The notes under the pieces: generated by a model | Database searches by the model: none | What the model saw: only the letters and a program-made list of their open reading frames with translations | Told to the model about the DNA's origin: nothing | Assembly: GCF_947331465.1 (NCBI RefSeq) | Contig: NZ_CAMZOK010000001.1 | Coordinates: 930,001 to 994,000 of the forward strand | Source of the DNA: Shimia sp. Alg240-R146 | GTDB lineage: Bacteria; Pseudomonadota; Alphaproteobacteria; Rhodobacterales; Rhodobacteraceae | Reading direction: 5' to 3' | DNA length: 64,000 nucleotides | Made by a program: the position numbers and the translations under genes | In this document: one piece after another, positions 1 to 64,000 of the stretch | Layout of the letters: each line of letters starts with the position of its first letter | Numbering within the stretch: the first letter of the stretch is position 1

Positions 1-1024
1 CCTTTACCACGGGGATCATGCCCATCGGGCGCCACATCAGGATCGCGACCATCAGGCCAATGTTAGAAATCAAGGCGACCTTGGGTTCAAGGAATGCCAC
101 ATAATTCTGCATCAGCCCGACAAGCAGCGCGCCGATGAAGCAGCCTTCGACCGAGCCAAGCCCGCCAATGATCACCACGATGAAGACAAGGATCATGGTC
201 TGGTTGCCCATGTGGGCGGTGATGACTTCTTGATAGAGACCCCAGAGAACGCCACCCAAACCCGCCAGTGCAGATCCGGCGATGAACACGCCGACAAACA
301 CCAGCCGAAGACGATAGCCCAGCGCTTCGACCATCTCGCCGTTTTCAACACCTGCACGCACGATCAACCCGATCTTGGTGCCGCGCAGCACAAAGCGCAT
401 GCCGGTAAAAACCACGATGCCAACTGCAACGGCCACAAGGCGGTATTTTTCGAGCGCGGCACCGGCGAAAGTGATTGCGCCTTTCAGCGCTTCGGGGCGG
501 GTAATGTAGATTTCCTCGGGTCCCCACAGCACAATGATGAGCTGCTCTACCACGATCAACCCACCCATGGTGACAAGGATTTGTTTGAGGTGGTGGCCAT
601 ACACAGGCTTGACGATGACCTTTTCAAAGGCCCATCCCATCAGGCCCGTGGCGGCCATAGCACCTACGATGGCAACCATGAGCGCCGTGAGGTTCAGCAT
701 CAGCGAGCTGGCGCCGGTCATATGTTCGAGCATCAGCAGAAAGCTTACGCCGACAAATGCGCCAACGGACACAAACGCGCCGTGGCCGAAGTTGATGACG
801 TCCATCAGGCCAAACACGAGGGTCAAGCCGGAAGCCATGATGAAAATCATCATGCCCATCGCGAGGCCAGACACCGTCAACGTTAGCCAGCTGGATGTCG
901 CGGGAATGGCAATAAAGCCAAGCAGCATCAAGCCAACAACAAGTAAGATTGGCGCATGTGGGGCGAGGCGCTCGCCAAAGGACATGCGCGCCATTGTGGG
1001 GGTGTGATCCGGTGCGGCACTCAT
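1..1024 (-). CDS. Liv-type (branched-chain amino acid family) ABC transporter permease, partial
   Basis: Inner-membrane permease of a HAAT-family importer. About 341 residues are visible on the minus strand and the frame stays open to the window edge, so the C-terminus is missing. The product has a row of hydrophobic segments and the LivH/LivM-type stretch GLTLVFGLMDVINFGHG near residues 55-71, followed by an ALGYRLRL cytoplasmic loop that should contact the ATPase. The ATG at 1024 follows GAGGAG at a good distance. It lies 61 bases downstream of the ATPase gene at 1086, in the same operon as two ATPases and a binding protein. A second permease is expected beyond the left edge. The family is clear; the substrate is not. 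Confidence 0.9.
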   Translation of the reverse strand, partial: MSAAPDHTPTMARMSFGERLAPHAPILLVVGLMLLGFIAIPATSSWLTLTVSGLAMGMMIFIMASGLTLVFGLMDVINFGHGAFVSVGAFVGVSFLLMLEHMTGASSLMLNLTALMVAIVGAMAATGLMGWAFEKVIVKPVYGHHLKQILVTMGGLIVVEQLIIVLWGPEEIYITRPEALKGAITFAGAALEKYRLVAVAVGIVVFTGMRFVLRGTKIGLIVRAGVENGEMVEALGYRLRLVFVGVFIAGSALAGLGGVLWGLYQEVITAHMGNQTMILVFIVVIIGGLGSVEGCFIGALLVGLMQNYVAFLEPKVALISNIGLMVAILMWRPMGMIPVVK

Positions 1025-1085
1025 GGGTGGCTCCTCGGCTTATTTGTTCCAAAACTACCTAAGTCGGTCGGTGTCAGCGGGCGCA

Positions 1086-1808
1086 TCATTCGCTCTCCAC
1101 GCTCAGGCCCATCAGCTGTTCTTGCAGGGCGGCGTCGGTCGCCAGTTCAGACATTTGTCCGGACCAGATCATGCGGCCGTCGTCCATCACGTTGGCTGTG
1201 TCGCCCAGCGCTTTGGCCACGGCAAAATTCTGCTCCACCAAAAGGATCGATGCGCCTTGGGTTTTGAGTTCTTTCACGGCCCGCGCCATTGTGGTGATGA
1301 TGGCCGGCGCCAGACCTTTGGTTGGCTCGTCAATTAGGTAGAGCTGACGCTCCTCGATCATGGCGCGTGCGATGGACAGCATCTGCTTTTGCCCGCCCGA
1401 AAGCGTGCCGGCATCTTTTTTCCAAAACGTCTCGAGTGCTGGAAAGACAGTGAAAAGCCATTGCAGGCGGGCCTGATCAATCGGGCCGCCGACAGCCGCG
1501 AGGATCATGTTTTCCTCAACTGTCAGATCGGCAAAGATGCCCATGTCTTCGGGCACAAAGCCGATGCCCAGCCGCGCGATGGCCGGGGTTGGCAGTTTGG
1601 TGATGTCTTGCCCGTCAAACAGGATCGCGCCTTTGTGGGCGCGCCAATGGCCGATAATGGAGCGTAGGGTTGTTGTTTTGCCAACACCATTGCGGCCCAG
1701 AAGCATGGTGACTTGGCCACGCGGAACCTCAAGGTTGACGCCTTGCAGGATGTGGTATTGCGCGATGTTGGTATAGACGCCGTCGAGTTTCAGGATGGGA
1801 TCAGACAT
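1086..1808 (-). CDS. Liv-type ABC transporter ATP-binding protein (LivF-like)
   Basis: ATPase subunit of the Liv-type importer, 240 residues from the ATG at 1808. Walker A GRNGVGKTTT lies at 38-47, the ABC signature LSGGQ at 136-140 and Walker B with LYLIDEP at 157-163. A longer reading from 1859 would add 17 residues inside the upstream gene. I prefer 1808, because it overlaps the stop of the upstream ATPase by eight bases, which is typical of translational coupling, and because MSDPILKLDGV is a normal LivF-type start. It pairs with the LivG-like ATPase at 1801-2577. Confidence 0.93.
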   Translation of the reverse strand: MSDPILKLDGVYTNIAQYHILQGVNLEVPRGQVTMLLGRNGVGKTTTLRSIIGHWRAHKGAILFDGQDITKLPTPAIARLGIGFVPEDMGIFADLTVEENMILAAVGGPIDQARLQWLFTVFPALETFWKKDAGTLSGGQKQMLSIARAMIEERQLYLIDEPTKGLAPAIITTMARAVKELKTQGASILLVEQNFAVAKALGDTANVMDDGRMIWSGQMSELATDAALQEQLMGLSVESE

Positions 1809-2577
1809 TGGCCAGCGCTCCTTCGAGGTCGCGGCCCATATAGGCCTCTTGCACCACATCCGATGCCATCACTTCGGCGGGTGCGCCGTCTGCGGCCAGT
1901 GCACCGTTGTGCAGCACGATGATGCGGTCAGCTAGCGTGCGGATCACGTCCATCTTGTGCTCCACCAAAAGGATCGAGCGATCTTTGCGGTGTTTCAGAT
2001 CGGCAATCAGATCAAGCACCACGGGTGCTTCGTCCACCGACATGCCAGCGGTGGGTTCGTCAAACATATAGACCAGCGGATCGAGCGCGATCAGGAGCGC
2101 GACTTCGAGTTTGCGCTGATCGCCGTGCGACAATTCCGAGACGATCTGAAGCGCTTGGTCTCGCAAGCGGACCCGCTCTACGATTTCCATCGCGGGGGTC
2201 GTCAGGTCGTCGTGTGTGGAAGCCATCGAGAACATATTGAAGCCGCGGCCAGCCTTGGATTGGATCACAAGGCGCACGTTTTCCAGCACGTTCAGATTTG
2301 GAAACAGGTTGGTCAGCTGAAAGGCACGGCCAATCCCTAGGTGGGTGCGCTGTGCGACGGACATACGCGAGATGTCATGGCCGTTGAGCATGACGCGGCC
2401 TTCGCTGGCGGGGATCTGGCCGGAAATCAGGTTGAAATAAGTGGTCTTGCCTGCGCCGTTGGGGCCAACGATCGCGGTCAATTCACCGGCGTTGAAGCTG
2501 CAGGATATGTGATCGACCGCCACGTGGCCGCCAAAGCGCACGGTCAGGTCGGTGGTCTCAAGGATGTTGTGTGACAT
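1801..2577 (-). CDS. Liv-type ABC transporter ATP-binding protein (LivG-like)
   Basis: Second ATPase of the importer, 258 residues. Walker A GPNGAGKTT is at 38-46. The signature loop is LSHGDQ rather than LSGGQ, a common variant in the LivG branch. Walker B ends in MFDEPTAGMS, and the H-loop is LLVEHKMDVI. It is translated just before the LivF-like ATPase, whose start codon overlaps its stop. The binding-protein gene lies 84 bases upstream. The order binding protein, LivG, LivF, permease suggests one transcript starting upstream of 3834. Confidence 0.94.
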   Translation of the reverse strand: MSHNILETTDLTVRFGGHVAVDHISCSFNAGELTAIVGPNGAGKTTYFNLISGQIPASEGRVMLNGHDISRMSVAQRTHLGIGRAFQLTNLFPNLNVLENVRLVIQSKAGRGFNMFSMASTHDDLTTPAMEIVERVRLRDQALQIVSELSHGDQRKLEVALLIALDPLVYMFDEPTAGMSVDEAPVVLDLIADLKHRKDRSILLVEHKMDVIRTLADRIIVLHNGALAADGAPAEVMASDVVQEAYMGRDLEGALANV

Positions 2578-2661
2578 GGGTCATCTCTCCGGAGACTGCT
2601 CCGGTGGGAAAGGAAAGCCCGGCGACAGCAGGTGCCGCCGGGCTGGAATTTTTAGAGGGTA

Positions 2662-3834
2662 TTAGTTGCGGACCGGGATCGGAAGATCGTCGATGCCAAG
2701 CTCGCGCACCAGTTCAGGGATCGCCCATTCCACATCGTCATCCACACGGATTTTGAAGTGATACATCGGCTGCATCGCCTGATGGTCCTCGGCGCGGAAT
2801 TTCATGGTGCCTTTGGGTGTTTCCCACTCCATGCCTTCCATGGCCGAGATCAGATCCTCGGTGTCGGTGCCGCCGGCCTTTTTGATGGCCTCGACAACCG
2901 CGATACCTGCGGACATGCCACCTGCGGTGAAGAAATCAGGGGGTGTGCCGAAACGATCCTGGTGGGTGGCAACAAGCCAGTCGTTCACGTCATTTTTTGG
3001 AATGTCGTAGTAGTAGTACGTCGCGCCTTCGAGACCGGGGAAGTCCTTGTAGGCCTTCAAGGCAGCGAGGATGTTGCCGCCTGTGGCAATCTCAACACCA
3101 AAGCGGGATGGGTCCATCGCCTGAATTTTGCTCATCGGGTTGCCGCCGCCGGCCCAGATGATGAAGAGCTTCTTGTCGCCTTCGAGGTCTTTCATGGCCG
3201 TAAAGATGCGCTCTGCGGCGGCCGTGAAGTCGGTGGTGTCTGTGGGCGCATATTCTTCGTGCGCAATCGCTTGGCCCTGACCTTCAAGAGCCTCGCGGAA
3301 GGCGGCGATGCCGTCGCGGCCAAAGGCGTAATCTTGCGCCAGTGTCGCGATGTGCACGTTTTCACCGGCCAGCGCGATGGCGTTGGCGACGGCGTCTTGC
3401 GAGCTGTTGCGCGAGGTGCGGAAGATGTAGCGGTTGTAGTTGGCGCCGGTGATGCTGTCGGCCACGGCGGGCTCAACGATCAAAAGCTTTTCGTATTCTT
3501 CAGCAACCGGCAACATCGCCAGCGCCACGCCGGAGCTGACAGGGCCGACTGCGAGGTCAACTTCGTCATCGCCATAGGCTTCTTCCAGAAGCGCTTTGCC
3601 GATGTCGGGCTTGAGCTGTGAGTCTTTTTCAATCACGACGATTTTCTCGCCATTGATTTCCATGGTGCCGCCGGTGGCATACTCCAGCCCCAGCATCAGC
3701 CCGTCGTGGGACTGTTTGGCGTAGGCCTCAAACGGGCCGGTTTTTCCATAAACATGCGCGATCTTGATATCGGCGAAAGCTGTGGTGGTGGTCAGTGCCA
3801 ATGCCGACACTGCGCCCGTGATGAGCCATTTCAT
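2662..3834 (-). CDS. ABC transporter substrate-binding protein, Leu/Ile/Val-binding family (Peripla_BP_6)
   Basis: Periplasmic ligand-binding component, 390 residues. A Sec signal peptide spans 1-21 and ends TTTTAFA, so the mature protein starts DIKIAHVYGKTGPFE. The two-lobed periplasmic-binding fold is supported by VDLAVGPVSSGVALAMLPVAEE and the central GENVHIATLAQDYAFGRDG stretch. It is the first gene of the importer operon, and its promoter must lie in the 272-base gap shared with the divergent HpaR-type MarR gene at 4107. Members of this family bind amino acids, amides or aromatic acids. The neighbouring homogentisate operon favours an aromatic ligand, which is inference only. Confidence 0.92.
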   Translation of the reverse strand: MKWLITGAVSALALTTTTAFADIKIAHVYGKTGPFEAYAKQSHDGLMLGLEYATGGTMEINGEKIVVIEKDSQLKPDIGKALLEEAYGDDEVDLAVGPVSSGVALAMLPVAEEYEKLLIVEPAVADSITGANYNRYIFRTSRNSSQDAVANAIALAGENVHIATLAQDYAFGRDGIAAFREALEGQGQAIAHEEYAPTDTTDFTAAAERIFTAMKDLEGDKKLFIIWAGGGNPMSKIQAMDPSRFGVEIATGGNILAALKAYKDFPGLEGATYYYYDIPKNDVNDWLVATHQDRFGTPPDFFTAGGMSAGIAVVEAIKKAGGTDTEDLISAMEGMEWETPKGTMKFRAEDHQAMQPMYHFKIRVDDDVEWAIPELVRELGIDDLPIPVRN

Positions 3835-4106
3835 AATGCGTTGTCCTCCCTGAACTCACGCCCGACCTGGAGGCCGGGGCGATTGTGGACATGGTAGGAG
3901 GCAGGGGCAAATATGGTCAATTCGGGGAAACTACGTAGGTAATTTTGCGCAGGTTTCGGCCGCTGGAGCCGCGTGCCATCGGTGTCGGTCGATTGATATC
4001 CGGCCGAGGCACTATGGGAGGTTTTTGGGTCGCGGGATTTGGCGCAAAGCCTGACGTGACAAGACGCACAATTGCGTTTTGCAGCTTGGACGTGCATGTA
4101 GGGCGC

Positions 4107-4553
4107 ATGTCGAGACACAGCGAAATTCCAGCCACCTCACAATCCCTGTCGATTGCCCTTTTGCGCGCGCGCGAAAAGGTGATGGGGCCGGTGCGTAAGA
4201 TGCTGGCAGACGTGGGAGTGACCGAGCAGCAATGGCGCGTGTTGCGTGTGTTGGTAGAAGACGGTCCACTTGATCCAACCACGATTGCCGAACGTGCGGT
4301 GCTGTTGCTGCCAAGTTTGACACGCATCCTGCAAAAGCTTGAGGACAAAGAGCTTGTCACGCGGGGACGGGATCAGTTTGACGGCCGGCGGCATGTCATC
4401 ACATTGACCGAGGCCGGTGAGGCCATCATTGCGGCAAATATTCCAGAAGCCTTGCGGCTGGCCGAGGTGCAGCGCGACCGGTTGGGGGCTGAGAAATACG
4501 ACCAGCTGTTGGCATTGTTGAACGATCTGAACGCGGACGGCGGAGAAAGCTGA
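4107..4553 (+). CDS. MarR-family transcriptional regulator, HpaR type
   Basis: Winged-helix repressor of 148 residues from the ATG at 4107 (MSRHSEIP). An upstream reading to 3945 would run through the divergent promoter region and adds nothing conserved. The HpaR-like run ALLRAREKVMGPVRKML is followed by LTEQQW-type VTEQQWRVLRVL and the recognition-helix region LLPSLTRILQKLEDK. HpaR proteins repress aromatic-acid (homoprotocatechuate) degradation genes. Here the gene diverges from a Liv-type importer and converges on maiA of the homogentisate operon. Control of either unit by an aromatic ligand is likely but not shown. Confidence 0.88.
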   Translation: MSRHSEIPATSQSLSIALLRAREKVMGPVRKMLADVGVTEQQWRVLRVLVEDGPLDPTTIAERAVLLLPSLTRILQKLEDKELVTRGRDQFDGRRHVITLTEAGEAIIAANIPEALRLAEVQRDRLGAEKYDQLLALLNDLNADGGES

Positions 4554-4556
4554 CGC

Positions 4557-5195
4557 TCAGTCCGGCTTGACCCTGTCCGGATGCGCCGACGCAAACGCAG
4601 GGAGCGCGGCACAGGCGGACTCGACCGCGACCATTTTCGGACAGTCTGAGAAATCCACACCCCAACGACGGGCGTTGTAAAGCTGTGGCATCAGGCAGAT
4701 GTCCGCAAGGCCAGGCGTGTCGCCACAACAGAACGGCGCCTGATCAAAAGACGCCAGCATCGTTTCAAAGGCATCAAGGCCAGGAGCAATAAAATGCGCC
4801 ATCCATTTTGCCATGGCGTCACCGTCATCCGGCGCAAGCTGTGCCGCATGTTTGGCCACTCGCAAATTGCAGACCGGGTGCAAATCGACAGCAATGGCAT
4901 GAGCCAGCGCCCGTGACTGAGCCGCTGCGGCAGGGTCTTGAGGCAACAGGCCAAGGCCGCGCGTGTCGTTGAGGTAGTCCAAAATCGCCAGCGACTGGGT
5001 CAGACGGATGCCGTCGATGTCGAGCACCGGCACGAGCCCTTGCGGATTGCGGGCAAGGTGCTCGGCGCCGCGATGATCTCCGGCCACCAGATCGACGGGC
5101 ACGCTGTCATAGGCAATGCCTGCGAGATTAAGGGCAATGCGGACGCGGTAGCTGGCAGAAGACCGCCAGTAGTCAAACAACAGAGGCGCGGTCAT
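4557..5195 (-). CDS. maiA: Maleylacetoacetate isomerase (zeta-class glutathione S-transferase)
   Basis: Converts maleylacetoacetate to fumarylacetoacetate with glutathione in tyrosine/homogentisate breakdown. The protein has 212 residues. The N-terminal thioredoxin-like domain carries SSASYRVRIAL at 12-22, the zeta-class signature SSCxxRVRIAL in which the Cys is Ala here; the two serines remain. The QSLAILDYL stretch belongs to the glutathione site, and the C-terminal helical domain contains PGLADICLMPQ. Its ATG overlaps the stop of the DUF2783 gene (ATGA). It is the last gene of the hmgA-fahA operon and ends four bases from the convergent MarR gene. Confidence 0.92.
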   Translation of the reverse strand: MTAPLLFDYWRSSASYRVRIALNLAGIAYDSVPVDLVAGDHRGAEHLARNPQGLVPVLDIDGIRLTQSLAILDYLNDTRGLGLLPQDPAAAAQSRALAHAIAVDLHPVCNLRVAKHAAQLAPDDGDAMAKWMAHFIAPGLDAFETMLASFDQAPFCCGDTPGLADICLMPQLYNARRWGVDFSDCPKMVAVESACAALPAFASAHPDRVKPD

Positions 5196-5392
5196 TTGGA
5201 TTTGGCGCCGGCTGCGTCGAGAGCTTCGGCCAGAACGGCGCGATCCCCGATGTGATTGGACAGGATCAGCACTAGCCGCGCGTTCAACGCGTCAGAACCA
5301 GCGCGGTCGAGACCGTCGTGTGCCGCTAGCAAATCCGCGTAGAAATCGTCGGCAGCTTCGATGTTCGGGGTCAGGATCAGGGTGTCGGGCAT
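5192..5392 (-). CDS. DUF2783 small protein beside FAD monooxygenase
   Basis: A 66-residue acidic helical protein (MPDTLILTPNIEAADDFYADLL...) that I recognise as DUF2783-like. There is no signal peptide, cysteine pair or membrane segment. It starts three bases after the stop of the FAD monooxygenase and overlaps the maiA start by ATGA, so the three are almost certainly co-translated. The position suggests a partner of the flavoprotein. The two-component 3-hydroxyphenylacetate 6-hydroxylase MhaA/MhaB of Pseudomonas likewise pairs a flavoprotein with a small coupling protein, but that parallel is inference, not sequence homology I can verify. Confidence 0.8.
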   Translation of the reverse strand: MPDTLILTPNIEAADDFYADLLAAHDGLDRAGSDALNARLVLILSNHIGDRAVLAEALDAAGAKSK

Positions 5393-5395
5393 GAC

Positions 5396-7006
5396 TTATT
5401 CCTTGCCTGTGGCACGGCGTAGCGCTGTGCGGAATTGGGTTTCATCAAAGGTTTCGCGGCGGGCCGCGACATGTTGATCCGGACGGATCAGGTACACACC
5501 AGACGGTGCATCCCCGAGATAGCGGCGTTGCAGGGCCAATGTTGGATCATCCCGCACCGACAGTGCGAGGCGCGTGACCTCGACACCTTCCTCGACAAAA
5601 CGATCGGACGCGTCGGCATCAATGGTCATCAGGACGAAGCGGTCACCCAAGTGGTCCAGCAAAAACCCGTCCGGCAGCGGCGCGTCGGGGCAGGCACTGC
5701 CGGGACGGGATATTGCAGGTCCGGCAAGAGCGTCGGCGGAATTGAGCGGCGAGCCGTCATAGGTGCATGGTACAGAGAGACGCCCCGAGTTCACCAGAGG
5801 TCGGGCAAATTCGTAATTCTCTGACAGATCCAGCACGGCGTCGCGCAAAACGCGGCTCATGTCCGATTTCGGCGTGATGAAGTCCGTCGAACGGGTGGAA
5901 TTGGTGATGTTTTCGTCTGCACCATGGATGCGCTCGACATTGTAGCTGTCCAGCAAACCTTCGGGCGCTTTGCCGTCGATCACCAGCTTGAGCTTCCAGA
6001 CCAGATTGTCGGTGTCCTGCATGCCGGAATTGGCGCCCCGTGCGCCGAACGGCGAGACCTGATGCGCGGAGTCCCCAGCAAAGAGTGTGCGGCCATGACG
6101 GAACTGCTCCATCCGACGGCACTGGAAGGTGTAGATTGAGACCCATTCGAGGTCGAATTTTACGTCGTCACCGAGCATCGCCTTGAGACGGGGAATGACG
6201 TTTTCAGGCTTCTTCTCTTCTTCTTTGTCGATGTCCCAGCCCAGTTGCAGGTCAATGCGCCAAACATTGTCGGGCTGTTTGTGCAAAAGCGCGGACTGGC
6301 CGCGATTGAAGGGCGGGTCGAACCAGAACCACCGCTCGGTGGGGAAATCGGCATCCATCACCACGTCCGCGATCAGGAAGTTGTCCTCAAACACCCGACC
6401 GACAAAATCCAGCCCCAACATGCGGCGGGTGGGGGAGTTGGCGCCGTCACAGGCAATCAGCCAGTCGGCCTCAAGCGTATAGCTGCCTTCGGGGGTTTCC
6501 ACTTCAAGCGTGACGTGATCGTCGTGTTGGCCAATCGCCTCGACCTTGCTTTGGCCGCGGATTTCAATGGGTGCGCCCTGATCCTGTAAGTCGCGCACGC
6601 GGTCGACGAGGAATTTTTCGAAATGGTATTGCTGTAGGTTGATGAAGGCCGGGCGACGGTGACCGTCCTCGGCCAGAAGATCAAAGTCGTAGACCTGACG
6701 GTCGTCAAAAAAGACCTTTCCCACGTCCCATTCTATACCTTTTTCGACAAAGGGATCGGCGCTGCCGATGCGGTCTAGGATTTCCAGCTGTCGTTTGGCA
6801 AAACAGATCGCGCGGGAGCCAAAGGAGACCTTGTCGTTGTCATCCAGCACCAGCACCTGGACGCCCTGATTGGCGAGGTCGATGGCCGCAGACAATCCGA
6901 TCGGGCCGGCGCCAATCACGATCACCTTGTGACGCGCTGGCGTGGCCGCGTCTTGATCGGCGTGCCGCGTATACGGGTAAAGCGGCGTTTCAAAGATCTT
7001 GCTCAT
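5396..7006 (-). CDS. FAD-dependent aromatic monooxygenase (PheA/TfdB/MhpA family)
   Basis: Flavoprotein hydroxylase of 536 residues. The Rossmann GAGPIG lies at 32-37, the DG motif ACDGANS at 185-191 and the GD motif AGDSAHQVSPFGARG at 310-324, all diagnostic of class A flavin monooxygenases. I use the ATG at 7006, preceded by GGGGGAGGAAACCC, not the upstream one at 7051. The gene lies inside the homogentisate operon with hmgA, fahA and maiA, followed at once by DUF2783. A substrate that yields homogentisate, such as 3- or 4-hydroxyphenylacetate, would fit the context. Annotation as 3-(3-hydroxyphenyl)propionate hydroxylase would rest on family similarity only. Confidence 0.9.
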   Translation of the reverse strand: MSKIFETPLYPYTRHADQDAATPARHKVIVIGAGPIGLSAAIDLANQGVQVLVLDDNDKVSFGSRAICFAKRQLEILDRIGSADPFVEKGIEWDVGKVFFDDRQVYDFDLLAEDGHRRPAFINLQQYHFEKFLVDRVRDLQDQGAPIEIRGQSKVEAIGQHDDHVTLEVETPEGSYTLEADWLIACDGANSPTRRMLGLDFVGRVFEDNFLIADVVMDADFPTERWFWFDPPFNRGQSALLHKQPDNVWRIDLQLGWDIDKEEEKKPENVIPRLKAMLGDDVKFDLEWVSIYTFQCRRMEQFRHGRTLFAGDSAHQVSPFGARGANSGMQDTDNLVWKLKLVIDGKAPEGLLDSYNVERIHGADENITNSTRSTDFITPKSDMSRVLRDAVLDLSENYEFARPLVNSGRLSVPCTYDGSPLNSADALAGPAISRPGSACPDAPLPDGFLLDHLGDRFVLMTIDADASDRFVEEGVEVTRLALSVRDDPTLALQRRYLGDAPSGVYLIRPDQHVAARRETFDETQFRTALRRATGKE

Positions 7007-7105
7007 GGGTTTCCTCCCCCAATGGATCAGGTGCGCGCATCGTTTGGTCACGCAGTGTTCCAGACCGGGCGGTATCCCGCCACGATCTGGATCAAAGACG
7101 GGTCT

Positions 7106-8056
7106 TTAGCCCTGCAAGGCTTCCCACATTTCAATGTCGCGCTGGGCGGTCCAGATGCGAGGGGTGTCGATGCCTCGCGCCTCGTCATAGGCGCGGGCAA
7201 CGTTGAAGGGCAGGCAGTGCTCATAGATGGCGTAGTCGCCAAATTTCGGGTCACATTCCGCGCGCACGGCGTCCCATGCTTCTTTCAAAGTGCCGTTGCG
7301 GGCGGCAACACGCGCCGCCGGACGATAAGTGCTTTCGACAAAATCGCGGGTGTTTTCGATGGCGGCGTTGACCATCTGTTTTCCGATCAAAGCATCGCCG
7401 CGACCGGGTGCGATGGCGTCCACATCAAACGACGCAATGTTGTCGAGTGTGTCGCCCCAATCGGAGAAATGCCCGTCGCCGCAATAGCAGGCAGAATGGT
7501 ATTCAACGATGTCGCCGGTGAACATGACGTTCTGATCCGGCACGTGGATCACGATGTCGCCGGCAGTGTGGGCGCGACCCAGATGCATCAGGTCGATGCG
7601 GCGGTTGCCGAGGTAGACAGTCATGTCCTCGGAAAACGAAGTGGTCGGATAGGTCAGGCCGGGAATGCTTTCGTGGCCTTCAAACAGGCGTGGGAAGCGT
7701 TGGAATTCACTGTCCCAGTCTTCCTGGCCACGCTCCACCACCATCGCGCGGGCGGCGTCGCCCATGATGATCTGATCTGCGCCATAAGCGGACGCACCCA
7801 GCACGCGCACAGCGTGATAGTGGGTCAGCACAACATGGGAGATCGGCTTGTCCGTCACTGTGCGCACGCATTCGATGACTTTGTTGGCAAGGCGCGGTGT
7901 GGCCTGTGCCTCAACGATCATCACGCTGTCGTCGCCGATGATCACACCGGAGTTGGGGTCGCCCTCGGCGGTGAAGGCATAAAGCCCGTCGCCAACTTCG
8001 GTGAAGGAGATGTTTTTTTCCGTCATGTCGCCTTGCGACGCAAATGCCTTGGCCAT
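7106..8056 (-). CDS. MBL-fold metallohydrolase with degenerate metal motif
   Basis: Metallo-beta-lactamase fold protein of 316 residues (ATG at 8056; an internal ATG ten codons later is possible). The usual HxHxDH motif reads HYHAVR at 79-84: both first histidines stay, but the Asp and last His are replaced by Val and Arg. GRAHTAGD at 160-167 and MFTGDIVEYHS at 178-188 supply the other expected ligands. One metal site may therefore be lost or altered. The gene starts six bases after the RibD-like reductase and precedes the FAD monooxygenase, so it belongs to the aromatic operon. Its reaction is unknown. Confidence 0.87.
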   Translation of the reverse strand: MAKAFASQGDMTEKNISFTEVGDGLYAFTAEGDPNSGVIIGDDSVMIVEAQATPRLANKVIECVRTVTDKPISHVVLTHYHAVRVLGASAYGADQIIMGDAARAMVVERGQEDWDSEFQRFPRLFEGHESIPGLTYPTTSFSEDMTVYLGNRRIDLMHLGRAHTAGDIVIHVPDQNVMFTGDIVEYHSACYCGDGHFSDWGDTLDNIASFDVDAIAPGRGDALIGKQMVNAAIENTRDFVESTYRPAARVAARNGTLKEAWDAVRAECDPKFGDYAIYEHCLPFNVARAYDEARGIDTPRIWTAQRDIEMWEALQG

Positions 8057-8061
8057 GTGGG

Positions 8062-8598
8062 TCAATCCTTGAAGATGTAGTCGAGTTTCATGATGCCGCC
8101 GGGCATCGGATGCGATGCGGTCAGCGACAGATTGTGTTGAGCGCCAGGGGCAAAGCACGGCAGGCCGCGCCCCAGAAGCGTTGGCATGAGGAAGATCGAG
8201 ATGCGGTCAAACATGCCCGCATCCATTGCGGCGCGTTGGGTCTGTCCGCCGCCCATGATCCAGATGCGGTGATGATCCGCAGTTTCGATCGCAGCCTTGA
8301 GGTCTTCGACCGGTCCGGCAGCGGCGATGTGATCGCCTTTGAAGTCGTGTCGATGCGTCAACACATAGGCGGGGCGGGCTTCATAAGGCCAGCCCCATCC
8401 AAGCACTTGGATGTAGGTCGCGTGACCCACCATGAGTGCGTCAATTTCGGTGATGAAATCACCGTAGCCGCCATCGCCACCATCAGACGCAATCGCCTCG
8501 TTGAACGGGTTCAGCCATTCTACACCGCCGTCCGGAGTTGCGATGAACCCATCAAGGCTCATCGCGATATATCCGACATATTCGGGGCGGTGTGTCAT
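8062..8598 (-). CDS. Dihydrofolate reductase family protein (RibD C-terminal-like)
   Basis: A 178-residue reductase-fold protein. The start region YVGYIAMSLDGFIATPDGGVEWL is typical of the RibD_C/DHFR-like family, and HRIWIMGGGQTQ supplies the second conserved nucleotide-binding segment. Such proteins bind NADPH, but their substrates are often unknown. It lies 15 bases downstream of fahA and six bases upstream of the MBL-fold gene, within the homogentisate operon. No membrane segment or signal peptide is seen. A direct role in homogentisate breakdown is not required by the known pathway, so it may act on a side substrate. Confidence 0.88.
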   Translation of the reverse strand: MTHRPEYVGYIAMSLDGFIATPDGGVEWLNPFNEAIASDGGDGGYGDFITEIDALMVGHATYIQVLGWGWPYEARPAYVLTHRHDFKGDHIAAAGPVEDLKAAIETADHHRIWIMGGGQTQRAAMDAGMFDRISIFLMPTLLGRGLPCFAPGAQHNLSLTASHPMPGGIMKLDYIFKD

Positions 8599-8613
8599 GG
8601 CGGGCTCCGGTGC

Positions 8614-9870
8614 TCAGCGTTTGTAGGGGTCTTCCAGCGCTGGCAGGACCGTTCCGGTGCAGGTGCCAAATCCGATGGTGTAGCCATCGCCCTTGGCGCT
8701 ACCGCCGAGGGTAAGCGTGTCGCCGTCCTCGATAAAGGTGCGGGTTTCGCCGGTGCCCAATGTCAGCGGCTCTTTGCCACCCCAGCTGAGTTCGAGAAGG
8801 CTGCCGCGTTCGGGTTTGGTCGGGCCGGAAATTGTGCCGGATCCCAACAAATCACCCACATTCATCGGGCATCCCGATGTGGAGTGATGCGCCAGCTGTT
8901 GTGCGGCGGAATAATACATCTGGTCATAGTTGGTACGGGTGATGGTGGTGGCTTCTTTGCCCTCGGGTGCCATGGTCACGGTGAGGTCGATGTCATAGAG
9001 CATCGGGCCCACGTCCTTGATGTGGTCCAGAAGCTCAAACTCGCGCTCAGGTGTCATGGTGCGGAACGGCTCCAGTGCTGCCTTAGTCACGATCCAAGGC
9101 GAGATGGAGGTTGCGGTGGCCTTGGCCTGAAACGGGCCTAGCGGCTGGTATTCCCACGCCTGAATGTCACGCGCGGACCAGTCGTTCAGCAGCACATAGC
9201 CAAAGATGTTGTCGTCGGCTTCCTTCACCGAAATCGGGCCATCGGAGGCGGTGCCGACAATGGCGCCCATTTCCAGTTCGATGTCAAAGCGGCGACAGGG
9301 CAGGAAGGCGGGCATGTCGTGATCTGGCGACTTCAGCTGACCCCATGGGCGGCGGATGTCGGTGCCGGACACGACAACGGACGACGCGCGACCGTTGTAG
9401 CCAATCGGGATGTGCAACCAGTTTGGCGGCAGCGCATTTTCCGCGCCACGGAACATGGTGCCGACATTGGTCGCATGGTGGCGACCGGCGTAGAAGTCGG
9501 TGTATTCGCTGACCGCGATGGGCATGTGAAGTTCGGCCTCAGCCATTGGCACTAGCAAAGGCTCAACGGCGGCGCGCTCGGCGCTGCCTTCGGACAGCAA
9601 TGCGATCAGGTGCGTGCGCAGGTCGCCCCATGCTTCGGCGCCGAGATCCATGACGTCGTTCCAATAGGGCAGATCAAAGACCGGCTCATCAGAAACCTGT
9701 ACCAGACCGGCTTCTTCGGCTGCGGCCATATCAAGGATCATATCGCCAATGGCGACGCCGCAGCGTTGCTCGGTTCCGGCGTGTGAGAACACACCATATG
9801 GCAGGTTGTTAAGGGGGAAAGGGTGGTCGGGCGCGTTGGCGCTCTCCACCCAGCTTTTCATCAAAGACAT
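8614..9870 (-). CDS. fahA: Fumarylacetoacetase
   Basis: Last step of homogentisate catabolism: hydrolysis of fumarylacetoacetate to fumarate and acetoacetate. The protein has 418 residues, the normal size of the eukaryotic-type enzyme. The metal/catalytic segment SEYTDFYAGRHHATNVG contains Asp125 and His132, matching the family catalytic pair, and DIELEMGAIVG carries the metal-binding glutamates. I use the ATG at 9870 (MSLMKSWVESANAP); the reading from 10020 overlaps the end of hmgA. The gap to hmgA is 98 bases. Confidence 0.96.
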   Translation of the reverse strand: MSLMKSWVESANAPDHPFPLNNLPYGVFSHAGTEQRCGVAIGDMILDMAAAEEAGLVQVSDEPVFDLPYWNDVMDLGAEAWGDLRTHLIALLSEGSAERAAVEPLLVPMAEAELHMPIAVSEYTDFYAGRHHATNVGTMFRGAENALPPNWLHIPIGYNGRASSVVVSGTDIRRPWGQLKSPDHDMPAFLPCRRFDIELEMGAIVGTASDGPISVKEADDNIFGYVLLNDWSARDIQAWEYQPLGPFQAKATATSISPWIVTKAALEPFRTMTPEREFELLDHIKDVGPMLYDIDLTVTMAPEGKEATTITRTNYDQMYYSAAQQLAHHSTSGCPMNVGDLLGSGTISGPTKPERGSLLELSWGGKEPLTLGTGETRTFIEDGDTLTLGGSAKGDGYTIGFGTCTGTVLPALEDPYKR

Positions 9871-9968
9871 GCGCGTTTCCTTGTGGTGCAGGGCGTCCCC
9901 TGCGTCTTTCTGGCTAAAATACCCAATGGGAGCCACGCGAAAGACACGTGGCCCCCTTAGGTGTGAGT

Positions 9969-11324
9969 TTACTTCTTCCCGGGTGTGCCGTCGAACTTCT
10001 TCTCCAGATCGCTCCAGCAATCGATATAATCATCCTGCATCGGGGCCTGGCGACCGGCGAAGTCGGTCAGGTGCTGCGGGAAGCGGGTTTCGATCATGAA
10101 CGACATGGTGTTGTCGAGCTTCTCGGCCTCCAGCTTGGCCTCGGACGCGCCTTCAAAGGCGTTCTTGTCCGGTCCGTGCGGGATCATCATGTTGTGCAGG
10201 CTCATCCCGCCCGGGACGAAGCCCTGCGGCTTGGCGTCATACTGGCCGTAAATGTTGCCCATCAACTCGGACATGATGTTCTTGTGATACCACGGAGGAC
10301 GGAAGGTATCCTCGGCCACCATCCAGCGTTCGCGGAACAGAACAAAGTCGATGTTGGCGGTGCCGGGCTGGCCTGAGGGCGCGGTCAGGACGGTGAAGAT
10401 CGAGGGGTCGGGGTGGTCAAACAGAATCGCACCAACTGGGCAATAGGTGCGCAGGTCGTATTTCACCGGCGCATAGTTGCCGTGCCACGCCACCACATCC
10501 AGCGGGCTTTGATTAATGTTGGTGCGGTGGAACTGTCCGCACCATTTCACGGTCACGGTCGAAGGCACTTCGCGGTCTTCAAAAGCGGCAACAGGTGCTT
10601 TGAAATCGCGCGGGTTGGCCATGCAGTTGGCCCCAATCGGACCACGTCCGGGCAATTCGAATTTCTGGCCGTAGTTTTCGCAAACAAACCCACGGGCTGG
10701 CCCTTCTAGCACTTCGACGCGATACAACAGGCCGCGTGGAATGATGGCGATTTCTTTGGGTTCAAGATCGATGACGCCCAATTCGGTGGAGAATCGCAGC
10801 ACGCCTTCTTGCGGAATCACCAGCAGTTCGGAATCGGCGGAGAAAAAGTAATCATCCTCCATCGTCGTGTTCACCAGATAGACATGAGAGGCCATGCCGA
10901 CTTGGGTGTTCACATCACCCGCGGTGGTCATGGTGCGCATACCGGTGATCCATGTCAGGGCCTCTTCGGTATGGGGCATAGGGTCCCAGCGGTACTGACC
11001 AAGCGAAGTTACGTCGGGGTCCACGCAGGGGGCGGACTTCCAAGACGGCACATCGATTTTTTCATAACGGTGACTGTGTTTTACCGACGGACGAATGCGG
11101 TAGCACCATGTGCGTTCCACAGATTCGGCGGTGAAAGCCGTGCCTGACAACTGCTCCCCATAAAGGCCGTAGTTGCACTTCTGCGGGCTGTTCATGCCTT
11201 GGGGCAAAGCACCGGGCAGGGCCTCGGTTTCGTAGTCGTTGCCAAAGCCGGGCATATAACCCTCGTGCGGGCCGGGAATGGACGGGGCAATTTGCATGCG
11301 GGTCGGGAGGGTGTGTTTGGTCAC
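9969..11324 (-). CDS. hmgA: Homogentisate 1,2-dioxygenase
   Basis: Opens the homogentisate ring to maleylacetoacetate using Fe(II) and oxygen. The protein has 451 residues from a GTG at 11324, which is preceded by GGAGAC; an upstream ATG at 11354 lacks a fitting site. [18 protein letters not shown] is a hallmark of the family. The iron site is visible in the C-terminal half as [11 protein letters not shown] followed by [12 protein letters not shown]. It is the first gene of the catabolic operon. The 77-base gap to the divergent MarR gene at 11402 holds the promoters and presumably the operator. Confidence 0.97.
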
Positions 11325-11344
11325 GTTTTGTCTCCATCTCGAAT

Positions 11345-11379
11345 TTGGTTGCACTGGTAATGGTTGTTTTTGTAACTAA
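11345..11379. promoter_or_regulatory. Possible operator in the hmgA/marR divergent promoter
   Basis: The arms TTGGTTGCA (11345-11353) and TGTAACTAA (11371-11379) form an inverted repeat matching at seven of nine positions, in the 77-base gap between the GTG of hmgA and the divergent MarR gene. MarR proteins usually bind compact palindromes in such gaps. The 17-base separation of the arms is larger than usual, so this is only a candidate. Confidence 0.3.
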
Positions 11380-11401
11380 CAAGCAGGAGGCGTACTGATT
11401 C

Positions 11402-11869
11402 ATGACTGAGACTGCCAAAATCGAAGGGTTCGACCTGCTTAGGTTTCTGCCCTATCTGCTAAATCAGGCAGCTGAAGAATCCAGCCTGACGTTCCAGAAG
11501 GTCTATAAAGACCGCTACGGGTTGTTGCGCACTGAATGGCGCGTGCTGTTTCATCTGGGCATGTTTGGCGAGATGACCGCCACGGATATTGGCACACGCG
11601 GCAAGATTCATAAGACAAAAGTGAGCCGCGCCGTCTATCGGCTTGGGCAACGTCGGTATCTGAAACGGATGCCAAGCGAAACCGATCGACGGGTCGAATG
11701 GCTGGTTTTGACGCCTGCGGGTGAAGCGGTTTACCGGGATCTGCGAGACACTGCTGAACGGTATGAAGAGGCGCTTCTGGATGGGTTCACTGCTGACGAA
11801 GTTGCGCAACTGAAGCGTGTTTTATGTCGGTTGGGTGGAACAACTGATTCGGCCGGTTCGCCAAAATGA
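11402..11869 (+). CDS. MarR-family regulator, probably of the homogentisate operon
   Basis: A 155-residue winged-helix protein transcribed away from hmgA. LLRTEWRVLFHLGMFGEMTATDIGTR is the first helix-turn-helix part, KTKVSRAVYRLGQRRYLKR the recognition helix, and ETDRRVEWLVLTPAGEAVYRDL the wing. The start ATG is preceded by GCAGGAGGCG. Divergent placement beside the first gene of the operon makes it the best candidate for the local hmg repressor. It is only distantly like the HpaR-type MarR protein encoded at 4107, so the two probably sense different ligands. Confidence 0.88.
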   Translation: MTETAKIEGFDLLRFLPYLLNQAAEESSLTFQKVYKDRYGLLRTEWRVLFHLGMFGEMTATDIGTRGKIHKTKVSRAVYRLGQRRYLKRMPSETDRRVEWLVLTPAGEAVYRDLRDTAERYEEALLDGFTADEVAQLKRVLCRLGGTTDSAGSPK

Positions 11870-12036
11870 CAGGCAAATCGCGGGTGGCTGGCTAACAGTC
11901 TGCGCGCAGCGGCGTCATTGTTTTCGGACGGGCGACAATCATGCGCGTTTAAGGCGAAATTGTGGCGTTGCACTTGCCTGTACCAGTTGGTGTGTGGCAT
12001 TTTGGATCAAAGTTTAGGTTATTTCGAGAGGGCGGC

Positions 12037-12318
12037 ATGGGTTTGAAAACGACAACCAAATTGGCGTTGATGTCTGTAGGCGCAACACTATTGACGGCGA
12101 CATCGGCCTTGTCTCAAGACAGTGGCGGATGGCGCAGCAACTGGTGGTGGCGTTGGTTTGGCGGCAACACTGGTGGTTCAACTGGTGGCTCTACAGGTGG
12201 TTCTTCTAACGCTGTTCCAGAGATTGACGCGGGTGCCGGCCTTTTGGCAATGGCAGCTGTGCTGGCCACATTGGCGTTGGTTTGGGAACTGCGCCGCCGC
12301 CGCAACAAGGCGGATTGA
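12037..12318 (+). CDS. VPEID-CTERM sorting domain protein, Trp-rich small secreted protein
   Basis: A 93-residue exported protein. A signal peptide covers about 1-26 (LLTATSALS, then QDS). Next comes a Trp cluster WRSNWWWRWF at 32-41, a Gly/Ser/Thr linker with repeated TGGS at about 42-58, and the sorting tail: VPEID at 60-64, a hydrophobic helix at 67-84 and RRRRNKAD at the end. VPEID-CTERM is the known recognition tail of exosortase E. I choose the ATG at 12037 with GAGAGGG upstream, because it opens a proper signal peptide. The gene ends four bases from the convergent exosortase E gene. The mature portion would be about 34 residues. Function unknown. Confidence 0.9.
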   Translation: MGLKTTTKLALMSVGATLLTATSALSQDSGGWRSNWWWRWFGGNTGGSTGGSTGGSSNAVPEIDAGAGLLAMAAVLATLALVWELRRRRNKAD

Positions 12319-12322
12319 TCGT

Positions 12323-13900
12323 TTAGATCAGCGCCCAATTGGCGGTGAACAACACATAGACCGCAATCACAGCGTTCGCAGCCCCATGGGCCGCGATTGC
12401 GTTTGTAAGCCCATGCTTTCGCAAAGCGAGCAAACCAAACACCGCGCCCGCAAGCATACCAGCGAGATAGCGTTCGTGTAGCAGTCCAAACAACAGGTTC
12501 GGCAGCAAAAGCGCCAAAACCACCCAGATCAGCCCGCCGCGCATCAGGCGGCGCTGAATATAGCCCCGGAAAAACAACTCTTCGATCACTGGCACCAAAG
12601 CGATGGTGCCCAGTAGACGAAAGGCAATCCATGCCGTCGAAGGCGCGGCTGCCTGTGCTTGGGTCACTGGCGCAGTGATCAGCCAGAGCGCGCCGACCGC
12701 GATGCCTGCAAGTACGGCGAGGGCTTCGGGGCGTTGCACAAGGCGGACAAGGGCGGGACGAAAGTAAAGTAGCACACACAGCATCGCAACGGCGCGAAAC
12801 GGGTAGGCGTCCGACGGGGTGGGCCAGAACGCGGATGCTACGACGCCAGTGATCATCATCACGATAAACGGCACAATCAGGGCCGCTAAGCCTTCTTCAG
12901 CCAGTCTTGGCAGGTCGTTACGGTCACGAGGCGTGCGGTGCAGCCAGGCCCATTGGTGAGCCACGGCGACAACACCAAGGGCGAGGGCTGTGAACATCAG
13001 CCAGCCTGCGTAGGAATGAAACCCGTTTAGCGCGTGTTCCGCAGACACTTCGGCGCCAATCACGATCAGGATCGCGATGCGCAAAATGTTAAAGAGCCAA
13101 CTGCACAGCACTGCCAGCGGAAAAAGCGCGAGCCAGAAGCGGCGCATGCGCAGGTCGGCCTTCATCAACATCGCATAAAGCCCCATGAAGATGGTGATCA
13201 GCGCGATGCCTTCAACACCGGAGCATTGGCTGGCGATCTGCACGAAAAAATCATCATAGCCGATCACATAACTTGCAGGATCTACGCCGACGTCTACGCC
13301 CATGGCCGACAGCACCAGAAACACCAGAAAGAAGGTCAGACTCGACAGATCCGCGATGTTCCACAAGGGGCGCATCAGATCCGCCAGATCAGGCACGATG
13401 ACGGCGCCAAGCAGGGCCACGGGCAGGAAATAGCTTTGGGATTGCAGCCAGCGCCACCATTGGCGCGCAGGTGTAATCCAAAGCAGCGCGCCCAGTGCGG
13501 CGAGCGTGCCGCCAGCGGTCATCATCAAGAGTGTTGGCAGAAACCGGTGCGAAATCTCAGTGGCCCCAAAAAGCGGCAAAGGCAAAAAGATCAGCGCCAG
13601 CCCCAAACCATGCAACGTCAGCCAAATGTGCGGGCCGGGGGCGGATTGGGTTGCCTCGCGCAACGCTTGATAGGCGCGGGGGCGCAGCCAGAAATAAAGC
13701 GCCAGAACCGTTATCACCGCGAGACCTCGGGCGGTCATTGACCGAAGCGCGCGACAAGCGGCCTCGATCTCGGTCTGACGGCATTCGATGGAGGCTATGA
13801 CCTGATAGGTGATAATCACGGCCAGAAGCTCTGCCACTGCGATGCCCGCCATGATCGTCAGGCGGTTCCGCATTGGTTTTATGGCCGTTGGCGCACTCAT
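12323..13900 (-). CDS. xrtE: Exosortase E/CPBP protease fusion, VPEID-CTERM system
   Basis: Polytopic membrane protein of 525 residues. The exosortase domain shows the catalytic Cys226 (SQCSGVEG), Arg274 (FNILRIAILI) and His295 (FHSYAGW). The C-terminal third is a CPBP (CAAX-protease/Abi) domain with EELFFRGY (Glu440, Glu441, Arg445), His475 in GLLHERY and HGAAN at 505-509. This fusion is the known XrtE architecture, expected to cleave VPEID-CTERM tails; its substrate is encoded tail to tail at 12037. It starts nine bases after mipZ with no clear ribosome site, so translation is probably coupled to mipZ. Confidence 0.93.
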   Translation of the reverse strand: MSAPTAIKPMRNRLTIMAGIAVAELLAVIITYQVIASIECRQTEIEAACRALRSMTARGLAVITVLALYFWLRPRAYQALREATQSAPGPHIWLTLHGLGLALIFLPLPLFGATEISHRFLPTLLMMTAGGTLAALGALLWITPARQWWRWLQSQSYFLPVALLGAVIVPDLADLMRPLWNIADLSSLTFFLVFLVLSAMGVDVGVDPASYVIGYDDFFVQIASQCSGVEGIALITIFMGLYAMLMKADLRMRRFWLALFPLAVLCSWLFNILRIAILIVIGAEVSAEHALNGFHSYAGWLMFTALALGVVAVAHQWAWLHRTPRDRNDLPRLAEEGLAALIVPFIVMMITGVVASAFWPTPSDAYPFRAVAMLCVLLYFRPALVRLVQRPEALAVLAGIAVGALWLITAPVTQAQAAAPSTAWIAFRLLGTIALVPVIEELFFRGYIQRRLMRGGLIWVVLALLLPNLLFGLLHERYLAGMLAGAVFGLLALRKHGLTNAIAAHGAANAVIAVYVLFTANWALI

Positions 13901-13909
13901 CTGATCGAG

Positions 13910-14719
13910 TCAGAAGTCGGGCGTAACGCCGGGAAGGTTTAGCGCTTTGATCAGTTCGCGCAATTCCTGACGGGCGGCGACGTTAGAAATGTTGAGCTGT
14001 TTGACCCCGATGTCGCGCAAATCCAGAAGGGTAATGCCGCGCGGGAAGAGTTCGCGGAAAATGACACGCTCGTTAAAGCCCGGCGCCACACGAAAGCCGA
14101 TACGCTTGGCAAGTTTGTCCAGCGCCTTGCCCATTTTCTCTTTGTTGACCATTTGCTGCGCGCCCATACGGTTGCGCATGACGATCCAGTCGATTGGCTG
14201 CAACCCGGCCTGTGCGCGCAACTGCCGCGCGCTCCAGACCATTTCAGAGTACACAGACGGGCCGGTGATTGTGTCGGCGTCGCCGTCGATGTGGGCCAGA
14301 AGGTCAAAGTCGACAAAGCTGTCGTTCAACGGTGTCACCAGCGTGTCCGCCAACGAGTGCGCGACCTGCGAGAGGCGGGTGTGCGAACCCGGGCAATCAA
14401 TCAGAATGAAGTCGCTGTCAGGTTCCAGCGTTGCTACCGCTGCTGACAGGCGCAGATCATAAATGTTTTCGCCGGGCTTCAGCGTTGCAGGGTCGATTTC
14501 CGGCAGATCGTGATAGTCCGGAGTGGGCAAGTCGAGGCCATGTTCATTGGCATATTTCAGGCGGTTTTCGACGTAGCGGCCAAAGCTTTTCTGGCGCAAG
14601 TCCAGATCAAGCGCGCCAACCTTGTGGCCCATCCGCGTAAGAGCGGTGGCGATGTGCATCGACAACGTGGATTTGCCCGCGCCGCCCTTTTCGTTGCCGA
14701 CCACAATGATATGCGCCAT
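13910..14719 (-). CDS. mipZ: MipZ-type division-plane positioning ATPase
   Basis: ParA/MinD-like P-loop ATPase of 269 residues that, in Caulobacter and relatives, forms a gradient from the poles and keeps FtsZ at midcell. The deviant Walker A KGGAGKST is at 11-18, followed by ALDLDLRQKSFGRYVENR, which is typical of MipZ, and FILIDCPGSHTRLS for the Walker B region. It sits nine bases upstream of the exosortase E gene and probably shares its transcript. The promoter should be in the 110-base gap before rluE's end. There is no partner ParB in the window. Confidence 0.93.
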   Translation of the reverse strand: MAHIIVVGNEKGGAGKSTLSMHIATALTRMGHKVGALDLDLRQKSFGRYVENRLKYANEHGLDLPTPDYHDLPEIDPATLKPGENIYDLRLSAAVATLEPDSDFILIDCPGSHTRLSQVAHSLADTLVTPLNDSFVDFDLLAHIDGDADTITGPSVYSEMVWSARQLRAQAGLQPIDWIVMRNRMGAQQMVNKEKMGKALDKLAKRIGFRVAPGFNERVIFRELFPRGITLLDLRDIGVKQLNISNVAARQELRELIKALNLPGVTPDF

Positions 14720-14829
14720 GCCCGTTGCCCCTGATCCGTTGTTTGTCGCCCACTTACTGCGGGCGTGTTTTGCTGTCCACTATATGTGGTGTTTATCCAC
14801 AGGAAAAGTGGGCAGTTGTTGTTAACTGT

Positions 14830-15384
14830 TTAGGGCTGGCTGTCTCGCCATTCACCCGTCGCCAAGTCGCCAAGTGACCAGTCGCCGACGCGTGCCCGGA
14901 TCAGCCGCAGCGTGGGGTGGCCCACGGCGGCGGTCATGCGGCGCACTTGGCGGTTGCGACCTTCGCGGATTGTCAGCGCAATCCAGCAATCGGGAACTGA
15001 TTTACGCACGCGGATCGGCGGAGTTCGTGGCCAAAGATCGGCGGGTTCGTCAATGCGTTTCACGTCGGCGGGTTTTGTCAGCCCGTCCTTGAGCGTCACG
15101 CCTTTGCGTAACGCGGCCAGTGCTGCATCATCCGGCAGGCCCTCGACCTGTACCCAATACGTCTTGGCCATCTTGTGACGCGGATCGGCGATGCGGGCCT
15201 GCAGTTTGCCGTCATCTGTCAGCACCATCAGCCCCTCGCTATCACGGTCCAGACGGCCGGCGGGATAGACTTTGGGCACGTCGATGAAGTCCGACAGCGT
15301 GCGGCGGGTGCTGCCCTCAAGGCCTTTGTCGGTGAATTGCGACAGCACATCGAAGGGTTTGTTAAAGAGGATCACGCGGGTCAT
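14830..15384 (-). CDS. 23S rRNA pseudouridine synthase, RluE-like
   Basis: Pseudouridine synthase of the RsuA/RluB/RluE family, 184 residues. The catalytic motif [10 protein letters not shown] is at 43-52 with Asp46 as the nucleophile. The family end motif [24 protein letters not shown] is complete. There is no N-terminal S4 domain, which fits RluE (modification of U2457 in E. coli numbering) better than RluB or RsuA. The specific target is inferred from length and lack of S4. It diverges from the PLP enzyme at 15471 across a short gap. Confidence 0.92.
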
Positions 15385-15470
15385 GAGCCGTTCCTACACG
15401 GGGGCGTGTTGGGGTTGCAAGTTCGCTTTGGCTGGGATCATCTGTGCCGCAAGAGCGTGAGGGAAAGACG

Positions 15471-16613
15471 ATGGATATCAAGGATATGCGGCCGGAGACC
15501 TTGTTGGCGCAGGCCGGCGGGGCGATTGATGCACAAAGCGGCGGTGTGGTTCCACCGATCCAGCCAGCCACGACGTTTGTGCGGGACGAAAACTATAAAC
15601 CGTTGAATCCGGACAATGTTTATGCGCGGCCGCACAACGATGTGGTGCGCCAAGCAGAGGGCGTCCTGGCCCAGTTGGAAGGAGGCGAGGCGGGGTTGCT
15701 TTTCCCGTCAGGCATGGCCGCGATTGCGGCGCTGTTTCGCACGGTTCCGACAGGGGGGCGGGTGGTTATCCAGTCTGGCATTTATTGGAACACCACCAAG
15801 TGGGTGCGCGATTTTTGTGAACGTCGTCAGATAGATGTGGACGAAGTGGACGCAAGCGATGCGGCAGCGTTGGCGGATGTGTGTGCCAAAGGACCTGCGA
15901 ATATCGTTTGGGTGGAGACCCCAAGCAATCCGTGGCTCAAGATCACGGATGTTGCGGCTGCCAAAAAGGCGGCCGAGAGCTGTGGGGCGCTGTTGGCGGT
16001 GGACAGCACGGCGGCCTCGCCGGTTCTGACCAACCCGTTGAAATTGGGGGCAGATATCGTGATGCACTCGACCACCAAAGTGATCAACGGGCACTCGGAT
16101 GTGCTGGGTGGTGTGTTGATCACCAAAGAGATCACGCCGGTCTGGGAAGAGATTGAAACCGATCGTGCCAGCGCAGGCGCTGTGATGGGACCGTTCGAGG
16201 CGTGGCTGTTGTTGCGCGGCATGCGCACGATGGCGTTGCGCGTGGAGCGGATGGTGGATAACGCTATGAAAATAGCGGACTTTTTGGTGGATCACCCGAA
16301 GGTCGATGACGTGCTTTATCCAGGTCTTGAAAGCCATGCGGAGCATGATCTGGCGAAGGCGCAGATGCCGGGCGGGTTCGGGTTTCTGATGTCCTTTCTG
16401 GTCAAAGGGGACCGCGAGACCGCGTTGCAAGTGGCTGGAAAGATGAAGCTTTTCCATCGGGCGACGTCATTGGGTGGCGTGGAGAGTCTTGTGGAGCATC
16501 GCTATACCATCGAGCCGCACACAGGCATTCCGGAGACGTTGTTGCGGATCTCTGTGGGGGCGGAACATGCCGAGGATCTGATCGCGGATTTAGGGCAGGC
16601 TTTGGGGCAATAA
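15471..16613 (+). CDS. Cys/Met metabolism PLP-dependent enzyme (cystathionine beta-lyase/gamma-synthase family)
   Basis: Fold-type I PLP enzyme of 380 residues for trans-sulfuration or thiol lyase chemistry. The Schiff-base Lys203 lies in MHSTTKVINGHSD; YARPHNDV and FPSGMAAI bind the cofactor phosphate and ring. The C-terminal SLGGVESLVEHRY-type stretch is normal for the family. I use the ATG at 15471, preceded by GAGGGAAAG, over one nine codons upstream. Whether it is MetC (cystathionine to homocysteine) or another lyase cannot be settled by reading. A short dispersed repeat follows the stop at 16627. Confidence 0.88.
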   Translation: MDIKDMRPETLLAQAGGAIDAQSGGVVPPIQPATTFVRDENYKPLNPDNVYARPHNDVVRQAEGVLAQLEGGEAGLLFPSGMAAIAALFRTVPTGGRVVIQSGIYWNTTKWVRDFCERRQIDVDEVDASDAAALADVCAKGPANIVWVETPSNPWLKITDVAAAKKAAESCGALLAVDSTAASPVLTNPLKLGADIVMHSTTKVINGHSDVLGGVLITKEITPVWEEIETDRASAGAVMGPFEAWLLLRGMRTMALRVERMVDNAMKIADFLVDHPKVDDVLYPGLESHAEHDLAKAQMPGGFGFLMSFLVKGDRETALQVAGKMKLFHRATSLGGVESLVEHRYTIEPHTGIPETLLRISVGAEHAEDLIADLGQALGQ

Positions 16614-16626
16614 GGCCTGTCTGTAT

Positions 16627-16664
16627 GACGTCGGTATCGCGTCTGCAACGCGACGGTGCGGTTT
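16627..16664 (+). repeat. Short dispersed intergenic repeat, copy 1
   Basis: A 36-base element that matches the copy at 62201-62237 at 29 of 36 positions when aligned by eye. The shared blocks are CGGTATCGCGTC and CGGTGCG followed by a T-rich end. Each copy contains the CGWCGG hexamer twice, about 24 bases apart. It lies just after the stop of the PLP enzyme gene. Confidence 0.6.
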
Positions 16665-16731
16665 GGCGTTGGGGGGCGACCCTGACTGGCAACGCTTGGC
16701 ACACATCAATTGTTAATCCGTTTCGGCAATT

Positions 16732-17268
16732 TTGGGCGCAGCAAATCTGATTTTGCGCAACTTACCCCAGCGGCGGAACGGAACATTGAACAAGCGTGTC
16801 AGCAACCCAGTATTGATAACCCCGTCCTATGAGGATCGCGGACTGTTCAAGAAACCTCCGACGGAGTTGGTTGTGGAGCTGATTACGAAGTTTGGCAAAA
16901 GCTCACGCAATGACATCATCATCAAAGGTTTGGTGCAGAACGGAGTTGAGGTTGATGTCATTTTCGCCGGGCGCAGAAAAAAGCAGGCCGACGAATTGGT
17001 CAGACTGCTGCGTCACAGGTGGGATGAAGCGACCGATGTTGTTCATCGGGGCATGAAACATCCAAAACGCGAAGATGTGCGCATTCCTGTGCGAATACAG
17101 GGGTCTTGGCGCACGCGCATCGTTGAGGATGATGAAGAGTGGTATTCTCGGGAGTATCAACTTTTGGTCGCGCGCTGGGCTTTCATGTCGGAAGGCGGCG
17201 AGTTCCAGAGTTTCGGTGAGCCGCCGTTCACCGATACAAGCAGCCTGAAAGCCTCGGGCAAATCTTAA
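16732..17268 (+). CDS. Hypothetical protein, unrecognised
   Basis: An open frame of up to 178 residues that I cannot assign. No ATG or GTG is available near its 5' end: the candidates are TTG codons at 16732 and 16786, the latter after GGAACGGAACA. The frame is closed by a TAA just upstream, so it is not a long truncated gene. The product is basic in its middle (AGRRKKQADELVRLLRHRW) and acidic later (RIVEDDEEWYSREY), with no signal peptide or membrane segment. It has more A and T than its neighbours. It could be a small lineage-specific protein. Confidence 0.5.
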   Translation: MGAANLILRNLPQRRNGTLNKRVSNPVLITPSYEDRGLFKKPPTELVVELITKFGKSSRNDIIIKGLVQNGVEVDVIFAGRRKKQADELVRLLRHRWDEATDVVHRGMKHPKREDVRIPVRIQGSWRTRIVEDDEEWYSREYQLLVARWAFMSEGGEFQSFGEPPFTDTSSLKASGKS

Positions 17269-17356
17269 GCGGATTGGTTTGGGCGCAACAGTGGCTTGAT
17301 CCCTGACTGGGTTGTTGGCTCTATAGGGACAGCAATGAACAGCGTCGGAGCGGCCA

Positions 17357-17782
17357 ATGAAACTTGAATTCCACCACATTAATTTTGTGTCCCACGATGT
17401 GGACCGGCTGCACGATTTTTATACCAAGGTTTTGGGGCTTGCGGATGTGCCGCAAGAAGACTTTCCACGCACGAAAGCCGATGAAGACAGTGGCTATGAC
17501 GGTAAAATCCGCTTTGCCACAGATGGCGATATGCAGATGCATCTGGCGGAGCGGCGGTTGGATGTGGCCTTTGTGAACGGGCAGGTGATCAATCCGGTGG
17601 ATCGCGGGCATATCGCGTTTCGCACCGATGATATCGCGGCGTTTCTGCAGGTGCTGCGGGACAACAACGTGCCGTACTCAGATTACGGAACCGCCTTTGC
17701 CAAGGAATGGCATCAGGTGTTTTTCCACGATCCTGAGGGCAATGTGGTTGAGGTGCATCAGCAGGTGGGCGGCACGGGCTGA
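17357..17782 (+). CDS. VOC (glyoxalase/dioxygenase-like) family protein
   Basis: A 141-residue vicinal-oxygen-chelate protein with the two beta-alpha-beta-beta-beta units of the fold. The first unit starts EFHHINFVSHDVDRLHDFYTKVLGL and the second GHIAFRTDDIAAFLQVLRD. Candidate metal ligands are the first-unit His of FHHINF, His in RGHIAF, and Glu in DPEGNVVEVHQQ. The ATG follows GGAGCGGCCA. The reaction is not predictable from this family. The MFS gene follows in the same direction 56 bases later and may be co-transcribed. Confidence 0.87.
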   Translation: MKLEFHHINFVSHDVDRLHDFYTKVLGLADVPQEDFPRTKADEDSGYDGKIRFATDGDMQMHLAERRLDVAFVNGQVINPVDRGHIAFRTDDIAAFLQVLRDNNVPYSDYGTAFAKEWHQVFFHDPEGNVVEVHQQVGGTG

Positions 17783-17838
17783 TACCCCATGTCGTTCTGG
17801 AGCTATACAGATGCGCCGTGCCCGCCTAGCGTGGCCCA

Positions 17839-19056
17839 ATGACTGATCACCCCATTCTCGACAGCCGTTATAGCTGGATTCGTCTCGCGATTACTTTGGT
17901 GATTGCGGTGTTTGCCAATGTGGGCATGTGGGCGGTGATTGTGGTGATGCCGTCGATCCAAGCCGAGTTCGGCATCGATCGGGCGGGTGCAAGTGTACCT
18001 TATGTGCTGACGATGGTCGGCTTTGCGGTGGGCAATTTTGCAATTGGCCGCGCGGTGGACCGGTTTGGGGTCAGCAAATCGCTGATTGGCGCGGCGGTGT
18101 TGAGCGCGGTGAGTTACGGGCTGGCGGCCCTGAGCCCGTCGGTGGCGATCCTGTCGTTGGTGCATTTCTTTTTGGGCTTTGGCACGGCGGTCGGGTTTGG
18201 GCCGCTGATTGCGGACATATCGCTGTGGTTTCAAAAGCGACGCGGGATCGCGGTGGCGATTGCGGCGAGCGGGAATTACCTGTCCGGCGCGATTTGGCCA
18301 ATGCTGCTGAGCGGCGTGCAGAGCGATTTCGGCTGGCGCGGGGTGTTTGTGGCTTTGGCGGTGATCACGGTGGTCGCGATTGTGCCTTTGGCGTTGTTGT
18401 TGCGTCCGCGGGTGCCGATGGAGGCCTTGGCGGCACAACAAAGGGCGGCAGATGCCAAACAAGGTGGAGCGCCATTCAAGCCTGTGGTGCTGATGTGGGT
18501 CTTGGGCATTGCCGGCGTGGGCTGTTGCGTGGCGATGTCGATGCCGCAGGTACACATCGTGAGTTTCTGCGTGGATTTGGGCTTTGGCCCAGCGGTGGGT
18601 GCCGAGATGCTGGCCCTGATGTTGTTGGGCGGCGTGGTGTCGCGGCTGATTTCGGGGCTGGTCGCGGATCAGTTGGGCGGATTGATCACATTGTTAATCG
18701 GGTCGGTGTTGCAATGTATGGCGTTGTTCTTGTTCCTGCCGTTTGACGGGCTGGTGCCGCTTTATCTGGTGAGCGCGGCCTTTGGCTTGGCGCAGGGCGG
18801 GATCGTTCCGGCCTATGCGCTGGTGGTGCGGGAATACATGCCGGCCAATGAGGCGGGCAGCCGCGTCGGATTTGTCATGATGGCAACAATCATGGGCATG
18901 GCGCTCGGCGGGTGGATGTCAGGTTGGATTTACGACGTGAGCGGCAGCTATGGGTTGGCGTTCATCAATGGCATCGTTTGGAACGCGCTCAACATCGCCA
19001 TTTTGGTGTCGATCCTGATGCGCGTGCGCGGTGGGCCAAGGCCGGTGGCGGCATAA
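17839..19056 (+). CDS. MFS transporter
   Basis: Major facilitator of 405 residues with 12 predicted hydrophobic segments in two halves. The motif-A-like loop after helix 2 is GRAVDRFGVSK, and the central cytoplasmic loop runs through RPRVPMEALAAQQRAADAKQGG. Sequences like GPLIADISLWFQKRRGIAVAIAASG resemble the oxalate:formate/monocarboxylate branch. No ribosome site is obvious before the ATG at 17839. The substrate is unknown; the neighbours (VOC protein before, acnB after) give little guidance. Confidence 0.88.
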   Translation: MTDHPILDSRYSWIRLAITLVIAVFANVGMWAVIVVMPSIQAEFGIDRAGASVPYVLTMVGFAVGNFAIGRAVDRFGVSKSLIGAAVLSAVSYGLAALSPSVAILSLVHFFLGFGTAVGFGPLIADISLWFQKRRGIAVAIAASGNYLSGAIWPMLLSGVQSDFGWRGVFVALAVITVVAIVPLALLLRPRVPMEALAAQQRAADAKQGGAPFKPVVLMWVLGIAGVGCCVAMSMPQVHIVSFCVDLGFGPAVGAEMLALMLLGGVVSRLISGLVADQLGGLITLLIGSVLQCMALFLFLPFDGLVPLYLVSAAFGLAQGGIVPAYALVVREYMPANEAGSRVGFVMMATIMGMALGGWMSGWIYDVSGSYGLAFINGIVWNALNIAILVSILMRVRGGPRPVAA

Positions 19057-19298
19057 CGCGGCAGTATTTTGCCTGCGACCAAGAAGCATTTGGGGCGGAC
19101 CGGGATTTATGTCAAAAGGGCCGCACGCGGCGCCGGTGCCGACAGTTTGAGACATCCGAACCCTTTGCGACCCCTTGGAACGGCTTGCAACTCTCGACTG
19201 TTTGGTATACAGCCGCATACAAATAGCCACCGAGCCTTAAAAATAAGCTTGAGACTCGGCGTTCATGCACCCGCCAACTCCAAATCGCTAGGATCACC

Positions 19299-22088
19299 AT
19301 GAGCTTGTATACCGACTACCTCACCGAGATCGAAACCCGTAAAGGCGAGGGCCTGAGCCCTAAGCCGATTGACGGCGGCCCCCTTGTGGCCGAGCTGATC
19401 GACCTGATCAAAGACACCGGAAATGAGCTGCGCGAAGGCGCGCTCGACTTCTTCATTTACAACACGCTGCCCGGCACAACTAGCGCGGCGGGCGTAAAGG
19501 CGAAGTTCCTGAAAGAGATCATTCTGGGCGAGGCTGTTGTGGCCGAGATCACACCGGATTTTGCCTTTGAAATGCTGTCGCACATGAAGGGTGGCCCTTC
19601 AGTTGACGTGCTGATCGATCTGGCGCTGGGCGACGATGCTGCTGTGGCGACGCAAGCGGCCGACGTTCTGAAGACACAAGTGTTCCTGTATGACGCCGAC
19701 ATGACCCGTCTGGGTGATGCGTTGGCTGCAGGCAATGCGATCGCCAAAGATTTGCTGGAAAGCTACGCCAAGGCCGAGTTTTTCACCAAGTTGCCAGACA
19801 TGGCGGAAGAAATCGAAATCGTGACCTATGTGGCGGGCGAAGGCGACATTTCCACCGACCTTCTGTCGCCAGGTGCCGAAGCGCACAGTCGTGCGGACCG
19901 CGAGTTGCACGGCAAGTGCATGATCTCGGAAGCTGCGCAGAAGCACATCAACGAGCTGAAGCTGCAGCACCCTGGCAAGCAGGTGATGTTGATTGCTGAA
20001 AAAGGCACCATGGGTGTGGGCTCGTCGCGGATGTCGGGCGTGAACAACGTCGCGCTTTGGACTGGTAAACAGGCCAGCCCTTATGTGCCGTTTGTGAACT
20101 ATGCGCCGATCGTGGCAGGCACCAACGGCATTTCGCCGATCTTTTTGACCACAGTGGGCGTGACCGGCGGTATCGGTCTGGACCTGAAGAACTGGGTCAA
20201 GAAAACCGATGAAGACGGCAACGCGATCCTGAACAACGACGGCAACCCGATCCTTGAGCAGACATACTCTGTTGAGACCGGCACGGTTCTGAAGATCAAC
20301 ACCAAAGACAAGAAGCTCTACTCGGAAGAGGGTGATGAGTTGGTCGACGTGTCCTCGTCCTTTACCCCGCAAAAAGCGGAGTTCATGAAGGCCGGTGGGT
20401 CTTATGCGATTGTCTTCGGCAAGAAGCTGCAGACATTTGCGGCCGAAGCGTTGGGCGTTGAGCCAACACCGGTGTTCGCACCGTCCAAAGAAATCAGCCA
20501 CGAGGGTCAGGGGCTGACCGCCGTGGAGAAGATCTTTAACAAAAACGCAGTGGGCACCACACCGGGCAAGACATTGCACGCCGGTTCCGATGTGCGCGTG
20601 AAGGTCAATATCGTGGGCAGCCAAGACACCACCGGCCTGATGACCATGCAGGAACTCGAAGCGATGGCCGCCACTGTTGTGTCGCCAATCGTGGACGGCG
20701 CGTATCAGTCGGGCTGTCACACCGCGTCTGTTTGGGATGCCAAAGCACAGGCCAACACACCGCGCCTGATGCAGTTTATGAACGACTTTGGTCTGGTCAC
20801 AGGCCGTGACCCCAAAGGCGAATATCACGCCATGACCGACGTGATCCACAAGGTGCTGAACGACATCACCGTCGACGACTGGGCGGTGATCATCGGTGGC
20901 GACAGCCACACACGTATGTCCAAAGGCGTCGCCTTTGGTGCGGACAGTGGCACGGTGGCACTGGCACTGGCGACTGGTGAGGCATCGATGCCGATCCCTG
21001 AGTCGGTCAAAGTGACCTTCAAAGGCAAAATGGCCGAGCACATGGATTTCCGCGACGTGGTTCACGCCACCCAGTTGCAGATGCTGGCACAGCATGGCGA
21101 CAACGTGTTCCAAGGCCGCGTGATCGAAGTGCACATCGGCACATTGCTGGCGGACCAAGCGTTCACGTTCACTGACTGGACTGCGGAAATGAAGGCCAAA
21201 GCGTCGGTCTGTATTTCCAACGACGAGACACTGGTTGGCTCGCTTGAGCTGGCCAAGTCGCGTATCCAGATCATGATCGACAAAGGCATGGAGCATGAAA
21301 ATGGCATGCTGCAAAACCTGATCGACATCGCGGATGCCCGCATTGCCGAGATCAAATCCGGTGACAAGCCTGCGCTGACACCTGATGACAACGCCAAATA
21401 CTTTGCCGAAGTGGTTGTGGATCTGGACGAAATCGTCGAGCCAATGATTGCCGACCCTGACGTGAACAACGCCGATGTATCCAAGCGCTATACCCACGAC
21501 ACCATCCGTCCGATCAGCTTCTATAAGGCTGAGAAGAAAGTGGATCTTGGCTTTGTTGGCTCGTGCATGGTGCACAAGGGCGACATCAAGATCGTCGCGC
21601 AGATGTTGAAGAACATCGAAGCTGCCAACGGTAAGGTCGAGTTCAAGGCACCGCTGGTTGTGGCCGCGCCGACCTATAACATCATCGACGAGATGAAGGC
21701 CGAGGGTGACTGGGAAATCCTGCAGAAATATTCGGGCTTTGAGTTCGACGATCTGTTCCCGAAAGAGCAAGCGCGCAAAGAGTATGAGAACATTCTCTAT
21801 CTCGAACGTCCGGGCTGTAACCTGTGCATGGGCAACCAAGAAAAAGCCGCGAAGGGCGACACTGTTCTGGCGACCTCGACCCGCTTGTTCCAAGGCCGTG
21901 TTGTGGCGGATAGCGCGACCAAGAAAGGTGAGAGCCTGTTGGGCTCGACCCCGCTGGTGGTTCTGGCAGCCGTTTTGGGCCGTACGCCGACATTGGAAGA
22001 GTACAAGGCTGCGGTGGAAGGCATTGACCTGACCAAATTTGCACCGCCGCTGGCTGCGCCTTCGGCAACCAAGTCCGCGCACTTCTGA
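19299..22088 (+). CDS. acnB: Aconitate hydratase B / 2-methylisocitrate dehydratase
   Basis: TCA-cycle enzyme interconverting citrate and isocitrate through a [4Fe-4S] cluster, and able to act in the 2-methylcitrate cycle. It has 929 residues, matching the AcnB type with an N-terminal HEAT-like region. The cluster cysteines are Cys756 (VGSCMVH) and Cys840 and Cys843 (GCNLCMGN). The substrate-site segment GDSHTRMSKGVAFGADSGTVALALATGE is intact. The ATG follows TAGGATCACC. The gene stands alone: 242 bases without a gene precede it and a strong terminator follows. Confidence 0.97.
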   Translation: MSLYTDYLTEIETRKGEGLSPKPIDGGPLVAELIDLIKDTGNELREGALDFFIYNTLPGTTSAAGVKAKFLKEIILGEAVVAEITPDFAFEMLSHMKGGPSVDVLIDLALGDDAAVATQAADVLKTQVFLYDADMTRLGDALAAGNAIAKDLLESYAKAEFFTKLPDMAEEIEIVTYVAGEGDISTDLLSPGAEAHSRADRELHGKCMISEAAQKHINELKLQHPGKQVMLIAEKGTMGVGSSRMSGVNNVALWTGKQASPYVPFVNYAPIVAGTNGISPIFLTTVGVTGGIGLDLKNWVKKTDEDGNAILNNDGNPILEQTYSVETGTVLKINTKDKKLYSEEGDELVDVSSSFTPQKAEFMKAGGSYAIVFGKKLQTFAAEALGVEPTPVFAPSKEISHEGQGLTAVEKIFNKNAVGTTPGKTLHAGSDVRVKVNIVGSQDTTGLMTMQELEAMAATVVSPIVDGAYQSGCHTASVWDAKAQANTPRLMQFMNDFGLVTGRDPKGEYHAMTDVIHKVLNDITVDDWAVIIGGDSHTRMSKGVAFGADSGTVALALATGEASMPIPESVKVTFKGKMAEHMDFRDVVHATQLQMLAQHGDNVFQGRVIEVHIGTLLADQAFTFTDWTAEMKAKASVCISNDETLVGSLELAKSRIQIMIDKGMEHENGMLQNLIDIADARIAEIKSGDKPALTPDDNAKYFAEVVVDLDEIVEPMIADPDVNNADVSKRYTHDTIRPISFYKAEKKVDLGFVGSCMVHKGDIKIVAQMLKNIEAANGKVEFKAPLVVAAPTYNIIDEMKAEGDWEILQKYSGFEFDDLFPKEQARKEYENILYLERPGCNLCMGNQEKAAKGDTVLATSTRLFQGRVVADSATKKGESLLGSTPLVVLAAVLGRTPTLEEYKAAVEGIDLTKFAPPLAAPSATKSAHF

Positions 22089-22111
22089 TCTGAGGATCAT
22101 TTGAAAAATCG

Positions 22112-22146
22112 GCCGGCATCGTGGAAACGCGGTGCCGGCTTTTTTT
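22112..22146 (+). terminator. Rho-independent terminator after acnB
   Basis: The arms GCCGGCATC and GGTGCCGGC enclose a ten-base loop and are followed by seven T. It lies 24 bases past the acnB stop and should end that transcript. Confidence 0.9.
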
Positions 22147-22208
22147 GTGGATTTTACACGCTTTATGGTTGTGACCGCTCGGTTAGTTGGTCACCTTCCT
22201 GATAAGGA

Positions 22209-22223
22209 TTTTGATTATCAAAA
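22209..22223. promoter_or_regulatory. AT-rich palindrome upstream of the NYN nuclease gene
   Basis: TTTTGAT-T-ATCAAAA is a perfect seven-base-arm palindrome around one base, ending 12 bases before the ATG at 22235. It resembles an FNR half-site pair but has one base instead of four between TTGAT and ATCAA, so I do not call it an FNR box. It could be an operator covering the ribosome-binding region. Confidence 0.35.
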
Positions 22224-22234
22224 AGATCTAAAAG

Positions 22235-23197
22235 ATGTCCGACTTTTTTGCGCGGCCCGAGGCCGGGTTTTTGATTGCTGTATTGCTCGTTTTTTTGCTG
22301 ATGATGTTTCTGTTGTCGCGACTTTTGCGGTTCCTTTTGTACCGAGATCGACGGCGTCAACCTGAGGCTCAGCCGGAACCGGCGAAGACCCGAAACACGG
22401 TGATCGTCGATGGTTCAAACGTGATGTATTGGAAGGGCGGCGAGCCGAATTTGGACACGTTGATCGAGGTTTTGGACAGCCTCAGGTCAAAGAACCTGAA
22501 ACTGGGTGTGATGTTTGATGCCAATGCGGGATATCTTGTCTCGGAGAGTTACATGCATGACAGCGCGTTTGCGACGCGACTTGGCCTGTCAGCGGAAAAC
22601 GTTCTGGTGGTGCCCAAAGGCACGCCAGCGGACAAGACTATTTTGCTGGCGGCACGTGATATGGACGCGCGGGTGGTGACAAATGATCAGTTCCGCGATT
22701 GGGCGGAGGAGTATCCCGAAGTGGAAAAGGAGGGGTTCCTGATTAAGGGGGGATATAGGAAGGGGACGCTTTGGTTGGGGCTTGGCGAAGCGGAGATTTC
22801 TGGTGCTGCGGGAAATGCGCCCCAAAATGGTGGCAAGGTTAAGGTCGCCGGCGAAGGTGATGCAAAAGCCGCCTTTGCCATTGCCGCTGCGGAGTTGGAC
22901 CCTTGGCCTAGCAAGGCCGCGTTGAAGGCTGTTCTTGAGGCAGGAGGGCATGCCTTCGTCGAAGGGCCTCATTCGCTACAGGTAAGCGACGCGCCGAGGT
23001 TTGTCTTTCAGGACTTGGAAGGTGCGGCAGCGCCTAGTATCGAAGCGCACGGGGATGAAACCAAAGCGCTTGTGGTGACCTGTCGGGATATCTCAAACAC
23101 ACTGTCCGCCGCGAACATCCGCCACCGGTTCGAAGTGTATTCCTATAACGACGCGTTGGCGGCGTATTTGCACCATGACTGGCCGAAGGATTGGTGA
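22235..23197 (+). CDS. Membrane-anchored NYN-domain (Zc3h12a-like) ribonuclease
   Basis: A 320-residue protein with one N-terminal membrane helix at about 11-36 followed by a basic anchor RDRRR. The NYN/PIN-like nuclease domain spans about 53-185: VIVDGSNVMYW (Asp59, Asn62), LGVMFDANAGY (Asp95), TPADKTILLAARDMDARVVTNDQFRDW (Asp133, Asp142, Asp151). These acids form the expected metal site, so it should be active on RNA near the membrane. A second domain of about 120 residues, with VVTCRDISNTLSAANIRHRFEVYSYNDAL, has no family I recognise. The start has only a weak ribosome site (AAAAG). Confidence 0.85.
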   Translation: MSDFFARPEAGFLIAVLLVFLLMMFLLSRLLRFLLYRDRRRQPEAQPEPAKTRNTVIVDGSNVMYWKGGEPNLDTLIEVLDSLRSKNLKLGVMFDANAGYLVSESYMHDSAFATRLGLSAENVLVVPKGTPADKTILLAARDMDARVVTNDQFRDWAEEYPEVEKEGFLIKGGYRKGTLWLGLGEAEISGAAGNAPQNGGKVKVAGEGDAKAAFAIAAAELDPWPSKAALKAVLEAGGHAFVEGPHSLQVSDAPRFVFQDLEGAAAPSIEAHGDETKALVVTCRDISNTLSAANIRHRFEVYSYNDALAAYLHHDWPKDW

Positions 23198-23235
23198 TGC
23201 CTCGCGGCCTTAGGTCAGTGATAGGAGAGGATCAA

Positions 23236-23270
23236 CAAAAAACGCCGCCCCAAATAGGAGCGGCGTTTTG
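23236..23270 (-). terminator. Terminator after rplS-rpmE
   Basis: Read on the minus strand, a GC-rich stem AACGCCGC/GCGGCGTT is followed by six T. It lies 23 bases beyond the rpmE stop and ends the rplS-rpmE unit. Confidence 0.88.
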
Positions 23271-23292
23271 TCGAAACATCTGAAAGCGGTGC

Positions 23293-23514
23293 TTAGAAGC
23301 CCAGGCCTTCGTATTTCTTTTTGAACTTGGACACGCGGCCACCGGCATCCATCAGGCGGGTGTTGCCGCCGTTCCATGCAGGGTGCACGGAAGGGTCAAC
23401 ATCAAGTGCCAGCTGGTCGCCTTCGGCGCCATAGGTCGAGCGCATCTGAACGATCGTACCGTCGGTCATTTTCACGTCGATGAAGTGGTAGTCGGGATGA
23501 GTGTCTTTTTTCAT
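23293..23514 (-). CDS. rpmE: 50S ribosomal protein L31
   Basis: A 73-residue ribosomal protein of the large subunit ([20 protein letters not shown]...). It lacks the CxxC zinc pair, so it is the zinc-independent form; the normal [25 protein letters not shown] end is intact. It starts 11 bases after rplS and is followed by a terminator. The arrangement rplS-rpmE is common in alphaproteobacteria. Confidence 0.97.
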
Positions 23515-23525
23515 GATACCGCTCC

Positions 23526-23900
23526 TTACGCTTTCTTGGGTTTGTAGTTGGTGTCTTCTGCGATACGTGCGGATTTACCGCGACGTGCGCGCAGATAGTA
23601 CAGTTTGGCGCGACGGACGCGACCACGGCGAACAACGGTGATGTTGTCGATGTTGGTCGAGTGCAGCGGGAATACGCGCTCCACGCCTTCGCCAAAGGAA
23701 ATCTTGCGAACAGTGAACGAGCCGGCAATGCCTGCGCCGTTTTTACGGCTGATGCAAACACCTTCGTAGTTCTGCACACGGGTGCGCGAACCTTCGGTCA
23801 CTTTAAAGCCTACGCGAACGGTGTCACCGGCTTTGAAATCGGGGATGTCTTTCCCCAGAGCGGAAACTTGTTCCGCCTCAAGCTGTGCGATCAGATCCAT
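23526..23900 (-). CDS. rplS: 50S ribosomal protein L19
   Basis: Large-subunit protein at the 30S-50S interface, 124 residues. [29 protein letters not shown] and [28 protein letters not shown] are the conserved core. The start ATG is preceded by TAGGAGATGGTCAG. Unlike the usual rimM-trmD-rplS order, trmD lies beyond the opposed GH25 gene, so rplS must have its own promoter in the 402-base gap upstream. A small hairpin (TTGCGG/CCGCAA at 23921-23937) lies right before the ribosome site. Confidence 0.97.
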
Positions 23901-24302
23901 CTGACCATCTCCTATTTTGCTTGCGGTTGTTCCGCAAAGGTTTGATGCACCTAAGAGCTCTCGGTCTTCTTCCGGGTCCGCAGATGCGCCCGCCAGAGAT
24001 CAGGTCGTCTTTTCTTGTCGTCATTCGCTGTGTGGTGCACCTGTTCCCGAAGAAAACAACAGTTTTGCAATGCACAGCACGCCCGAACGACTCATACGAG
24101 GCGCGGACTTGCGCGTATGTAGGGGAAAGCGGGCCACAGTGCAAGCGGGATTGACTGTGCGGCAGGCGAGATTTGCATCGGCCAAAAGATTGCGCGCCCT
24201 ACGGTAAGTTTACTGTTCCCAAGGGCCGCAGACCAGCTAGGATTTGAGGGGCGTCCGGCGGTTGGCCTGTGGCGGCTTTGGTTTTGGTTTGAGGTATGTG
24301 CG
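23901..24302. other. Intergenic region between rplS and the GH25 lysozyme gene
   Basis: A 402-base divergent gap that must contain both promoters. On the minus strand the hairpin TTGCGG-TTGTT-CCGCAA lies just upstream of the rplS ribosome site and could be a leader structure. No convincing ORF or tRNA is present. I cannot place the promoters with confidence. Confidence 0.5.
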
Positions 24303-25118
24303 ATGCGATTTTCATTGGCCTTCGTGGCGGTTTTGTTGGTTCTGGTGTCCTGTAGCCGCCCGCAGCCCGAACCGGTCACCGCCGCAGACAGGCAAGCTGC
24401 GCATCTCAAAGCTGAGGTGGCGCGGCTGGTCACAAGGCCGAAATTTGGCGATTTTGATCCCTATGACTGGGAAGGGCGCGGGCCGCGTGCCTATCCGATC
24501 CATGGCATCGATGTGTCGCGCTGGCAGAGTGCAATCGACTGGCGCAAAGCAAAGAGTGCTGGCGTCAGTTTCGCCTTTTTCAAAGCCACCGAAGGCGGCG
24601 ATTTGGCGGATCCACGGTTTGACGATCATCGCCAGGGCGCGCAGGCGGCAGGGGTGCCTTGGGGCGCGTATCATTACTATTATTTCTGTCGCTCAGCCGA
24701 GGAGCAGGCGCGCTGGTTCATCCGCAACGTGCCGCGTGGTGCGGACTTGCCGCATGTTCTGGATATGGAGTGGACGCCGCGCTCCAGAACCTGCACCAAA
24801 CGGCCAAGCGGAGCCAAAGTGCGCTCGGAGGCGCGCAAGTTTCTGGCGATCCTGCACAAGCACTATGGCGTGCGCCCGATCGTTTACACCACGGTGGATT
24901 TCTATCAGGACACCGGTATCGGACAAGTCGGTGGCACAGAGTTTTGGCTGAGGTCCGTCGCGGGGCATCCGCGGGACGTCTATCCCGGAGGCCGTTGGAC
25001 GTTCTGGCAATATACAGGCACGGGAGAGGTGCCGGGGGTTGACGGTGAAGTCGATATCAATGTGTTCCGGGGCAGTCCGGAAGATTGGGTGCGCTGGCGG
25101 GATCGGATTGGTGGGTAG
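24303..25118 (+). CDS. GH25-family lysozyme-like lipoprotein
   Basis: Probable peptidoglycan muramidase of 271 residues. A lipoprotein signal ends LVLVSC with Cys17 as the lipidation site. The GH25 barrel starts HGIDVSRWQ (Asp70) and carries the catalytic pair in HVLDMEWTPR (Asp154, Glu156). VPWGAYHYYYF and the late EVDINVFRG match the family. Membrane anchoring suggests remodelling of the cell's own wall rather than attack. The gene is opposed to the ribosomal genes and separates rplS from trmD. The ATG follows GAGGTATGTGCG. Confidence 0.93.
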   Translation: MRFSLAFVAVLLVLVSCSRPQPEPVTAADRQAAHLKAEVARLVTRPKFGDFDPYDWEGRGPRAYPIHGIDVSRWQSAIDWRKAKSAGVSFAFFKATEGGDLADPRFDDHRQGAQAAGVPWGAYHYYYFCRSAEEQARWFIRNVPRGADLPHVLDMEWTPRSRTCTKRPSGAKVRSEARKFLAILHKHYGVRPIVYTTVDFYQDTGIGQVGGTEFWLRSVAGHPRDVYPGGRWTFWQYTGTGEVPGVDGEVDINVFRGSPEDWVRWRDRIGG

Positions 25119-25440
25119 CGCAGTTTTTGCGGTGCGGACACATACCATTGAACGCCGGACTATACTTTTGAGCGCCCACCTATACTTTCCCTTTCCCACC
25201 GTTCGGATGCAGGTGGGCTAGGTTAAAGGAGTGGCGCGCATCACTCTCACGAAACGCGTCATGGCAAATGTGGCGACGACCTTGGCTTAAGTCATGACTG
25301 TCGACCGCGACCGAAGGTGCCTCACGTGTCCCGGGCTCGTCCCTGTTCTGGACATATTGAGAATGGTCTGGTGGAAGGACCAACCTTCAAAAACAGGGCG
25401 CCGTCCGAGCTACCCTCGCCCAGAGCGTACGGTGCCCTGT
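25119..25440. other. Convergent intergenic region, possible small RNA
   Basis: A gap of 322 bases between two converging genes. It holds a tandem 20-base-period repeat containing two TATACT hexamers (25148-25188), an eight-base inverted repeat (GCCCACCT at 25173, AGGTGGGC at 25211) and a bidirectional terminator at its right end. No credible ORF is present. Promoter-like elements followed by a terminator would fit a small RNA of about 250 bases on the plus strand, which is unproven. Confidence 0.4.
25148..25188 (+). repeat. Tandem imperfect direct repeat with TATACT boxes
   Basis: Two 21-base units with a 20-base period: TTGAACGCC...TATACTTT and TTGAGCGCC...TATACTTT, identical at 17 of 21 positions. 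Each pairs a TTGA with a TATACT box, but at a spacing too short for a normal sigma-70 promoter. Confidence 0.6.
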
Positions 25441-25446
25441 CTATTT
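25393..25446 (-). terminator. Bidirectional terminator after trmD
   Basis: The arms ACAGGGCGCCGT and ACGGTGCCCTGT pair over 12 positions with one wobble. T-runs lie on both sides (TTTTTG on the minus strand, TATTTTTTG on the plus). It begins right at the trmD stop. Confidence 0.85.
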
Positions 25447-26244
25447 TTTGTTTTGATAAGCTTGCCACATGTCCGGCCGCCGCTCGCGGGTGAGCGCTTC
25501 GGCCATGTCGCGGCGCCATTTTTCGACGTTACCGTGGTGGCCTGACATCAGCACATCAGGGATGGCGCGGCCTTTCCAGTCTGCAGGTCGGGTGTATTGC
25601 GGATGTTCCAGCAGGCCTGCGGAATGGCTTTCGTCCACGGTGCTTTCTTCGTTGCCCAAGACATCCGGCAGGAGCCGCACGGTGGCGTCGATCATGGCCT
25701 GCGCGGCGATCTCGCCGCCGGTGAGGACAAAATCACCAAGGCTGACTTCCATGATGTTGTAGTGATCCAGCACGCGCTGGTCCACGCCTTCAAACCGGCC
25801 ACACAGCATGGTCACACCGTCCGCTTGGGACCAAGCTCGCGCCATTTGCTGATCAAAGGGGCGGCCGCGAGGGGACAGATAGACCAGGGGCCAGTTGCCA
25901 CGTGCGCCAGACATGGCGCTTTCGATGGCATTGCCCAGCACGTCCGGACGCAAGACCATACCGGCGCCACCGCCCGCGGGGGTGTCGTCAACGTTGCGGT
26001 GCTTGGTCACGCCGAAGTGGCGAAGATTGGTTGTGTGGAGTTGCCACTTGCCATCCTTGAGTGCGCGACCCGTGAGGCTTTCGCCAAGCACACCAGGAAA
26101 GGCGTCCGGAAAAAGCGTAATGATCTGGGCTGTCCAGACACCGGACAGGCGTGGATTGTGGTCCATCAACTCGCGCGGCTTGAACGAGGTGGTGATCGAT
26201 TTGCGCCCGTGGGAGCGGGGCTTTTTGTCGGTTTTGTCACTCAC
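25441..26244 (-). CDS. trmD: tRNA (guanine-N1-)-methyltransferase
   Basis: Makes m1G37 in tRNA and so protects the reading frame. The SPOUT knot is marked by YLSPRGRPFDQ and LCGRFEGVDQRVLDHY, and SLGDFVLTGGEIAAQAMIDA is complete. The start is a GTG at 26244 with AGGAG upstream, overlapping the stop of the sulfotransferase-like gene. The 267-residue product has about 35 extra residues before the usual start region AQIITLFPDAF, rich in Lys and Arg. In most bacteria trmD directly follows rimM; here two unrelated genes intervene. Confidence 0.96.
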   Translation of the reverse strand: MSDKTDKKPRSHGRKSITTSFKPRELMDHNPRLSGVWTAQIITLFPDAFPGVLGESLTGRALKDGKWQLHTTNLRHFGVTKHRNVDDTPAGGGAGMVLRPDVLGNAIESAMSGARGNWPLVYLSPRGRPFDQQMARAWSQADGVTMLCGRFEGVDQRVLDHYNIMEVSLGDFVLTGGEIAAQAMIDATVRLLPDVLGNEESTVDESHSAGLLEHPQYTRPADWKGRAIPDVLMSGHHGNVEKWRRDMAEALTRERRPDMWQAYQNKK

Positions 26245-27061
26245 CTTGCAGGCTCCTTTCGTGCGCATCCATCAGGGCGCGTTTGGCCGCGTTGCGGGCC
26301 TCCCTGTCGCTGATTTTGCGGTTGAGGTCCAGCAGTTCGTCCAAAATCGGTTGCGGCAGGCGGGTGTTTTCCGGCGCCAGCGGCACCAATGTGTCGCGGG
26401 TTTTGGGGGGCACGCCGACGAGGTCCAGAAGGGGCGCTGCCACGCCGAGTGGCAAGGCTTGCCAATGCTCCAGCGCCAGCGGGATCACCGGCACGGGGGC
26501 GATGGCCTCGGCCAGTTCCTGCAAGATCGGGCGGGTGTCGGCGACTGGCCCGACGCGGGTTCTGAACTCCTCAAGCGACATGGTGATGCCTGAAGATTTC
26601 ACATGCTCCCAATACGCACTTCCCAACCATGAATCCGCCTGTCGGGTGGTCATCACGATGCGGACGTCGGCCTGTTGCCCGGATTTCTCATAGCGACGCT
26701 GCGCGGATGTCACGATTTCGCGTAGGTTGTCGATGGCGGGGCGATAGTCAGGCACGTCTTCACGGCCCGGCATGTGGCCGGCGAGTTCTTCGGCTGACAG
26801 GATCAGGCCACGGCTTTTGTAGGTTGGTTGTTCAGCCCAGTATTCATCTGCGCGCAGGGAAACTTTGGCCAGTGTCAGCGGATCGCGCCACGTGGAGTAA
26901 CCGCGTGTGGCATGCACCAGTGGGCGGACCTTCCATTTGAGCTGAATGTTGCAGTGCGGTTTCAACAAAGCGCGGTTTTCGCGCAGGGTGCGTTGCAGCG
27001 TTGTCGTGCCGGTTTTGTGAAACCCGGCGTGGATGATCAGTGGACGGGTTTTGTCCGCCAT
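26237..27061 (-). CDS. Sulfotransferase-like protein B
   Basis: A 274-residue protein with the PAPS-type phosphate loop HAGFHKTGTTTLQ at 11-23, typical of sulfotransferases. SAEELAGHMPG and VMTTRQADSWLGSAYWEH would form the second nucleotide-binding part (the usual RxPxxxxxS segment). The ATG at 27061 sits one base after the stop of its paralogue, and its own stop overlaps the trmD GTG. The substrate is unknown; exopolysaccharide or lipid modification are options for this family. The pair looks like an insertion into the rimM-trmD unit. Confidence 0.8.
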   Translation of the reverse strand: MADKTRPLIIHAGFHKTGTTTLQRTLRENRALLKPHCNIQLKWKVRPLVHATRGYSTWRDPLTLAKVSLRADEYWAEQPTYKSRGLILSAEELAGHMPGREDVPDYRPAIDNLREIVTSAQRRYEKSGQQADVRIVMTTRQADSWLGSAYWEHVKSSGITMSLEEFRTRVGPVADTRPILQELAEAIAPVPVIPLALEHWQALPLGVAAPLLDLVGVPPKTRDTLVPLAPENTRLPQPILDELLDLNRKISDREARNAAKRALMDAHERSLQGE

Positions 27062-27062
27062 G

Positions 27063-27860
27063 TCAGACGTTACCGGTGAGCCAGATGCGACGGGCTTCAA
27101 ACTTGGCTTGGGACACGTCTTCGTCGCTGAGGTCGGAGCGGTTGGCCTCTAGCATCGCGTCCAGAAGCTCCTGCGGCATCGAGACGTTTGCGGGTGGCAA
27201 AACTTCTAGTCCGCGCCGAGCGCGGCCGGGCATGTCCAATGCATCCATCACTGCAGCAAGCGGGCCGATCGGGCGGGTGCCGGCCTCTTCGAGCGGCGCG
27301 CTGACGACTTTGAAAGGGGACACGGTGGCGCGCACCTGATCCACAATGGCGTCAAGGTCGGCGCTGTCGGCAAAAGTGGCGCAATAGTCATCAAAGCTCA
27401 GCGTCATGCGCACGGCACGCAGGTGTTGCGCGTAGCAGCTGCGCATCCAGTCCTCAGCTGCACGGGTGGAGAAATAGAAGGTCATGTCGGCGGCGTCGCC
27501 AAACGCGGCTTGCGCGGTGTCGGCGATGGCTTTCATCAGCAGGGGCGCCGCGTCGTAGCGGGTCAGGTTACGGCGTCCGGGCATAAGACCGGAGAGGTCT
27601 TCGGAACTGAGCACAAGCGGGCGCGGATCGTCGGTGTCGATCTCTTCGAAAACCGCGGCAATTTCGGAGGCAAATTCGGCCAGATCGGCGGGACGGCGAC
27701 CGGCGGAATAGGCACGGGCTGCCTCGCACGCGCCGATCATGCCCGGACGGGTGAGAAACCGGATATGGCGTTCCAGACGCGGGCGGTTGTGGACCAGCAT
27801 TTTCTGAACGCTGGTGGTGCCGGTCTTGTGAAAGCCTGCGTGCACAAGGATGCGGATCAT
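27063..27860 (-). CDS. Sulfotransferase-like protein A
   Basis: A 265-residue paralogue of the following gene. HAGFHKTGTTSVQK at 7-20 is the 5'-phosphosulfate loop, and LVLSSEDLSGLMPGRRNLTRYDA matches the same region of the second copy (SAEELAGHMPGREDVPDYRPA). FYFSTRAAEDWMRSCYAQHLR corresponds to the second nucleotide-binding segment. It lies 54 bases after the rimM stop and runs one base short of the next gene's ATG. The pair probably arose by tandem duplication; the copies have diverged a good deal. Confidence 0.8.
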   Translation of the reverse strand: MIRILVHAGFHKTGTTSVQKMLVHNRPRLERHIRFLTRPGMIGACEAARAYSAGRRPADLAEFASEIAAVFEEIDTDDPRPLVLSSEDLSGLMPGRRNLTRYDAAPLLMKAIADTAQAAFGDAADMTFYFSTRAAEDWMRSCYAQHLRAVRMTLSFDDYCATFADSADLDAIVDQVRATVSPFKVVSAPLEEAGTRPIGPLAAVMDALDMPGRARRGLEVLPPANVSMPQELLDAMLEANRSDLSDEDVSQAKFEARRIWLTGNV

Positions 27861-27914
27861 GGTGCGCTCCTGTGTAATAAAAACGCGGCCTGAGCTACGG
27901 GGCGATCATGCATG

Positions 27915-28430
27915 TCAAAACAGTCCCTCAGGCGGGTCGGTGATGATGCGGCCTGCCGATATGTCGACTGTGGGCACCGCGACGCGGGTGAAGGGCAAAA
28001 GAACCGTTGATTTGAGCGCGGCTCCCTGAATTTCCAGAAGGTCTGTGGCGCCGTGGTTTTGGACCGACTTCACGGTGCCAAGCAGCGTGCCGCCGGTGTC
28101 GCGCACCTCAAGGCCGACGAGATCCGTGTAGTAGTATTCATCGTCATCCGTGTCGGGCAGGCGGGCGCGGGGCACATAGAGTTGCACCCCTTTGAGGGCA
28201 TCGGCCTGTTCCTTGGTGGAGATCCCCGAGAGGCGGACCGAGAGACCGTTTTTCACGACACCAAGAACTGTGACTTCGAATTCCATTGCGCCGTCGCCGG
28301 TGATGAGCGGGGCATAATCCGCGATGGCTTCGGCCTCGGCCGTGAAGGATTTCAAACGGACGTCACCGCGCACGCCATAGGCGCCGCCGATGGCGCCGAC
28401 GCAGATCATGTCGGGATCACTGTTGGTCAT
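27915..28430 (-). CDS. rimM: 16S rRNA processing protein RimM
   Basis: Ribosome maturation factor for the 30S head that binds S19, 171 residues. [21 protein letters not shown] is the N-terminal beta-barrel signature, and [36 protein letters not shown] starts the PRC-barrel. I use the ATG at 28430; the open frame upstream has unrelated sequence. The position between rpsP and trmD is conserved in bacteria, although bluB and two sulfotransferase-like genes interrupt the block here. Confidence 0.95.
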
Positions 28431-28551
28431 GGGTTTGGGCCCTTTTTGGTCTTGTAGACTGTTTTGACGGATTGGGGGGAATGGCGCAAGGGAGAGGCGG
28501 TGTTGGCGACCGCAGAAACCTGTGAGCCGGACGCAAGGTCGTGGGCCGGTG

Positions 28552-29181
28552 TCAGCGGGTTTGCATTTCAAGCCGGGCGTCGCGGTCTTCCCAACCGACT
28601 TTGGCCAACTCAGGTGTGTCAGAGGGCGCCTCGGGCCAGCCGACGCAGAGATAGGCCACCAGAGACCAGTCAGCCGGTATGTCCAGATCGCGGTTGAGCT
28701 GGTCAGGATCAAGGATCGAGACCCAGCCGACACCGAGACCCTGTGCGCGGGCTGTGAGCCAGAACTGGGTGACTGCGCCAACCACAGAATAACGGCGCAT
28801 CTCGGGCATGGTGGCGGCGCCGAGGCCAGCGCCCTTGGGCGTGGCTTCGTCGCAATAGATTGCCAGCTGCACCGGCGCTTCGCGCATGCCGGACAGTTTC
28901 AGGCGCGCATAGAGCGCGGCGCGGTCGTCGGAATAATCCGACAGCGCAATCGCATTGGCAGATTGATAATTCTTGAGAGCGGCAGCACGGGCAGCGTCGG
29001 ATTGGACGCGTACAAGGCGCCAAGGTTGGCTGAGCCCCACCGAAGGGGCCAGCAAAAACGTGTCGAGGCACTCCGACAGGAGTGCCTCGTCCACTGGATC
29101 CGAGCGGAAGCGGCGCACATCGCGCCGCCACATCATGAGCCGTGTCAGGTCGTCCCGGAAATCTGGCGTAAACTCTGTCAT
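28552..29181 (-). CDS. bluB: 5,6-dimethylbenzimidazole synthase
   Basis: Flavin-destructase that makes the lower ligand of vitamin B12 from reduced FMN with oxygen. The 209-residue nitroreductase-fold protein starts [21 protein letters not shown], the BluB form of the FMN phosphate site, and has [16 protein letters not shown] and the substrate-lid region [26 protein letters not shown]. It is placed between rpsP and rimM, 17 bases after the rpsP stop. No cobalamin riboswitch is seen upstream, so its expression probably follows the ribosomal transcript. Confidence 0.92.
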
Positions 29182-29198
29182 TCCGGTGCGGGCCTAAC

Positions 29199-29588
29199 TT
29201 ATTCTTCTGCGGCTGCTTCTTCTGCAGGCGCGGCAGCGGCTTCGGCTGCGTCAGCCGCTTTGGCGGCTTTTTCTTCGGCGCGGTCTTGCGCTTTTTTGCC
29301 GGGCTCAGCTTTCTTAGGGTTGCTGCGCTCGGTTTTGGCGATTGTGCCAGCCGCTTCGAGGAAACGTGCAACACGGTCGGTAGGCTGCGCGCCTTCGTCG
29401 AGCCAGTACTGAACGCGTTCCATGTCCAGTTTTACACGCTCTTCGCTGTCTTTAGGCAGCAGTGGGTTGTATGTGCCGAGCTTTTCGATGAAGCGGCCGT
29501 CACGTGGCATGCGGCTGTCCGCAGCTACAACACGGTAGAAGGGGCGCTTTTTGGAACCGCCGCGGGCGAGACGAATTTTCATAGCCAT
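29199..29588 (-). CDS. rpsP: 30S ribosomal protein S16
   Basis: Small-subunit assembly protein of 129 residues. [25 protein letters not shown] and [13 protein letters not shown] form the conserved S16 core in the first 80 residues. A tail of about 45 residues rich in Ala, Glu and Lys follows, a usual feature of alphaproteobacterial S16. The ATG at 29588 is preceded by GGAGATACACCC; the open frame further upstream is not conserved. Confidence 0.97.
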
Positions 29589-29692
29589 GGGTGTATCTCC
29601 TATAATGGCGTTTGCACCGGGGTGCTTTGGTAGTTGCACCAGCACGGTGCGGGTTGGTGTCGAAGGACCGAATTCAGCGGCCCAACGGTTTG

Positions 29693-29989
29693 TTATTCCT
29701 GATGCTTCTTGTGGTGCTGAATGACCTCAGCGATGATGAAGTTCAGGAAATTCTTGGCAAATTCGGGATCCAGATTGGCCCGTTTTGCAAGGTCTTCAAG
29801 ACGTGCGATCTGTTTCGCTTCGCGAGCCGGATCGGACGGGGGAAGGTCGTGTGTGGCTTTGAGCTTGCCAACAGCCTGTGTGTGTTTGAACCGCTCGCCC
29901 AGCGTATAGACGAGGATCGCATCGAGGCGGTCGATGCTTTCGCGGTGCTCTTTGAGCACGTCAGCGGCGCGGGTAGCTGCGTCAGTCAA
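29693..29989 (-). CDS. Chorismate mutase (AroQ type)
   Basis: Converts chorismate to prephenate for Phe and Tyr synthesis. This is a free-standing 98-residue all-helical AroQ domain: [33 protein letters not shown] carries the Arg and Lys residues that hold the substrate, and [32 protein letters not shown] is the last helix pair. The likely start is a TTG at 29989 that overlaps the stop of the GNAT gene as TTGACTGA. Prephenate dehydratase is encoded separately at 49350, so the two activities are not fused as in E. coli PheA. Confidence 0.88.
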
Positions 29990-30587
29990 GGGCGTAGCCT
30001 TTCGGTTTGAACATCGGGTCGGCGTAGTGGCTGATTTCCATTTCGATGGCGTCGCCGATCTGCGTGGTGCGCAGGGTTTCGGGCGACGGGTGGCGGTAAA
30101 CCACATCGTGACCATCGACGGAGGGTGCGGACTTGTCTTTTTCGGCGCCAAGGCGTTCGGCCAACCGGATGGAATCCAGATTTTTCGGGTCGATGTAGGA
30201 CACGGCCCCATCCCAGCCGAGGTCGTCATAGAAATAGCGACGCACGGCGTTGGTGGCTTCGAGTGCATAGCCGTGACCGGCTTTTTCCGGCCAGATGATC
30301 CATGCGATTTCACGTTCGGGCCATTGGGCGGGCATCCAGCCGCCGGCCATGCCAAGCGTTTCGTCGGTCTCTTTGTCGTGGATCATCCACATGCCGTAGC
30401 CGCGAATGTTCCAGTGGCCGATTTCAGCCGCATAGAGCATCCAGGTCTCATAGGCATTCAGCGGCCCGCCCATAAAGCGGGACCGGTAAGAGGCAAATGT
30501 GGCTTTGAAGTTCGGGTAGTCCTCGGGCTCGGGGCCGCGCAGGACAAGGCGTTTGGTTTCCAGAACGGGGATATTGCGCGTGGCCAT
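29982..30587 (-). CDS. GNAT N-acetyltransferase, paralogue 3
   Basis: Acetyl-CoA-dependent transferase of about 201 residues, RimJ/RimL branch. It starts LETKRLVLRGPEPEDYPNF and has EREIAWIIWPEKAGHGYALEATNAVRRYFYDDLGW as the acetyl-CoA-binding region, then YIDPKNLDSIRLAERLGAE. The start overlaps the stop of the preceding paralogue as TAATG. It is the last of three tandem paralogues between ffh and the chorismate mutase gene, and its substrate is unknown. Confidence 0.9.
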   Translation of the reverse strand: MATRNIPVLETKRLVLRGPEPEDYPNFKATFASYRSRFMGGPLNAYETWMLYAAEIGHWNIRGYGMWMIHDKETDETLGMAGGWMPAQWPEREIAWIIWPEKAGHGYALEATNAVRRYFYDDLGWDGAVSYIDPKNLDSIRLAERLGAEKDKSAPSVDGHDVVYRHPSPETLRTTQIGDAIEMEISHYADPMFKPKGYALD

Positions 30588-31111
30588 TATGCAGCCTCCG
30601 TCACTGGGTGGCGATAGATCAGGCAAGGTTTGCCGGTAAGTTCGCCCTCGCATTCCAATGTCGCGCCAAGCCGTTCAGCCAGCGCAATGGAGCGATGGTT
30701 GTCGTGGCGGATATAGCTGATCGGGGCAGGCACGTTGAAGTTTTGTGCTGCGTATGTACGGGCGGCGAGAGCCGCCTCATAGGCGATGCCTTTGCCCTCA
30801 AAGCCGTCAAACACGTGCCAGCCGAGTTCTGGTTCCCGCCAGCCGACATGGTTGATGATGCCAACGCCACCACATTGTTTGCCGGTTGCTTTTTCCTCGA
30901 CCATCCAGAGGCCATATCCGCGCAAAGCCCAGTGGCCGACGACGCCGATGATGACGCGCCAGCATTCGTGGCGGGTGGTTTTGGGGCCGCCAACCCAGTG
31001 GCTGCGTTCGCCTTGGTTGAAGGCAAAGACCGCATCGAGGTCGCTTTCGCGGTAGCCGCGCAGGATCAGGCGGTCGGTTTCAACGGCGGGAATGTTCAGT
31101 GAGAGGCTCAT
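30587..31111 (-). CDS. GNAT N-acetyltransferase, paralogue 2
   Basis: A 174-residue RimJ/RimL-type acetyltransferase. VETDRLILRGYRESDLDAVFAF opens the fold; ELGWHVFDGFEGKGIAYEAALAARTYA is the acetyl-CoA site and YIRHDNHRSIALAERLGATLE the closing motif. It shares the phrase GHWALRGYGLWMVEEK with its two neighbours (GHWTLRGYGRWIVEA, GHWNIRGYGMWMIHDK), which shows that they are tandem duplicates. Its ATG overlaps the stop of paralogue 1. Confidence 0.92.
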   Translation of the reverse strand: MSLSLNIPAVETDRLILRGYRESDLDAVFAFNQGERSHWVGGPKTTRHECWRVIIGVVGHWALRGYGLWMVEEKATGKQCGGVGIINHVGWREPELGWHVFDGFEGKGIAYEAALAARTYAAQNFNVPAPISYIRHDNHRSIALAERLGATLECEGELTGKPCLIYRHPVTEAA

Positions 31112-31722
31112 GCGTAGGCCTCCATTCCGCCGTCGGCGATGTCGTTTGGGGACATGTGACGCCAGATTTGCAACTCGCCATAGCGTTCGTGTTGAAACAC
31201 GCCATCCTGACGTGCGCCCAAACGTTGGGCCAGTTTGCGAGAGGCGGTGTTTTGCGGGGCAACCAAGCTGATCACGGTTTGCCAGCCAAGCACGTCGTAG
31301 GCATAGCTGCGCGCGGCGGTGGCTGCTTCGGCGGCAAACCCGCGTCCTTCGAAGCCATCAAACAGATCCCAGCCGATTTCAGCTTCGGGCCAGCCATGCG
31401 GGAACCAAAGGCCGATATTGCCAACGGGAGTGTGCGTGTCGCGGGCTTCAACGATCCAGCGGCCGTAGCCACGCAAAGTCCAGTGGCCGATTTCGGTGGC
31501 CAAGACCCGCCATGACTGTTCGGCTGACAACGGCCCGCCGACAAATTTGGATCGGTCAGACGCGAAAAATGCCGCCATGTGTTCGGCGTCGGATGCGCGG
31601 GGCGCGCGCAGGATCAATCGTTCGGTTTCCAGAGTCGGCACGACCGCTGCCAGCTGAGCAGCCAAAGCTGCTGCTGGATCAGAGGCGGATGCCTCATGAG
31701 GATATGCCGATGTCTGTGTCAT
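31108..31722 (-). CDS. GNAT N-acetyltransferase, paralogue 1
   Basis: A 204-residue acetyltransferase, first of three tandem copies directly after ffh (adjacent to its stop). It has about 25 extra Ala-rich residues before the conserved LETERLILRAPRASDAEHM. EIGWDLFDGFEGRGFAAEAATAARSYAYDVLGW binds acetyl-CoA. The position next to ffh and ribosomal genes hints at modification of a translation component, but that is only a guess from context; members of this family also act on small molecules. Confidence 0.92.
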   Translation of the reverse strand: MTQTSAYPHEASASDPAAALAAQLAAVVPTLETERLILRAPRASDAEHMAAFFASDRSKFVGGPLSAEQSWRVLATEIGHWTLRGYGRWIVEARDTHTPVGNIGLWFPHGWPEAEIGWDLFDGFEGRGFAAEAATAARSYAYDVLGWQTVISLVAPQNTASRKLAQRLGARQDGVFQHERYGELQIWRHMSPNDIADGGMEAYA

Positions 31723-33246
31723 TTACTTCTTTTTGCCAAAGCCGGACAGGCCCGGGGGGAGCCCCATGCCGCCGCCGAGACCAGGCAGGCCACCCGGCAT
31801 ACCGCCTTTGCCGCCCATGGCTTTGGCCGCGGCTTCGAGCTGTTTGGGGTCCATCTGGGTGGGGTCCATGTTGGCCATGTCCGCGCCATCTTTGCCCATC
31901 ATGCCCTTCATCGCCTGTTTCAGCATGCCGCCTTTGCCCATTTTGCCCATCTTCTTCATCATGTCGCCCATCTGGCGCTGCATCTTGAGAAGCTTGTTCA
32001 GGTCAGACACTTCCATGCCGGAGCCCTTGGCGATGCGCTTTTTGCGGCTGGCTTGCAGCAGCTGCGGGTTGGCGCGTTCTTTTTTGGTCATCGACTGGAT
32101 CATGGCGATCTGGCGGACGATCATTTTGTCGTCAAAGCCTGCGTCCTGCACACCTTTGGCCATTTTGGCCATGCCGGGCATCATGCCCATCAGACCTTCC
32201 ATGCCACCCATCTTTTGCATCTGCTCCAGTTGGGATTTCATGTCGTTCATGTTGAAGCGGCCTTTGATAAAGCGCTTCATCATGCGTTCGGCCTGTTCGG
32301 CCTCGATTGTTTCTTGAGCTTTCTCAACCAAGGCAACGATGTCGCCCATGCCAAGAATGCGGCCGGCGATGCGGTCGGGCTCAAAGGTTTCGAGCGCGTC
32401 CATCTTTTCGCCAAGGCCGACGAATTTGATCGGCTTGCCGGTTACTGCGCGCATCGACAGCGCAGCACCGCCACGGCCGTCACCGTCCATACGTGTGAGG
32501 ACCACGCCAGAGATGCCGATCTTGCCGTCAAATTCTTCGGCAACTTCGACCGCCACCTGACCTGTGAGGCCGTCGACCACCAGCAGGGTCTCGCGCGGGT
32601 TGACGGCGTCGCGGACGTCTTCGACCTCTTGCATGAGGGTTTCATCGATCTGCAAACGACCGGCGGTGTCGAGCATGTAGACGTCGTAGCCGCCAAGCGT
32701 CGCCTGTTGTTTGGCGCGTTTGGCGATTTGTACGGCGGATTCACCTGCCACGATGGGCAGTGTGTCGACGCCGATCTGGGTGCCGAGCACCTGCAGCTGT
32801 TGCATCGCGGCCGGACGATAGATGTCGAGCGAGGCCATCAGCACGCGCTTGCCGTCTTTTTCGGACAGGCGTTTGGCAAGTTTACCGGTGGTGGTGGTTT
32901 TACCGGAGCCTTGCAGACCCACCATCAGGATCGGCGCGGGCGGGCTGTCGATTTTGAGCGCACCAAGGTCGGCATCGTCACCGCCTGCCAGCACACCTTT
33001 GAGTTCGTCGTGCACGATCTTGACGACTTGCTGACCGGGTGTGACGGATTTGGTTACGGACTGGCCCGTGGCTTTTTCTTGCACGGCTTTGACAAAGTCG
33101 CGGGCAACGGGCAGCGAGACGTCGGCCTCAAGCAGCGCGACGCGAACTTCGCGCAAGGCGGTTTTGACGTCATCCTCAGACAGGGCGCCTTGTTTGGTGA
33201 GGCGATCAAAGACGCCGGAAAGGCGTTCGCTTAGATTTTCAAACAT
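31723..33246 (-). CDS. ffh: Signal recognition particle protein Ffh (SRP54)
   Basis: SRP GTPase that binds signal peptides and, with 4.5S RNA (ffs at about 53867), brings ribosomes to the membrane. It has 507 residues: N domain to about 90, the G1 loop GLQGSGKTTTT at 110-120, LTRMDGDGRGGAAL for later GTPase motifs, and a Met-rich M domain from about 330 (MKSQLEQMQKMGGMEGLMGMMPG). The C-terminal tail is Gly/Met/Pro-rich. I use the ATG at 33246 (MFENLSERL). Confidence 0.97.
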   Translation of the reverse strand: MFENLSERLSGVFDRLTKQGALSEDDVKTALREVRVALLEADVSLPVARDFVKAVQEKATGQSVTKSVTPGQQVVKIVHDELKGVLAGGDDADLGALKIDSPPAPILMVGLQGSGKTTTTGKLAKRLSEKDGKRVLMASLDIYRPAAMQQLQVLGTQIGVDTLPIVAGESAVQIAKRAKQQATLGGYDVYMLDTAGRLQIDETLMQEVEDVRDAVNPRETLLVVDGLTGQVAVEVAEEFDGKIGISGVVLTRMDGDGRGGAALSMRAVTGKPIKFVGLGEKMDALETFEPDRIAGRILGMGDIVALVEKAQETIEAEQAERMMKRFIKGRFNMNDMKSQLEQMQKMGGMEGLMGMMPGMAKMAKGVQDAGFDDKMIVRQIAMIQSMTKKERANPQLLQASRKKRIAKGSGMEVSDLNKLLKMQRQMGDMMKKMGKMGKGGMLKQAMKGMMGKDGADMANMDPTQMDPKQLEAAAKAMGGKGGMPGGLPGLGGGMGLPPGLSGFGKKK

Positions 33247-33500
33247 CGCTTTGCGGCTCCTTAGCACCGTTTCCAACCTTGGCCCGTAGATAGGTACGAA
33301 CCGCCCAAACGCCAATGTCCCCCATGGGCGCGACGCGCTGATGGGGGGCGATCCCGGCCTAAGCCATGGGACCGGAAGTTTGACAGACTCCCGGAGTTGG
33401 GTGCGCGTTTACGCTTGAGGCGCGGGAGAGTCAAGCGTGGCGGGTGGATATGGCTTTTGCGGCAGGCTATGAGTGGCGGGATCAATAGGGAGTGCGCGGG

Positions 33501-34034
33501 ATGGATGCGTCGTCACAATTTCAGGACAGTTTGCCGGTCAGTTCGGATGCGTTGTTGGAGCAGCTAAGCGGGTGGGAAATTGATGTGACGTTGCACTCCC
33601 ATGTGCCGCTGCGCACGGTTGAAGATGCGAAATCGGTGGAAGCGGCGATGGCAGTCGAAGGTGAGGCGGCGTTTCGGGTGAAGAACCTGTATTTGCGGGA
33701 CAAGAAAAAGCGCAATTACCTGGTGACGCTGGAACAGGATCGCGAGATTGACTTGAAGGCGCTTGGAAAACAGTTGGGCGTCGGTGGCCTGTCGTTTGGG
33801 TCGGCGGACCGGCTGTTGGAGATGCTTGGCATTCGCCCCGGAGCGGTGAGCCCGCTGGCGATGGTGACGGGAGCTGAGAAGGGCGTGCGGTTCATCATCG
33901 ACAGCACGGCGCAAGATGCGGAGCGGATTTATATGCATCCTTTGGTGAACGACCGGACGGTGGTGATGGATGTTGCGGATTTGTGGGCGTTTATGGACCG
34001 CGTTGGGGTCACGCCGGAGTTTTTGGAATTTTAG
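33501..34034 (+). CDS. YbaK/ProX-type aminoacyl-tRNA deacylase
   Basis: Free-standing editing domain that hydrolyses mischarged tRNA, such as Ala-tRNA(Pro) in ProXp-ala/PrdX proteins. The 177-residue product carries AFRVKNLYLRDKKKRNYLVTL, where the conserved Lys lies, and SFGSADRLLEMLGIRPGAVSPLAM, the PrdX-type substrate loop. I use the ATG at 33501 after AGGGAGTGCGCGGG; an upstream GTG at 33492 would add three residues. It has its own terminator at 34037. Confidence 0.9.
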   Translation: MDASSQFQDSLPVSSDALLEQLSGWEIDVTLHSHVPLRTVEDAKSVEAAMAVEGEAAFRVKNLYLRDKKKRNYLVTLEQDREIDLKALGKQLGVGGLSFGSADRLLEMLGIRPGAVSPLAMVTGAEKGVRFIIDSTAQDAERIYMHPLVNDRTVVMDVADLWAFMDRVGVTPEFLEF

Positions 34035-34036
34035 TC

Positions 34037-34080
34037 AAAAAGACCGGCTGCAACAGACATCGCAGCCGGACTTTGTTTTT
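34037..34080 (+). terminator. Bidirectional terminator between the deacylase and DoxX genes
   Basis: The arms CCGGCTGC and GCAGCCGG with a ten-base loop are flanked by A-rich and T-rich runs (AAAAAGA before, TTTGTTTTT after). It can stop both converging transcripts. Confidence 0.85.
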
Positions 34081-34092
34081 AATGGTCGAGTT

Positions 34093-34443
34093 TTAGGCGC
34101 TCAGAGGGTTCTGGTCGCGGTGGGCATACGCCACATAGGCCGCGATCACACCCAGCACCAATGCAGGCACGGCGGATGGACCGAGGATCAGCAGGTGAGT
34201 CAAAACAGCCCCGATCATGGTGCAGACCAGAAGCGCTGCGCCGATCAGTTGCTTGCCGGGCAGCCACAGCAGGATCGCGCAGCCGATTTCAAGGGCGCCT
34301 GTGACATAGCGGAACCATTGGCCAACGCCGATGGCGTCAAAAGTGCCAACCATCATTTCCTGACCAGAGAGTTTGGCCAGACCTGCGGCGACAAAGGCCA
34401 GCGTCAGCAGCGCCTTTGCGATGAGGAGGATGTATTTTTGCAT
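34093..34443 (-). CDS. DoxX family membrane protein
   Basis: A small four-helix membrane protein of 116 residues. LTLAFVAAGLAKLSGQEMM and GVGQWFRYVTGALEIGCAILLWLP are the DoxX hallmarks. Family members are linked to quinone or thiol redox chemistry, but the role is rarely known. It lies 105 bases downstream of the azoreductase gene in the same direction, so both may be controlled by the divergent LysR gene. Confidence 0.88.
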   Translation of the reverse strand: MQKYILLIAKALLTLAFVAAGLAKLSGQEMMVGTFDAIGVGQWFRYVTGALEIGCAILLWLPGKQLIGAALLVCTMIGAVLTHLLILGPSAVPALVLGVIAAYVAYAHRDQNPLSA

Positions 34444-34548
34444 GTGTCGTGTCCCAAGTTCGTGAGTGGTTGTTTTGTGGGGCGAGAGCGTAAAGGCTCC
34501 CGCCAGAGGGAAAAAGCGTATCTGCGCACAGAGATGGTGCGGAAGCGC

Positions 34549-35091
34549 TCAGGCGGCTTTGGCGTCGACCACGGCGCCGTCCTTGTCGAGGATGGTCACG
34601 TCGGTGATGCCGACAAACCCGAGAACAAAGCGCAGGTAGTCCGAGGCAAAGTCAAAGTCCGAGCCCAGCTGGGTGCCGCCGGTTGCGATGGATATGATGG
34701 CCTTTTTGCCTTCAAGAAGGCCCTTGGGGCCGTTTTCTGTATAGGCGAAGGTCACGCCAGCGCGGGCGATCTGATCGACCCAGGCCTTGAGCACAGCGGG
34801 GATTGCAAAGTTATACAAGGCGGTGCCGATAACGATGGTGTCCGCAGCTTGCAGTTCCGCAACCAATGTGTCGGAGATTTCCAGCGCGGCCTTTTGAGCG
34901 TCGGTGCGGTTTTCTTCGGGCGTGAAGGTCGCGGTGGTGAAGGTCTCATCCAGAAACGGCAGGCCGTCGGCCAAGTCGCGGCGAACAACCGTATCGGCGT
35001 TGAGCTCGGTGACGAGGTCAGCAGATTTCACGCGCGAGACGGAATCGGCGAAACGGGCGGAGGCATCGATGTGCAGGACAGTCTGGGTCAT
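34549..35091 (-). CDS. FMN-dependent NADH-azoreductase/quinone reductase family protein
   Basis: Flavodoxin-like reductase of 180 residues, AzoR type. VLHIDASARFADSVSR forms the FMN phosphate loop, ALYNFAIPAVLKAWVDQIARAGVTF the flavin ring contact, and ISIATGGTQLGSD the third loop. It is short for AzoR, usually near 200 residues, but the fold elements are all present. The probable role is two-electron reduction of quinones or azo compounds. It diverges from a LysR regulator at 35220, the usual layout for a regulated target. Confidence 0.9.
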   Translation of the reverse strand: MTQTVLHIDASARFADSVSRVKSADLVTELNADTVVRRDLADGLPFLDETFTTATFTPEENRTDAQKAALEISDTLVAELQAADTIVIGTALYNFAIPAVLKAWVDQIARAGVTFAYTENGPKGLLEGKKAIISIATGGTQLGSDFDFASDYLRFVLGFVGITDVTILDKDGAVVDAKAA

Positions 35092-35219
35092 TGCTATGTT
35101 CCTTGGTGGAGTGTTTGTTCAACTGAAGGAACATTTAGACATTGCAAAATTTCACACAACTGCACTAATAGCGAACACTGTGTTTAAAAATGCACAGTGA
35201 CGACAGGACGAGGGACAGT

Positions 35220-36101
35220 ATGGACAACTGGGATGAAATCCGCACCGCTTACCAGGTGGCGCGCTTGGGCACGGTCAGCGGCGCGGCAGACGTGTTGGGG
35301 GTGCACCATGCCACGGTGATCCGCCACATCGACTCGTTGGAGGCCAAGTTGGGCCTAAAGCTGTTTCAGCGTCACGCGCGGGGATACACGGCGACGGAGG
35401 CCGGGCAGGACCTGATGCGAGTGGCGCAGGCGACAGATGACCAGTTCGGCCAACTCGAAGGCCGCATGAAAGGCCGTGGCGAAGATGTGTCAGGCGAATT
35501 GGTGGTGACGTCGCTGGGCGGCTTTGCGCCCCTGTTGGCGCCGGTATTGGCAGAGTTTCAGGCCGCGCATCCGGATTTGATGGTGCGGTTCTTGACGGGA
35601 GATCGCGTGTTCCGATTGGAGTACGGCGAGGCGCATGTGGCGATCCGGGCCGGTGTGGGCGAAGAGCAGCCCGACAACGTGGTGCAGTCTCTGGCCGAGT
35701 TGCCGTCGGCGTTGTTTGCGTCCGATGCCTATATCGCGCGGTGGGGCGTTCCCAAGGACGAGTCGGATTTGGTCAATCACCGGTTTGTTGGGCATGACAA
35801 CGAAGAAAGCCGCGCGCCATTTTATCGGTGGCTCAAACAATATGTGCCGCGGGAAAATGTGACGTTCCGCTCGACTTCGGATCGCGGAATTGCCGCAGCT
35901 ATCCGATCCGGTGCGGGACTTGGATTTTTGCCGCAGTGGTCGGCAGAGAGTGAAGAGGGGTTGCAGCAAGTGCTGCCGCCGCGCCCCGAGTGGGCGGTGC
36001 ATGTGCGGCTTGTGACCCACGTCGATTTGCACAGAACCACCAAAGTGCAGACCTTTTTGAGTTTCCTGAAAGAACATGCTCAGGAGTGGCAGGCGCAATG
36101 A
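35220..36101 (+). CDS. LysR-family transcriptional regulator
   Basis: A 293-residue regulator with the winged helix at about 4-62 (TVSGAADVLGVHHATVIRHIDSLEAKLGLKLFQR) and a periplasmic-binding-like effector domain. I use the ATG at 35220, preceded by CGAGGGACAGT, not the one at 35190. It diverges from the azoreductase gene across 128 bases, where A/T-rich repeats may hold its operator. Its stop overlaps the start of the DMT-type exporter gene, so that gene is co-transcribed. Confidence 0.92.
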   Translation: MDNWDEIRTAYQVARLGTVSGAADVLGVHHATVIRHIDSLEAKLGLKLFQRHARGYTATEAGQDLMRVAQATDDQFGQLEGRMKGRGEDVSGELVVTSLGGFAPLLAPVLAEFQAAHPDLMVRFLTGDRVFRLEYGEAHVAIRAGVGEEQPDNVVQSLAELPSALFASDAYIARWGVPKDESDLVNHRFVGHDNEESRAPFYRWLKQYVPRENVTFRSTSDRGIAAAIRSGAGLGFLPQWSAESEEGLQQVLPPRPEWAVHVRLVTHVDLHRTTKVQTFLSFLKEHAQEWQAQ

Positions 36102-36982
36102 GCCGAGCGGCGCGTGGGCATCTGGCGATGCTGTTGTTTTCCGCCCTTGTGGCAGGGTCGTTTTCTCTGGGCGGGATGGTGGCCAATGATGTGGCGCCAG
36201 CGGCCCTGAATGCGGTGCGGTTTCTGATCGCTGGGGCGGTAATCGGGGTGGCAGCGCTGGCCACAGGTGGGATTCCGTCAGGCAGCTTTCGTGCGCCGTG
36301 GCGGTATCTGGTGCTGGGCGGACTTTTCGCGATCTATTTTGTGCTGATGTTTGAAGGGCTGAAGACCGCGCATCCTGTGAGCACGGCGGCGGTGTTCACA
36401 TTGACCCCATTGATGTCTGCCGGATTTGGCTGGGTGTTGTTGCGCCAGATCACCACGCGGCGGATGGCGGTGGCGCTGGCTATCGGCGCAATCGGAGCCC
36501 TGTGGGTCATCTTTCGCGCCGATTGGGCGGCGTTTTTGCGGTTTGAGGTTGGGGAAGGCGAATTCTACTACTTCTGGGGCTGTGTGGCCCATGCCGCCTA
36601 TACGCCGATGGTGCGCAAGTTGAACCGGGGCGAGCGGCCGGTGGTGTTCACCTTTGGCATGTTGATGGCGGGGCTGGCGGTTTTGACGGTGTTTGGCTGG
36701 GGCGACATTCTGGCGACAAACTGGACCGGACTGTCACCGCTTGTTTGGGGCACCGTGATCTATTTGGCGATATTTGCCAGTGCGTCGACATTTGTGTTGT
36801 TGCAATTTGCGGCCCTAGAGCTGCCGAGTGCAAAGGTCATGGCCTATACCTATCTGGTGCCGACGTGGGTCATCTGCTGGGAATTCGGGCTGGGGAACGG
36901 GGCGCCGTCGGGATTTGTTTTGATTGGCGTGGCGCTGACGATTGGGGCCTTGGTTTTGTTGCTGGAAACGGATGCGTCTTGA
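36098..36982 (+). CDS. DMT/EamA-family transporter
   Basis: Inner-membrane exporter-type protein of 294 residues with ten hydrophobic segments arranged as two EamA repeats. GLKTAHPVSTAAVFTLTPLMSAGFGWVLL closes the first repeat and ALELPSAKVMAYTYLVPTWVICWEF the second. The ATG at 36098 overlaps the LysR stop as ATGA. Substrates in this family are amino acids, drugs or other metabolites; none can be named here. Confidence 0.9.
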   Translation: MSRAARGHLAMLLFSALVAGSFSLGGMVANDVAPAALNAVRFLIAGAVIGVAALATGGIPSGSFRAPWRYLVLGGLFAIYFVLMFEGLKTAHPVSTAAVFTLTPLMSAGFGWVLLRQITTRRMAVALAIGAIGALWVIFRADWAAFLRFEVGEGEFYYFWGCVAHAAYTPMVRKLNRGERPVVFTFGMLMAGLAVLTVFGWGDILATNWTGLSPLVWGTVIYLAIFASASTFVLLQFAALELPSAKVMAYTYLVPTWVICWEFGLGNGAPSGFVLIGVALTIGALVLLLETDAS

Positions 36983-37044
36983 TCCTGTCATGTAACCTAC
37001 GTAGGCCTGAAAAAACTCTCTGAAAGACCTGAAAGGCGCGTTTC

Positions 37045-37872
37045 ATGATATCTCTGGACGTCACTCGTGATTGCCGAGACGATGCCGTTTTGGTGGCGCC
37101 GCTGGGGCTGAGCACGCCGGATGTCGCGCCGGTCTCTTTGAACATCAGGGGTGGATCGCAACGGGTGGTTTTTGATCCCGGCTGCGGGCAGGGGGCGGTC
37201 GAAGTTGTGCCGGAGGCGGACCACATCAGCTTTCGGTGGCAGTTTTCGCGGGGCGGGGCCGATTATCCGGAAGCGATGTTTGCCCAACGCGACAGCCGCT
37301 ACACCCGCGCGGCCACGGAATTGGCGGGCGAAATGCGAGACATCGTGGCCGGCGCTGCACATCAGACCGAGGCATTGCAGCGGATTGCGGCGCATGTCAC
37401 AGCGCTTTTCCAATATGGGCACGTGGAGAAGCGATTTTATGAGGGCCTTGATGAGATGCCCCAGTTGTGCGGCCTGACGCGTGGGTCCTGTGTGGACATC
37501 AATGCCTATCTGATCGCGGGGTGTCGGGCTGTCGGCATCGATGCAGGGTATGTCACAGGCTATTTCATCCCTGAGGAAAAGCGCACGTCGTGCACGGACA
37601 TGCATTGCTGGGTGGTGACCCGTGCGGATGGCATTGTTCAGGAATGGGACATCGCGCACCATCTAAAAATGGATGTTCGGGAGATTGCCCCTGCATTGAA
37701 CCCCAAACCCGGGGTTCGGGTGGCGATGAGCCATTCGATGGGGCGGAATTTTCCGGATCTGGATGTGGCAGATTTGAAGCTTCTGGCGGAACCGATGTGG
37801 AAGCTGAAAGGCGGGTCGTGGGAGCGGGCCGTTCTGGATATCCGGCTCGATGGGTATGACGCGCTGTTGTAG
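37045..37872 (+). CDS. Transglutaminase-like cysteine protease family protein
   Basis: A 275-residue protein with an N-terminal beta-rich half and a transglutaminase-like core. The catalytic triad is visible as Cys149 (RGSCVDINAYLIAGCRAVGI), His187 (DMHCWVV) and Asp202 (EWDIAHH). No signal peptide is seen, so it should be cytoplasmic. The function of such bacterial proteins is usually peptidase or unknown. The ATG follows GAAAGGCGCGTTTC. Confidence 0.88.
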   Translation: MISLDVTRDCRDDAVLVAPLGLSTPDVAPVSLNIRGGSQRVVFDPGCGQGAVEVVPEADHISFRWQFSRGGADYPEAMFAQRDSRYTRAATELAGEMRDIVAGAAHQTEALQRIAAHVTALFQYGHVEKRFYEGLDEMPQLCGLTRGSCVDINAYLIAGCRAVGIDAGYVTGYFIPEEKRTSCTDMHCWVVTRADGIVQEWDIAHHLKMDVREIAPALNPKPGVRVAMSHSMGRNFPDLDVADLKLLAEPMWKLKGGSWERAVLDIRLDGYDALL

Positions 37873-37952
37873 TGCGCTGCCCGTTTGATGTGGCGCAAAG
37901 CAAGGTAGAGGCTGTTGCGGTAGAAACGTATGGGTTCTTGAGGGAGACCAGG

Positions 37953-38447
37953 ATGCCTGCTGCGACCAATAAAGCCGATCTGATTGCCGTTGCTGAAAAG
38001 GAATTCGCCAAACTTGACGGATTGATGAAAACCGTTTCGCCAGATGTTGCGCGGAGGCCATTTGAAGACGGCTGGTCGATCCGCGATGTTGTAGTGCATC
38101 GGGCACATTGGATTGATTTGTTCCTTGATTGGTATCGCGACGGACAAGCGGGCGAGACCGTTTATTTCCCGGCCAAAGGATACAAATGGAACGATTTGAA
38201 GACCTATAATGCGCACGTTCTGGCGGAACGCGCGGGCGTCGATTGGGCGGCGGCCCAAGTCGAGATGAAGGCCGCACACGCGCGGTGGACGGGTTTGGTG
38301 TCGTCACTGGATGAGGTGCAGCTTTATGGCGGCCCGATGAAAGGCGCCAACAACACGTGGACCACCGGGCGCTGGGCCGAGGCGGCGGCACCGTCGCATT
38401 ACCGGTCTGCGGCAAAGTTTATTCGGGCGTGTCTGCGGGCGGCTTAG
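37953..38447 (+). CDS. ClbS/DfsB family four-helix bundle protein
   Basis: A 164-residue DinB-like helical protein. FEDGWSIRDVVVHRAHWIDLFLDWYRDGQ and PAKGYKWNDLKTYNAHV are hallmarks of the family. ClbS protects colibactin producers by hydrolysing the genotoxin, but most members have no known substrate and no toxin cluster is seen here. The start at 37953 follows AGGGAGACCAGG. Its last 29 bases overlap the 3' end of the convergent ArsR gene. Confidence 0.88.
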   Translation: MPAATNKADLIAVAEKEFAKLDGLMKTVSPDVARRPFEDGWSIRDVVVHRAHWIDLFLDWYRDGQAGETVYFPAKGYKWNDLKTYNAHVLAERAGVDWAAAQVEMKAAHARWTGLVSSLDEVQLYGGPMKGANNTWTTGRWAEAAAPSHYRSAAKFIRACLRAA

Positions 38448-38781
38448 AATTAGGGTCGGTGAGTTCGGTTTCCAGAAACCGCTCAAAGGCGTCCAGATTG
38501 ACGGGCTCAAACTGACCAAAGCCCTGCATCCAGACCGATGCGGCGCGCAGCGCGTCTGGTTCGAGCTTGCACCATTTCACCCGCCCGCGTTTTTCCTGAG
38601 AGATCAGACCGGCATTTGCCAGTATCAGCAGATGTTTGGAAATCGCGGCGAGAGACATTTCAAACGGCTCTGCCACGTCTGTCACGGCCATATCATCCTC
38701 AAGCAGCATCGAAAGGATCGCGCGACGGGTTGGATCGGCGAGGGCGGAGAAGACTGTATCAAGAGCGTCAGTGTGGGTCAC
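38419..38781 (-). CDS. ArsR-family transcriptional regulator
   Basis: A 120-residue winged-helix protein. VFSALADPTRRAILSMLLEDDMAVTDVAE and SLAAISKHLLILANAGLISQEKRGRVKWCKLEPDAL are the standard ArsR helix-turn-helix and wing. No metal-binding CxC motif is present, so a metal sensor is unlikely. The start is probably the GTG at 38781 (AAGGAC just before it); the longer open frame upstream is not conserved. Its 3' end overlaps the convergent ClbS/DfsB gene. Confidence 0.87.
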   Translation of the reverse strand: MTHTDALDTVFSALADPTRRAILSMLLEDDMAVTDVAEPFEMSLAAISKHLLILANAGLISQEKRGRVKWCKLEPDALRAASVWMQGFGQFEPVNLDAFERFLETELTDPNSKPPADTPE

Positions 38782-38871
38782 GTCCTTGGGGTAGCGGTGT
38801 GGCGTGGGGTGGTCAAGCCAATGGCGTCGTTGAAGCGAGTGCGCTAGAGATCGCGCAGGGGAGGCGCATGT

Positions 38872-39207
38872 ATGGCGAAGGTACTGTTTATATGTGGAAA
38901 GGCGAGGATGCGCAGTCCGACGGCGGCGCAGGTCGCGGCGGAAGTGTTTGGCGTTAAGGCGGACTATGCTGGCCTGAGCAAAGACGCGGACGAGCCGATG
39001 ACGCCGGAGCATCTGGAGTGGGCGGATTTGATCGTCGTGATGGAGCGGCGGCAGGTTTCACGGCTAAAAGGGCTCTTTGGGGCGGTGCCTGCGGGCAAGA
39101 AGGTGGTCAGCCTCGGGATTGCGGACAAGTACGCGTTCATGCAGCCGGAGTTGGTCGAACTGCTAGAGGCGAAATTGCCAGCGGTTCTGACCCGAGTGGG
39201 CGGCTAG
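38872..39207 (+). CDS. Low-molecular-weight protein tyrosine phosphatase-like protein
   Basis: A short 111-residue phosphatase-fold protein. The CX5R loop is CGKARMRSP with Cys8 and Arg14, placed right after the first strand as in LMW-PTPs. WADLIVVMERRQVSRL is the second conserved part, and DKYAFMQPELVELL replaces the usual DPY general-acid loop but keeps the Asp. The product is about 40 residues shorter than classical LMW-PTPs, as in a known compact subgroup. Substrate unknown. Confidence 0.85.
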   Translation: MAKVLFICGKARMRSPTAAQVAAEVFGVKADYAGLSKDADEPMTPEHLEWADLIVVMERRQVSRLKGLFGAVPAGKKVVSLGIADKYAFMQPELVELLEAKLPAVLTRVGG

Positions 39208-39540
39208 TTCTTGGAACCTCGGGCGCAAGTGTGCGCAATCGAAACGAAATGCAGCGCGTCGTGATACAGCAAAAAGCGCCGTACATTGAGGTGTCGGTAG
39301 GAGGAGAGCGCGATGGCCCAAAGATCCGCAAACGCGAAACTCAACCAAATCGTTGAATATACAAAAGGGGGCGAACTTTGCCCTGACGAGGCCTATCGAT
39401 GTATGCGGCGGCGAATTTACATCTGAAATTAGTGTTTTAAAACATGGAACTAACCTGCGTCGTCCTGTCCGATCAATGTCATTGACTCATACCCTTTGCC
39501 GCAATAGCACTACGCCAACGTCAGCGGAGGGATTTTGCGC
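39208..39540. other. Intergenic region upstream of the F0 operon
   Basis: A 333-base stretch that must contain the atp promoter. It is A/T-rich from about 39340 to 39500. TTGACT at 39483 is the best -35 candidate, but no good -10 box follows at the normal spacing. A short ORF with a strong ribosome site lies inside (39313-39426, listed separately). Confidence 0.5.
39313..39426 (+). CDS. Candidate small protein of 37 residues
   Basis: ATG at 39313 follows TAGGAGGAGAGCGCG, one of the best ribosome sites in the window. It opens a frame of 37 codons (MAQRSANAKLNQIVEYTKGG...) ending in TGA at 39424. The product is basic, has two cysteines (22 and 29 or close to these) and ends RRRIYI. It lies between the phosphatase gene and atpI on the same strand. 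I know no family for it. It may be a real small protein or an upstream leader peptide. Confidence 0.4.
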   Translation: MAQRSANAKLNQIVEYTKGGELCPDEAYRCMRRRIYI

Positions 39541-39870
39541 GTGACCGAGCCGGGCCAAAAAGACCAAATGCAGCGTCTTGAGGAGCGGATCGAGGCGGCC
39601 AAAAAGGCCCAGGACCCCAAACCCCGCGCTGATGAGCACTATTCGGGCGCCAATCAGGCGTGGCGCATGGTGGTAGAAATGGTAGCCGGTCTTGGGATCG
39701 GTTTTGGCATCGGATATGCGCTGGATAGCGTGTTCGGGACACTCCCGATCTTCATGGTGCTGTTCACATTGTTTGGTCTTGCCGCGGGTATCAACGTGAT
39801 GATGCGCACCGCGAAAGAGATCGAAGAGAAACAAGCGGCCGAGGTCGCTGAAAGAGACGAGAGGAACTGA
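39541..39870 (+). CDS. atpI: ATP synthase assembly protein AtpI
   Basis: Small membrane protein of 109 residues that helps assemble the c-ring. An N-terminal charged helix ([23 protein letters not shown]) precedes two membrane helices ([24 protein letters not shown] and [20 protein letters not shown]). I prefer the GTG at 39541, which lies nine bases after GGAGGG; a TTG at 39535 is too close to that site. It is the first gene of the F0 operon and ends two bases before atpB. Confidence 0.9.
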
Positions 39871-39872
39871 AC

Positions 39873-40631
39873 GTGGCAAGCGAAGCACACGGCGCGGAGA
39901 GTGGCGGTCTGGAATTCCACCCGATGGATCAGTTCATCATCAAACCTTTGTTTGGTGGCGACACAATCAATTGGTACACCCCTACAAACGTGACCCTTTG
40001 GATGGCCTTGGCCGTTGTGGCCGTCATTGCATTGATGGTTGTTGGCACGCGCCGCCGCGCAGTTGTGCCATCGCGCAGCCAGTCGATCGGCGAGCTGGCG
40101 TACGGTTTTGTCTATAAGATGGTCGAAGATGTGGCCGGCAAGGACGCGATCAAGTTCTTCCCCTACATCATGACGCTTTTCATGTTCATTGTGTTTGCCA
40201 ACTTCCTTGGCCTGATCCCAATGTCCTTTACTACCACAAGCCACTTTGGTGTGACTGTGGTGCTGGCCTTGCTGGTGTTCCTGACCGTGACCGTCGTTGG
40301 TTTCGTTAAGAACGGCATGGGCTTCCTTGGTCTCTTCTGGGTCTCAAGCGCGCCACTGGCGCTGCGTCCGATCCTGGCGATCATCGAACTGATTTCCTAC
40401 TTCGTTCGTCCTGTCAGCCACAGCATCCGTCTTGCGGGTAACGTGATGGCCGGTCACGCGGTGATCAAAGTGTTCGCAGGCTTCGCCGCGATCGCCGTGG
40501 TCAGCCCTGTGTCCGTGGTGGCGATCACCGCGATGTACGGTCTGGAGGTCCTTGTGGCCTTTATCCAAGCCTACGTCTTTACCATTCTGACCTGTGTGTA
40601 TCTGAAAGATGCGCTGCATCCTTCGCACTAA
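39873..40631 (+). CDS. atpB: F0F1 ATP synthase subunit a
   Basis: Proton-channel stator subunit of 252 residues, starting with GTG. The essential Arg186 lies in [14 protein letters not shown], opposite the c-ring carboxylate. [22 protein letters not shown] and [21 protein letters not shown] are the other conserved membrane segments. It follows atpI by two bases and is followed by atpE in the same operon. Confidence 0.97.
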
Positions 40632-40687
40632 CGGTCCCAGAACTACGAACTCTATCTATTAACTTCCAATCGTAAGGAGATACACTC

Positions 40688-40912
40688 ATGGAAGGTCAAC
40701 TCGCACACATCGGCGCAGGTCTCGCAGCAATCGGTTCCGGCGCAGCCGCTATCGGTGTTGGTAACGTGGCAGGCAACTTCTTGGCTGGCGCACTGCGCAA
40801 CCCATCTGCAGCTGCTGGTCAGACTGCTACTCTCTTCATCGGCATCGCGTTTGCGGAAGCACTGGGCATCTTCTCGTTCCTGGTTGCGCTTCTGCTGATG
40901 TTCGCCGTCTAA
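40688..40912 (+). CDS. atpE: F0F1 ATP synthase subunit c
   Basis: Rotor subunit of 74 residues: two membrane helices joined by the polar loop ALRNPS. The proton-carrying carboxylate is Glu57 in [11 protein letters not shown]. The N-terminal helix is rich in Gly and Ala ([21 protein letters not shown]), as needed for ring packing. The ATG has TAAGGAGATACACTC upstream, fitting the high expression expected for subunit c. Confidence 0.97.
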
Positions 40913-40994
40913 GCCTACGGAACCATCCTTACGTGCGGGTGCGGGCACCTTAGTGCCCCACCCGTAATCACACGGAAGTTCCCAGGAGGACGTC

Positions 40995-41537
40995 ATGGCG
41001 ACCACTACAACTGACGCCGCAAGCCACGCCGCAGAGGCTGCCTCTGCACCGGGCATGCCACAGCTCGACTTTTCGAACTGGGGCAACCAGATTTTCTGGC
41101 TTTTGATCACGCTGGTCGTGATCTACTTCGTCCTGTCGCGCATCGCGCTGCCGCGCATTGCCGCGGTTCTGGCTGAACGCCAGGGGACCATTACGAATGA
41201 CATCGCCGCAGCTGAAGAGCTGAAGGCGAAAGCTGTAGAAGCGGAAGAGGCCTACAATCAGGCTTTGGCAGATGCGCGCGTTGAAGCGCAGAAAATTGCT
41301 GCTGAAGCGAAGGCCGAGATCCAGGCAGACCTGGACGTCGCAATACAGAAGGCTGATGCGGAAATCTCCGCCAAGGCCGCTGAATCGGAAAAGGCAATTG
41401 CCGAAATCCGTGCCGGTGCGCTGGAAAGCATCAAGGATGTTGCCGATGCAACTGCGAACGAAGTTGTCGCAGCGCTGGGTGGCAAAGCAGATGCTGCTGC
41501 CGTGACCAAAGCGGTCGCTGACCGGATGAAAGGGTAA
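40995..41537 (+). CDS. F0F1 ATP synthase subunit b'
   Basis: Peripheral-stalk subunit of 180 residues. One membrane helix ([19 protein letters not shown] at about 32-50) follows an Ala/Thr-rich start, and the rest is a long charged helix ([36 protein letters not shown]). Having both b' and b is typical of photosynthetic and related alphaproteobacteria, where they form a heterodimer. It lies four bases before atpF. Confidence 0.94.
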
Positions 41538-41541
41538 GACC

Positions 41542-42102
41542 ATGCGCACAACACTCGCAACCGTCACTGCCCTGATGATGGCAAGCCCTGCGTTTGCTGC
41601 CAGTGGCCCGTTCTTCTCGCTGAAGAACACCGACTTTGTCGTGACGCTGGGGTTCATCCTGTTCATCGCGGTGCTGTTTTACTTCAAAGTGCCCTCGCTT
41701 TTGGGTGGCATGCTGGACAAGCGCGCGGACGACATCAAATCCGAACTGGACGAAGCCCGCGCCTTGCGCGAAGAGGCCCAGACGGTTTTGGCGTCCTACG
41801 AGCGCAAGCAGCAGGAAGTCAAAGAGCAGGCAGCGCGCATCGTGGCGCACGCCAAGGAAGAAGCTCAGAACGCGGCTGTTCAGGCCAAGGCGGATCTTGA
41901 AGTCTCGATTGAACGTCGTTTGGCTGCAGCACAAGATCAGATCGCATCTGCGGAGGCTTCGGCCGTCAAAGAAGTGCGCGATCAGGCTGTTTCAGTGGCC
42001 ATCGCGGCTGCTCGCAACGTGATTGCCGATCAGATGTCAGCGGCTGACGCCAACAAGCTGATCGAGAGCGGCATTTCCGAGGTCGACGCCAAGCTGCACT
42101 AA
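41542..42102 (+). CDS. atpF: F0F1 ATP synthase subunit b
   Basis: Second stalk subunit, 186 residues. Its N-terminus (TLATVTALMMASPAFAASGP) looks like a cleavable signal, as in related species, followed by a membrane helix (FVVTLGFILFIAVLFYFKVPSLL) and a long coiled-coil region. It is the last gene of the F0 operon, which ends with a terminator. The F1 genes are not next to it, so F0 and F1 are encoded apart, as in other Rhodobacterales. Confidence 0.94.
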   Translation: MRTTLATVTALMMASPAFAASGPFFSLKNTDFVVTLGFILFIAVLFYFKVPSLLGGMLDKRADDIKSELDEARALREEAQTVLASYERKQQEVKEQAARIVAHAKEEAQNAAVQAKADLEVSIERRLAAAQDQIASAEASAVKEVRDQAVSVAIAAARNVIADQMSAADANKLIESGISEVDAKLH

Positions 42103-42126
42103 GCAACTGGCACATGAGACACGCAA

Positions 42127-42156
42127 AAGCCCGGACGGCAACGTCCGGGCTTTTTG
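42127..42156 (+). terminator. Rho-independent terminator after the F0 operon
   Basis: The arms AGCCCGGACG and CGTCCGGGCT enclose a four-base loop (GCAA) and are followed by TTTTT. It is a strong hairpin 25 bases past atpF. Confidence 0.92.
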
Positions 42157-42227
42157 CATTTTTGCCGTGATGTGGTCTCAAACCTGTGATTATGCTGTTG
42201 GTAACAAGACAATGAGGAGAAGCAGCA

Positions 42228-42623
42228 ATGAAACATTCGATTGCAGCGTTGGTTTGCCTGCCGCTATTGGGCGCGTGTTCGCTGGACATGATGCGCGTCG
42301 GTACCACGCCAACGACACCCACATCGCAGGAGGTGTTTTGGGCCAAGAACCGATTGGCGGAGCAGACAAGCAACCCCGGATTGGCGCAGTTCCCTGAATT
42401 TAGAACCTATGCTCTGAGCAACGGGCATCAGCTGTATTGCGGCACGATGGTACGCGGCAACAACAGCGGTGGCCGAACCGAACCGATCCCGTTTTACCTT
42501 CGGGCGGATGGAGATAGCGTGATGGCCTTGAACTGGGTCAGCACCAGCGCCGACTTCTCCAGTAGCAAATGCAAAGAGGCCGCAAGCGGCAAGTTGAAGA
42601 TCAACAAGCTGTCTGACGACTGA
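42228..42623 (+). CDS. Hypothetical lipoprotein
   Basis: A 131-residue exported protein with the lipobox LLGAC (Cys17). The mature part has no family I recognise. It contains two further Cys (LYCGTMV and SSKCKEAA) that could form a disulfide in the periplasm. AATGAGGAGAAGCAGCA precedes the ATG. It converges on the RNase T2 gene six bases away and stands alone behind the atp terminator. Confidence 0.82.
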   Translation: MKHSIAALVCLPLLGACSLDMMRVGTTPTTPTSQEVFWAKNRLAEQTSNPGLAQFPEFRTYALSNGHQLYCGTMVRGNNSGGRTEPIPFYLRADGDSVMALNWVSTSADFSSSKCKEAASGKLKINKLSDD

Positions 42624-42629
42624 GACGGA

Positions 42630-43268
42630 TCAGCGCAGCGGGTCAAACCGCGCGCTGTCCAATTTGCAATCCCGACTGACATCGCGACCGCATGGCACCG
42701 GATTGAGATCACGTGACAAACACACCCGCGCTTCCTGGATAAATCCATCCCGGCAGGTGATCGTCAACGTGTCCGGTTTCAGGTGCGGGTTGGCCTTCAG
42801 AAACGCCTGTTCCACCACCGACGCGGGCAGGCGTACGGATTGATCCAGTTTGCGAAACACCGGCGGGCGGGTCACGCGGCCGTAAGCTTCGCGTGACAAA
42901 GCGTAGTAATCCTTGGCGGACAGTCCTGAGCAGGTTCCGTGCTTTTTCCATTGGTGCCATGCCAGACCCGAGGTGCCCATGATGTCGGCCATGTCGTTAG
43001 TGAGGCTGCGCGGCGGATTGCGGTGGATGGTGCGGCAATAATCAGGCCAGCCCTGATGGTATTGCGGCCAGAGCCCATGCAGCACCCAGCCGTGGTCTTC
43101 TCCTGTGTCACATTGCGGCGAGCGCTTGGCGTCACCTTCGATGGCGCACCAGTTTGGTGACCAGCTGAGCGCCATGACATAGTAGTCAAATTCACCGGCA
43201 ATATCTTCGTCGGCAAGGGCGTGCCCCGCCAGCAGGGCAGCGGTGAGGAGGCTTATCAAATGGCGCAT
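42630..43268 (-). CDS. Ribonuclease T2 family protein
   Basis: Secreted RNase of 212 residues with a signal peptide at 1-19 (LLAGHALA). CAS I is HGLWPQ with His64. CAS II is WHQWKKHGTC with His105, Lys109 and His110; the Glu normally following the first His is Gln106 here. Cysteines at 41, 53, 78 and 113 suit the family disulfides. The product should cleave RNA in the periplasm or outside, though the Glu to Gln change may lower its rate. Confidence 0.92.
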   Translation of the reverse strand: MRHLISLLTAALLAGHALADEDIAGEFDYYVMALSWSPNWCAIEGDAKRSPQCDTGEDHGWVLHGLWPQYHQGWPDYCRTIHRNPPRSLTNDMADIMGTSGLAWHQWKKHGTCSGLSAKDYYALSREAYGRVTRPPVFRKLDQSVRLPASVVEQAFLKANPHLKPDTLTITCRDGFIQEARVCLSRDLNPVPCGRDVSRDCKLDSARFDPLR

Positions 43269-43417
43269 TGGCTCTTTCCTTTTTGTCTTGAGCGCACTAT
43301 ATCGGCCTCAAGTTCCCCGACAACGGTAACCCGCACCAGACCAACGGTGCCGTCTGACAAAAGTCAGGCGACGGGAAACCTATATGCGGCGGATAGAGAT
43401 TCGTAAGGAGTAGAAAC

Positions 43418-44170
43418 ATGGCAAAGCTGTTGCACCCCAAGGCCACCGCCGTCTGGCTGGTGGACAACACCACGATCAGCTTCAAGCAGATCGCGGATTT
43501 TGTTGGCATGCACGAATTGGAAATTCAGGGCATCGCGGATGGCGATGTGGCCACTGGCGTGAAGGGTTTTGACCCGGTTGCCAACAACCAATTGGTTCAG
43601 GAAGAGCTGACAAACGCGGAAACAAACCCGCTTTATAAGATGAAGCTGAAATTCAATGCGGCTGCCACTGGCGAAGAAAAGCGCCGCGGCCCGCGTTATA
43701 CACCTTTGTCCAAACGTCAGGACCGTCCGGCGTCGATCTATTGGCTGGTGAAATTTCACCCCGAACTGAGCGACGGCCAAATTGGCAAGTTGGTTGGCAC
43801 CACCAAGCCAACCATTCAGGCGATCCGCGAGCGGACCCACTGGAACATTGCCAACATTCAGCCGATTGATCCGGTGGCGTTGGGTCTGTGCAAACAGTCC
43901 GAACTGGATGCTGTTGTGCAAAAAGCCGCTGCGAAGAAGGCAGCCGATGGCGAAGTGATGACCGACGATGAGCGTCGCAAGCTGGTGAGCACGCAGACCT
44001 CTCTGGGTATGGAAGCCGAGCCGAAAATTCCAACGGCGATCGAAGGTCTGGAAACCTTCTCGCTGTCTGATGATGACAGCGAAGAGGAAGCGCCGGATGC
44101 GGATTTCTCGGATGCCGACAGCTTTTTCAACCTGCCGGAAAACGGCGAGGAAGACGAGCAGCCGCGCTAA
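43418..44170 (+). CDS. trcR: DUF1013 cell-cycle transcriptional regulator TrcR
   Basis: A 250-residue protein of a family almost confined to alphaproteobacteria. AVWLVDNTTISFKQIADFVGMHELEIQGIADGD and SIYWLVKFHPELSDGQIGKLVGTTKPTIQAIRERTHWN are its two helix-turn-helix-like parts. The C-terminus is an acidic tail (DDDSEEEAPDADFSDADSFF). NCBI uses the name TrcR for this family; I use it on family recognition. GTAAGGAGTAGAAAC precedes the ATG. It stands alone between a shared promoter gap and a terminator. Confidence 0.9.
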   Translation: MAKLLHPKATAVWLVDNTTISFKQIADFVGMHELEIQGIADGDVATGVKGFDPVANNQLVQEELTNAETNPLYKMKLKFNAAATGEEKRRGPRYTPLSKRQDRPASIYWLVKFHPELSDGQIGKLVGTTKPTIQAIRERTHWNIANIQPIDPVALGLCKQSELDAVVQKAAAKKAADGEVMTDDERRKLVSTQTSLGMEAEPKIPTAIEGLETFSLSDDDSEEEAPDADFSDADSFFNLPENGEEDEQPR

Positions 44171-44189
44171 GCCTGTCCGTCACAGCATA

Positions 44190-44222
44190 CAAAAAAGGCC
44201 GTCCAACTGGACGGCCTTTTTT
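44190..44222 (+). terminator. Bidirectional terminator after trcR
   Basis: AAAAAAGGCCGTCC and GGACGGCCTTTTTT form a near-perfect stem with a four-base loop (AACT). It separates trcR from the convergent exonuclease gene. Confidence 0.93.
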
Positions 44223-44238
44223 CTTGCCACAAAGCCTT

Positions 44239-44829
44239 TCAGATCGGCAGGTTCAGCTGGCGGTTTGTTTTGAGATGGGACAAGCGTTCCCCGGTTGTTT
44301 CTTCTGCCCTGAGGATCACGCAGGCCGCCGCGCGCGCGTCTTCGCCCGCATCATGGTGATGAAAGCTGAGGCCGAGGTGTTTTTTGAGATTGGCCAGCCC
44401 GTGCCCGCCTGCGCCTTTCAGGGCGGGCCAGGCTTGGCGGGCCACCTTAACGCTGTTTGTCCAATGTGAGGTGAGCATGGGCAGATCATAGCGTGCACAG
44501 GCGTCGGTCATGACCTTTTCGTCAAAAGTGCTGTGTTGTACGAGGCTGTGGGTGTTGAGCAGATCGAACAAGGTGGCGTAGACCGTCGGGAAGGTCGCGG
44601 CGTCGCGTACCGTATCGGCGGAAATGCCATGAAGTTCCGAGTTGAAGGCCTCAAAGGGATCTTCGGGATCGACCAGGACCGAATAGGTCTGCATGGCCCC
44701 GGTGTCGCTGACAAAACAGAGCCCGATCTGGCAAATGCTGCCAGGGGACCTGCTGGCGGTTTCGACATCCAGCGCGATGAACCGAAAAGGCCCGTCGGGG
44801 AGCGTTTGAAGATGTCCAAATCTGTTCAA
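44239..44829 (-). CDS. DEDDh 3'-5' exonuclease (DnaQ-like)
   Basis: A 196-residue single-domain exonuclease. ExoI is FIALDVETA with Asp21 and Glu23, ExoII HSTFDEKVMTDACARYDL, and ExoIII HHHDAGEDARA, which supplies the His and last Asp of the DEDDh set. It resembles proofreading or RNase T-type nucleases rather than full DNA polymerase III epsilon, since it lacks the polymerase-binding tail. It is the gene after recR on the same strand but 62 bases away. Confidence 0.9.
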   Translation of the reverse strand: MNRFGHLQTLPDGPFRFIALDVETASRSPGSICQIGLCFVSDTGAMQTYSVLVDPEDPFEAFNSELHGISADTVRDAATFPTVYATLFDLLNTHSLVQHSTFDEKVMTDACARYDLPMLTSHWTNSVKVARQAWPALKGAGGHGLANLKKHLGLSFHHHDAGEDARAAACVILRAEETTGERLSHLKTNRQLNLPI

Positions 44830-44891
44830 CGTGTTCGCCTCTGGAGCGCCTTACTTCGGTTTGGTTCGACGCCGTGGGGCAAGAGCACGCT

Positions 44892-45482
44892 TTAGAGCGT
44901 TTTGCGGGCGTTCAGGGCGGCGCTGATGGTGCCTTCGTCGAGATAGTCCAACTCACCGCCCACAGGCACGCCTTGGGCCAGAGAGGTTAGGCGCACGCGA
45001 TCTTCGAGTTGGTCGGCGATGTAATGCGCTGTGGTTTGACCATCCACGGTGGCGTTGAGCGCCAGAATGACTTCGGTGATCTGTTCTGACGCCACGCGGT
45101 CGACCAGTTTGGGAATGGAGATGTCTTCGGGTCCGACACCTTCGAGCGCGGACAGAGTGCCGCCAAGCACGTGATAGCGGCCTTGAAAGACACCCGCACG
45201 TTCCATGGCCCACAGATCCGAGACATCTTCGACCACGCACAGCTCGCCCGTGGCGCGTTTTTCGGAGGCGCAAATGTCACAAATGTCGGTGGTGCCAACG
45301 TTGCCGCAGTTCAGGCATTCACGGGCGGAAACGGCCACGGCCTGCATGGCGTCTGCCAGCGGTGCAAGCAGAAAGCCACGTTTGCGAATAAGGTGCAGCA
45401 CCGCACGTCGTGCAGAGCGGGGGCCAAGCCCGGGCAGCTTGGCCATCATCTCGATCAGCGTGTCTATGTCGGAACTGCTCAT
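44892..45482 (-). CDS. recR: Recombination protein RecR
   Basis: Part of the RecFOR gap-repair system, 196 residues from the ATG at 45482; an ATG eight codons upstream is also possible. [18 protein letters not shown] is the helix-hairpin-helix. The zinc site is Cys56, Cys59, Cys68 and Cys71 ([16 protein letters not shown]). The Toprim domain starts [17 protein letters not shown]. It lies downstream of dnaX and ybaB, the standard dnaX-ybaB-recR order. Confidence 0.96.
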
Positions 45483-45551
45483 GTCTTGCGCCCTTTGCTG
45501 GGTCATCTCTGCCTAACTATAGCGAGAAGTGGCGGGGGGCGTGCAAGTTCT

Positions 45552-45896
45552 TTAGAACGGCAGTTTCATGTCAGCGGGCAGACCCAGCTCTGACGTGATC
45601 TTGCCCAGTTCTTCCTGAGCACGGTCCGCCGCCTTGGTCTGAGCATCTTTGATGGCAGCAAGGATCAGGTCTTCGACGACTTCCTTGTCGTCGCCGTTAA
45701 AGATCGACGGATCGATGTCGAGCGCCTTGAGCTCACCTTTGGCCGAAGCAGTTGCTTTGACCAGACCGGCGCCGCTTTCGCCAACAACCATCATGTTATG
45801 CAGCTCTTCCTGCATGTCGGTCATTTTGGCTTGCATGTCTTGGGCTTTTTTCATCATCCCGGCCATGTCGCCGAGGTTGCCGAGGCCTTTGAGCAT
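45552..45896 (-). CDS. YbaB/EbfC family nucleoid-associated protein
   Basis: DNA-binding dimer of 114 residues with the usual Met-rich start GNLGDMAGMMKKAQDMQAKM and the strand region GLVKATASAKGELKALDIDP. It probably compacts or marks DNA. Its gene lies 80 bases after dnaX and 69 before recR, a conserved trio. The start ATG is preceded by AGGAGAGACCC. Confidence 0.95.
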   Translation of the reverse strand: MLKGLGNLGDMAGMMKKAQDMQAKMTDMQEELHNMMVVGESGAGLVKATASAKGELKALDIDPSIFNGDDKEVVEDLILAAIKDAQTKAADRAQEELGKITSELGLPADMKLPF

Positions 45897-45976
45897 CTGG
45901 GTCTCTCCTGAATTGTTGTTGTTGCCTAGATACGGGTCACAGGCCTTGTTTACAAGGTCGTGCCGTCATGTCGCGA

Positions 45977-47743
45977 TCAGTCTTCCTCAAACGGATCCCA
46001 TTCGTCCTCGACCTCGGGCAGAGCTTCTGCTTGCGCCTCGTTGGTGATCTCTTGGCGCGATTTGATGTCAGTGATCTTGGCCTTGGGGAAGGCGTCCAGC
46101 ACGGCCTGCACCAGCGGGTGGTCCATGGCCTCGGACCGCATGGCGTTTTCGGCGGCATTGCGGATCTCGTCGACGGTGGCGGCGCCACCTTCGGAGACGA
46201 TGATCACCGCCCAGCGGTTTCCGGTCCAGCGTTGCAACTGGGTGCCCAGGCGCTGCGCAAGATCCTTGGGCGCGTTTGGGGCGGGTTCAAATTCGATTCG
46301 GCCGGGCTGATAAGCTGCGAGGCGCAGGTATTTTTCGACCTGAACCCGCAGAACGCCGTCGCGGCGTGTGCGGATCAATTCGAGCACGTGTTCAAAGGTT
46401 GCGTAACGCGCCAGCGCTTGGTTGTCGGCCACCGCCAGCGCGGTCACGTTGCCGCCTTGGCCGCCGCCGCCGTTGGGCACAGCGCCGCCTTGGTAGGCGC
46501 CTTGCGTTGTCGCGCCTTCATGGCCCATCGCCGCGCCGCCGCCAGGGCCGCCGCCAGACGGTGGCATCGGCGGGCGCGGGGTGTCTTGCAGTTTGCGCAC
46601 CAGCTCTTCGGGGCTGGGTAGGTCGGCCACATGGGTCAGGCGGATGATGGCCATTTCGGCGGCCATCATGGCGTTGGGAGCGGACGCAACCTCGTCCAAG
46701 GCTTTGAGCAGCATTTGCCACATGCGGGTCAGCACGCGCATGGGCAGGGTCTCAGCCATGGTCTGGCCGCGCGCCCGTTCATCAGGCGTGACCGTTGGGT
46801 CCTCAGATGCTTCGGGTGTGACTTTGACCACGGAAATCCAGTGGGTGATTTCCGCCAAATCGCGCAGCACGGCCATTGGGTCGGCGCCGTCAGCGTATTG
46901 GCTGGAGAGTTCGTTCAATGCGGCACCCGCATCGCCGCGCAGGATCATGTCAAAGAGATCAAGCACGCGGCCACGGTCAGCAAGACCCAGCATGGCGCGG
47001 ACCTGATCGGCGGTGGTTTCGCCAGCACCGTGAGAAATGGCTTGGTCCAGCAGCGATGTGGCGTCGCGCGCGGAGCCTTCGGCGGCGCGGGTGATCAGCG
47101 CAAGTGCGTCATCGGCGATCTCGGCGTTTTCCGCGGTGGCAATTTTGCGCAGCAGGCCAATTTGGTCTTCGGGCTCGATGCGCCGCAAATCAAAGCGTTG
47201 GCAACGCGACAGGACCGTCACAGGCACTTTGCGGATTTCGGTGGTGGCGAAGATGAATTTCACATGCGCGGGCGGCTCTTCGAGCGTTTTGAGCAGCGCG
47301 TTGAACGCGCTGGTCGACAGCATGTGCACCTCATCGATGATGTAGATCTTGTAGCGGGCCGACGCGGCGCGGTAATGCACCGAATCGATGATCTCGCGGA
47401 TGTCGTTCACACCGGTTCGAGAGGCGGCGTCCATTTCCATCACATCGACATGCCGGCCTTCCATGATTGCGACGCAATGCTCGCATTGGCCGCAAGGATC
47501 GGTGGTCGGACCGCCACCGCCATCCGGACCGATGCAATTCATGCCCTTGGCGATGATACGTGCCGTGGTGGTTTTGCCCGTGCCGCGAATGCCGGTCATG
47601 ACAAAGGCCTGCGCGATGCGGTCGGCCTCAAACGCGTTCTTGAGCGTGCGCACCATGGCGGACTGCCCAACCAGATCAGCAAAGGTTTCGGGGCGGTATT
47701 TGCGCGCGAGAACCTGATAGCCTGTGTCGGGGGTGTCGGTCAT
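45977..47743 (-). CDS. dnaX: DNA polymerase III subunits gamma/tau
   Basis: Clamp-loader ATPase of 588 residues. Walker A GIRGTGKTT is at 51-59, a four-Cys zinc site follows (NCIGPDGGGG... CGQCEHC), and IIDEVHMLSTSAFNALLKTLEEPP holds Walker B and the sensor. A flexible Gly/Pro-rich stretch near 395-430 links to the tau-like C-terminal domain, which binds polymerase. No obvious slippery frameshift site was found. It is first of the dnaX-ybaB-recR set. Confidence 0.96.
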   Translation of the reverse strand: MTDTPDTGYQVLARKYRPETFADLVGQSAMVRTLKNAFEADRIAQAFVMTGIRGTGKTTTARIIAKGMNCIGPDGGGGPTTDPCGQCEHCVAIMEGRHVDVMEMDAASRTGVNDIREIIDSVHYRAASARYKIYIIDEVHMLSTSAFNALLKTLEEPPAHVKFIFATTEIRKVPVTVLSRCQRFDLRRIEPEDQIGLLRKIATAENAEIADDALALITRAAEGSARDATSLLDQAISHGAGETTADQVRAMLGLADRGRVLDLFDMILRGDAGAALNELSSQYADGADPMAVLRDLAEITHWISVVKVTPEASEDPTVTPDERARGQTMAETLPMRVLTRMWQMLLKALDEVASAPNAMMAAEMAIIRLTHVADLPSPEELVRKLQDTPRPPMPPSGGGPGGGAAMGHEGATTQGAYQGGAVPNGGGGQGGNVTALAVADNQALARYATFEHVLELIRTRRDGVLRVQVEKYLRLAAYQPGRIEFEPAPNAPKDLAQRLGTQLQRWTGNRWAVIIVSEGGAATVDEIRNAAENAMRSEAMDHPLVQAVLDAFPKAKITDIKSRQEITNEAQAEALPEVEDEWDPFEED

Positions 47744-47911
47744 AGTGAGGGCCTGTTTGGTCGGACGTGTTCGGGTCCGCCGGATTCGGAGGATCAGGCG
47801 TCAGGTTATGCGGGGCAGGGCGGCGCGTCCACCGGCAAAGCAGTTTGAGAGGCCGCATGCGCGCCGCGCGGATGGCGGTGCGCGTGTGGGGACGAGAGAA
47901 GGGGCCAAGGC

Positions 47912-48382
47912 ATGGCGTTTGAGATTGTGGACTGGTCGCTTGGTGCCGGGACTGTTGCGTTAAGCCCGTTGCCAAACTCAGAAGCGGAGTTGGATGTTTT
48001 GCGGGCCTGGGCGCCTGAGGTGGTTGTCAGCCTGACATCTGCGGCGGAGATGGGCGTGGCTCTGGCGGGATTGCAGGGTGGCGACTGGGATTGGCGGCAT
48101 TGTGAAATTGTTGATTTTGGCACGCCTGATGCTGAATTTGAGGCGGGCTGGCCGGAGATGTCGGCGCGACTCTTGCGCCGATTGCAAGCCGGAGGTCGGG
48201 TGCTGGTGCATTGTCGCGGCGGTTGTGGGCGGTCTGGTATGGTGGTTCTGGCGCTGATGGTGGCTTCGGGGGAGGCGCCGGAGGCTGCGCTTCAACGTCT
48301 GCGCGCGCGTCGACCCTGTGCGGTGGAAACCGATGCGCAGTTGGCGTGGGCCATAAGGGAAGAATTTGGGGAAAAGCATTAA
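47912..48382 (+). CDS. Dual-specificity/tyrosine phosphatase-like protein
   Basis: A 156-residue cytoplasmic phosphatase. The CX5R loop HCRGGCGRSG has Cys101 and Arg107, and Asp73 (DFGTPDAEF) is a likely general acid. The rest (LTSAAEMG, RLRARRPCAVETDAQ) fits compact bacterial dual-specificity phosphatases. It is divergent from dnaX, 168 bases away. The ATG follows AGAAGGGGCCAAGGC. Its substrate is unknown. Confidence 0.88.
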   Translation: MAFEIVDWSLGAGTVALSPLPNSEAELDVLRAWAPEVVVSLTSAAEMGVALAGLQGGDWDWRHCEIVDFGTPDAEFEAGWPEMSARLLRRLQAGGRVLVHCRGGCGRSGMVVLALMVASGEAPEAALQRLRARRPCAVETDAQLAWAIREEFGEKH

Positions 48383-48710
48383 GGAGCGGATTGGCAGAAA
48401 CTCTCAATCTCTTGTCCGAAAAGCACAATGTAACTTTTCGGGCAACGCCCATATCCACTGTATCAGAACGACAGAGACCTTTGGAAACGGGTCGCATCCT
48501 TCTGATACGACGCCCTGATACGCGTCATAGCTATGCGTTGGCCTTGCCGACATTCCCTCCCTCCCTCCCCCAAGGCTGAGGCCGACGCATCAGCTTTTTC
48601 TTAGAAAACTCCGGATGGCCTCTGCTTGGTCAGGTTTGGCAAATTGGCGGGCGGCAACAAAAAAAGGCCGCTGCAGAGCAACGGCCTTTGTAATCATGTG
48701 GCGGGGTAAC
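48383..48710. other. Intergenic region with two inverted repeats
   Basis: A 328-base gap between the phosphatase gene and the cytochrome gene. It holds a perfect eight-base-arm hairpin CCGAAAAG/CTTTTCGG (48416-48441, ten-base loop) and a nine-base inverted repeat GTATCAGAA/TTCTGATAC (48460-48508). Neither is followed by a T-run. The right end is the cytochrome gene terminator. I see no ORF with a ribosome site. Confidence 0.5.
48658..48690 (-). terminator. Terminator after the cytochrome c gene
   Basis: On the minus strand the arms AAAGGCCG and CGGCCTTT are followed by seven T. It lies 21 bases past the stop of the cytochrome gene. Confidence 0.88.
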
Positions 48711-49238
48711 TTAGCCGCCGATTGTCTGGAGATAGGCAATCAAGTTGGCGCGGTCTGTGGCCTTGCGAAGACCCGAAAAGGACATCTTGGTGCCTGGTGC
48801 ATAGCTTCTGGGGTTTGCGAAGAAACCGTCCAGTGCTTCTGCGGACCAGCTGTCAGTCACAGCAACCAAAGCGCCGGAGTAGTTAAAGCCGGCAACCGAA
48901 CCGGTTGCACGGTCCACAACACCATAAAGGTGCGGGCCGGTGGCGTTGGCGCCATCTTCGAGTTTGTGACAGGCGCGGCACTTGCCAAACACTTTGGCGC
49001 CTTTGTCTACGTCCGCAGAGGCCAGAAGTTCTTCGAGGGTTGGGCCCTCTTCAACTGCGGCGTCGGTGCTTTCGCCGCCTTCTACTTCGATCACATAGGC
49101 CTGCTCTGCATGGCCATCGCCGTGGCCTTTGGGGCCGGTGTGATAAATGCTTTCAGCGGCCCAGGAGCCCAGCAGGAAGATCAGCAGAGCGCCGCAAAGC
49201 GCGCCCACTACTTTGGTCATTGTCATCGTGTCGAACAT
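48711..49238 (-). CDS. Membrane-anchored cytochrome c (CycM/c552 type)
   Basis: A 175-residue electron carrier between the bc1 complex and terminal oxidase. An N-terminal uncleaved membrane helix (VVGALCGALLIFLLGSWAA) is followed by an acidic linker and a class I cytochrome c domain. The haem site CRACH is at 87-91 and the axial Met152 in GTKMSF. I use the ATG at 49238; the long open frame upstream is an antisense shadow of pheA. It diverges from pheA. Confidence 0.92.
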   Translation of the reverse strand: MFDTMTMTKVVGALCGALLIFLLGSWAAESIYHTGPKGHGDGHAEQAYVIEVEGGESTDAAVEEGPTLEELLASADVDKGAKVFGKCRACHKLEDGANATGPHLYGVVDRATGSVAGFNYSGALVAVTDSWSAEALDGFFANPRSYAPGTKMSFSGLRKATDRANLIAYLQTIGG

Positions 49239-49349
49239 GCTACGTTTCCGTCTCGTGGCGTTTGACGCGTATCTATCCGCTTCCCCTTGAAGAACGCAAG
49301 GTATAGTTACCGCGACGAAACGCCCCTTGGGGTGGGAAATGGGAAGGAA

Positions 49350-50189
49350 ATGTCGATGGGGACCAACAGGATCGCGTTTCAGGGAGATCTGGGCGCCTAT
49401 TCGCATGAGGCCTGTCAGCAGGCGCGTCCTGATATGGAGGCCATGTCGTGTGGCACCTTTGAAGAGGTGATCGACGCTGTCAAAAGCGGTGCTGCCGACC
49501 TCGCGATGCTGCCGATTGAGAACACGACCTATGGCCGCGTGGCCGACATTCACCGCCTTTTGCCCGAGAGCGGTTTGCACATTATTGACGAAGCGTTTGT
49601 GCGTGTCCGGATCTGCCTGATGGCGGTTCCGGGTGTGGCTCTGGATGACGTGAAGTCGGTTCGGGCGCATCTTGTGTTACTGCCGCAATCGGCTGCGTTC
49701 CTGAAGGCCCACGGAATCGCGGGCATTTCGGCTGCTGACAGCGCCGGCGCGGCGCGGGAATTGGCCGAGGCCGGATTGACCGATCAAGGTGTGTTGGCGT
49801 CCGATCTTGCGGCGGAGACCTATGGGCTCAACGTTTTGGCCACCGACATCGAAGACCACGGGCACAACACGACGCGGTTTGTGATCATGTCGCGTGAGCC
49901 TGATTTGAGCCGCCGGTCTCACGGCAAGATGATGACCACGTTTGTGTTTGAAGTGCGCAACATTCCTGCCGCGCTTTATAAAGCGATGGGTGGGTTTGCG
50001 ACCAATGGTGTGAACATGACCAAGCTGGAAAGCTATATGGTTGATGGATCCTTCACGGCGACCCGGTTTTATGCGGACATCGACGGCCATCCGGACGATC
50101 GCAACGTAGCACTGGCGCTGGATGAACTCAGCTACTTCACCAATCACGTAAAAATTGTGGGTGTTTACCCGTCAGCGCAGGACCGCTGA
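49350..50189 (+). CDS. pheA: Prephenate dehydratase
   Basis: Makes phenylpyruvate from prephenate. The protein has 279 residues: two catalytic lobes with ENTTYGRVADIHRL and NTTRFVIM (Thr-Arg-Phe at 175-177), then an ACT domain from about 195. The usual ACT signature motifs GAL and ESRP read PAAL (206-209) and ESYM (227-230), so feedback by Phe may differ from E. coli. There is no fused chorismate mutase; that is encoded at 29693. The ATG follows GGGAAGGAA. Confidence 0.95.
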   Translation: MSMGTNRIAFQGDLGAYSHEACQQARPDMEAMSCGTFEEVIDAVKSGAADLAMLPIENTTYGRVADIHRLLPESGLHIIDEAFVRVRICLMAVPGVALDDVKSVRAHLVLLPQSAAFLKAHGIAGISAADSAGAARELAEAGLTDQGVLASDLAAETYGLNVLATDIEDHGHNTTRFVIMSREPDLSRRSHGKMMTTFVFEVRNIPAALYKAMGGFATNGVNMTKLESYMVDGSFTATRFYADIDGHPDDRNVALALDELSYFTNHVKIVGVYPSAQDR

Positions 50190-50206
50190 GGGCGCAACGC
50201 GGGTCG

Positions 50207-50674
50207 CTATGCCATGCGTGTGTAGCGGTCTTCCATGTCGCGACGCAGATTTGCCATCCGCTTGCCCAAACGGGTGTTGAGCGTGCCGCGCGCCAGTTTG
50301 AGCGATTGCAGCAGAAGTCGGGCAGAGAGCGTGTTGGCTTTGAAGCCGCTCCAGAATTGCAGGCGCGTGCGAGTGCGCGACAGGGCGACAAGTTCGACTT
50401 TGATATTAGATTCGATGCCCTGGGCCTTGCCATGCAGAGAGATTTCGTTTGGACGGTCAAACCCTGTGACCTCGAGGTCGACTTCGCGGGCCTTGCCGCG
50501 GAATTCAAAGGCGATGCGCCATTTGGCGCCAACACCGGCCCGAGACAAGGAATCCAAGCGTGACACATCGGCGCCGCGACGCAGGGCGGACCGCTCAAAA
50601 ACCTCAAAATCAGTTACCATTTCAAAGACTTGTTCGATTGGTACGTCAATGTCTTCGCGTGCAGTGAATTCCAT
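50207..50674 (-). CDS. SRPBCC-family protein
   Basis: A 155-residue protein of the START/polyketide-cyclase-like fold, which binds hydrophobic ligands in a deep cavity. The start EFTAREDIDVPIEQVFEMVTDFEVFERSALRRG is typical. VGAKWRIAFEFRGKAREVDLEV forms the middle strands and the C-terminal helix is rich in Arg and Lys (RLGKRMANLRRDME). No signal peptide is present. It converges on pheA and has no function I can name. Confidence 0.87.
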   Translation of the reverse strand: MEFTAREDIDVPIEQVFEMVTDFEVFERSALRRGADVSRLDSLSRAGVGAKWRIAFEFRGKAREVDLEVTGFDRPNEISLHGKAQGIESNIKVELVALSRTRTRLQFWSGFKANTLSARLLLQSLKLARGTLNTRLGKRMANLRRDMEDRYTRMA

Positions 50675-50719
50675 TTTGGTTGTGTCCCGACCCCAAGTGT
50701 TCGCGCCGTTACTGTCGCC

Positions 50720-51691
50720 TTAATCGAGCCGGTCCGCAAGCCAGTTGCGTAAAATGAAATGCGCAATTGCACCCTTTCGTGCAGGTTTAAGCACGGGATG
50801 TGCACCTGCAAAAGCTTGCAACATCTCTTCGCGGCTGACCCAAATTGCATCTTCGATTTCATTTTTGTCGATCGTGATGTCATCATTTAACGCAACACCG
50901 GCGCAGCCAAACATCAGCGAGGACGGATAAGGCCAGGGTTGGCTGGCGAGATAGGAGACGGGGCCGACGCGGATGCCGGCCTCTTCGAAGACTTCGCGGC
51001 GTACGGCGGCTTCGAGTGTTTCGCCGGGTTCAACAAAACCTGCGAGCAGAGAATACATGCCTTCGGGCCAGCCGGGGGAGCGGCCCATCAACACTCGGTT
51101 GCCGTGTGTTATCAGCATAATCACAACAGGGTCGGTGCGGGGAAAATGCGAGGTGTTGCAGGCGGGGCAGTCACGTTGCCACCCGCTTTGGACCATGCGA
51201 CTTTCCTGACCGCAAGCGGCGCAGAACCGGTGGGACCGGTGCCAGCCATAGATCGCCTTGGCGGTTGCGGCGAGTTCCGCGTCGCGCGCAGTCAGGCGGG
51301 CCATCACGCCGCGCAATTCGCAAAATGCGTGGTCGCCGGGCAGGCTGGGGTGGGTTTGCACGCTGGCGTCAAAGAATTGACCCAAGCTGGCCGCGTCCAC
51401 GTTGTCGGGCTTAAACGCCGAGACATCGCGGGCAAAAAGGGCGTGTCCCGCCTCGTTCAGGCCAAGCAGCACAGGGGGCACTTGAATGCCATCAAAAAGC
51501 GTGTGGTCCATTGGCAAGTGCACAAGATGTTCCTTGGCTTCCCCTCTACACAGGGGTTTGCCTCGCCAAAGGGCAATCGTTCTGCTCTCCGGGGCGGCCA
51601 GGAGAATGGCAATCGCGGCTTCGTCGCCGCGCAGCTCCGCTGCTCTGTTGAGGTCAGAGCCTCCGAATGTAACTGTTTCCGCGTGTTGCAT
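50720..51691 (-). CDS. nudC: NADH pyrophosphatase NudC
   Basis: Nudix hydrolase of 323 residues that cleaves NAD(H) and NAD-capped RNA. A zinc ribbon (FCAACGQE and CPACNTSHFPR) precedes the Nudix box GFVEPGETLEAAVRREVFEEAGI, and SQPWPYPSSLM is the NADH-specific motif after it. I use the ATG at 51691, with CGGAGGAATTT upstream, instead of the one at 51742. It is followed by the SRPBCC gene on the same strand. Confidence 0.95.
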   Translation of the reverse strand: MQHAETVTFGGSDLNRAAELRGDEAAIAILLAAPESRTIALWRGKPLCRGEAKEHLVHLPMDHTLFDGIQVPPVLLGLNEAGHALFARDVSAFKPDNVDAASLGQFFDASVQTHPSLPGDHAFCELRGVMARLTARDAELAATAKAIYGWHRSHRFCAACGQESRMVQSGWQRDCPACNTSHFPRTDPVVIMLITHGNRVLMGRSPGWPEGMYSLLAGFVEPGETLEAAVRREVFEEAGIRVGPVSYLASQPWPYPSSLMFGCAGVALNDDITIDKNEIEDAIWVSREEMLQAFAGAHPVLKPARKGAIAHFILRNWLADRLD

Positions 51692-51909
51692 AAATTCCTC
51701 CGCACCTGAGGCTTGCCATGTATGAAGGAAGCGGGCAATCAAAAGCGAACAGGACGCTCGGCGCCGTGCGACCTTTTGGTCATGTTGTCAGCTAAAACCC
51801 CATAAGTTGTGGATTTGAAATATAGATCGACCTATACTTGCGATAGTGCTGAGGGGCGCGCTGATAGTTGGAGCCGACAACAGGCTTTTGTTAAAAAGAG
51901 AGGATCAGT

Positions 51910-53805
51910 TTGCCTCGTACTTATGAAGTTGGGTCAGCACCCAAGTGCCTTAATGTGCGCTTGCTTGCCACCAGTGATGTCCACGCGCAGCTGTTGGCGT
52001 ATGACTATTTCCGAGAAACGCGCACCGACGGGTCGTCATTGGCACGACTGGGGTCGCTGATTCGCGAGCTGCGCGACGGTGCTGATGCCTCGGTTCTGCT
52101 GGACAATGGCGACTTTTTGCAGGGCGGACAGATCGCCGAAGTCGACCTCGCGGACGTTTCTCAAATAGGTAACCCGGTCATCAGTGCTATGAACGCGCTA
52201 GGGTATGATGCCGTGGGCCTTGGTAACCACGAGTTTGATGTCGACGAACCGCTGTTGCGCAAGTCTCTGGCGCTGGCTGATTTTCCCGTTTTATGCGCCA
52301 ACCTGATCCCCAAAGATGGCGAAGGCAGGTACGAGGGTATCTGGCAGAAACGGGTGATTGTACCCGTCCAAGCCCGTACTGAAGACGGATGTCTCGAGAC
52401 AGTGAAGTTCGGCATATTCAGTGTTTTGCCGCCGCAAGTGGTAGACTGGGGCGCGGTACGACTTGCCAAAGGCGTGCGCGCTCGTGACATCGTTGCGACG
52501 GCGCGGGAGCAGGGGGCGGCCTTGCGCGCTGAAGGAGCGGACATCGTTGTCGCTTTGGCACATTCCGGGATCACCGCTGTTTCAGCCGCATATATGGCGG
52601 AGAACGCCGCGCCGGAAGTTGCTGCGCTTGACGAGGTAGATGTGATCATCGCGGGTCACATTCACGAACGATTTCCGCGTGACGGCTATCTCGACACAGC
52701 CGTAATCGACGGCAAGCGCGGAAGCTTGCATGGCAAGCCAGCTGTGATGCCCGGAGCGATGGCTGCGTTTCTAGGGAAAATTGATCTGCACCTCGTTCAG
52801 GTGGACGACAAGGCCGCAAGGGGCAGAATCTGGCGTGTCGATGGGTTTGAATGTGAAAACATCGCCGGCTGGACCCATATCGAAGATGCTGGAATCGTTG
52901 AGGTTTTACAGCCAGCGCAGCGCGCGGCCGTTAAGCGACTTGCCAAGGTCGTGGGGCATTTAGAACGGCCGGTCAGCACCTATTTTTCTATGGTGAAGGA
53001 CGGTTGTGCGACGCGAATTCTGGCAGAGGCCAAGCTTGCTGCTCTGCGCGAGGAATTGTTCGGCACGCCGTATGAACATTTGCCGCTTTTGGCCTCTGTT
53101 GCGCCCACCCGATGCGGCGGGCGTGCTGGTCCGCTAAATTATGTGGACATCGCGCCGGGGCCGCTTCTGGAGCGCAGCATCGGACAGATGCAACCGTTCG
53201 CGAATTTCATCAGCCTGTTGCGTCTGAACGGCGCTGAATTGCTGGAATGGCTGGACATGGCGGCGAGTCTGTATGCCCAGATGGTGCCAAATCAACCGGA
53301 CCAATGGCTTTTTGAGCGCGACACGCCTGCCTATAAACGGGAAACGGTCTATGGGGTGTCCTACGAAATCGACCTGTCAGGACCGGCTCGATATTCCCAT
53401 GCCGGAGAGGTCTTGCGTCCGGGAAAGACCCGAATCCGCAACCTGACGTGGCAGGGTGAACCGGTGCGACCCACGCAAGAATTTCTGCTGGCGACAAATG
53501 ATTTTAGAGCGGGCGGCGGCGGCAATTTTCCCGGTGTGAGCCCAAGCAAGGTCGTGCCGCTGCGGCCGATCCACATGCGCGATGCCTTGGTGAAATATTT
53601 GGCCGCCGGCGCTGTTTGTGCAGATCAAGCGGTCCCGTCATGGAGGTTCGCCAGACTGAGTAATGTCTCAGCCGTGTTTGAGACGGGGGCGGCCGCGATG
53701 CAATATTTTGACCTTCAGAACCTGCCGCTTACTCCCTTGGGGGCATCAGAGGACGGATTCCTGCGGTTCCGCATGGATTTGGATGATCCATATTGGCCAA
53801 GCTGA
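51910..53805 (+). CDS. CpdB/UshA-like metallophosphoesterase (2',3'-cyclic-nucleotide 2'-phosphodiesterase or 5'-nucleotidase family)
   Basis: A 631-residue two-domain hydrolase. The metallophosphatase domain has LLATSDVHAQLLAY, LLDNGDFLQGG, GLGNHEFDVDE, VVALAHSGITAVS and IIAGHIHERFP. The C-terminal 5'-nucleotidase domain has FISLLRLNGAELLEWLDMAASL and LLATNDFRAGGGGNFPG for nucleotide binding. The start is a TTG at 51910 (GAGAGGATCAG before it). There is no signal peptide, although CpdB and UshA are periplasmic. The enzyme therefore looks cytoplasmic unless the start is misplaced. Confidence 0.88.
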   Translation: MPRTYEVGSAPKCLNVRLLATSDVHAQLLAYDYFRETRTDGSSLARLGSLIRELRDGADASVLLDNGDFLQGGQIAEVDLADVSQIGNPVISAMNALGYDAVGLGNHEFDVDEPLLRKSLALADFPVLCANLIPKDGEGRYEGIWQKRVIVPVQARTEDGCLETVKFGIFSVLPPQVVDWGAVRLAKGVRARDIVATAREQGAALRAEGADIVVALAHSGITAVSAAYMAENAAPEVAALDEVDVIIAGHIHERFPRDGYLDTAVIDGKRGSLHGKPAVMPGAMAAFLGKIDLHLVQVDDKAARGRIWRVDGFECENIAGWTHIEDAGIVEVLQPAQRAAVKRLAKVVGHLERPVSTYFSMVKDGCATRILAEAKLAALREELFGTPYEHLPLLASVAPTRCGGRAGPLNYVDIAPGPLLERSIGQMQPFANFISLLRLNGAELLEWLDMAASLYAQMVPNQPDQWLFERDTPAYKRETVYGVSYEIDLSGPARYSHAGEVLRPGKTRIRNLTWQGEPVRPTQEFLLATNDFRAGGGGNFPGVSPSKVVPLRPIHMRDALVKYLAAGAVCADQAVPSWRFARLSNVSAVFETGAAAMQYFDLQNLPLTPLGASEDGFLRFRMDLDDPYWPS

Positions 53806-53831
53806 GCGCATAACTACACGGTCCTGATGGC

Positions 53832-53860
53832 TTGCATCCTGTTGATGAGCGCACTATATC
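53832..53860 (+). promoter_or_regulatory. Housekeeping promoter of ffs
   Basis: TTGCAT (53832-53837) and TATATC (53855-53860) are separated by exactly 17 bases. The predicted start lies about seven bases on, at the first base of the SRP RNA stem. Confidence 0.75.
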
Positions 53861-53866
53861 GACGCT

Positions 53867-53962
53867 TGAGAGGTTGGCGCGGGCGAGCGCCTCGCCAACC
53901 CGGTCAGATCCGGAAGGAAGCAGCCGTAACGAGCCCCGCTTGGGTCGTTGTCCAGCCTCTCA
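53867..53962 (+). ncRNA. ffs: SRP RNA (4.5S, small bacterial type)
   Basis: Recognised by the conserved tetraloop and symmetric-loop region GGTCAGATCCGGAAGGAAGC followed by AGCCGTAACGAG, which binds Ffh. The ends GAGAGGTTGG (53868) and CCAGCCTCTC (to 53961) pair to close the hairpin with one G-U. The RNA is about 95 bases. A 17-base-spaced promoter ends just before it. Its protein partner Ffh is encoded at 31723-33246. End positions are estimated from the stem. Confidence 0.95.
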
Positions 53963-54160
53963 CCCACTTCCCCGCATATTTGCACGGCAATTGGCCCCAT
54001 CCTGGGCCGCCGGTTGGGTCATCAGATTCCGATTGTTTGCCAACGCACGGCGTTTTCACGCTGAGTTGACGCAATAGGAACTTGAATGTTGCGCACCCAC
54101 GCCTTTAGCTTGATGACAAAACAAATAGTGTGGATGACCGTGTCCGCTGGGGAGGCTTGA

Positions 54161-56098
54161 ATGTCAGAAAAGACGATCAAAATTGCAGGTCCAATGTTTG
54201 ACCGACGCGGCGCGATGCGCGTGATGGGTGGCGGGGCGGCTGCGATCGCGGCCGGATTGAAGGCACCAATGGCATTCGCCAGCGAGGAAGAGATCATCCG
54301 TTCGCACGGGTATTCGTTTTATGGCGATCTGAAATACCCTGCTGATTATCCACATTTCGACTACGTAAACCCCGACGCGCCCAAGGGTGGGCAAATCACC
54401 CTGAGTGCGCGCGGAACGTTTGACGGGTTCAACCGGTTTGCATGGCGCGGTAATGCGGAATCTGATTCTGGGGTTGTTGCAGAAGCGATGTTTGCGGAAA
54501 TGCCCTGGGGCGGAGGCGCGCCGGCGGATTCGATCACCGACAGCTATTGTTTGATTGCGCGCGAGGTTGAGTATCCGAAAGACAAGACGTGGTGCGTGTT
54601 TCACATGCGCGATGATGTGGTGTTTCGCGATGGATCGCCTTTGAGGGCGCAAGATGCAGCCTTTACCCACAACCTATTCCTTGAGCAGGGCATTCGGTCC
54701 TACTCCCGCTCGGTAAAAGAGCGGATCTCTGGTGTGGAAGTGATCGATGATCACACGTTGCGATACACGTTTGCCGACGGGATCTCGCGCCGGTCTCTGA
54801 TCGGACAGGTTGGTGGTACGCCGATTTTTTCGGAAGAGTGGTACAAACAAACAGGGGAGCGGCTTGATGAGCCGTCTATTCTTTCGCCTATGGCGTCCGG
54901 GCCGTACCAAGTGGGCGATTATGAGTTCAATCGCTTTGTGGTCTATGAACGCAACCCGAATTATTGGGGCTGGGACCATCCCGCCAACGTCGGGCGGCAC
55001 AATTTTGATCGCATTCGGGTGGAGTATTTTTCGGATGCCACCGCAGAATTCGAAGCCTTCAAGGCCGGTGTGTACACATTCCGGACCGAAGGCTCGACCA
55101 AACAGTGGGCGACGGGGTACAACTTCCCGGCAATTGACCGCGGTGACGTCAAAAAAGAAGCGATCCCGCGCGGAACAGCGCCAAGCAACAGCGGTATCAT
55201 TTTCAACACAATGCGTGCGCCGTTGAACAACCGGACCGTGCGCCATGCTTTGTCGTTGGCGTTCAATTTTGAATGGACCAAGGAATCGCTGCAGTTCGAT
55301 TTGACCACACAACGCGACTCGTTTGTGCAAGGGCAGGACTGGGAAGCCAAAGGCGCGCCAGAGGGCGACGAATTGGCCTTCCTGCAATCGCTGGGTGACG
55401 TTGTGCCCGCCGATATGCTGACCGACGATGTGGTCATGCCGCATACGTCCAAAGCGTCGACGCCAATTGACCGGCGCAACAAGCGTGCTGCGCTGAAGCT
55501 GTTTGAAGAGGCCGGTTGGACGGTGAACGACGCGGGCCAAATGGTGGATTCAAGCGGCGCACAGATGTCGCTTGATTTTCTGGTGTTGTCCTCTTGGGAC
55601 GAAACCCGACTGGCGAGCATCGACGCATTTGTCAAAACGCTGGCCAATTGGGGCGTCAAAGTCAAAGCCGACAAAGTCGACAGTGCGCAGGGTCAGCAAC
55701 GCTTTTTGGATAAGGACTACGATCTGATCCACACCCGCATCCTGTCCTTCTCGACGGCGAGCACCTCGTTGCGCCAGCTGTTTGGGTCCAAAACTGCGGA
55801 AGTGTCGTCCTACAATCCTTCGGCGCTGCGCAATGACATGGTGGATGCCATCATCGACAAGGCACTTGCCGCAAAAACGCGGGCCGAAGAAATCACAGCG
55901 ATGACTGCCTTGGATCGCGCTTTGCGTTATGAGCGGATCATCGTGAACGCAGGTTACGTTCCCGAAGCGTGGGTCGCGTATTACGACATGTTTGAGCGGC
56001 CGGAAAAGCTGCCGCCTTATGCGGTTGGATTGCTGGATTTCTGGTGGCTCAACCCGGAAAAAGAAGCGGCCCTGAAGGCCTCGGGCGCGTTGAGGTAA
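54161..56098 (+). CDS. Extracellular solute-binding protein family 5 (YejA-like)
   Basis: Periplasmic binding protein of 645 residues for a peptide/microcin C-type ABC importer. The signal peptide ends AFA at 40 and contains Arg15-Arg16 (FDRRGAMRVMGGGAAA), which resembles a Tat signal. The SBP_bac_5 fold is shown by TLSARGTFDGFNRF, VVFRDGSPLRAQDAAFTH and PLNNRTVRHALSLAFNFEW. It heads the yejA-B-E-F-like operon, with a seven-base gap to the next gene. Family members bind oligopeptides and peptide antibiotics. Confidence 0.93.
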   Translation: MSEKTIKIAGPMFDRRGAMRVMGGGAAAIAAGLKAPMAFASEEEIIRSHGYSFYGDLKYPADYPHFDYVNPDAPKGGQITLSARGTFDGFNRFAWRGNAESDSGVVAEAMFAEMPWGGGAPADSITDSYCLIAREVEYPKDKTWCVFHMRDDVVFRDGSPLRAQDAAFTHNLFLEQGIRSYSRSVKERISGVEVIDDHTLRYTFADGISRRSLIGQVGGTPIFSEEWYKQTGERLDEPSILSPMASGPYQVGDYEFNRFVVYERNPNYWGWDHPANVGRHNFDRIRVEYFSDATAEFEAFKAGVYTFRTEGSTKQWATGYNFPAIDRGDVKKEAIPRGTAPSNSGIIFNTMRAPLNNRTVRHALSLAFNFEWTKESLQFDLTTQRDSFVQGQDWEAKGAPEGDELAFLQSLGDVVPADMLTDDVVMPHTSKASTPIDRRNKRAALKLFEEAGWTVNDAGQMVDSSGAQMSLDFLVLSSWDETRLASIDAFVKTLANWGVKVKADKVDSAQGQQRFLDKDYDLIHTRILSFSTASTSLRQLFGSKTAEVSSYNPSALRNDMVDAIIDKALAAKTRAEEITAMTALDRALRYERIIVNAGYVPEAWVAYYDMFERPEKLPPYAVGLLDFWWLNPEKEAALKASGALR

Positions 56099-56105
56099 CT
56101 GACTT

Positions 56106-57191
56106 TTGGGCGCATATATACTTCGAAGACTGTTGCTTGTGATCCCGACGTTGCTTGGGATCATGATACTCAATTTCACGTTGGTGCAATTTGTGCCGGG
56201 CGGACCTGTGGAACAGGTGATTGCCCGCGTTCAAGGCGAAGGGGATGTGTTTTCGGGCTTTGCCGGAGGCAATGAGGATGTGGGCGAGGAGACCTTTGGG
56301 TCTGACAGCGACTACTTGGGCGCCCGTGGATTGCCCAAGGAATTCATTGAGGAACTTGAGAAAGAGTTTGGTTTTGATAAGCCGCCGCTGGAGCGGTTTC
56401 TGTCCATGATGGGCAATTATATGCGGCTTGATTTTGGCGAGAGCTATTTTCGCAAAATCAGTGTGATTGATCTTGTTCTGGAAAAGATGCCCGTGTCCAT
56501 AACACTGGGGCTTTGGTCGACCTTGCTGGCGTATTTGGTATCAATTCCGCTTGGCATCAAAAAGGCGGTCAAAGACGGCACGCCGTTTGACACATGGACC
56601 AGTGGCGCAATCATCGTGGGCTATGCCATTCCGGGTTTCCTGTTTGCCATCATGCTTGTCGTACTATTTGCGGGGGGCAGCTATTGGCAGATATTCCCGC
56701 TGCGAGGGCTGACCTCTGACAACTTTGAACAATTGACGCCATTGGGCAAAGCGCTGGATTACCTCTGGCACATTACGCTGCCAATTATTGCATCAACCAT
56801 CGCGGCCTTTGCGACGCTGACGCTTTTGACCAAGAACAGCTTTTTGGACGAGATCAAGAAGCACTATGTGATGACCGCTCGGGCCAAGGGTTTGAGCGAA
56901 AAGCGTGTGCTTTACGGACATGTGTTCCGCAATGCGATGTTGATCGTAATCGCGGGTTTTCCTGCGGTTTTTATCGGTGTGTTCTTTGGCGGATCGGTTT
57001 TGATCGAGACGATCTTTTCGCTCGACGGCTTGGGCCGTCTTGCGTTTGAGGCCGCTGTGGCGCGGGATTATCCGGTGATCTTTGGCACGCTCTTTGTGTT
57101 TGGCTTGATTGGCCTTGTGGTCGGTATCCTGTCTGACTTGATGTACGTGCTGGTTGATCCGCGCATTGATTTTGAGAAGAGGGCAGGCTGA
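56106..57191 (+). CDS. yejB: Microcin C/peptide ABC transporter permease (YejB-like)
   Basis: A 361-residue inner-membrane permease of the DppB/OppB family. The start is a TTG ([17 protein letters not shown]). Membrane helix 1 is followed by a long periplasmic loop at about 35-100. The EAA loop is [26 protein letters not shown], where the ATPase docks. Its stop overlaps the ATG of the next permease as TGATG. The long loop and neighbours fit the YejB subgroup. Confidence 0.94.
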
Positions 57192-58309
57192 TGGCACTTT
57201 CTCCTCTCAATCAACGGCGCTGGAGCAATTTTAAACGCAACCGCCGTGCGCTTTGGTCGTTGGTCGTTTTTTGCTTTCTGTTTGGCCTGTCTCTGTTTGC
57301 CGAGTTCCTCGCGAACGACAAACCGATTGTCGTCAGCTACCGCGGAGAAATTTTTACGCCGATCTTTAAGTTTTATCCCGAGACCACCTTTGGTGGGGAT
57401 TTTAAAACTGAGGCGGTTTACAACGATCCGGTCGTGCAATGTTTGATCGCCACGGGTGGTGTTGAGGATTGCTTCGACATCCCCGAAGACATTCTGGAAG
57501 GTCTGGATGCTGGCAAATCGCCGGAAGAGTTGGAACTTGTTGAATATCAAAAAGGCTGGGCGCTTTGGCCGATCATTCCATACAGCTATGACACGCCGGT
57601 GGACCGTGCGGGCGCGGCACCTTTGCCGCCGGATAGTCAAAATTGGCTTGGAACGGACGACCGTAAGCGCGATGTGGTTGCGCGGGTGATCTACGGCTTC
57701 AGGCTGTCGATATTCTTTACGCTGATTGTGACCGTGTCCGCCAGCTTGATTGGTATTATGGCGGGTGCAGTGCAGGGTTACTTTGGTGGCTGGCTGGATC
57801 TGATCTTTCAGCGGGTGATCGAGATTTGGGGGGCCACTCCGAGCCTTTACATCATTATCATTATGTTCGCCATTTTGGGGCGAAGTTTCTGGCTGTTGGT
57901 CTTTCTCACGGTGCTGTTTGGCTGGACATCTTTGGTGGGTGTTGTGCGGGCCGAATTTTTGCGGGCACGCAATCTGGAATATGTACGCGCGGCAAAAGCT
58001 CTGGGCGTGTCCAACAGTGTGATCATGTTCCGCCACATGCTGCCTAACGCGATGGTGGCGACCGTGACAATGCTTCCGTTCATCGTCACTGGGACGATTA
58101 GCACCTTGGCAGGGCTTGACTTCCTTGGCTTTGGCCTGCCGTCCTCGGCACCAAGTCTTGGAGAGTTGACCTTGCAGGCGAAACAGAACTTGCAGGCGCC
58201 TTGGTTGGGGTTCACCGCCTTCTTCACCTTTGCGATCATGTTGTCGCTTTTGGTGTTCATATTTGAGGGCGTTCGGGATGCCTTTGACCCAAGAAAGACG
58301 TTTTCATGA
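57191..58309 (+). CDS. yejE: Microcin C/peptide ABC transporter permease (YejE-like)
   Basis: Partner permease of 372 residues. It starts SPLNQRRWSNFKRNRRALWSLVVF, typical of YejE/DppC proteins, with a large periplasmic insert at about 45-150. The EAA loop is LEYVRAAKALGVSNSVIMFRHMLPNAM. Its stop overlaps the start of the ATPase gene as ATGA. It works with the YejB-like permease to form the channel. Confidence 0.94.
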   Translation: MALSPLNQRRWSNFKRNRRALWSLVVFCFLFGLSLFAEFLANDKPIVVSYRGEIFTPIFKFYPETTFGGDFKTEAVYNDPVVQCLIATGGVEDCFDIPEDILEGLDAGKSPEELELVEYQKGWALWPIIPYSYDTPVDRAGAAPLPPDSQNWLGTDDRKRDVVARVIYGFRLSIFFTLIVTVSASLIGIMAGAVQGYFGGWLDLIFQRVIEIWGATPSLYIIIIMFAILGRSFWLLVFLTVLFGWTSLVGVVRAEFLRARNLEYVRAAKALGVSNSVIMFRHMLPNAMVATVTMLPFIVTGTISTLAGLDFLGFGLPSSAPSLGELTLQAKQNLQAPWLGFTAFFTFAIMLSLLVFIFEGVRDAFDPRKTFS

Positions 58310-59904
58310 GCATTCTTGAAGTCAAAGACCTGCGTGTGGCGTTTCAGCAAGATGGCGAACTGATCGAAGCTGTCAAAGGCGTTTCGTTTGCTGTGGACCG
58401 TGGTGAAACCGTGGCATTGGTGGGGGAATCCGGATCAGGCAAGTCGGTGTCGGCCTTGTCGACGGTTTCCTTGTTGCCGGGAAGTGCACGGGTTTCGGGA
58501 TCCGTAACCTATGACGGTCAGGAAATGGTCGGCGCGAAAGAGAACACCTTGCGCAAGGTGCGCGGTAACGACATCAGCTTTATCTTCCAAGAGCCGATGA
58601 CGTCTTTGAACCCGCTGCACACGATTGAAAAGCAACTGGGCGAGAGCCTCGCGCTGCACCAAGGGGTTGTCGGCAGCGATGCGCGCGGCCGCATTCTAGA
58701 CTTGATGGAGAAGGTTGGCATTCGCGATGCGGAAAGCCGATTGAGTGCCTATCCGCATCAATTGTCTGGCGGTCAGCGACAGCGGGTTATGATCGCGATG
58801 GCGCTGGCCAACAAGCCGGATGTTTTGATCGCTGATGAGCCGACAACGGCGCTGGATGTGACCATTCAGGCGCAAATTCTTGAACTGCTGGCGGAGTTGA
58901 AGAAATCTGAAGGCATGGCGCTGTTGTTTATCACCCATGATTTGGGAATCGTGCGACGGATCGCGGACAAAGTTTGTGTGATGAAAGACGGTGAGATTGT
59001 CGAAGCGGGCCCCGTGGCCGAGATTTTCTCCAACCCAAAGCATGAATATACCCGTGCTTTGCTGAGCGCGCGGGCATCTGGCGCGCCGGAGCCGGTGGAC
59101 GAGGCTGCGCCAGCAATGGCAGAGACTGATCAGTTGCGGGTCTGGTTCCCGATCCAGCAGGGTTTTTTGCGCCGCACGGTGGGGCATGTCAAAGCCGTGA
59201 ACGCCGCGACGATTTCGGTTCGGGCGGGCGAAACACTTGGTATCGTTGGCGAGAGTGGGTCAGGCAAGACCACGCTGGCGTTGGCGATCATGCAGCTGAT
59301 CGACAGTGAAGGTGACATCACCTTTGACGGAGATGATGTTCGGGCCTGGTCGACCAAACAATTGCGCGCACTGCGAAAAGATATGCAGATCGTGTTTCAG
59401 GATCCCTATGGCAGTTTGAGTCCGCGCATGACCTGCGAGCAGGTGATCGCCGAAGGTTTGGGCGTGCATGGCAGTCCGGACGGGCGCGCCACCCGCGCGG
59501 TGGTGGCTGATGTAATGGAAGAAGTCGGGCTCGATCCGGCGACGATGGACCGGTACCCGCACGAGTTTTCAGGGGGGCAGCGGCAGCGTATCGCCATCGC
59601 CCGCGCGATGGTCTTGCGGCCCAAACTGGTCGTATTGGATGAACCGACCTCGGCGCTGGATATGACAGTGCAGGTGCAGATTGTTGAATTGTTGCGGCGT
59701 CTGCAGCGCAAGTATGGACTTGCGTATTTGTTCATCAGTCACGACCTGCATGTAGTGCGCGCGATGAGCCACAAAATTATGGTGATGAAAGCCGGAGATG
59801 TTGTTGAAAGCGGCGAAGCAGCCGCGCTGTTTGACAACCCTCAGGCTGAATACACGCGCGAATTGCTGGCGGCAGCGCCGGTTGTTGAGGCCCCACCGGT
59901 CTGA
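58306..59904 (+). CDS. yejF: Dual-module ABC transporter ATP-binding protein (YejF-like)
   Basis: A 532-residue fusion of two ATPase modules. The first has GESGSGKSVSALS near 40, LSGGQRQRVMIAMALANKPDVLIADEPTTALD near 150; the second GESGSGKTTLAL near 325 and FSGGQRQRIAIARAMVLRPKLVVLDEPTSALDM near 425. Both halves look catalytically intact. It ends the operon; no strong plus-strand terminator follows, only one for the opposite strand. Confidence 0.95.
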   Translation: MSILEVKDLRVAFQQDGELIEAVKGVSFAVDRGETVALVGESGSGKSVSALSTVSLLPGSARVSGSVTYDGQEMVGAKENTLRKVRGNDISFIFQEPMTSLNPLHTIEKQLGESLALHQGVVGSDARGRILDLMEKVGIRDAESRLSAYPHQLSGGQRQRVMIAMALANKPDVLIADEPTTALDVTIQAQILELLAELKKSEGMALLFITHDLGIVRRIADKVCVMKDGEIVEAGPVAEIFSNPKHEYTRALLSARASGAPEPVDEAAPAMAETDQLRVWFPIQQGFLRRTVGHVKAVNAATISVRAGETLGIVGESGSGKTTLALAIMQLIDSEGDITFDGDDVRAWSTKQLRALRKDMQIVFQDPYGSLSPRMTCEQVIAEGLGVHGSPDGRATRAVVADVMEEVGLDPATMDRYPHEFSGGQRQRIAIARAMVLRPKLVVLDEPTSALDMTVQVQIVELLRRLQRKYGLAYLFISHDLHVVRAMSHKIMVMKAGDVVESGEAAALFDNPQAEYTRELLAAAPVVEAPPV

Positions 59905-59907
59905 CCC

Positions 59908-59939
59908 AAAAAGAAAGACCGCAGCTGTGTGCCGCGGCC
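59908..59939 (-). terminator. Terminator after hemN
   Basis: On the minus strand GGCCGCGGC and GCTGCGGTC pair fully when two G-U pairs are allowed (loop ACACA) and are followed by TTTCTTTTT. The same wobble would be A-C mismatches on the plus strand, so it works for hemN only. Confidence 0.8.
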
Positions 59940-59964
59940 TGTGATGTGCGTGTGTTTCCAAAGA

Positions 59965-61320
59965 TTAGATTGCAGCGCTGTGCTGTGCTTTGCTGTTGTC
60001 GTAGGCGTCAAACGCCCGCGCGATCATGCGGGTCAATGGGCGGGCATGATCCGGAATTGACAGGCCACTGGCGTCGATCGCCACCATATCCGGGAAGCGG
60101 GTCGCCACAGCTGAGAACAGCTGACTCAACCACGCGTAGGAGACATCGAAACGGTCGTGTATTTCCGCCCGATCAACGCGGAAGTCGCACATAAGAGCTT
60201 CAATTATGCGACCACGCACCAGGTCTTCTCCGGCAAACACATGCCCGCGTGATGTCGAGAAACTGCCGTCGCGGATTGCGCCTGTGTGAGCAGACGTGGC
60301 GGGGGCGTTTTGCGCATATCCTTGCGGAAAGCGCGCAATTGACGAGGCGCCAACAGCAAGCAGCACGTCGGCGGTGTCATCTGTGTAGCCTTGGAAATTC
60401 CGGCGCAGAGTGCCGTTGCGCTGCGCGACGGACAGACCGTCGGTCTTGGTGGCAAAGTGGTCGATGCCGATTTCGTCATAGCCGTCCCACAAGAAGAGTT
60501 TGCGCGACGTTTCATAGAGCGCGAGACGTTCTTGAGGCGTTGGCAAGGCGTCGGTCGGGATCATTTGTTGACGCTTGGCCATCCACGGTACGTGCGCGTA
60601 GCCATAGAGCGCCACGCGATCTGGTGCGAGCGACAACAGCTTTTGGACACTTTCGGTCATGCGCGCCTGCGTTTGGTGCGGCAGGCCAAACAGGATGTCG
60701 GCGTTCACGGACGCGATGTTGTGGGCGCGGATCATATCGACCGCGTCGCGGGTCACGTCATAGCTTTGGATGCGGCCAATTGTTTTCTGGATGTCGTCGT
60801 CAAAATCCTGAACACCAATCGAGGCGCGGTTCATTCCGGCGGCGGCCAGGGCAGCCATGCGCGGGGCGTCGATTTCATTTGGGTCGATCTCAACCGAGAA
60901 CTCGCCGTTCGGCGCCATCGGGGCCACATCAAAGATGGCGCCTGCGAGGTCCTGCATCATGGCCGGATCCAATAGCGTCGGTGTGCCGCCGCCCCAGTGC
61001 AGGCGGGAGAAGGACACACCGTCAGGCAGGTGGGATTTCAAAAGTTTGAGTTCGGCTTTGAGCGTTTCGACATAGGCCGCGACCGGCGATAAGGTCGAGG
61101 TGCCTTGTGTGCGGCAAGCGCAGAACCAGCATAGTCGGCGGCAAAACGGCACATGCACATAAAGCGAGACTTGAGATCCGGCGGGGATTGCCTCAATCCA
61201 ACTTACGTAAGTGTCTGGCGTTACGTCATTTTTAAAGTGAGGGGCTGTCGGGTAGCTTGTGTAGCGGGGCACTTTCGCGTCAAAGAGACCCAGCTTTGCC
61301 AATTGTTTTTCCTGTTCCAT
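59965..61320 (-). CDS. hemN: Oxygen-independent coproporphyrinogen III oxidase
   Basis: Radical SAM enzyme for anaerobic haem synthesis, 451 residues. YVHVPFCRRLCWFCAC holds the cluster Cys60, Cys64 and Cys67; LHWGGGTPTLLD and FSVEIDPNEID bind SAM, and LYGYAHVPWMAKRQQ is typical of HemN proper. The ATG at 61320 (MEQEKQLAKLGLFDAKVPRYTSYPT) matches family starts but has no ribosome site before it. An FNR box is centred 41.5 bases from the start expected behind TATACC, so FnrL probably activates the gene, perhaps as a leaderless mRNA. Confidence 0.95.
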   Translation of the reverse strand: MEQEKQLAKLGLFDAKVPRYTSYPTAPHFKNDVTPDTYVSWIEAIPAGSQVSLYVHVPFCRRLCWFCACRTQGTSTLSPVAAYVETLKAELKLLKSHLPDGVSFSRLHWGGGTPTLLDPAMMQDLAGAIFDVAPMAPNGEFSVEIDPNEIDAPRMAALAAAGMNRASIGVQDFDDDIQKTIGRIQSYDVTRDAVDMIRAHNIASVNADILFGLPHQTQARMTESVQKLLSLAPDRVALYGYAHVPWMAKRQQMIPTDALPTPQERLALYETSRKLFLWDGYDEIGIDHFATKTDGLSVAQRNGTLRRNFQGYTDDTADVLLAVGASSIARFPQGYAQNAPATSAHTGAIRDGSFSTSRGHVFAGEDLVRGRIIEALMCDFRVDRAEIHDRFDVSYAWLSQLFSAVATRFPDMVAIDASGLSIPDHARPLTRMIARAFDAYDNSKAQHSAAI

Positions 61321-61356
61321 AAAAATAGGTATACTCAGCGCAAGGGCTAGGAAACT

Positions 61357-61370
61357 TTGACCCAGATCAA
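61357..61370. promoter_or_regulatory. FNR box between hemN and fnrL
   Basis: TTGACCCAGATCAA fits the FNR consensus TTGAT-N4-ATCAA with one change. It is identical to the box before ccoN. For hemN its centre (61363.5) is about 41.5 bases from the start expected after TATACC at 61333-61328. For fnrL it lies between a TATACT box (61330-61335) and the ATG, where binding would block transcription. Confidence 0.85.
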
Positions 61371-61378
61371 GAGCGAAC

Positions 61379-62131
61379 ATGAACCAGATTAATCTAACAT
61401 CCGCCCAAATCCCGAGTGGGTGCCAAAACTGTGCCATCCGGCATCAGGCAGTCTGTTCGCGTTGCGAGCCAGATGAGTTGGATCGTTTGGAAGAGATCAA
61501 ATATTACCGCACAGTCGAGGCTGGCCAAACCGTGGTTTGGACCGGCGATCGCATGGAATTTGTGGCCTCTGTGGTGACAGGCATCGCGTCGCTCACACAG
61601 ACCATGGAAGACGGACGTACCCAAATGGTAGGTTTGCTTTTGCCCGGCGATTTCATCGGGCGGCCGGGACGCGAGTCTGCGGCCTACGACGTGGTTGCGA
61701 CCACCAATCTGGTACTGTGCTGTTTCCGCAGAAAACCTTTTGAAAACATGATCGTGCAGACACCGCACATCGCCCAGAGACTGCTTGAGATGACGTTGGA
61801 TGAGCTGGATGCAGCGCGCGAATGGATGCTTGTGCTGGGGCGGAAAACCGCGCGCGAAAAGATCGCGAGCCTGCTGGCGATTGTGGCACGGCGCAACGCC
61901 GCGCTGACGCTTCAGGGCACTGACGGGGAACTGCAATTTGATCTGCCGCTGACCCGTGAAGCGATGGCGGATTACCTTGGGTTGACGCTGGAGACGGTGA
62001 GTCGCCAGATATCGGCGCTGAAACGCGATGAGGTGATCTCGTTGGAGGGCAAACGGCATGTGATTGTGCCGGATTACCGACGCTTGCTGAACGAAGCGGG
62101 CGACGACTCGGACGGTGGAATGGTGATCTAG
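61379..62131 (+). CDS. fnrL: FnrL, oxygen-sensing Crp/Fnr-family regulator
   Basis: A 250-residue activator that loses its [4Fe-4S] cluster in oxygen. N-terminal cysteines 15, 18, 26 and 29 (CQNCAIRHQAVCSRC) and Cys114/115 supply cluster ligands. The cyclic-nucleotide-like domain runs to about 150. The recognition helix ETVSRQISALK near 205 has the Glu and Ser-Arg that read TTGAT. The genes around it (hemN, usp, ccoN) are classic FnrL targets in Rhodobacter. It has its own terminator at 62154. Confidence 0.95.
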   Translation: MNQINLTSAQIPSGCQNCAIRHQAVCSRCEPDELDRLEEIKYYRTVEAGQTVVWTGDRMEFVASVVTGIASLTQTMEDGRTQMVGLLLPGDFIGRPGRESAAYDVVATTNLVLCCFRRKPFENMIVQTPHIAQRLLEMTLDELDAAREWMLVLGRKTAREKIASLLAIVARRNAALTLQGTDGELQFDLPLTREAMADYLGLTLETVSRQISALKRDEVISLEGKRHVIVPDYRRLLNEAGDDSDGGMVI

Positions 62132-62153
62132 GCCACACACGCAGGTCGATTCG

Positions 62154-62189
62154 AAAAACGCCCGAACGCTGATGCGCCGGGCGTTTTTT
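62154..62189 (+). terminator. Bidirectional terminator after fnrL
   Basis: AAAAACGCCCG and CGGGCG followed by six T form a stem with a 13-base loop. It lies 22 bases past the fnrL stop. The A-run on the left lets it serve the convergent usp transcript too. Confidence 0.88.
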
Positions 62190-62200
62190 GTGTCTGCATC

Positions 62201-62237
62201 CCGACGGTATCGCGTCGGTAAGCCGTCGGTGCGATTT
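62201..62237 (+). repeat. Short dispersed intergenic repeat, copy 2
   Basis: Second copy of the 36-base element at 16627-16664, with 29 of 36 bases alike. It sits between the fnrL terminator and the usp stop codon. CGACGGTATCGCGTCG inside it is partly palindromic, so it may form a small hairpin in RNA. Confidence 0.6.
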
Positions 62238-63076
62238 TAATGTGCCATAAATACAGGCATTGTGGCTTGCTCCAGCATGTTTCGGGTCGCGCCGCCCAAA
62301 ATGGCCTCGCGGAAACGGGAGTGACCATAGGCGCCCATCACGATCATATCGGCGCTTTTGTCGTTGGCGTGGCGCAACAGCACATCCGACACGCGGGGCT
62401 GTGTCTTGGACAGCACGTCGACTTCGACGTGCACGCCGTGGCGTGACAGGAACTGCGACAGCAACCCGCCCGGATCAGAGCGGTTGGGGCCGTGAACTGG
62501 TGGGTCAATGACCACCACATGCACCGCGTCAGCGGCTTTCAGGAACGGCAGCGCCGCGCGAGTGGCGACCAGCGCCTCGGCGCTTTCGTTCCAGCCGATG
62601 CACACTGTTTTGGGTGTTGTCACAGGCGCTGGCGCGTCTGGCACCATCAGCACGGGTGCCTGACCTTCAAAAAGCGCGGCCTCGATTGTGGGCTCAAGTT
62701 CGGTGCCGTGTTTGGGGCCATATGGTTTGGGCAGAATCACGAGATCTGCGAAACGGGCACGCTGTGCCACGTGGCGTCCAAGGTCGGCGATCTGGGCCAC
62801 GCCCGAATCGCACGCCCATCGCAATTCGGATGCGCCGAGCACCTTTTTGCATTTCTCTTCGATGGATTCGGCCTCGGAGCGGGCGCGGTTGAGCATTTCC
62901 TGCATCATCATCGCATCCGCGCCAGCATAAAAGTATCCGTTTTGGCTGCGGTCTACCCCAAGGGCAAGGACATCCAAATGGGCGTCCTGCGACTCGGCGA
63001 GCGCCATGCCTTGGGCAAGCGGAGAGTCGGAGAAATCTGTGTCTGTCAGGACGCAGAGCAAAGATTTATAGGCCAT
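62237..63076 (-). CDS. Universal stress protein (UspA family)
   Basis: A 279-residue protein, long enough for two Usp domains in tandem. The first starts SLLCVLTDTDFSDSPLAQGMALAESQDAHLDVLALG. The second, from about 150, has VCIGWNESAEALVATRAALPFLKAADAVHVVVID and ends with the ATP-binding GAYGHSRFREAILGGATRNML (G-2x-G-9x-G type). It lies between fnrL and ccoN, a position seen in other Rhodobacterales. The FNR box at 63191 may also act on this divergent gene. Confidence 0.93.
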   Translation of the reverse strand: MAYKSLLCVLTDTDFSDSPLAQGMALAESQDAHLDVLALGVDRSQNGYFYAGADAMMMQEMLNRARSEAESIEEKCKKVLGASELRWACDSGVAQIADLGRHVAQRARFADLVILPKPYGPKHGTELEPTIEAALFEGQAPVLMVPDAPAPVTTPKTVCIGWNESAEALVATRAALPFLKAADAVHVVVIDPPVHGPNRSDPGGLLSQFLSRHGVHVEVDVLSKTQPRVSDVLLRHANDKSADMIVMGAYGHSRFREAILGGATRNMLEQATMPVFMAH

Positions 63077-63190
63077 CTTTTCGTTCCCGTGTTATTAAAA
63101 GGTGCACGTCAGAGTTAGCTTTTAAGCCGTGGACAGTTTCCCACCGCGAGCTGGCTTGTCAAATAAGGAATAGATTGTGGGCGCTTCGCC

Positions 63191-63204
63191 TTGACCCAGA
63201 TCAA
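63191..63204. promoter_or_regulatory. FNR box upstream of ccoN
   Basis: TTGACCCAGATCAA, identical to the box at 61357. Its centre is about 41 bases before the start expected from GATTAA at 63227-63232, the class II position for ccoN activation. It is 114 bases from the usp ATG on the other side. Confidence 0.85.
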
Positions 63205-63296
63205 GGTAGGGTATCCGGCAGTCGGCGATTAACAGCTTAGTCTAAATCCGTTCGGACGCACAAAAAAATGAGCCGGACAAGACAAAGGGACGAAAA

Positions 63297-64000
63297 ATGG
63301 TGAATTACTTCAAGCTAATCGTGCTTGGCCTCATCACGCTATTTGCGATGATGGCGGCCAATTTCGCACGAGATTTGGCTTATATGGTGCACGCCTGGAT
63401 TATCATGGCGGTGTCATTTGGCCTGTTTATCTGGACGTTGCGTGGCATGGGACAAACGACCGTGCATCCGCAAGACGAATATATGGATGGCGTGGTCCGA
63501 TATGGCGTCGTCGCTACCGCATTTTGGGGTGTTGTCGGCTTTCTTGTCGGGGTCGTCATCGCCTTTCAGCTCGCCTTTCCAGTGCTGAACTTTGAATGGG
63601 CGCAGGGGTTTGCGAACTTCGGGCGTCTAAGACCGCTGCACACGTCAGCGGTGATTTTTGCGTTTGGCGGCAATGCCTTGCTGGCCACCTCGTTTTACGT
63701 TGTGCAGCGCACCAGTGCGGCCCGGCTTTGGGGCGGCAATCTGGCGTGGTTCGTATTCTGGGGCTATCAGCTTTTCATTGTTCTGGCGGCAACCGGCTAT
63801 TTGCTGGGCGGCACACAGTCCAAGGAATATGCGGAACCTGAGTGGTATGTGGACCTGTGGCTGACCGTTGTTTGGGTGGCGTATCTGGCTGTGTTCCTCG
63901 GCACGATCATCAAACGCAAAGAGCCGCACATCTATGTGGCAAACTGGTTCTATCTGTCCTTCATCGTAACCGTTGCGATGCTGCACGTGGTCAACAACCT
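63297..64000 (+). CDS. ccoN: cbb3-type cytochrome c oxidase subunit I, partial
   Basis: Catalytic subunit of the high-affinity terminal oxidase used at low oxygen. About 234 residues are visible before the window ends. [30 protein letters not shown] near 100-130 contains a haem b ligand His and is diagnostic for CcoN, and [31 protein letters not shown] is the first membrane region. The ATG at 63297 follows AAAGGGACGAAAA. ccoO, Q and P are expected to follow off the right edge. Regulation by FnrL is likely through the box at 63191. Confidence 0.95.

Follow-up and report, generated by a model that had tools for sequence, protein, structure and literature searches.

Exosortase E and its miniature VPEID-CTERM substrates in Shimia and related bacteria: a dedicated sorting system that may display short peptides

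What does an exosortase fused to a CPBP domain do with a substrate of only 93 residues? The question arises from a gene pair in the genome of Shimia sp. Alg240-R146 (Rhodobacteraceae), in a stretch of 64,000 nucleotides (contig NZ_CAMZOK010000001.1 of assembly GCF_947331465.1, positions 930,001 to 994,000 of the forward strand) that we call the window and on which coordinates are counted unless another locus is named. The first gene, P0001 (12037-12318, + strand), encodes a 93-residue VPEID-CTERM protein, and the second, P0002 (12323..13900, - strand), encodes exosortase E (XrtE, 525 residues). The genes are convergent, with 4 bp between their ends, and have as neighbours a MarR-type regulator (11402-11869, +), mipZ (13910-14719, -) and an RluE-type pseudouridine synthase (14830-15384, -). 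An initial annotation had recognized the pair as a VPEID-CTERM protein adjoining an exosortase E-CPBP fusion, and both the translations and the curated family cut-offs bear this out.

The translation of P0001 falls into four parts. A predicted signal peptide, MGLKTTTKLALMSVGATLLTATSALS (residues 1-26, 12037..12114, + strand), was judged by eye and by a crude rule of our own rather than by SignalP; the likely cleavage site, again by eye, follows residue 26, between ALS and Q (relatives have ALA before this Q). Then come an aromatic head, QDSGGWRSNWWWRWF (residues 27-41, 12115..12159, +), in which WRSNWWWRWF is kept in relatives, and a flexible leash, GGNTGGSTGGSTGGSSNA (residues 42-59, 12160..12213, +), which follows the average pattern of class A, described below. 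The VPEID-CTERM sorting tail (12214..12318, +) consists of the motif, a membrane helix, WELRRRR and the stop codon, and residues 60-89 match TIGR04161 with 48.1 bits against a cut-off of 33. The five Trp and two Arg counted in WRSNWWWRWF by the initial annotation are confirmed; its core of about 34 residues becomes 33, measured from the likely signal-peptidase site to V60. At a Trp background of 1.38%, the chance of at least five Trp in 33 residues is 8.6e-5, for a stretch that was chosen for looking odd. Profile searches of the Shimia genome gave one exosortase match and one VPEID match (TIGR04161, 50 bits); TIGR02595 had no match in this genome, and the same model was silent in every control too. 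The window system is dedicated, in the sense in which PMC3237569 uses that term for sorting systems (papers are cited by PMC number): it has a single target, encoded beside its enzyme.

P0002 is over the cut-offs of TIGR04162 (586 bits against 150, residues 18-525), PF09721 and PF02517. Its exosortase domain (residues 57-315, 12956..13732, - strand; PF09721, E 4.6e-18) contains C226, R274 and H295, which are conserved in all 117 distinct XrtE sequences that we collected. The CPBP/Rce1-like domain (residues 423-511, 12368..12634, -; PF02517, E 1.2e-14) has the EExxxR, H and HxxxN residues (E440, E441, R445, H475, H505, N509) that are conserved in 115-116 of the 117, the exceptions being L098, which is cut by a stop, and L140. 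A Cys pair is also well kept (C40 in 114/117, C49 in 116/117). It is of note that the loci with long or divergent candidate substrates, L066, L067 and L083, lack C40. The AlphaFold2 model of XrtE has a mean pLDDT of 90.7; Foldseek found no match to it in the PDB at E <=0.001, nor did a sequence profile at E <=0.1. Loops 207-227 and 282-295, which carry catalytic residues, have no Lys or Arg, while the next loops, 247-262 and 315-329, have four and three, a distribution that points to a periplasmic position of the exosortase site, on the same face as VPEID. The topology is not firm, however, because helix counting from the positively charged N-terminus of the model disagrees with this distribution and puts the Cys226 loop inside.

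Is the CPBP half a second processing enzyme or a means of self-protection, both of which the initial annotation allowed for? CPBP enzymes are known that cut sorting tails (MrtX, PMC11980579) or a peptide precursor (MroQ, PMC10482373). In P0002 the next best family for this half is TIGR03008, which is named for PEP-CTERM (91 bits, above cut-off), and the MrtJ model scores 36.7 bits, under its 75-bit cut-off. Self-protection found no positive support. Since the catalytic residues are kept, processing is likelier than immunity; on these residues and on the nearest named families, we rejected immunity as the leading reading.

Genomes with an XrtE above the cut-off number 22 of 149 for the same family (one per genus), 44 of 390 for the order, 4 of 385 for the class and 4 of 299 for the phylum. 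The samples overlap, and within them XrtE occurs outside the family only in genomes G545 and G972. VPEID matches at E <=0.001 were present in 21 of the 149 (15 above the model cut-off), and 19 of these 21 have XrtE. Genome G048 has a VPEID tail together with an exosortase that is not called XrtE, and G134 has a tail and no exosortase match; in G141, G007 and G017 the candidate tails encoded alongside XrtE are divergent, that of G017 being very weak (E 0.2). A set of 137 XrtE loci (the window, 56 from the genome samples and the best 80 of 197 from a collection scan) reduced to 117 distinct ones, and 107 of these contain a tagged ORF within flanks of about 6 kb. Ten genomes have no flanking tag: nine were searched and all nine have a tail elsewhere at E <=0.05 (eight above cut-off), and the tenth, G146, has a VPEID tail on a different contig. 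The association of enzyme and tag is near-strict.

Candidate substrates numbered 115, of which 109 were counted; six rows were left out (three of L066, and L067, L083 and L138). Starts and signal peptides were assigned by the crude rule and corrected by hand, L102, L117, L127 and L065 being taken as signal-bearing. With crude-rule starts the precursors are 52-122 residues long (median 72), and 108 of 109 have at most 110 residues; the mini-peptide product proposed for the window is a family-wide rule of mini-cargo. VPEID proteins that were mostly long, with unrelated folded domains, would speak against such a rule and were looked for: a single locus of the 107, L066, has long candidates alone. 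The far relatives agree in size, G545 having cores ISGGS, GFAPIG and GKVRIPIG and G972 having LIPPT before APEID. Of the two properties that the initial annotation wished to see checked in segments encoded beside XrtE, shortness is supported; "always Trp-rich" is ruled out by the substrates that we call class B, none of whose 20 cores has Trp.

The window protein belongs to class A, in which an aromatic head is followed by a Gly/Ser/Thr leash. This class has 89 members, including L070, L072, L077 and L084, whose XrtE either is not linked, lies on another contig or is absent (by context, L077 would be class B). Among class A rows with a linked XrtE, 82/85 are convergent, with stops at most 100 bp apart in 75 of the 82. 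The cores have a median of 25 residues and contain 10.9% Trp, against a background of 1.38% taken from 439,385 residues of long non-overlapping ORFs. At least three Trp occur in 49/89 cores (0.61 expected), at least two in 64/89, and none in 14/89. By lineage (XrtE at 60% identity) the median is at least two Trp in 21 of 39, which leaves 18 lineages without. From the first to the last fifth of the core the aromatic fraction runs.24,.38,.17,.03 and.01, and Gly, Ser, Thr, Asn, Pro and Ala make up more than 80% of the last two fifths; the head-leash pattern holds for much of the class. None of 27 predicted exported neighbours (31, less four that were Shimia substrates themselves) has at least three Trp. 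As a control this is weak, for pump permeases make up 7 of the 27. Aromatic residues as a whole separate less well, at least three being found in 11/27 controls (15/31 with the Shimia substrates) against 71/89 class A cores.

A few loci depart from the one-enzyme, one-substrate arrangement or have broken genes. At L133 / L071 of genome G027 (about 7555-8540 of L071) one XrtE is accompanied by a tandem row of three leaderless mini-substrates whose cores are unlike, and a fourth, with a signal peptide, lies elsewhere in the genome (L072). At L147 (7520-8248, from a MAG) a single continuous frame holds three successive VPEID motifs with unlike cores, one of them amphipathic-looking and Trp-rich; either a tandem array whose frames have fused or a faulty assembly could explain this. 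In L138 (Roseovarius sp. FR_34) the part encoding signal peptide and head appears to be out of frame with an intact VPEID tail, presumably through a frameshift or a sequencing error. An in-frame stop interrupts XrtE at L098 / L035 (Roseovarius gaetbuli), where the substrate gene looks intact.

The recurrence of the same miniature design in related species suggests a surface-displayed peptide, and we favor, with a probability of roughly 0.55, a dedicated one-enzyme, one-substrate system that displays a mini-peptide at the cell surface. After export of the precursor by Sec, the C-terminal helix would hold it, the Arg cluster lying inside. The exosortase domain of XrtE would then attack VPEID on the periplasmic face via Cys226 and probably transfer the peptide to an envelope acceptor, as other sortases do. 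The fused CPBP half may make a second, intramembrane cut, most simply in that tail or in the stub left of it. What results would be an aromatic head that a flexible leash tethers by its C-terminus and that is likely to serve surface or matrix interactions. Exosortases, archaeosortases and myxosortase are described as leaving or anchoring their substrates on the surface (PMC11980579, PMC7157517), and the presence of a leash between head and tag is easier to understand for a displayed peptide than for a released one. Some observations count against display: class A neighbours are lineage-specific rather than including one common surface partner, and cores of 5-9 residues exist (e.g. ISGGS, NVNPIQITS), which leave little to display and would suit a signal (pheromone) role equally well.

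Does the core sequence matter at all? If the tail, or its lipid or polymer adduct, were the functional part, the core would be a mere spacer free to drift; the 5-9-residue cores of G545, G972 and class B and the wide variation of cores between genera are as expected on that account. We judge this account improbable. WRSNWWWRWF is identical in the window, Shimia sp. SK013 and S. haliotis, whose XrtE proteins are 98% (SK013) and 78% (S. haliotis) identical to that of the window. Between the window and S. haliotis, head plus leash differ by 21.5 synonymous and 4.5 nonsynonymous changes, an excess that indicates that the gene is kept as a protein. The head alone accounts for 6.5 and 4.5 (on 6.7 and 38.3 sites, respectively) and the leash for 15.0 and 0; the tail has 18 and 4. 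Four Shimia-type genes, compared codon by codon in six pairs, have a per-site excess of synonymous over nonsynonymous change in all four parts of the protein, signal peptide and tail included; since synonymous sites are near or past saturation, only the direction of this selection signal is safe. Such constraint on head and leash, the Trp enrichment of class A, and the persistence of the head in class A members that have lost the signal peptide all speak against a drifting spacer.

These last members are 24 class A precursors of 52-64 residues that have no signal peptide by the crude rule. Most start at or very near the aromatic head (MWNWFF..., MFDWFW..., MSWLDR...). GGAG lies at most 18 nt upstream of the start in 15/24, and in 15/24 an in-frame stop lies at most 10 codons upstream, leaving no room for a signal peptide; the remaining nine have 15-49 upstream codons that encode none by the crude rule. 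Leaderless precursors occur in five XrtE lineages, and the trait needs at least five changes on the XrtE tree, a quick tree of 111 of the 117 rows with 29 of 114 branches weak and with long-branch warnings. LPXTG and PEP-CTERM proteins are described as always having some signal peptide (PMC3237569), and a re-analysis found one in 97% of PEP-CTERM proteins (PMC1569441); the leaderless substrates run counter to "always". Short N-tail-out insertion, in place of Sec export, would account for them.

A Trp/Arg-rich head also invites the reading of the initial annotation, in which XrtE releases a membrane-active, bacteriocin-like peptide against which the producer is protected by the CPBP domain. Besides the Trp-rich heads of class A, it can draw on cores that look amphipathic (e.g. 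STSWSSWWDDLWSAFDDLWDDLYSG in L147), on the tandem unlike peptides of L133 and L147, and on a gene for an AcrB-type pump that is the same-strand neighbour of the mini gene in 31/117 loci (e.g. L109, 7996-11862; the assignment is by Pfam PF00873 on one member). The pump loci all fall in one clade of 36 in the XrtE tree, so the linkage may be shared descent, and the arrangement may be one-clade synteny or a working link. We nevertheless judge release distinctly unlikely: a long Gly/Ser/Thr leash precedes the tag, the CPBP domain keeps its catalytic residues and is fused to the processing enzyme, the net charge is not positive in 49/89 class A cores, and no immunity-type gene was seen, mostly by eye, among the 20 neighbour clusters that recur in at least eight loci. 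SilX, a CAAX protease of a bacteriocin locus, had no immunity role (PMC9298176), although others have one.

Other neighbours of mini-substrates were noted. An HlyD-type gene lies near the mini-substrate gene at L135. Fatty acid hydroxylase genes (PF04116) adjoin mini-substrates at L189 (genome G545, 8316-11060) and L067 (G007, 4625-5676), and their presence in two deep lineages makes a lipid link possible; as a general partner the hydroxylase was rejected, since beyond the two genes at L189 a single locus of 141 has it.

Could the product instead be a signal? XrtE might act like AgrB (a Cys protease) plus MroQ (a CPBP protease) on AgrD, freeing a short, species-specific pheromone. That AgrD is processed by AgrB and MroQ (PMC10482373) provides a precedent, XrtE has two unlike protease domains, the short cores differ between genera while the tail is conserved, and 8/20 class B cores have two Cys. 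We consider this unlikely, as the recurrent neighbour clusters, inspected by eye, include no histidine kinase or receptor (which could be unlinked), and the Trp head is not hypervariable, being the same in the window and the two Shimia relatives above.

Surface display gains a different kind of evidence from class B. The 20 cores of this class have 7-20 residues (median 12.5), and those with two Cys have exactly two. In 19 of the 20 loci a large adhesin is encoded near the mini gene; the exception, L065, was put in class B by orientation and lies outside the class B clade in the XrtE tree. Four of the adhesins were scanned and have SdrD_B plus Ig, cadherin or SpaA-type domains; where N-termini were readable, a signal peptide was not evident by eye. 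Of 16 members, 11 have a C-terminal domain that resembles Pfam TED at E <=0.1 (best 1.1e-6), under the curated cut-off in full adhesins where listed; the domain had no credible match among PDB sequences. Among 25 aligned copies, Tyr/Phe-Cys is present in 24, Q-x-A-x-W in all 25 (with Ile in 24) and C-x-C near the C-terminus in 24. The Cys and Gln of such motifs form a thioester in known thioester domains. Adhesin and mini gene remain together even at loci whose XrtE lies elsewhere or on another contig or was not found (L171, L172, L077, L188), and XrtE is absent from 3 of the 11 adhesin-bearing genomes among the 149. The same thioester-type adhesin occurs without XrtE at L187 (G001, 4007-8580) and L186 (G063, 1381-6783). 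A protein whose tail is of the VPLPA type follows it in G001, where the surrounding genes look by eye like polysaccharide genes and an exosortase match lies about 14 kb away; in G134 two neighbours match polysaccharide families. The adhesin domain had no match in the window's genome, so class B bears on the window by homology alone.

Taken further, and with considerable doubt, exosortase E systems would be anchoring devices whose whole cargo is a surface peptide of 5-60 residues. In class B this peptide would be a dock for an adhesin that has an internal thioester domain and no signal peptide, perhaps covalently through the N-terminal amine; in class A a Trp-rich head on a leash would have taken over binding, and in several lineages loss of the signal peptide would have brought the precursor down to 52-64 residues. 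We found no assigned role for the exosortase E family, and the pairing with a thioester-type adhesin gives it a concrete functional lead. For ArtA, a well studied relative, the exact processing site and the lipid are still unclear (PMC11980579); for identifying what an exosortase attaches its substrate to, hardly any setting could be simpler than a genome with one exosortase and one very short substrate.

How does this system compare with known ones? PEP-CTERM/EpsH (exosortase A) shares with it the exosortase domain and a tail made of motif, helix and basic end. That system has a median of eight targets per genome, a link to exopolysaccharide and 97% signal peptides (PMC1569441), against one mini substrate and one exosortase match here; the same paper reported, in 2006, four fusions of EpsH-like and CAAX-protease-like proteins, and read them as a functional link. 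Myxosortase and MrtJ/JDVT-CTERM have a CPBP glutamic protease, as does XrtE, and MrtJ, like the window enzyme, forms a two-gene pair with one target (PMC11980579), but here the VPEID motif has no invariant Cys and the CPBP domain is fused to an exosortase. AgrB and MroQ, as proposed here for the two halves of XrtE, bring a Cys protease and a CPBP protease to one short precursor (PMC10482373); the likeness is one of analogy, homology to AgrB is not claimed, and no receptor was found here. Finally, the window pair is itself the VPEID-CTERM/exosortase E system of TIGR04161 and TIGR04162, both genes being over the curated cut-offs, and enzyme, tail and exosortase-CPBP fusion are already known. The papers searched gave no mention of VPEID-CTERM, nor any description of the mini-cargo rule, the leaderless forms or the adhesin pairing, for which an earlier mention in Haft 2012 or in NCBIfam notes is possible. 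Set against the exosortase E system as known, the mini-cargo rule, the head-leash design, the leaderless substrates and the pairing with an adhesin are what the present analysis adds.
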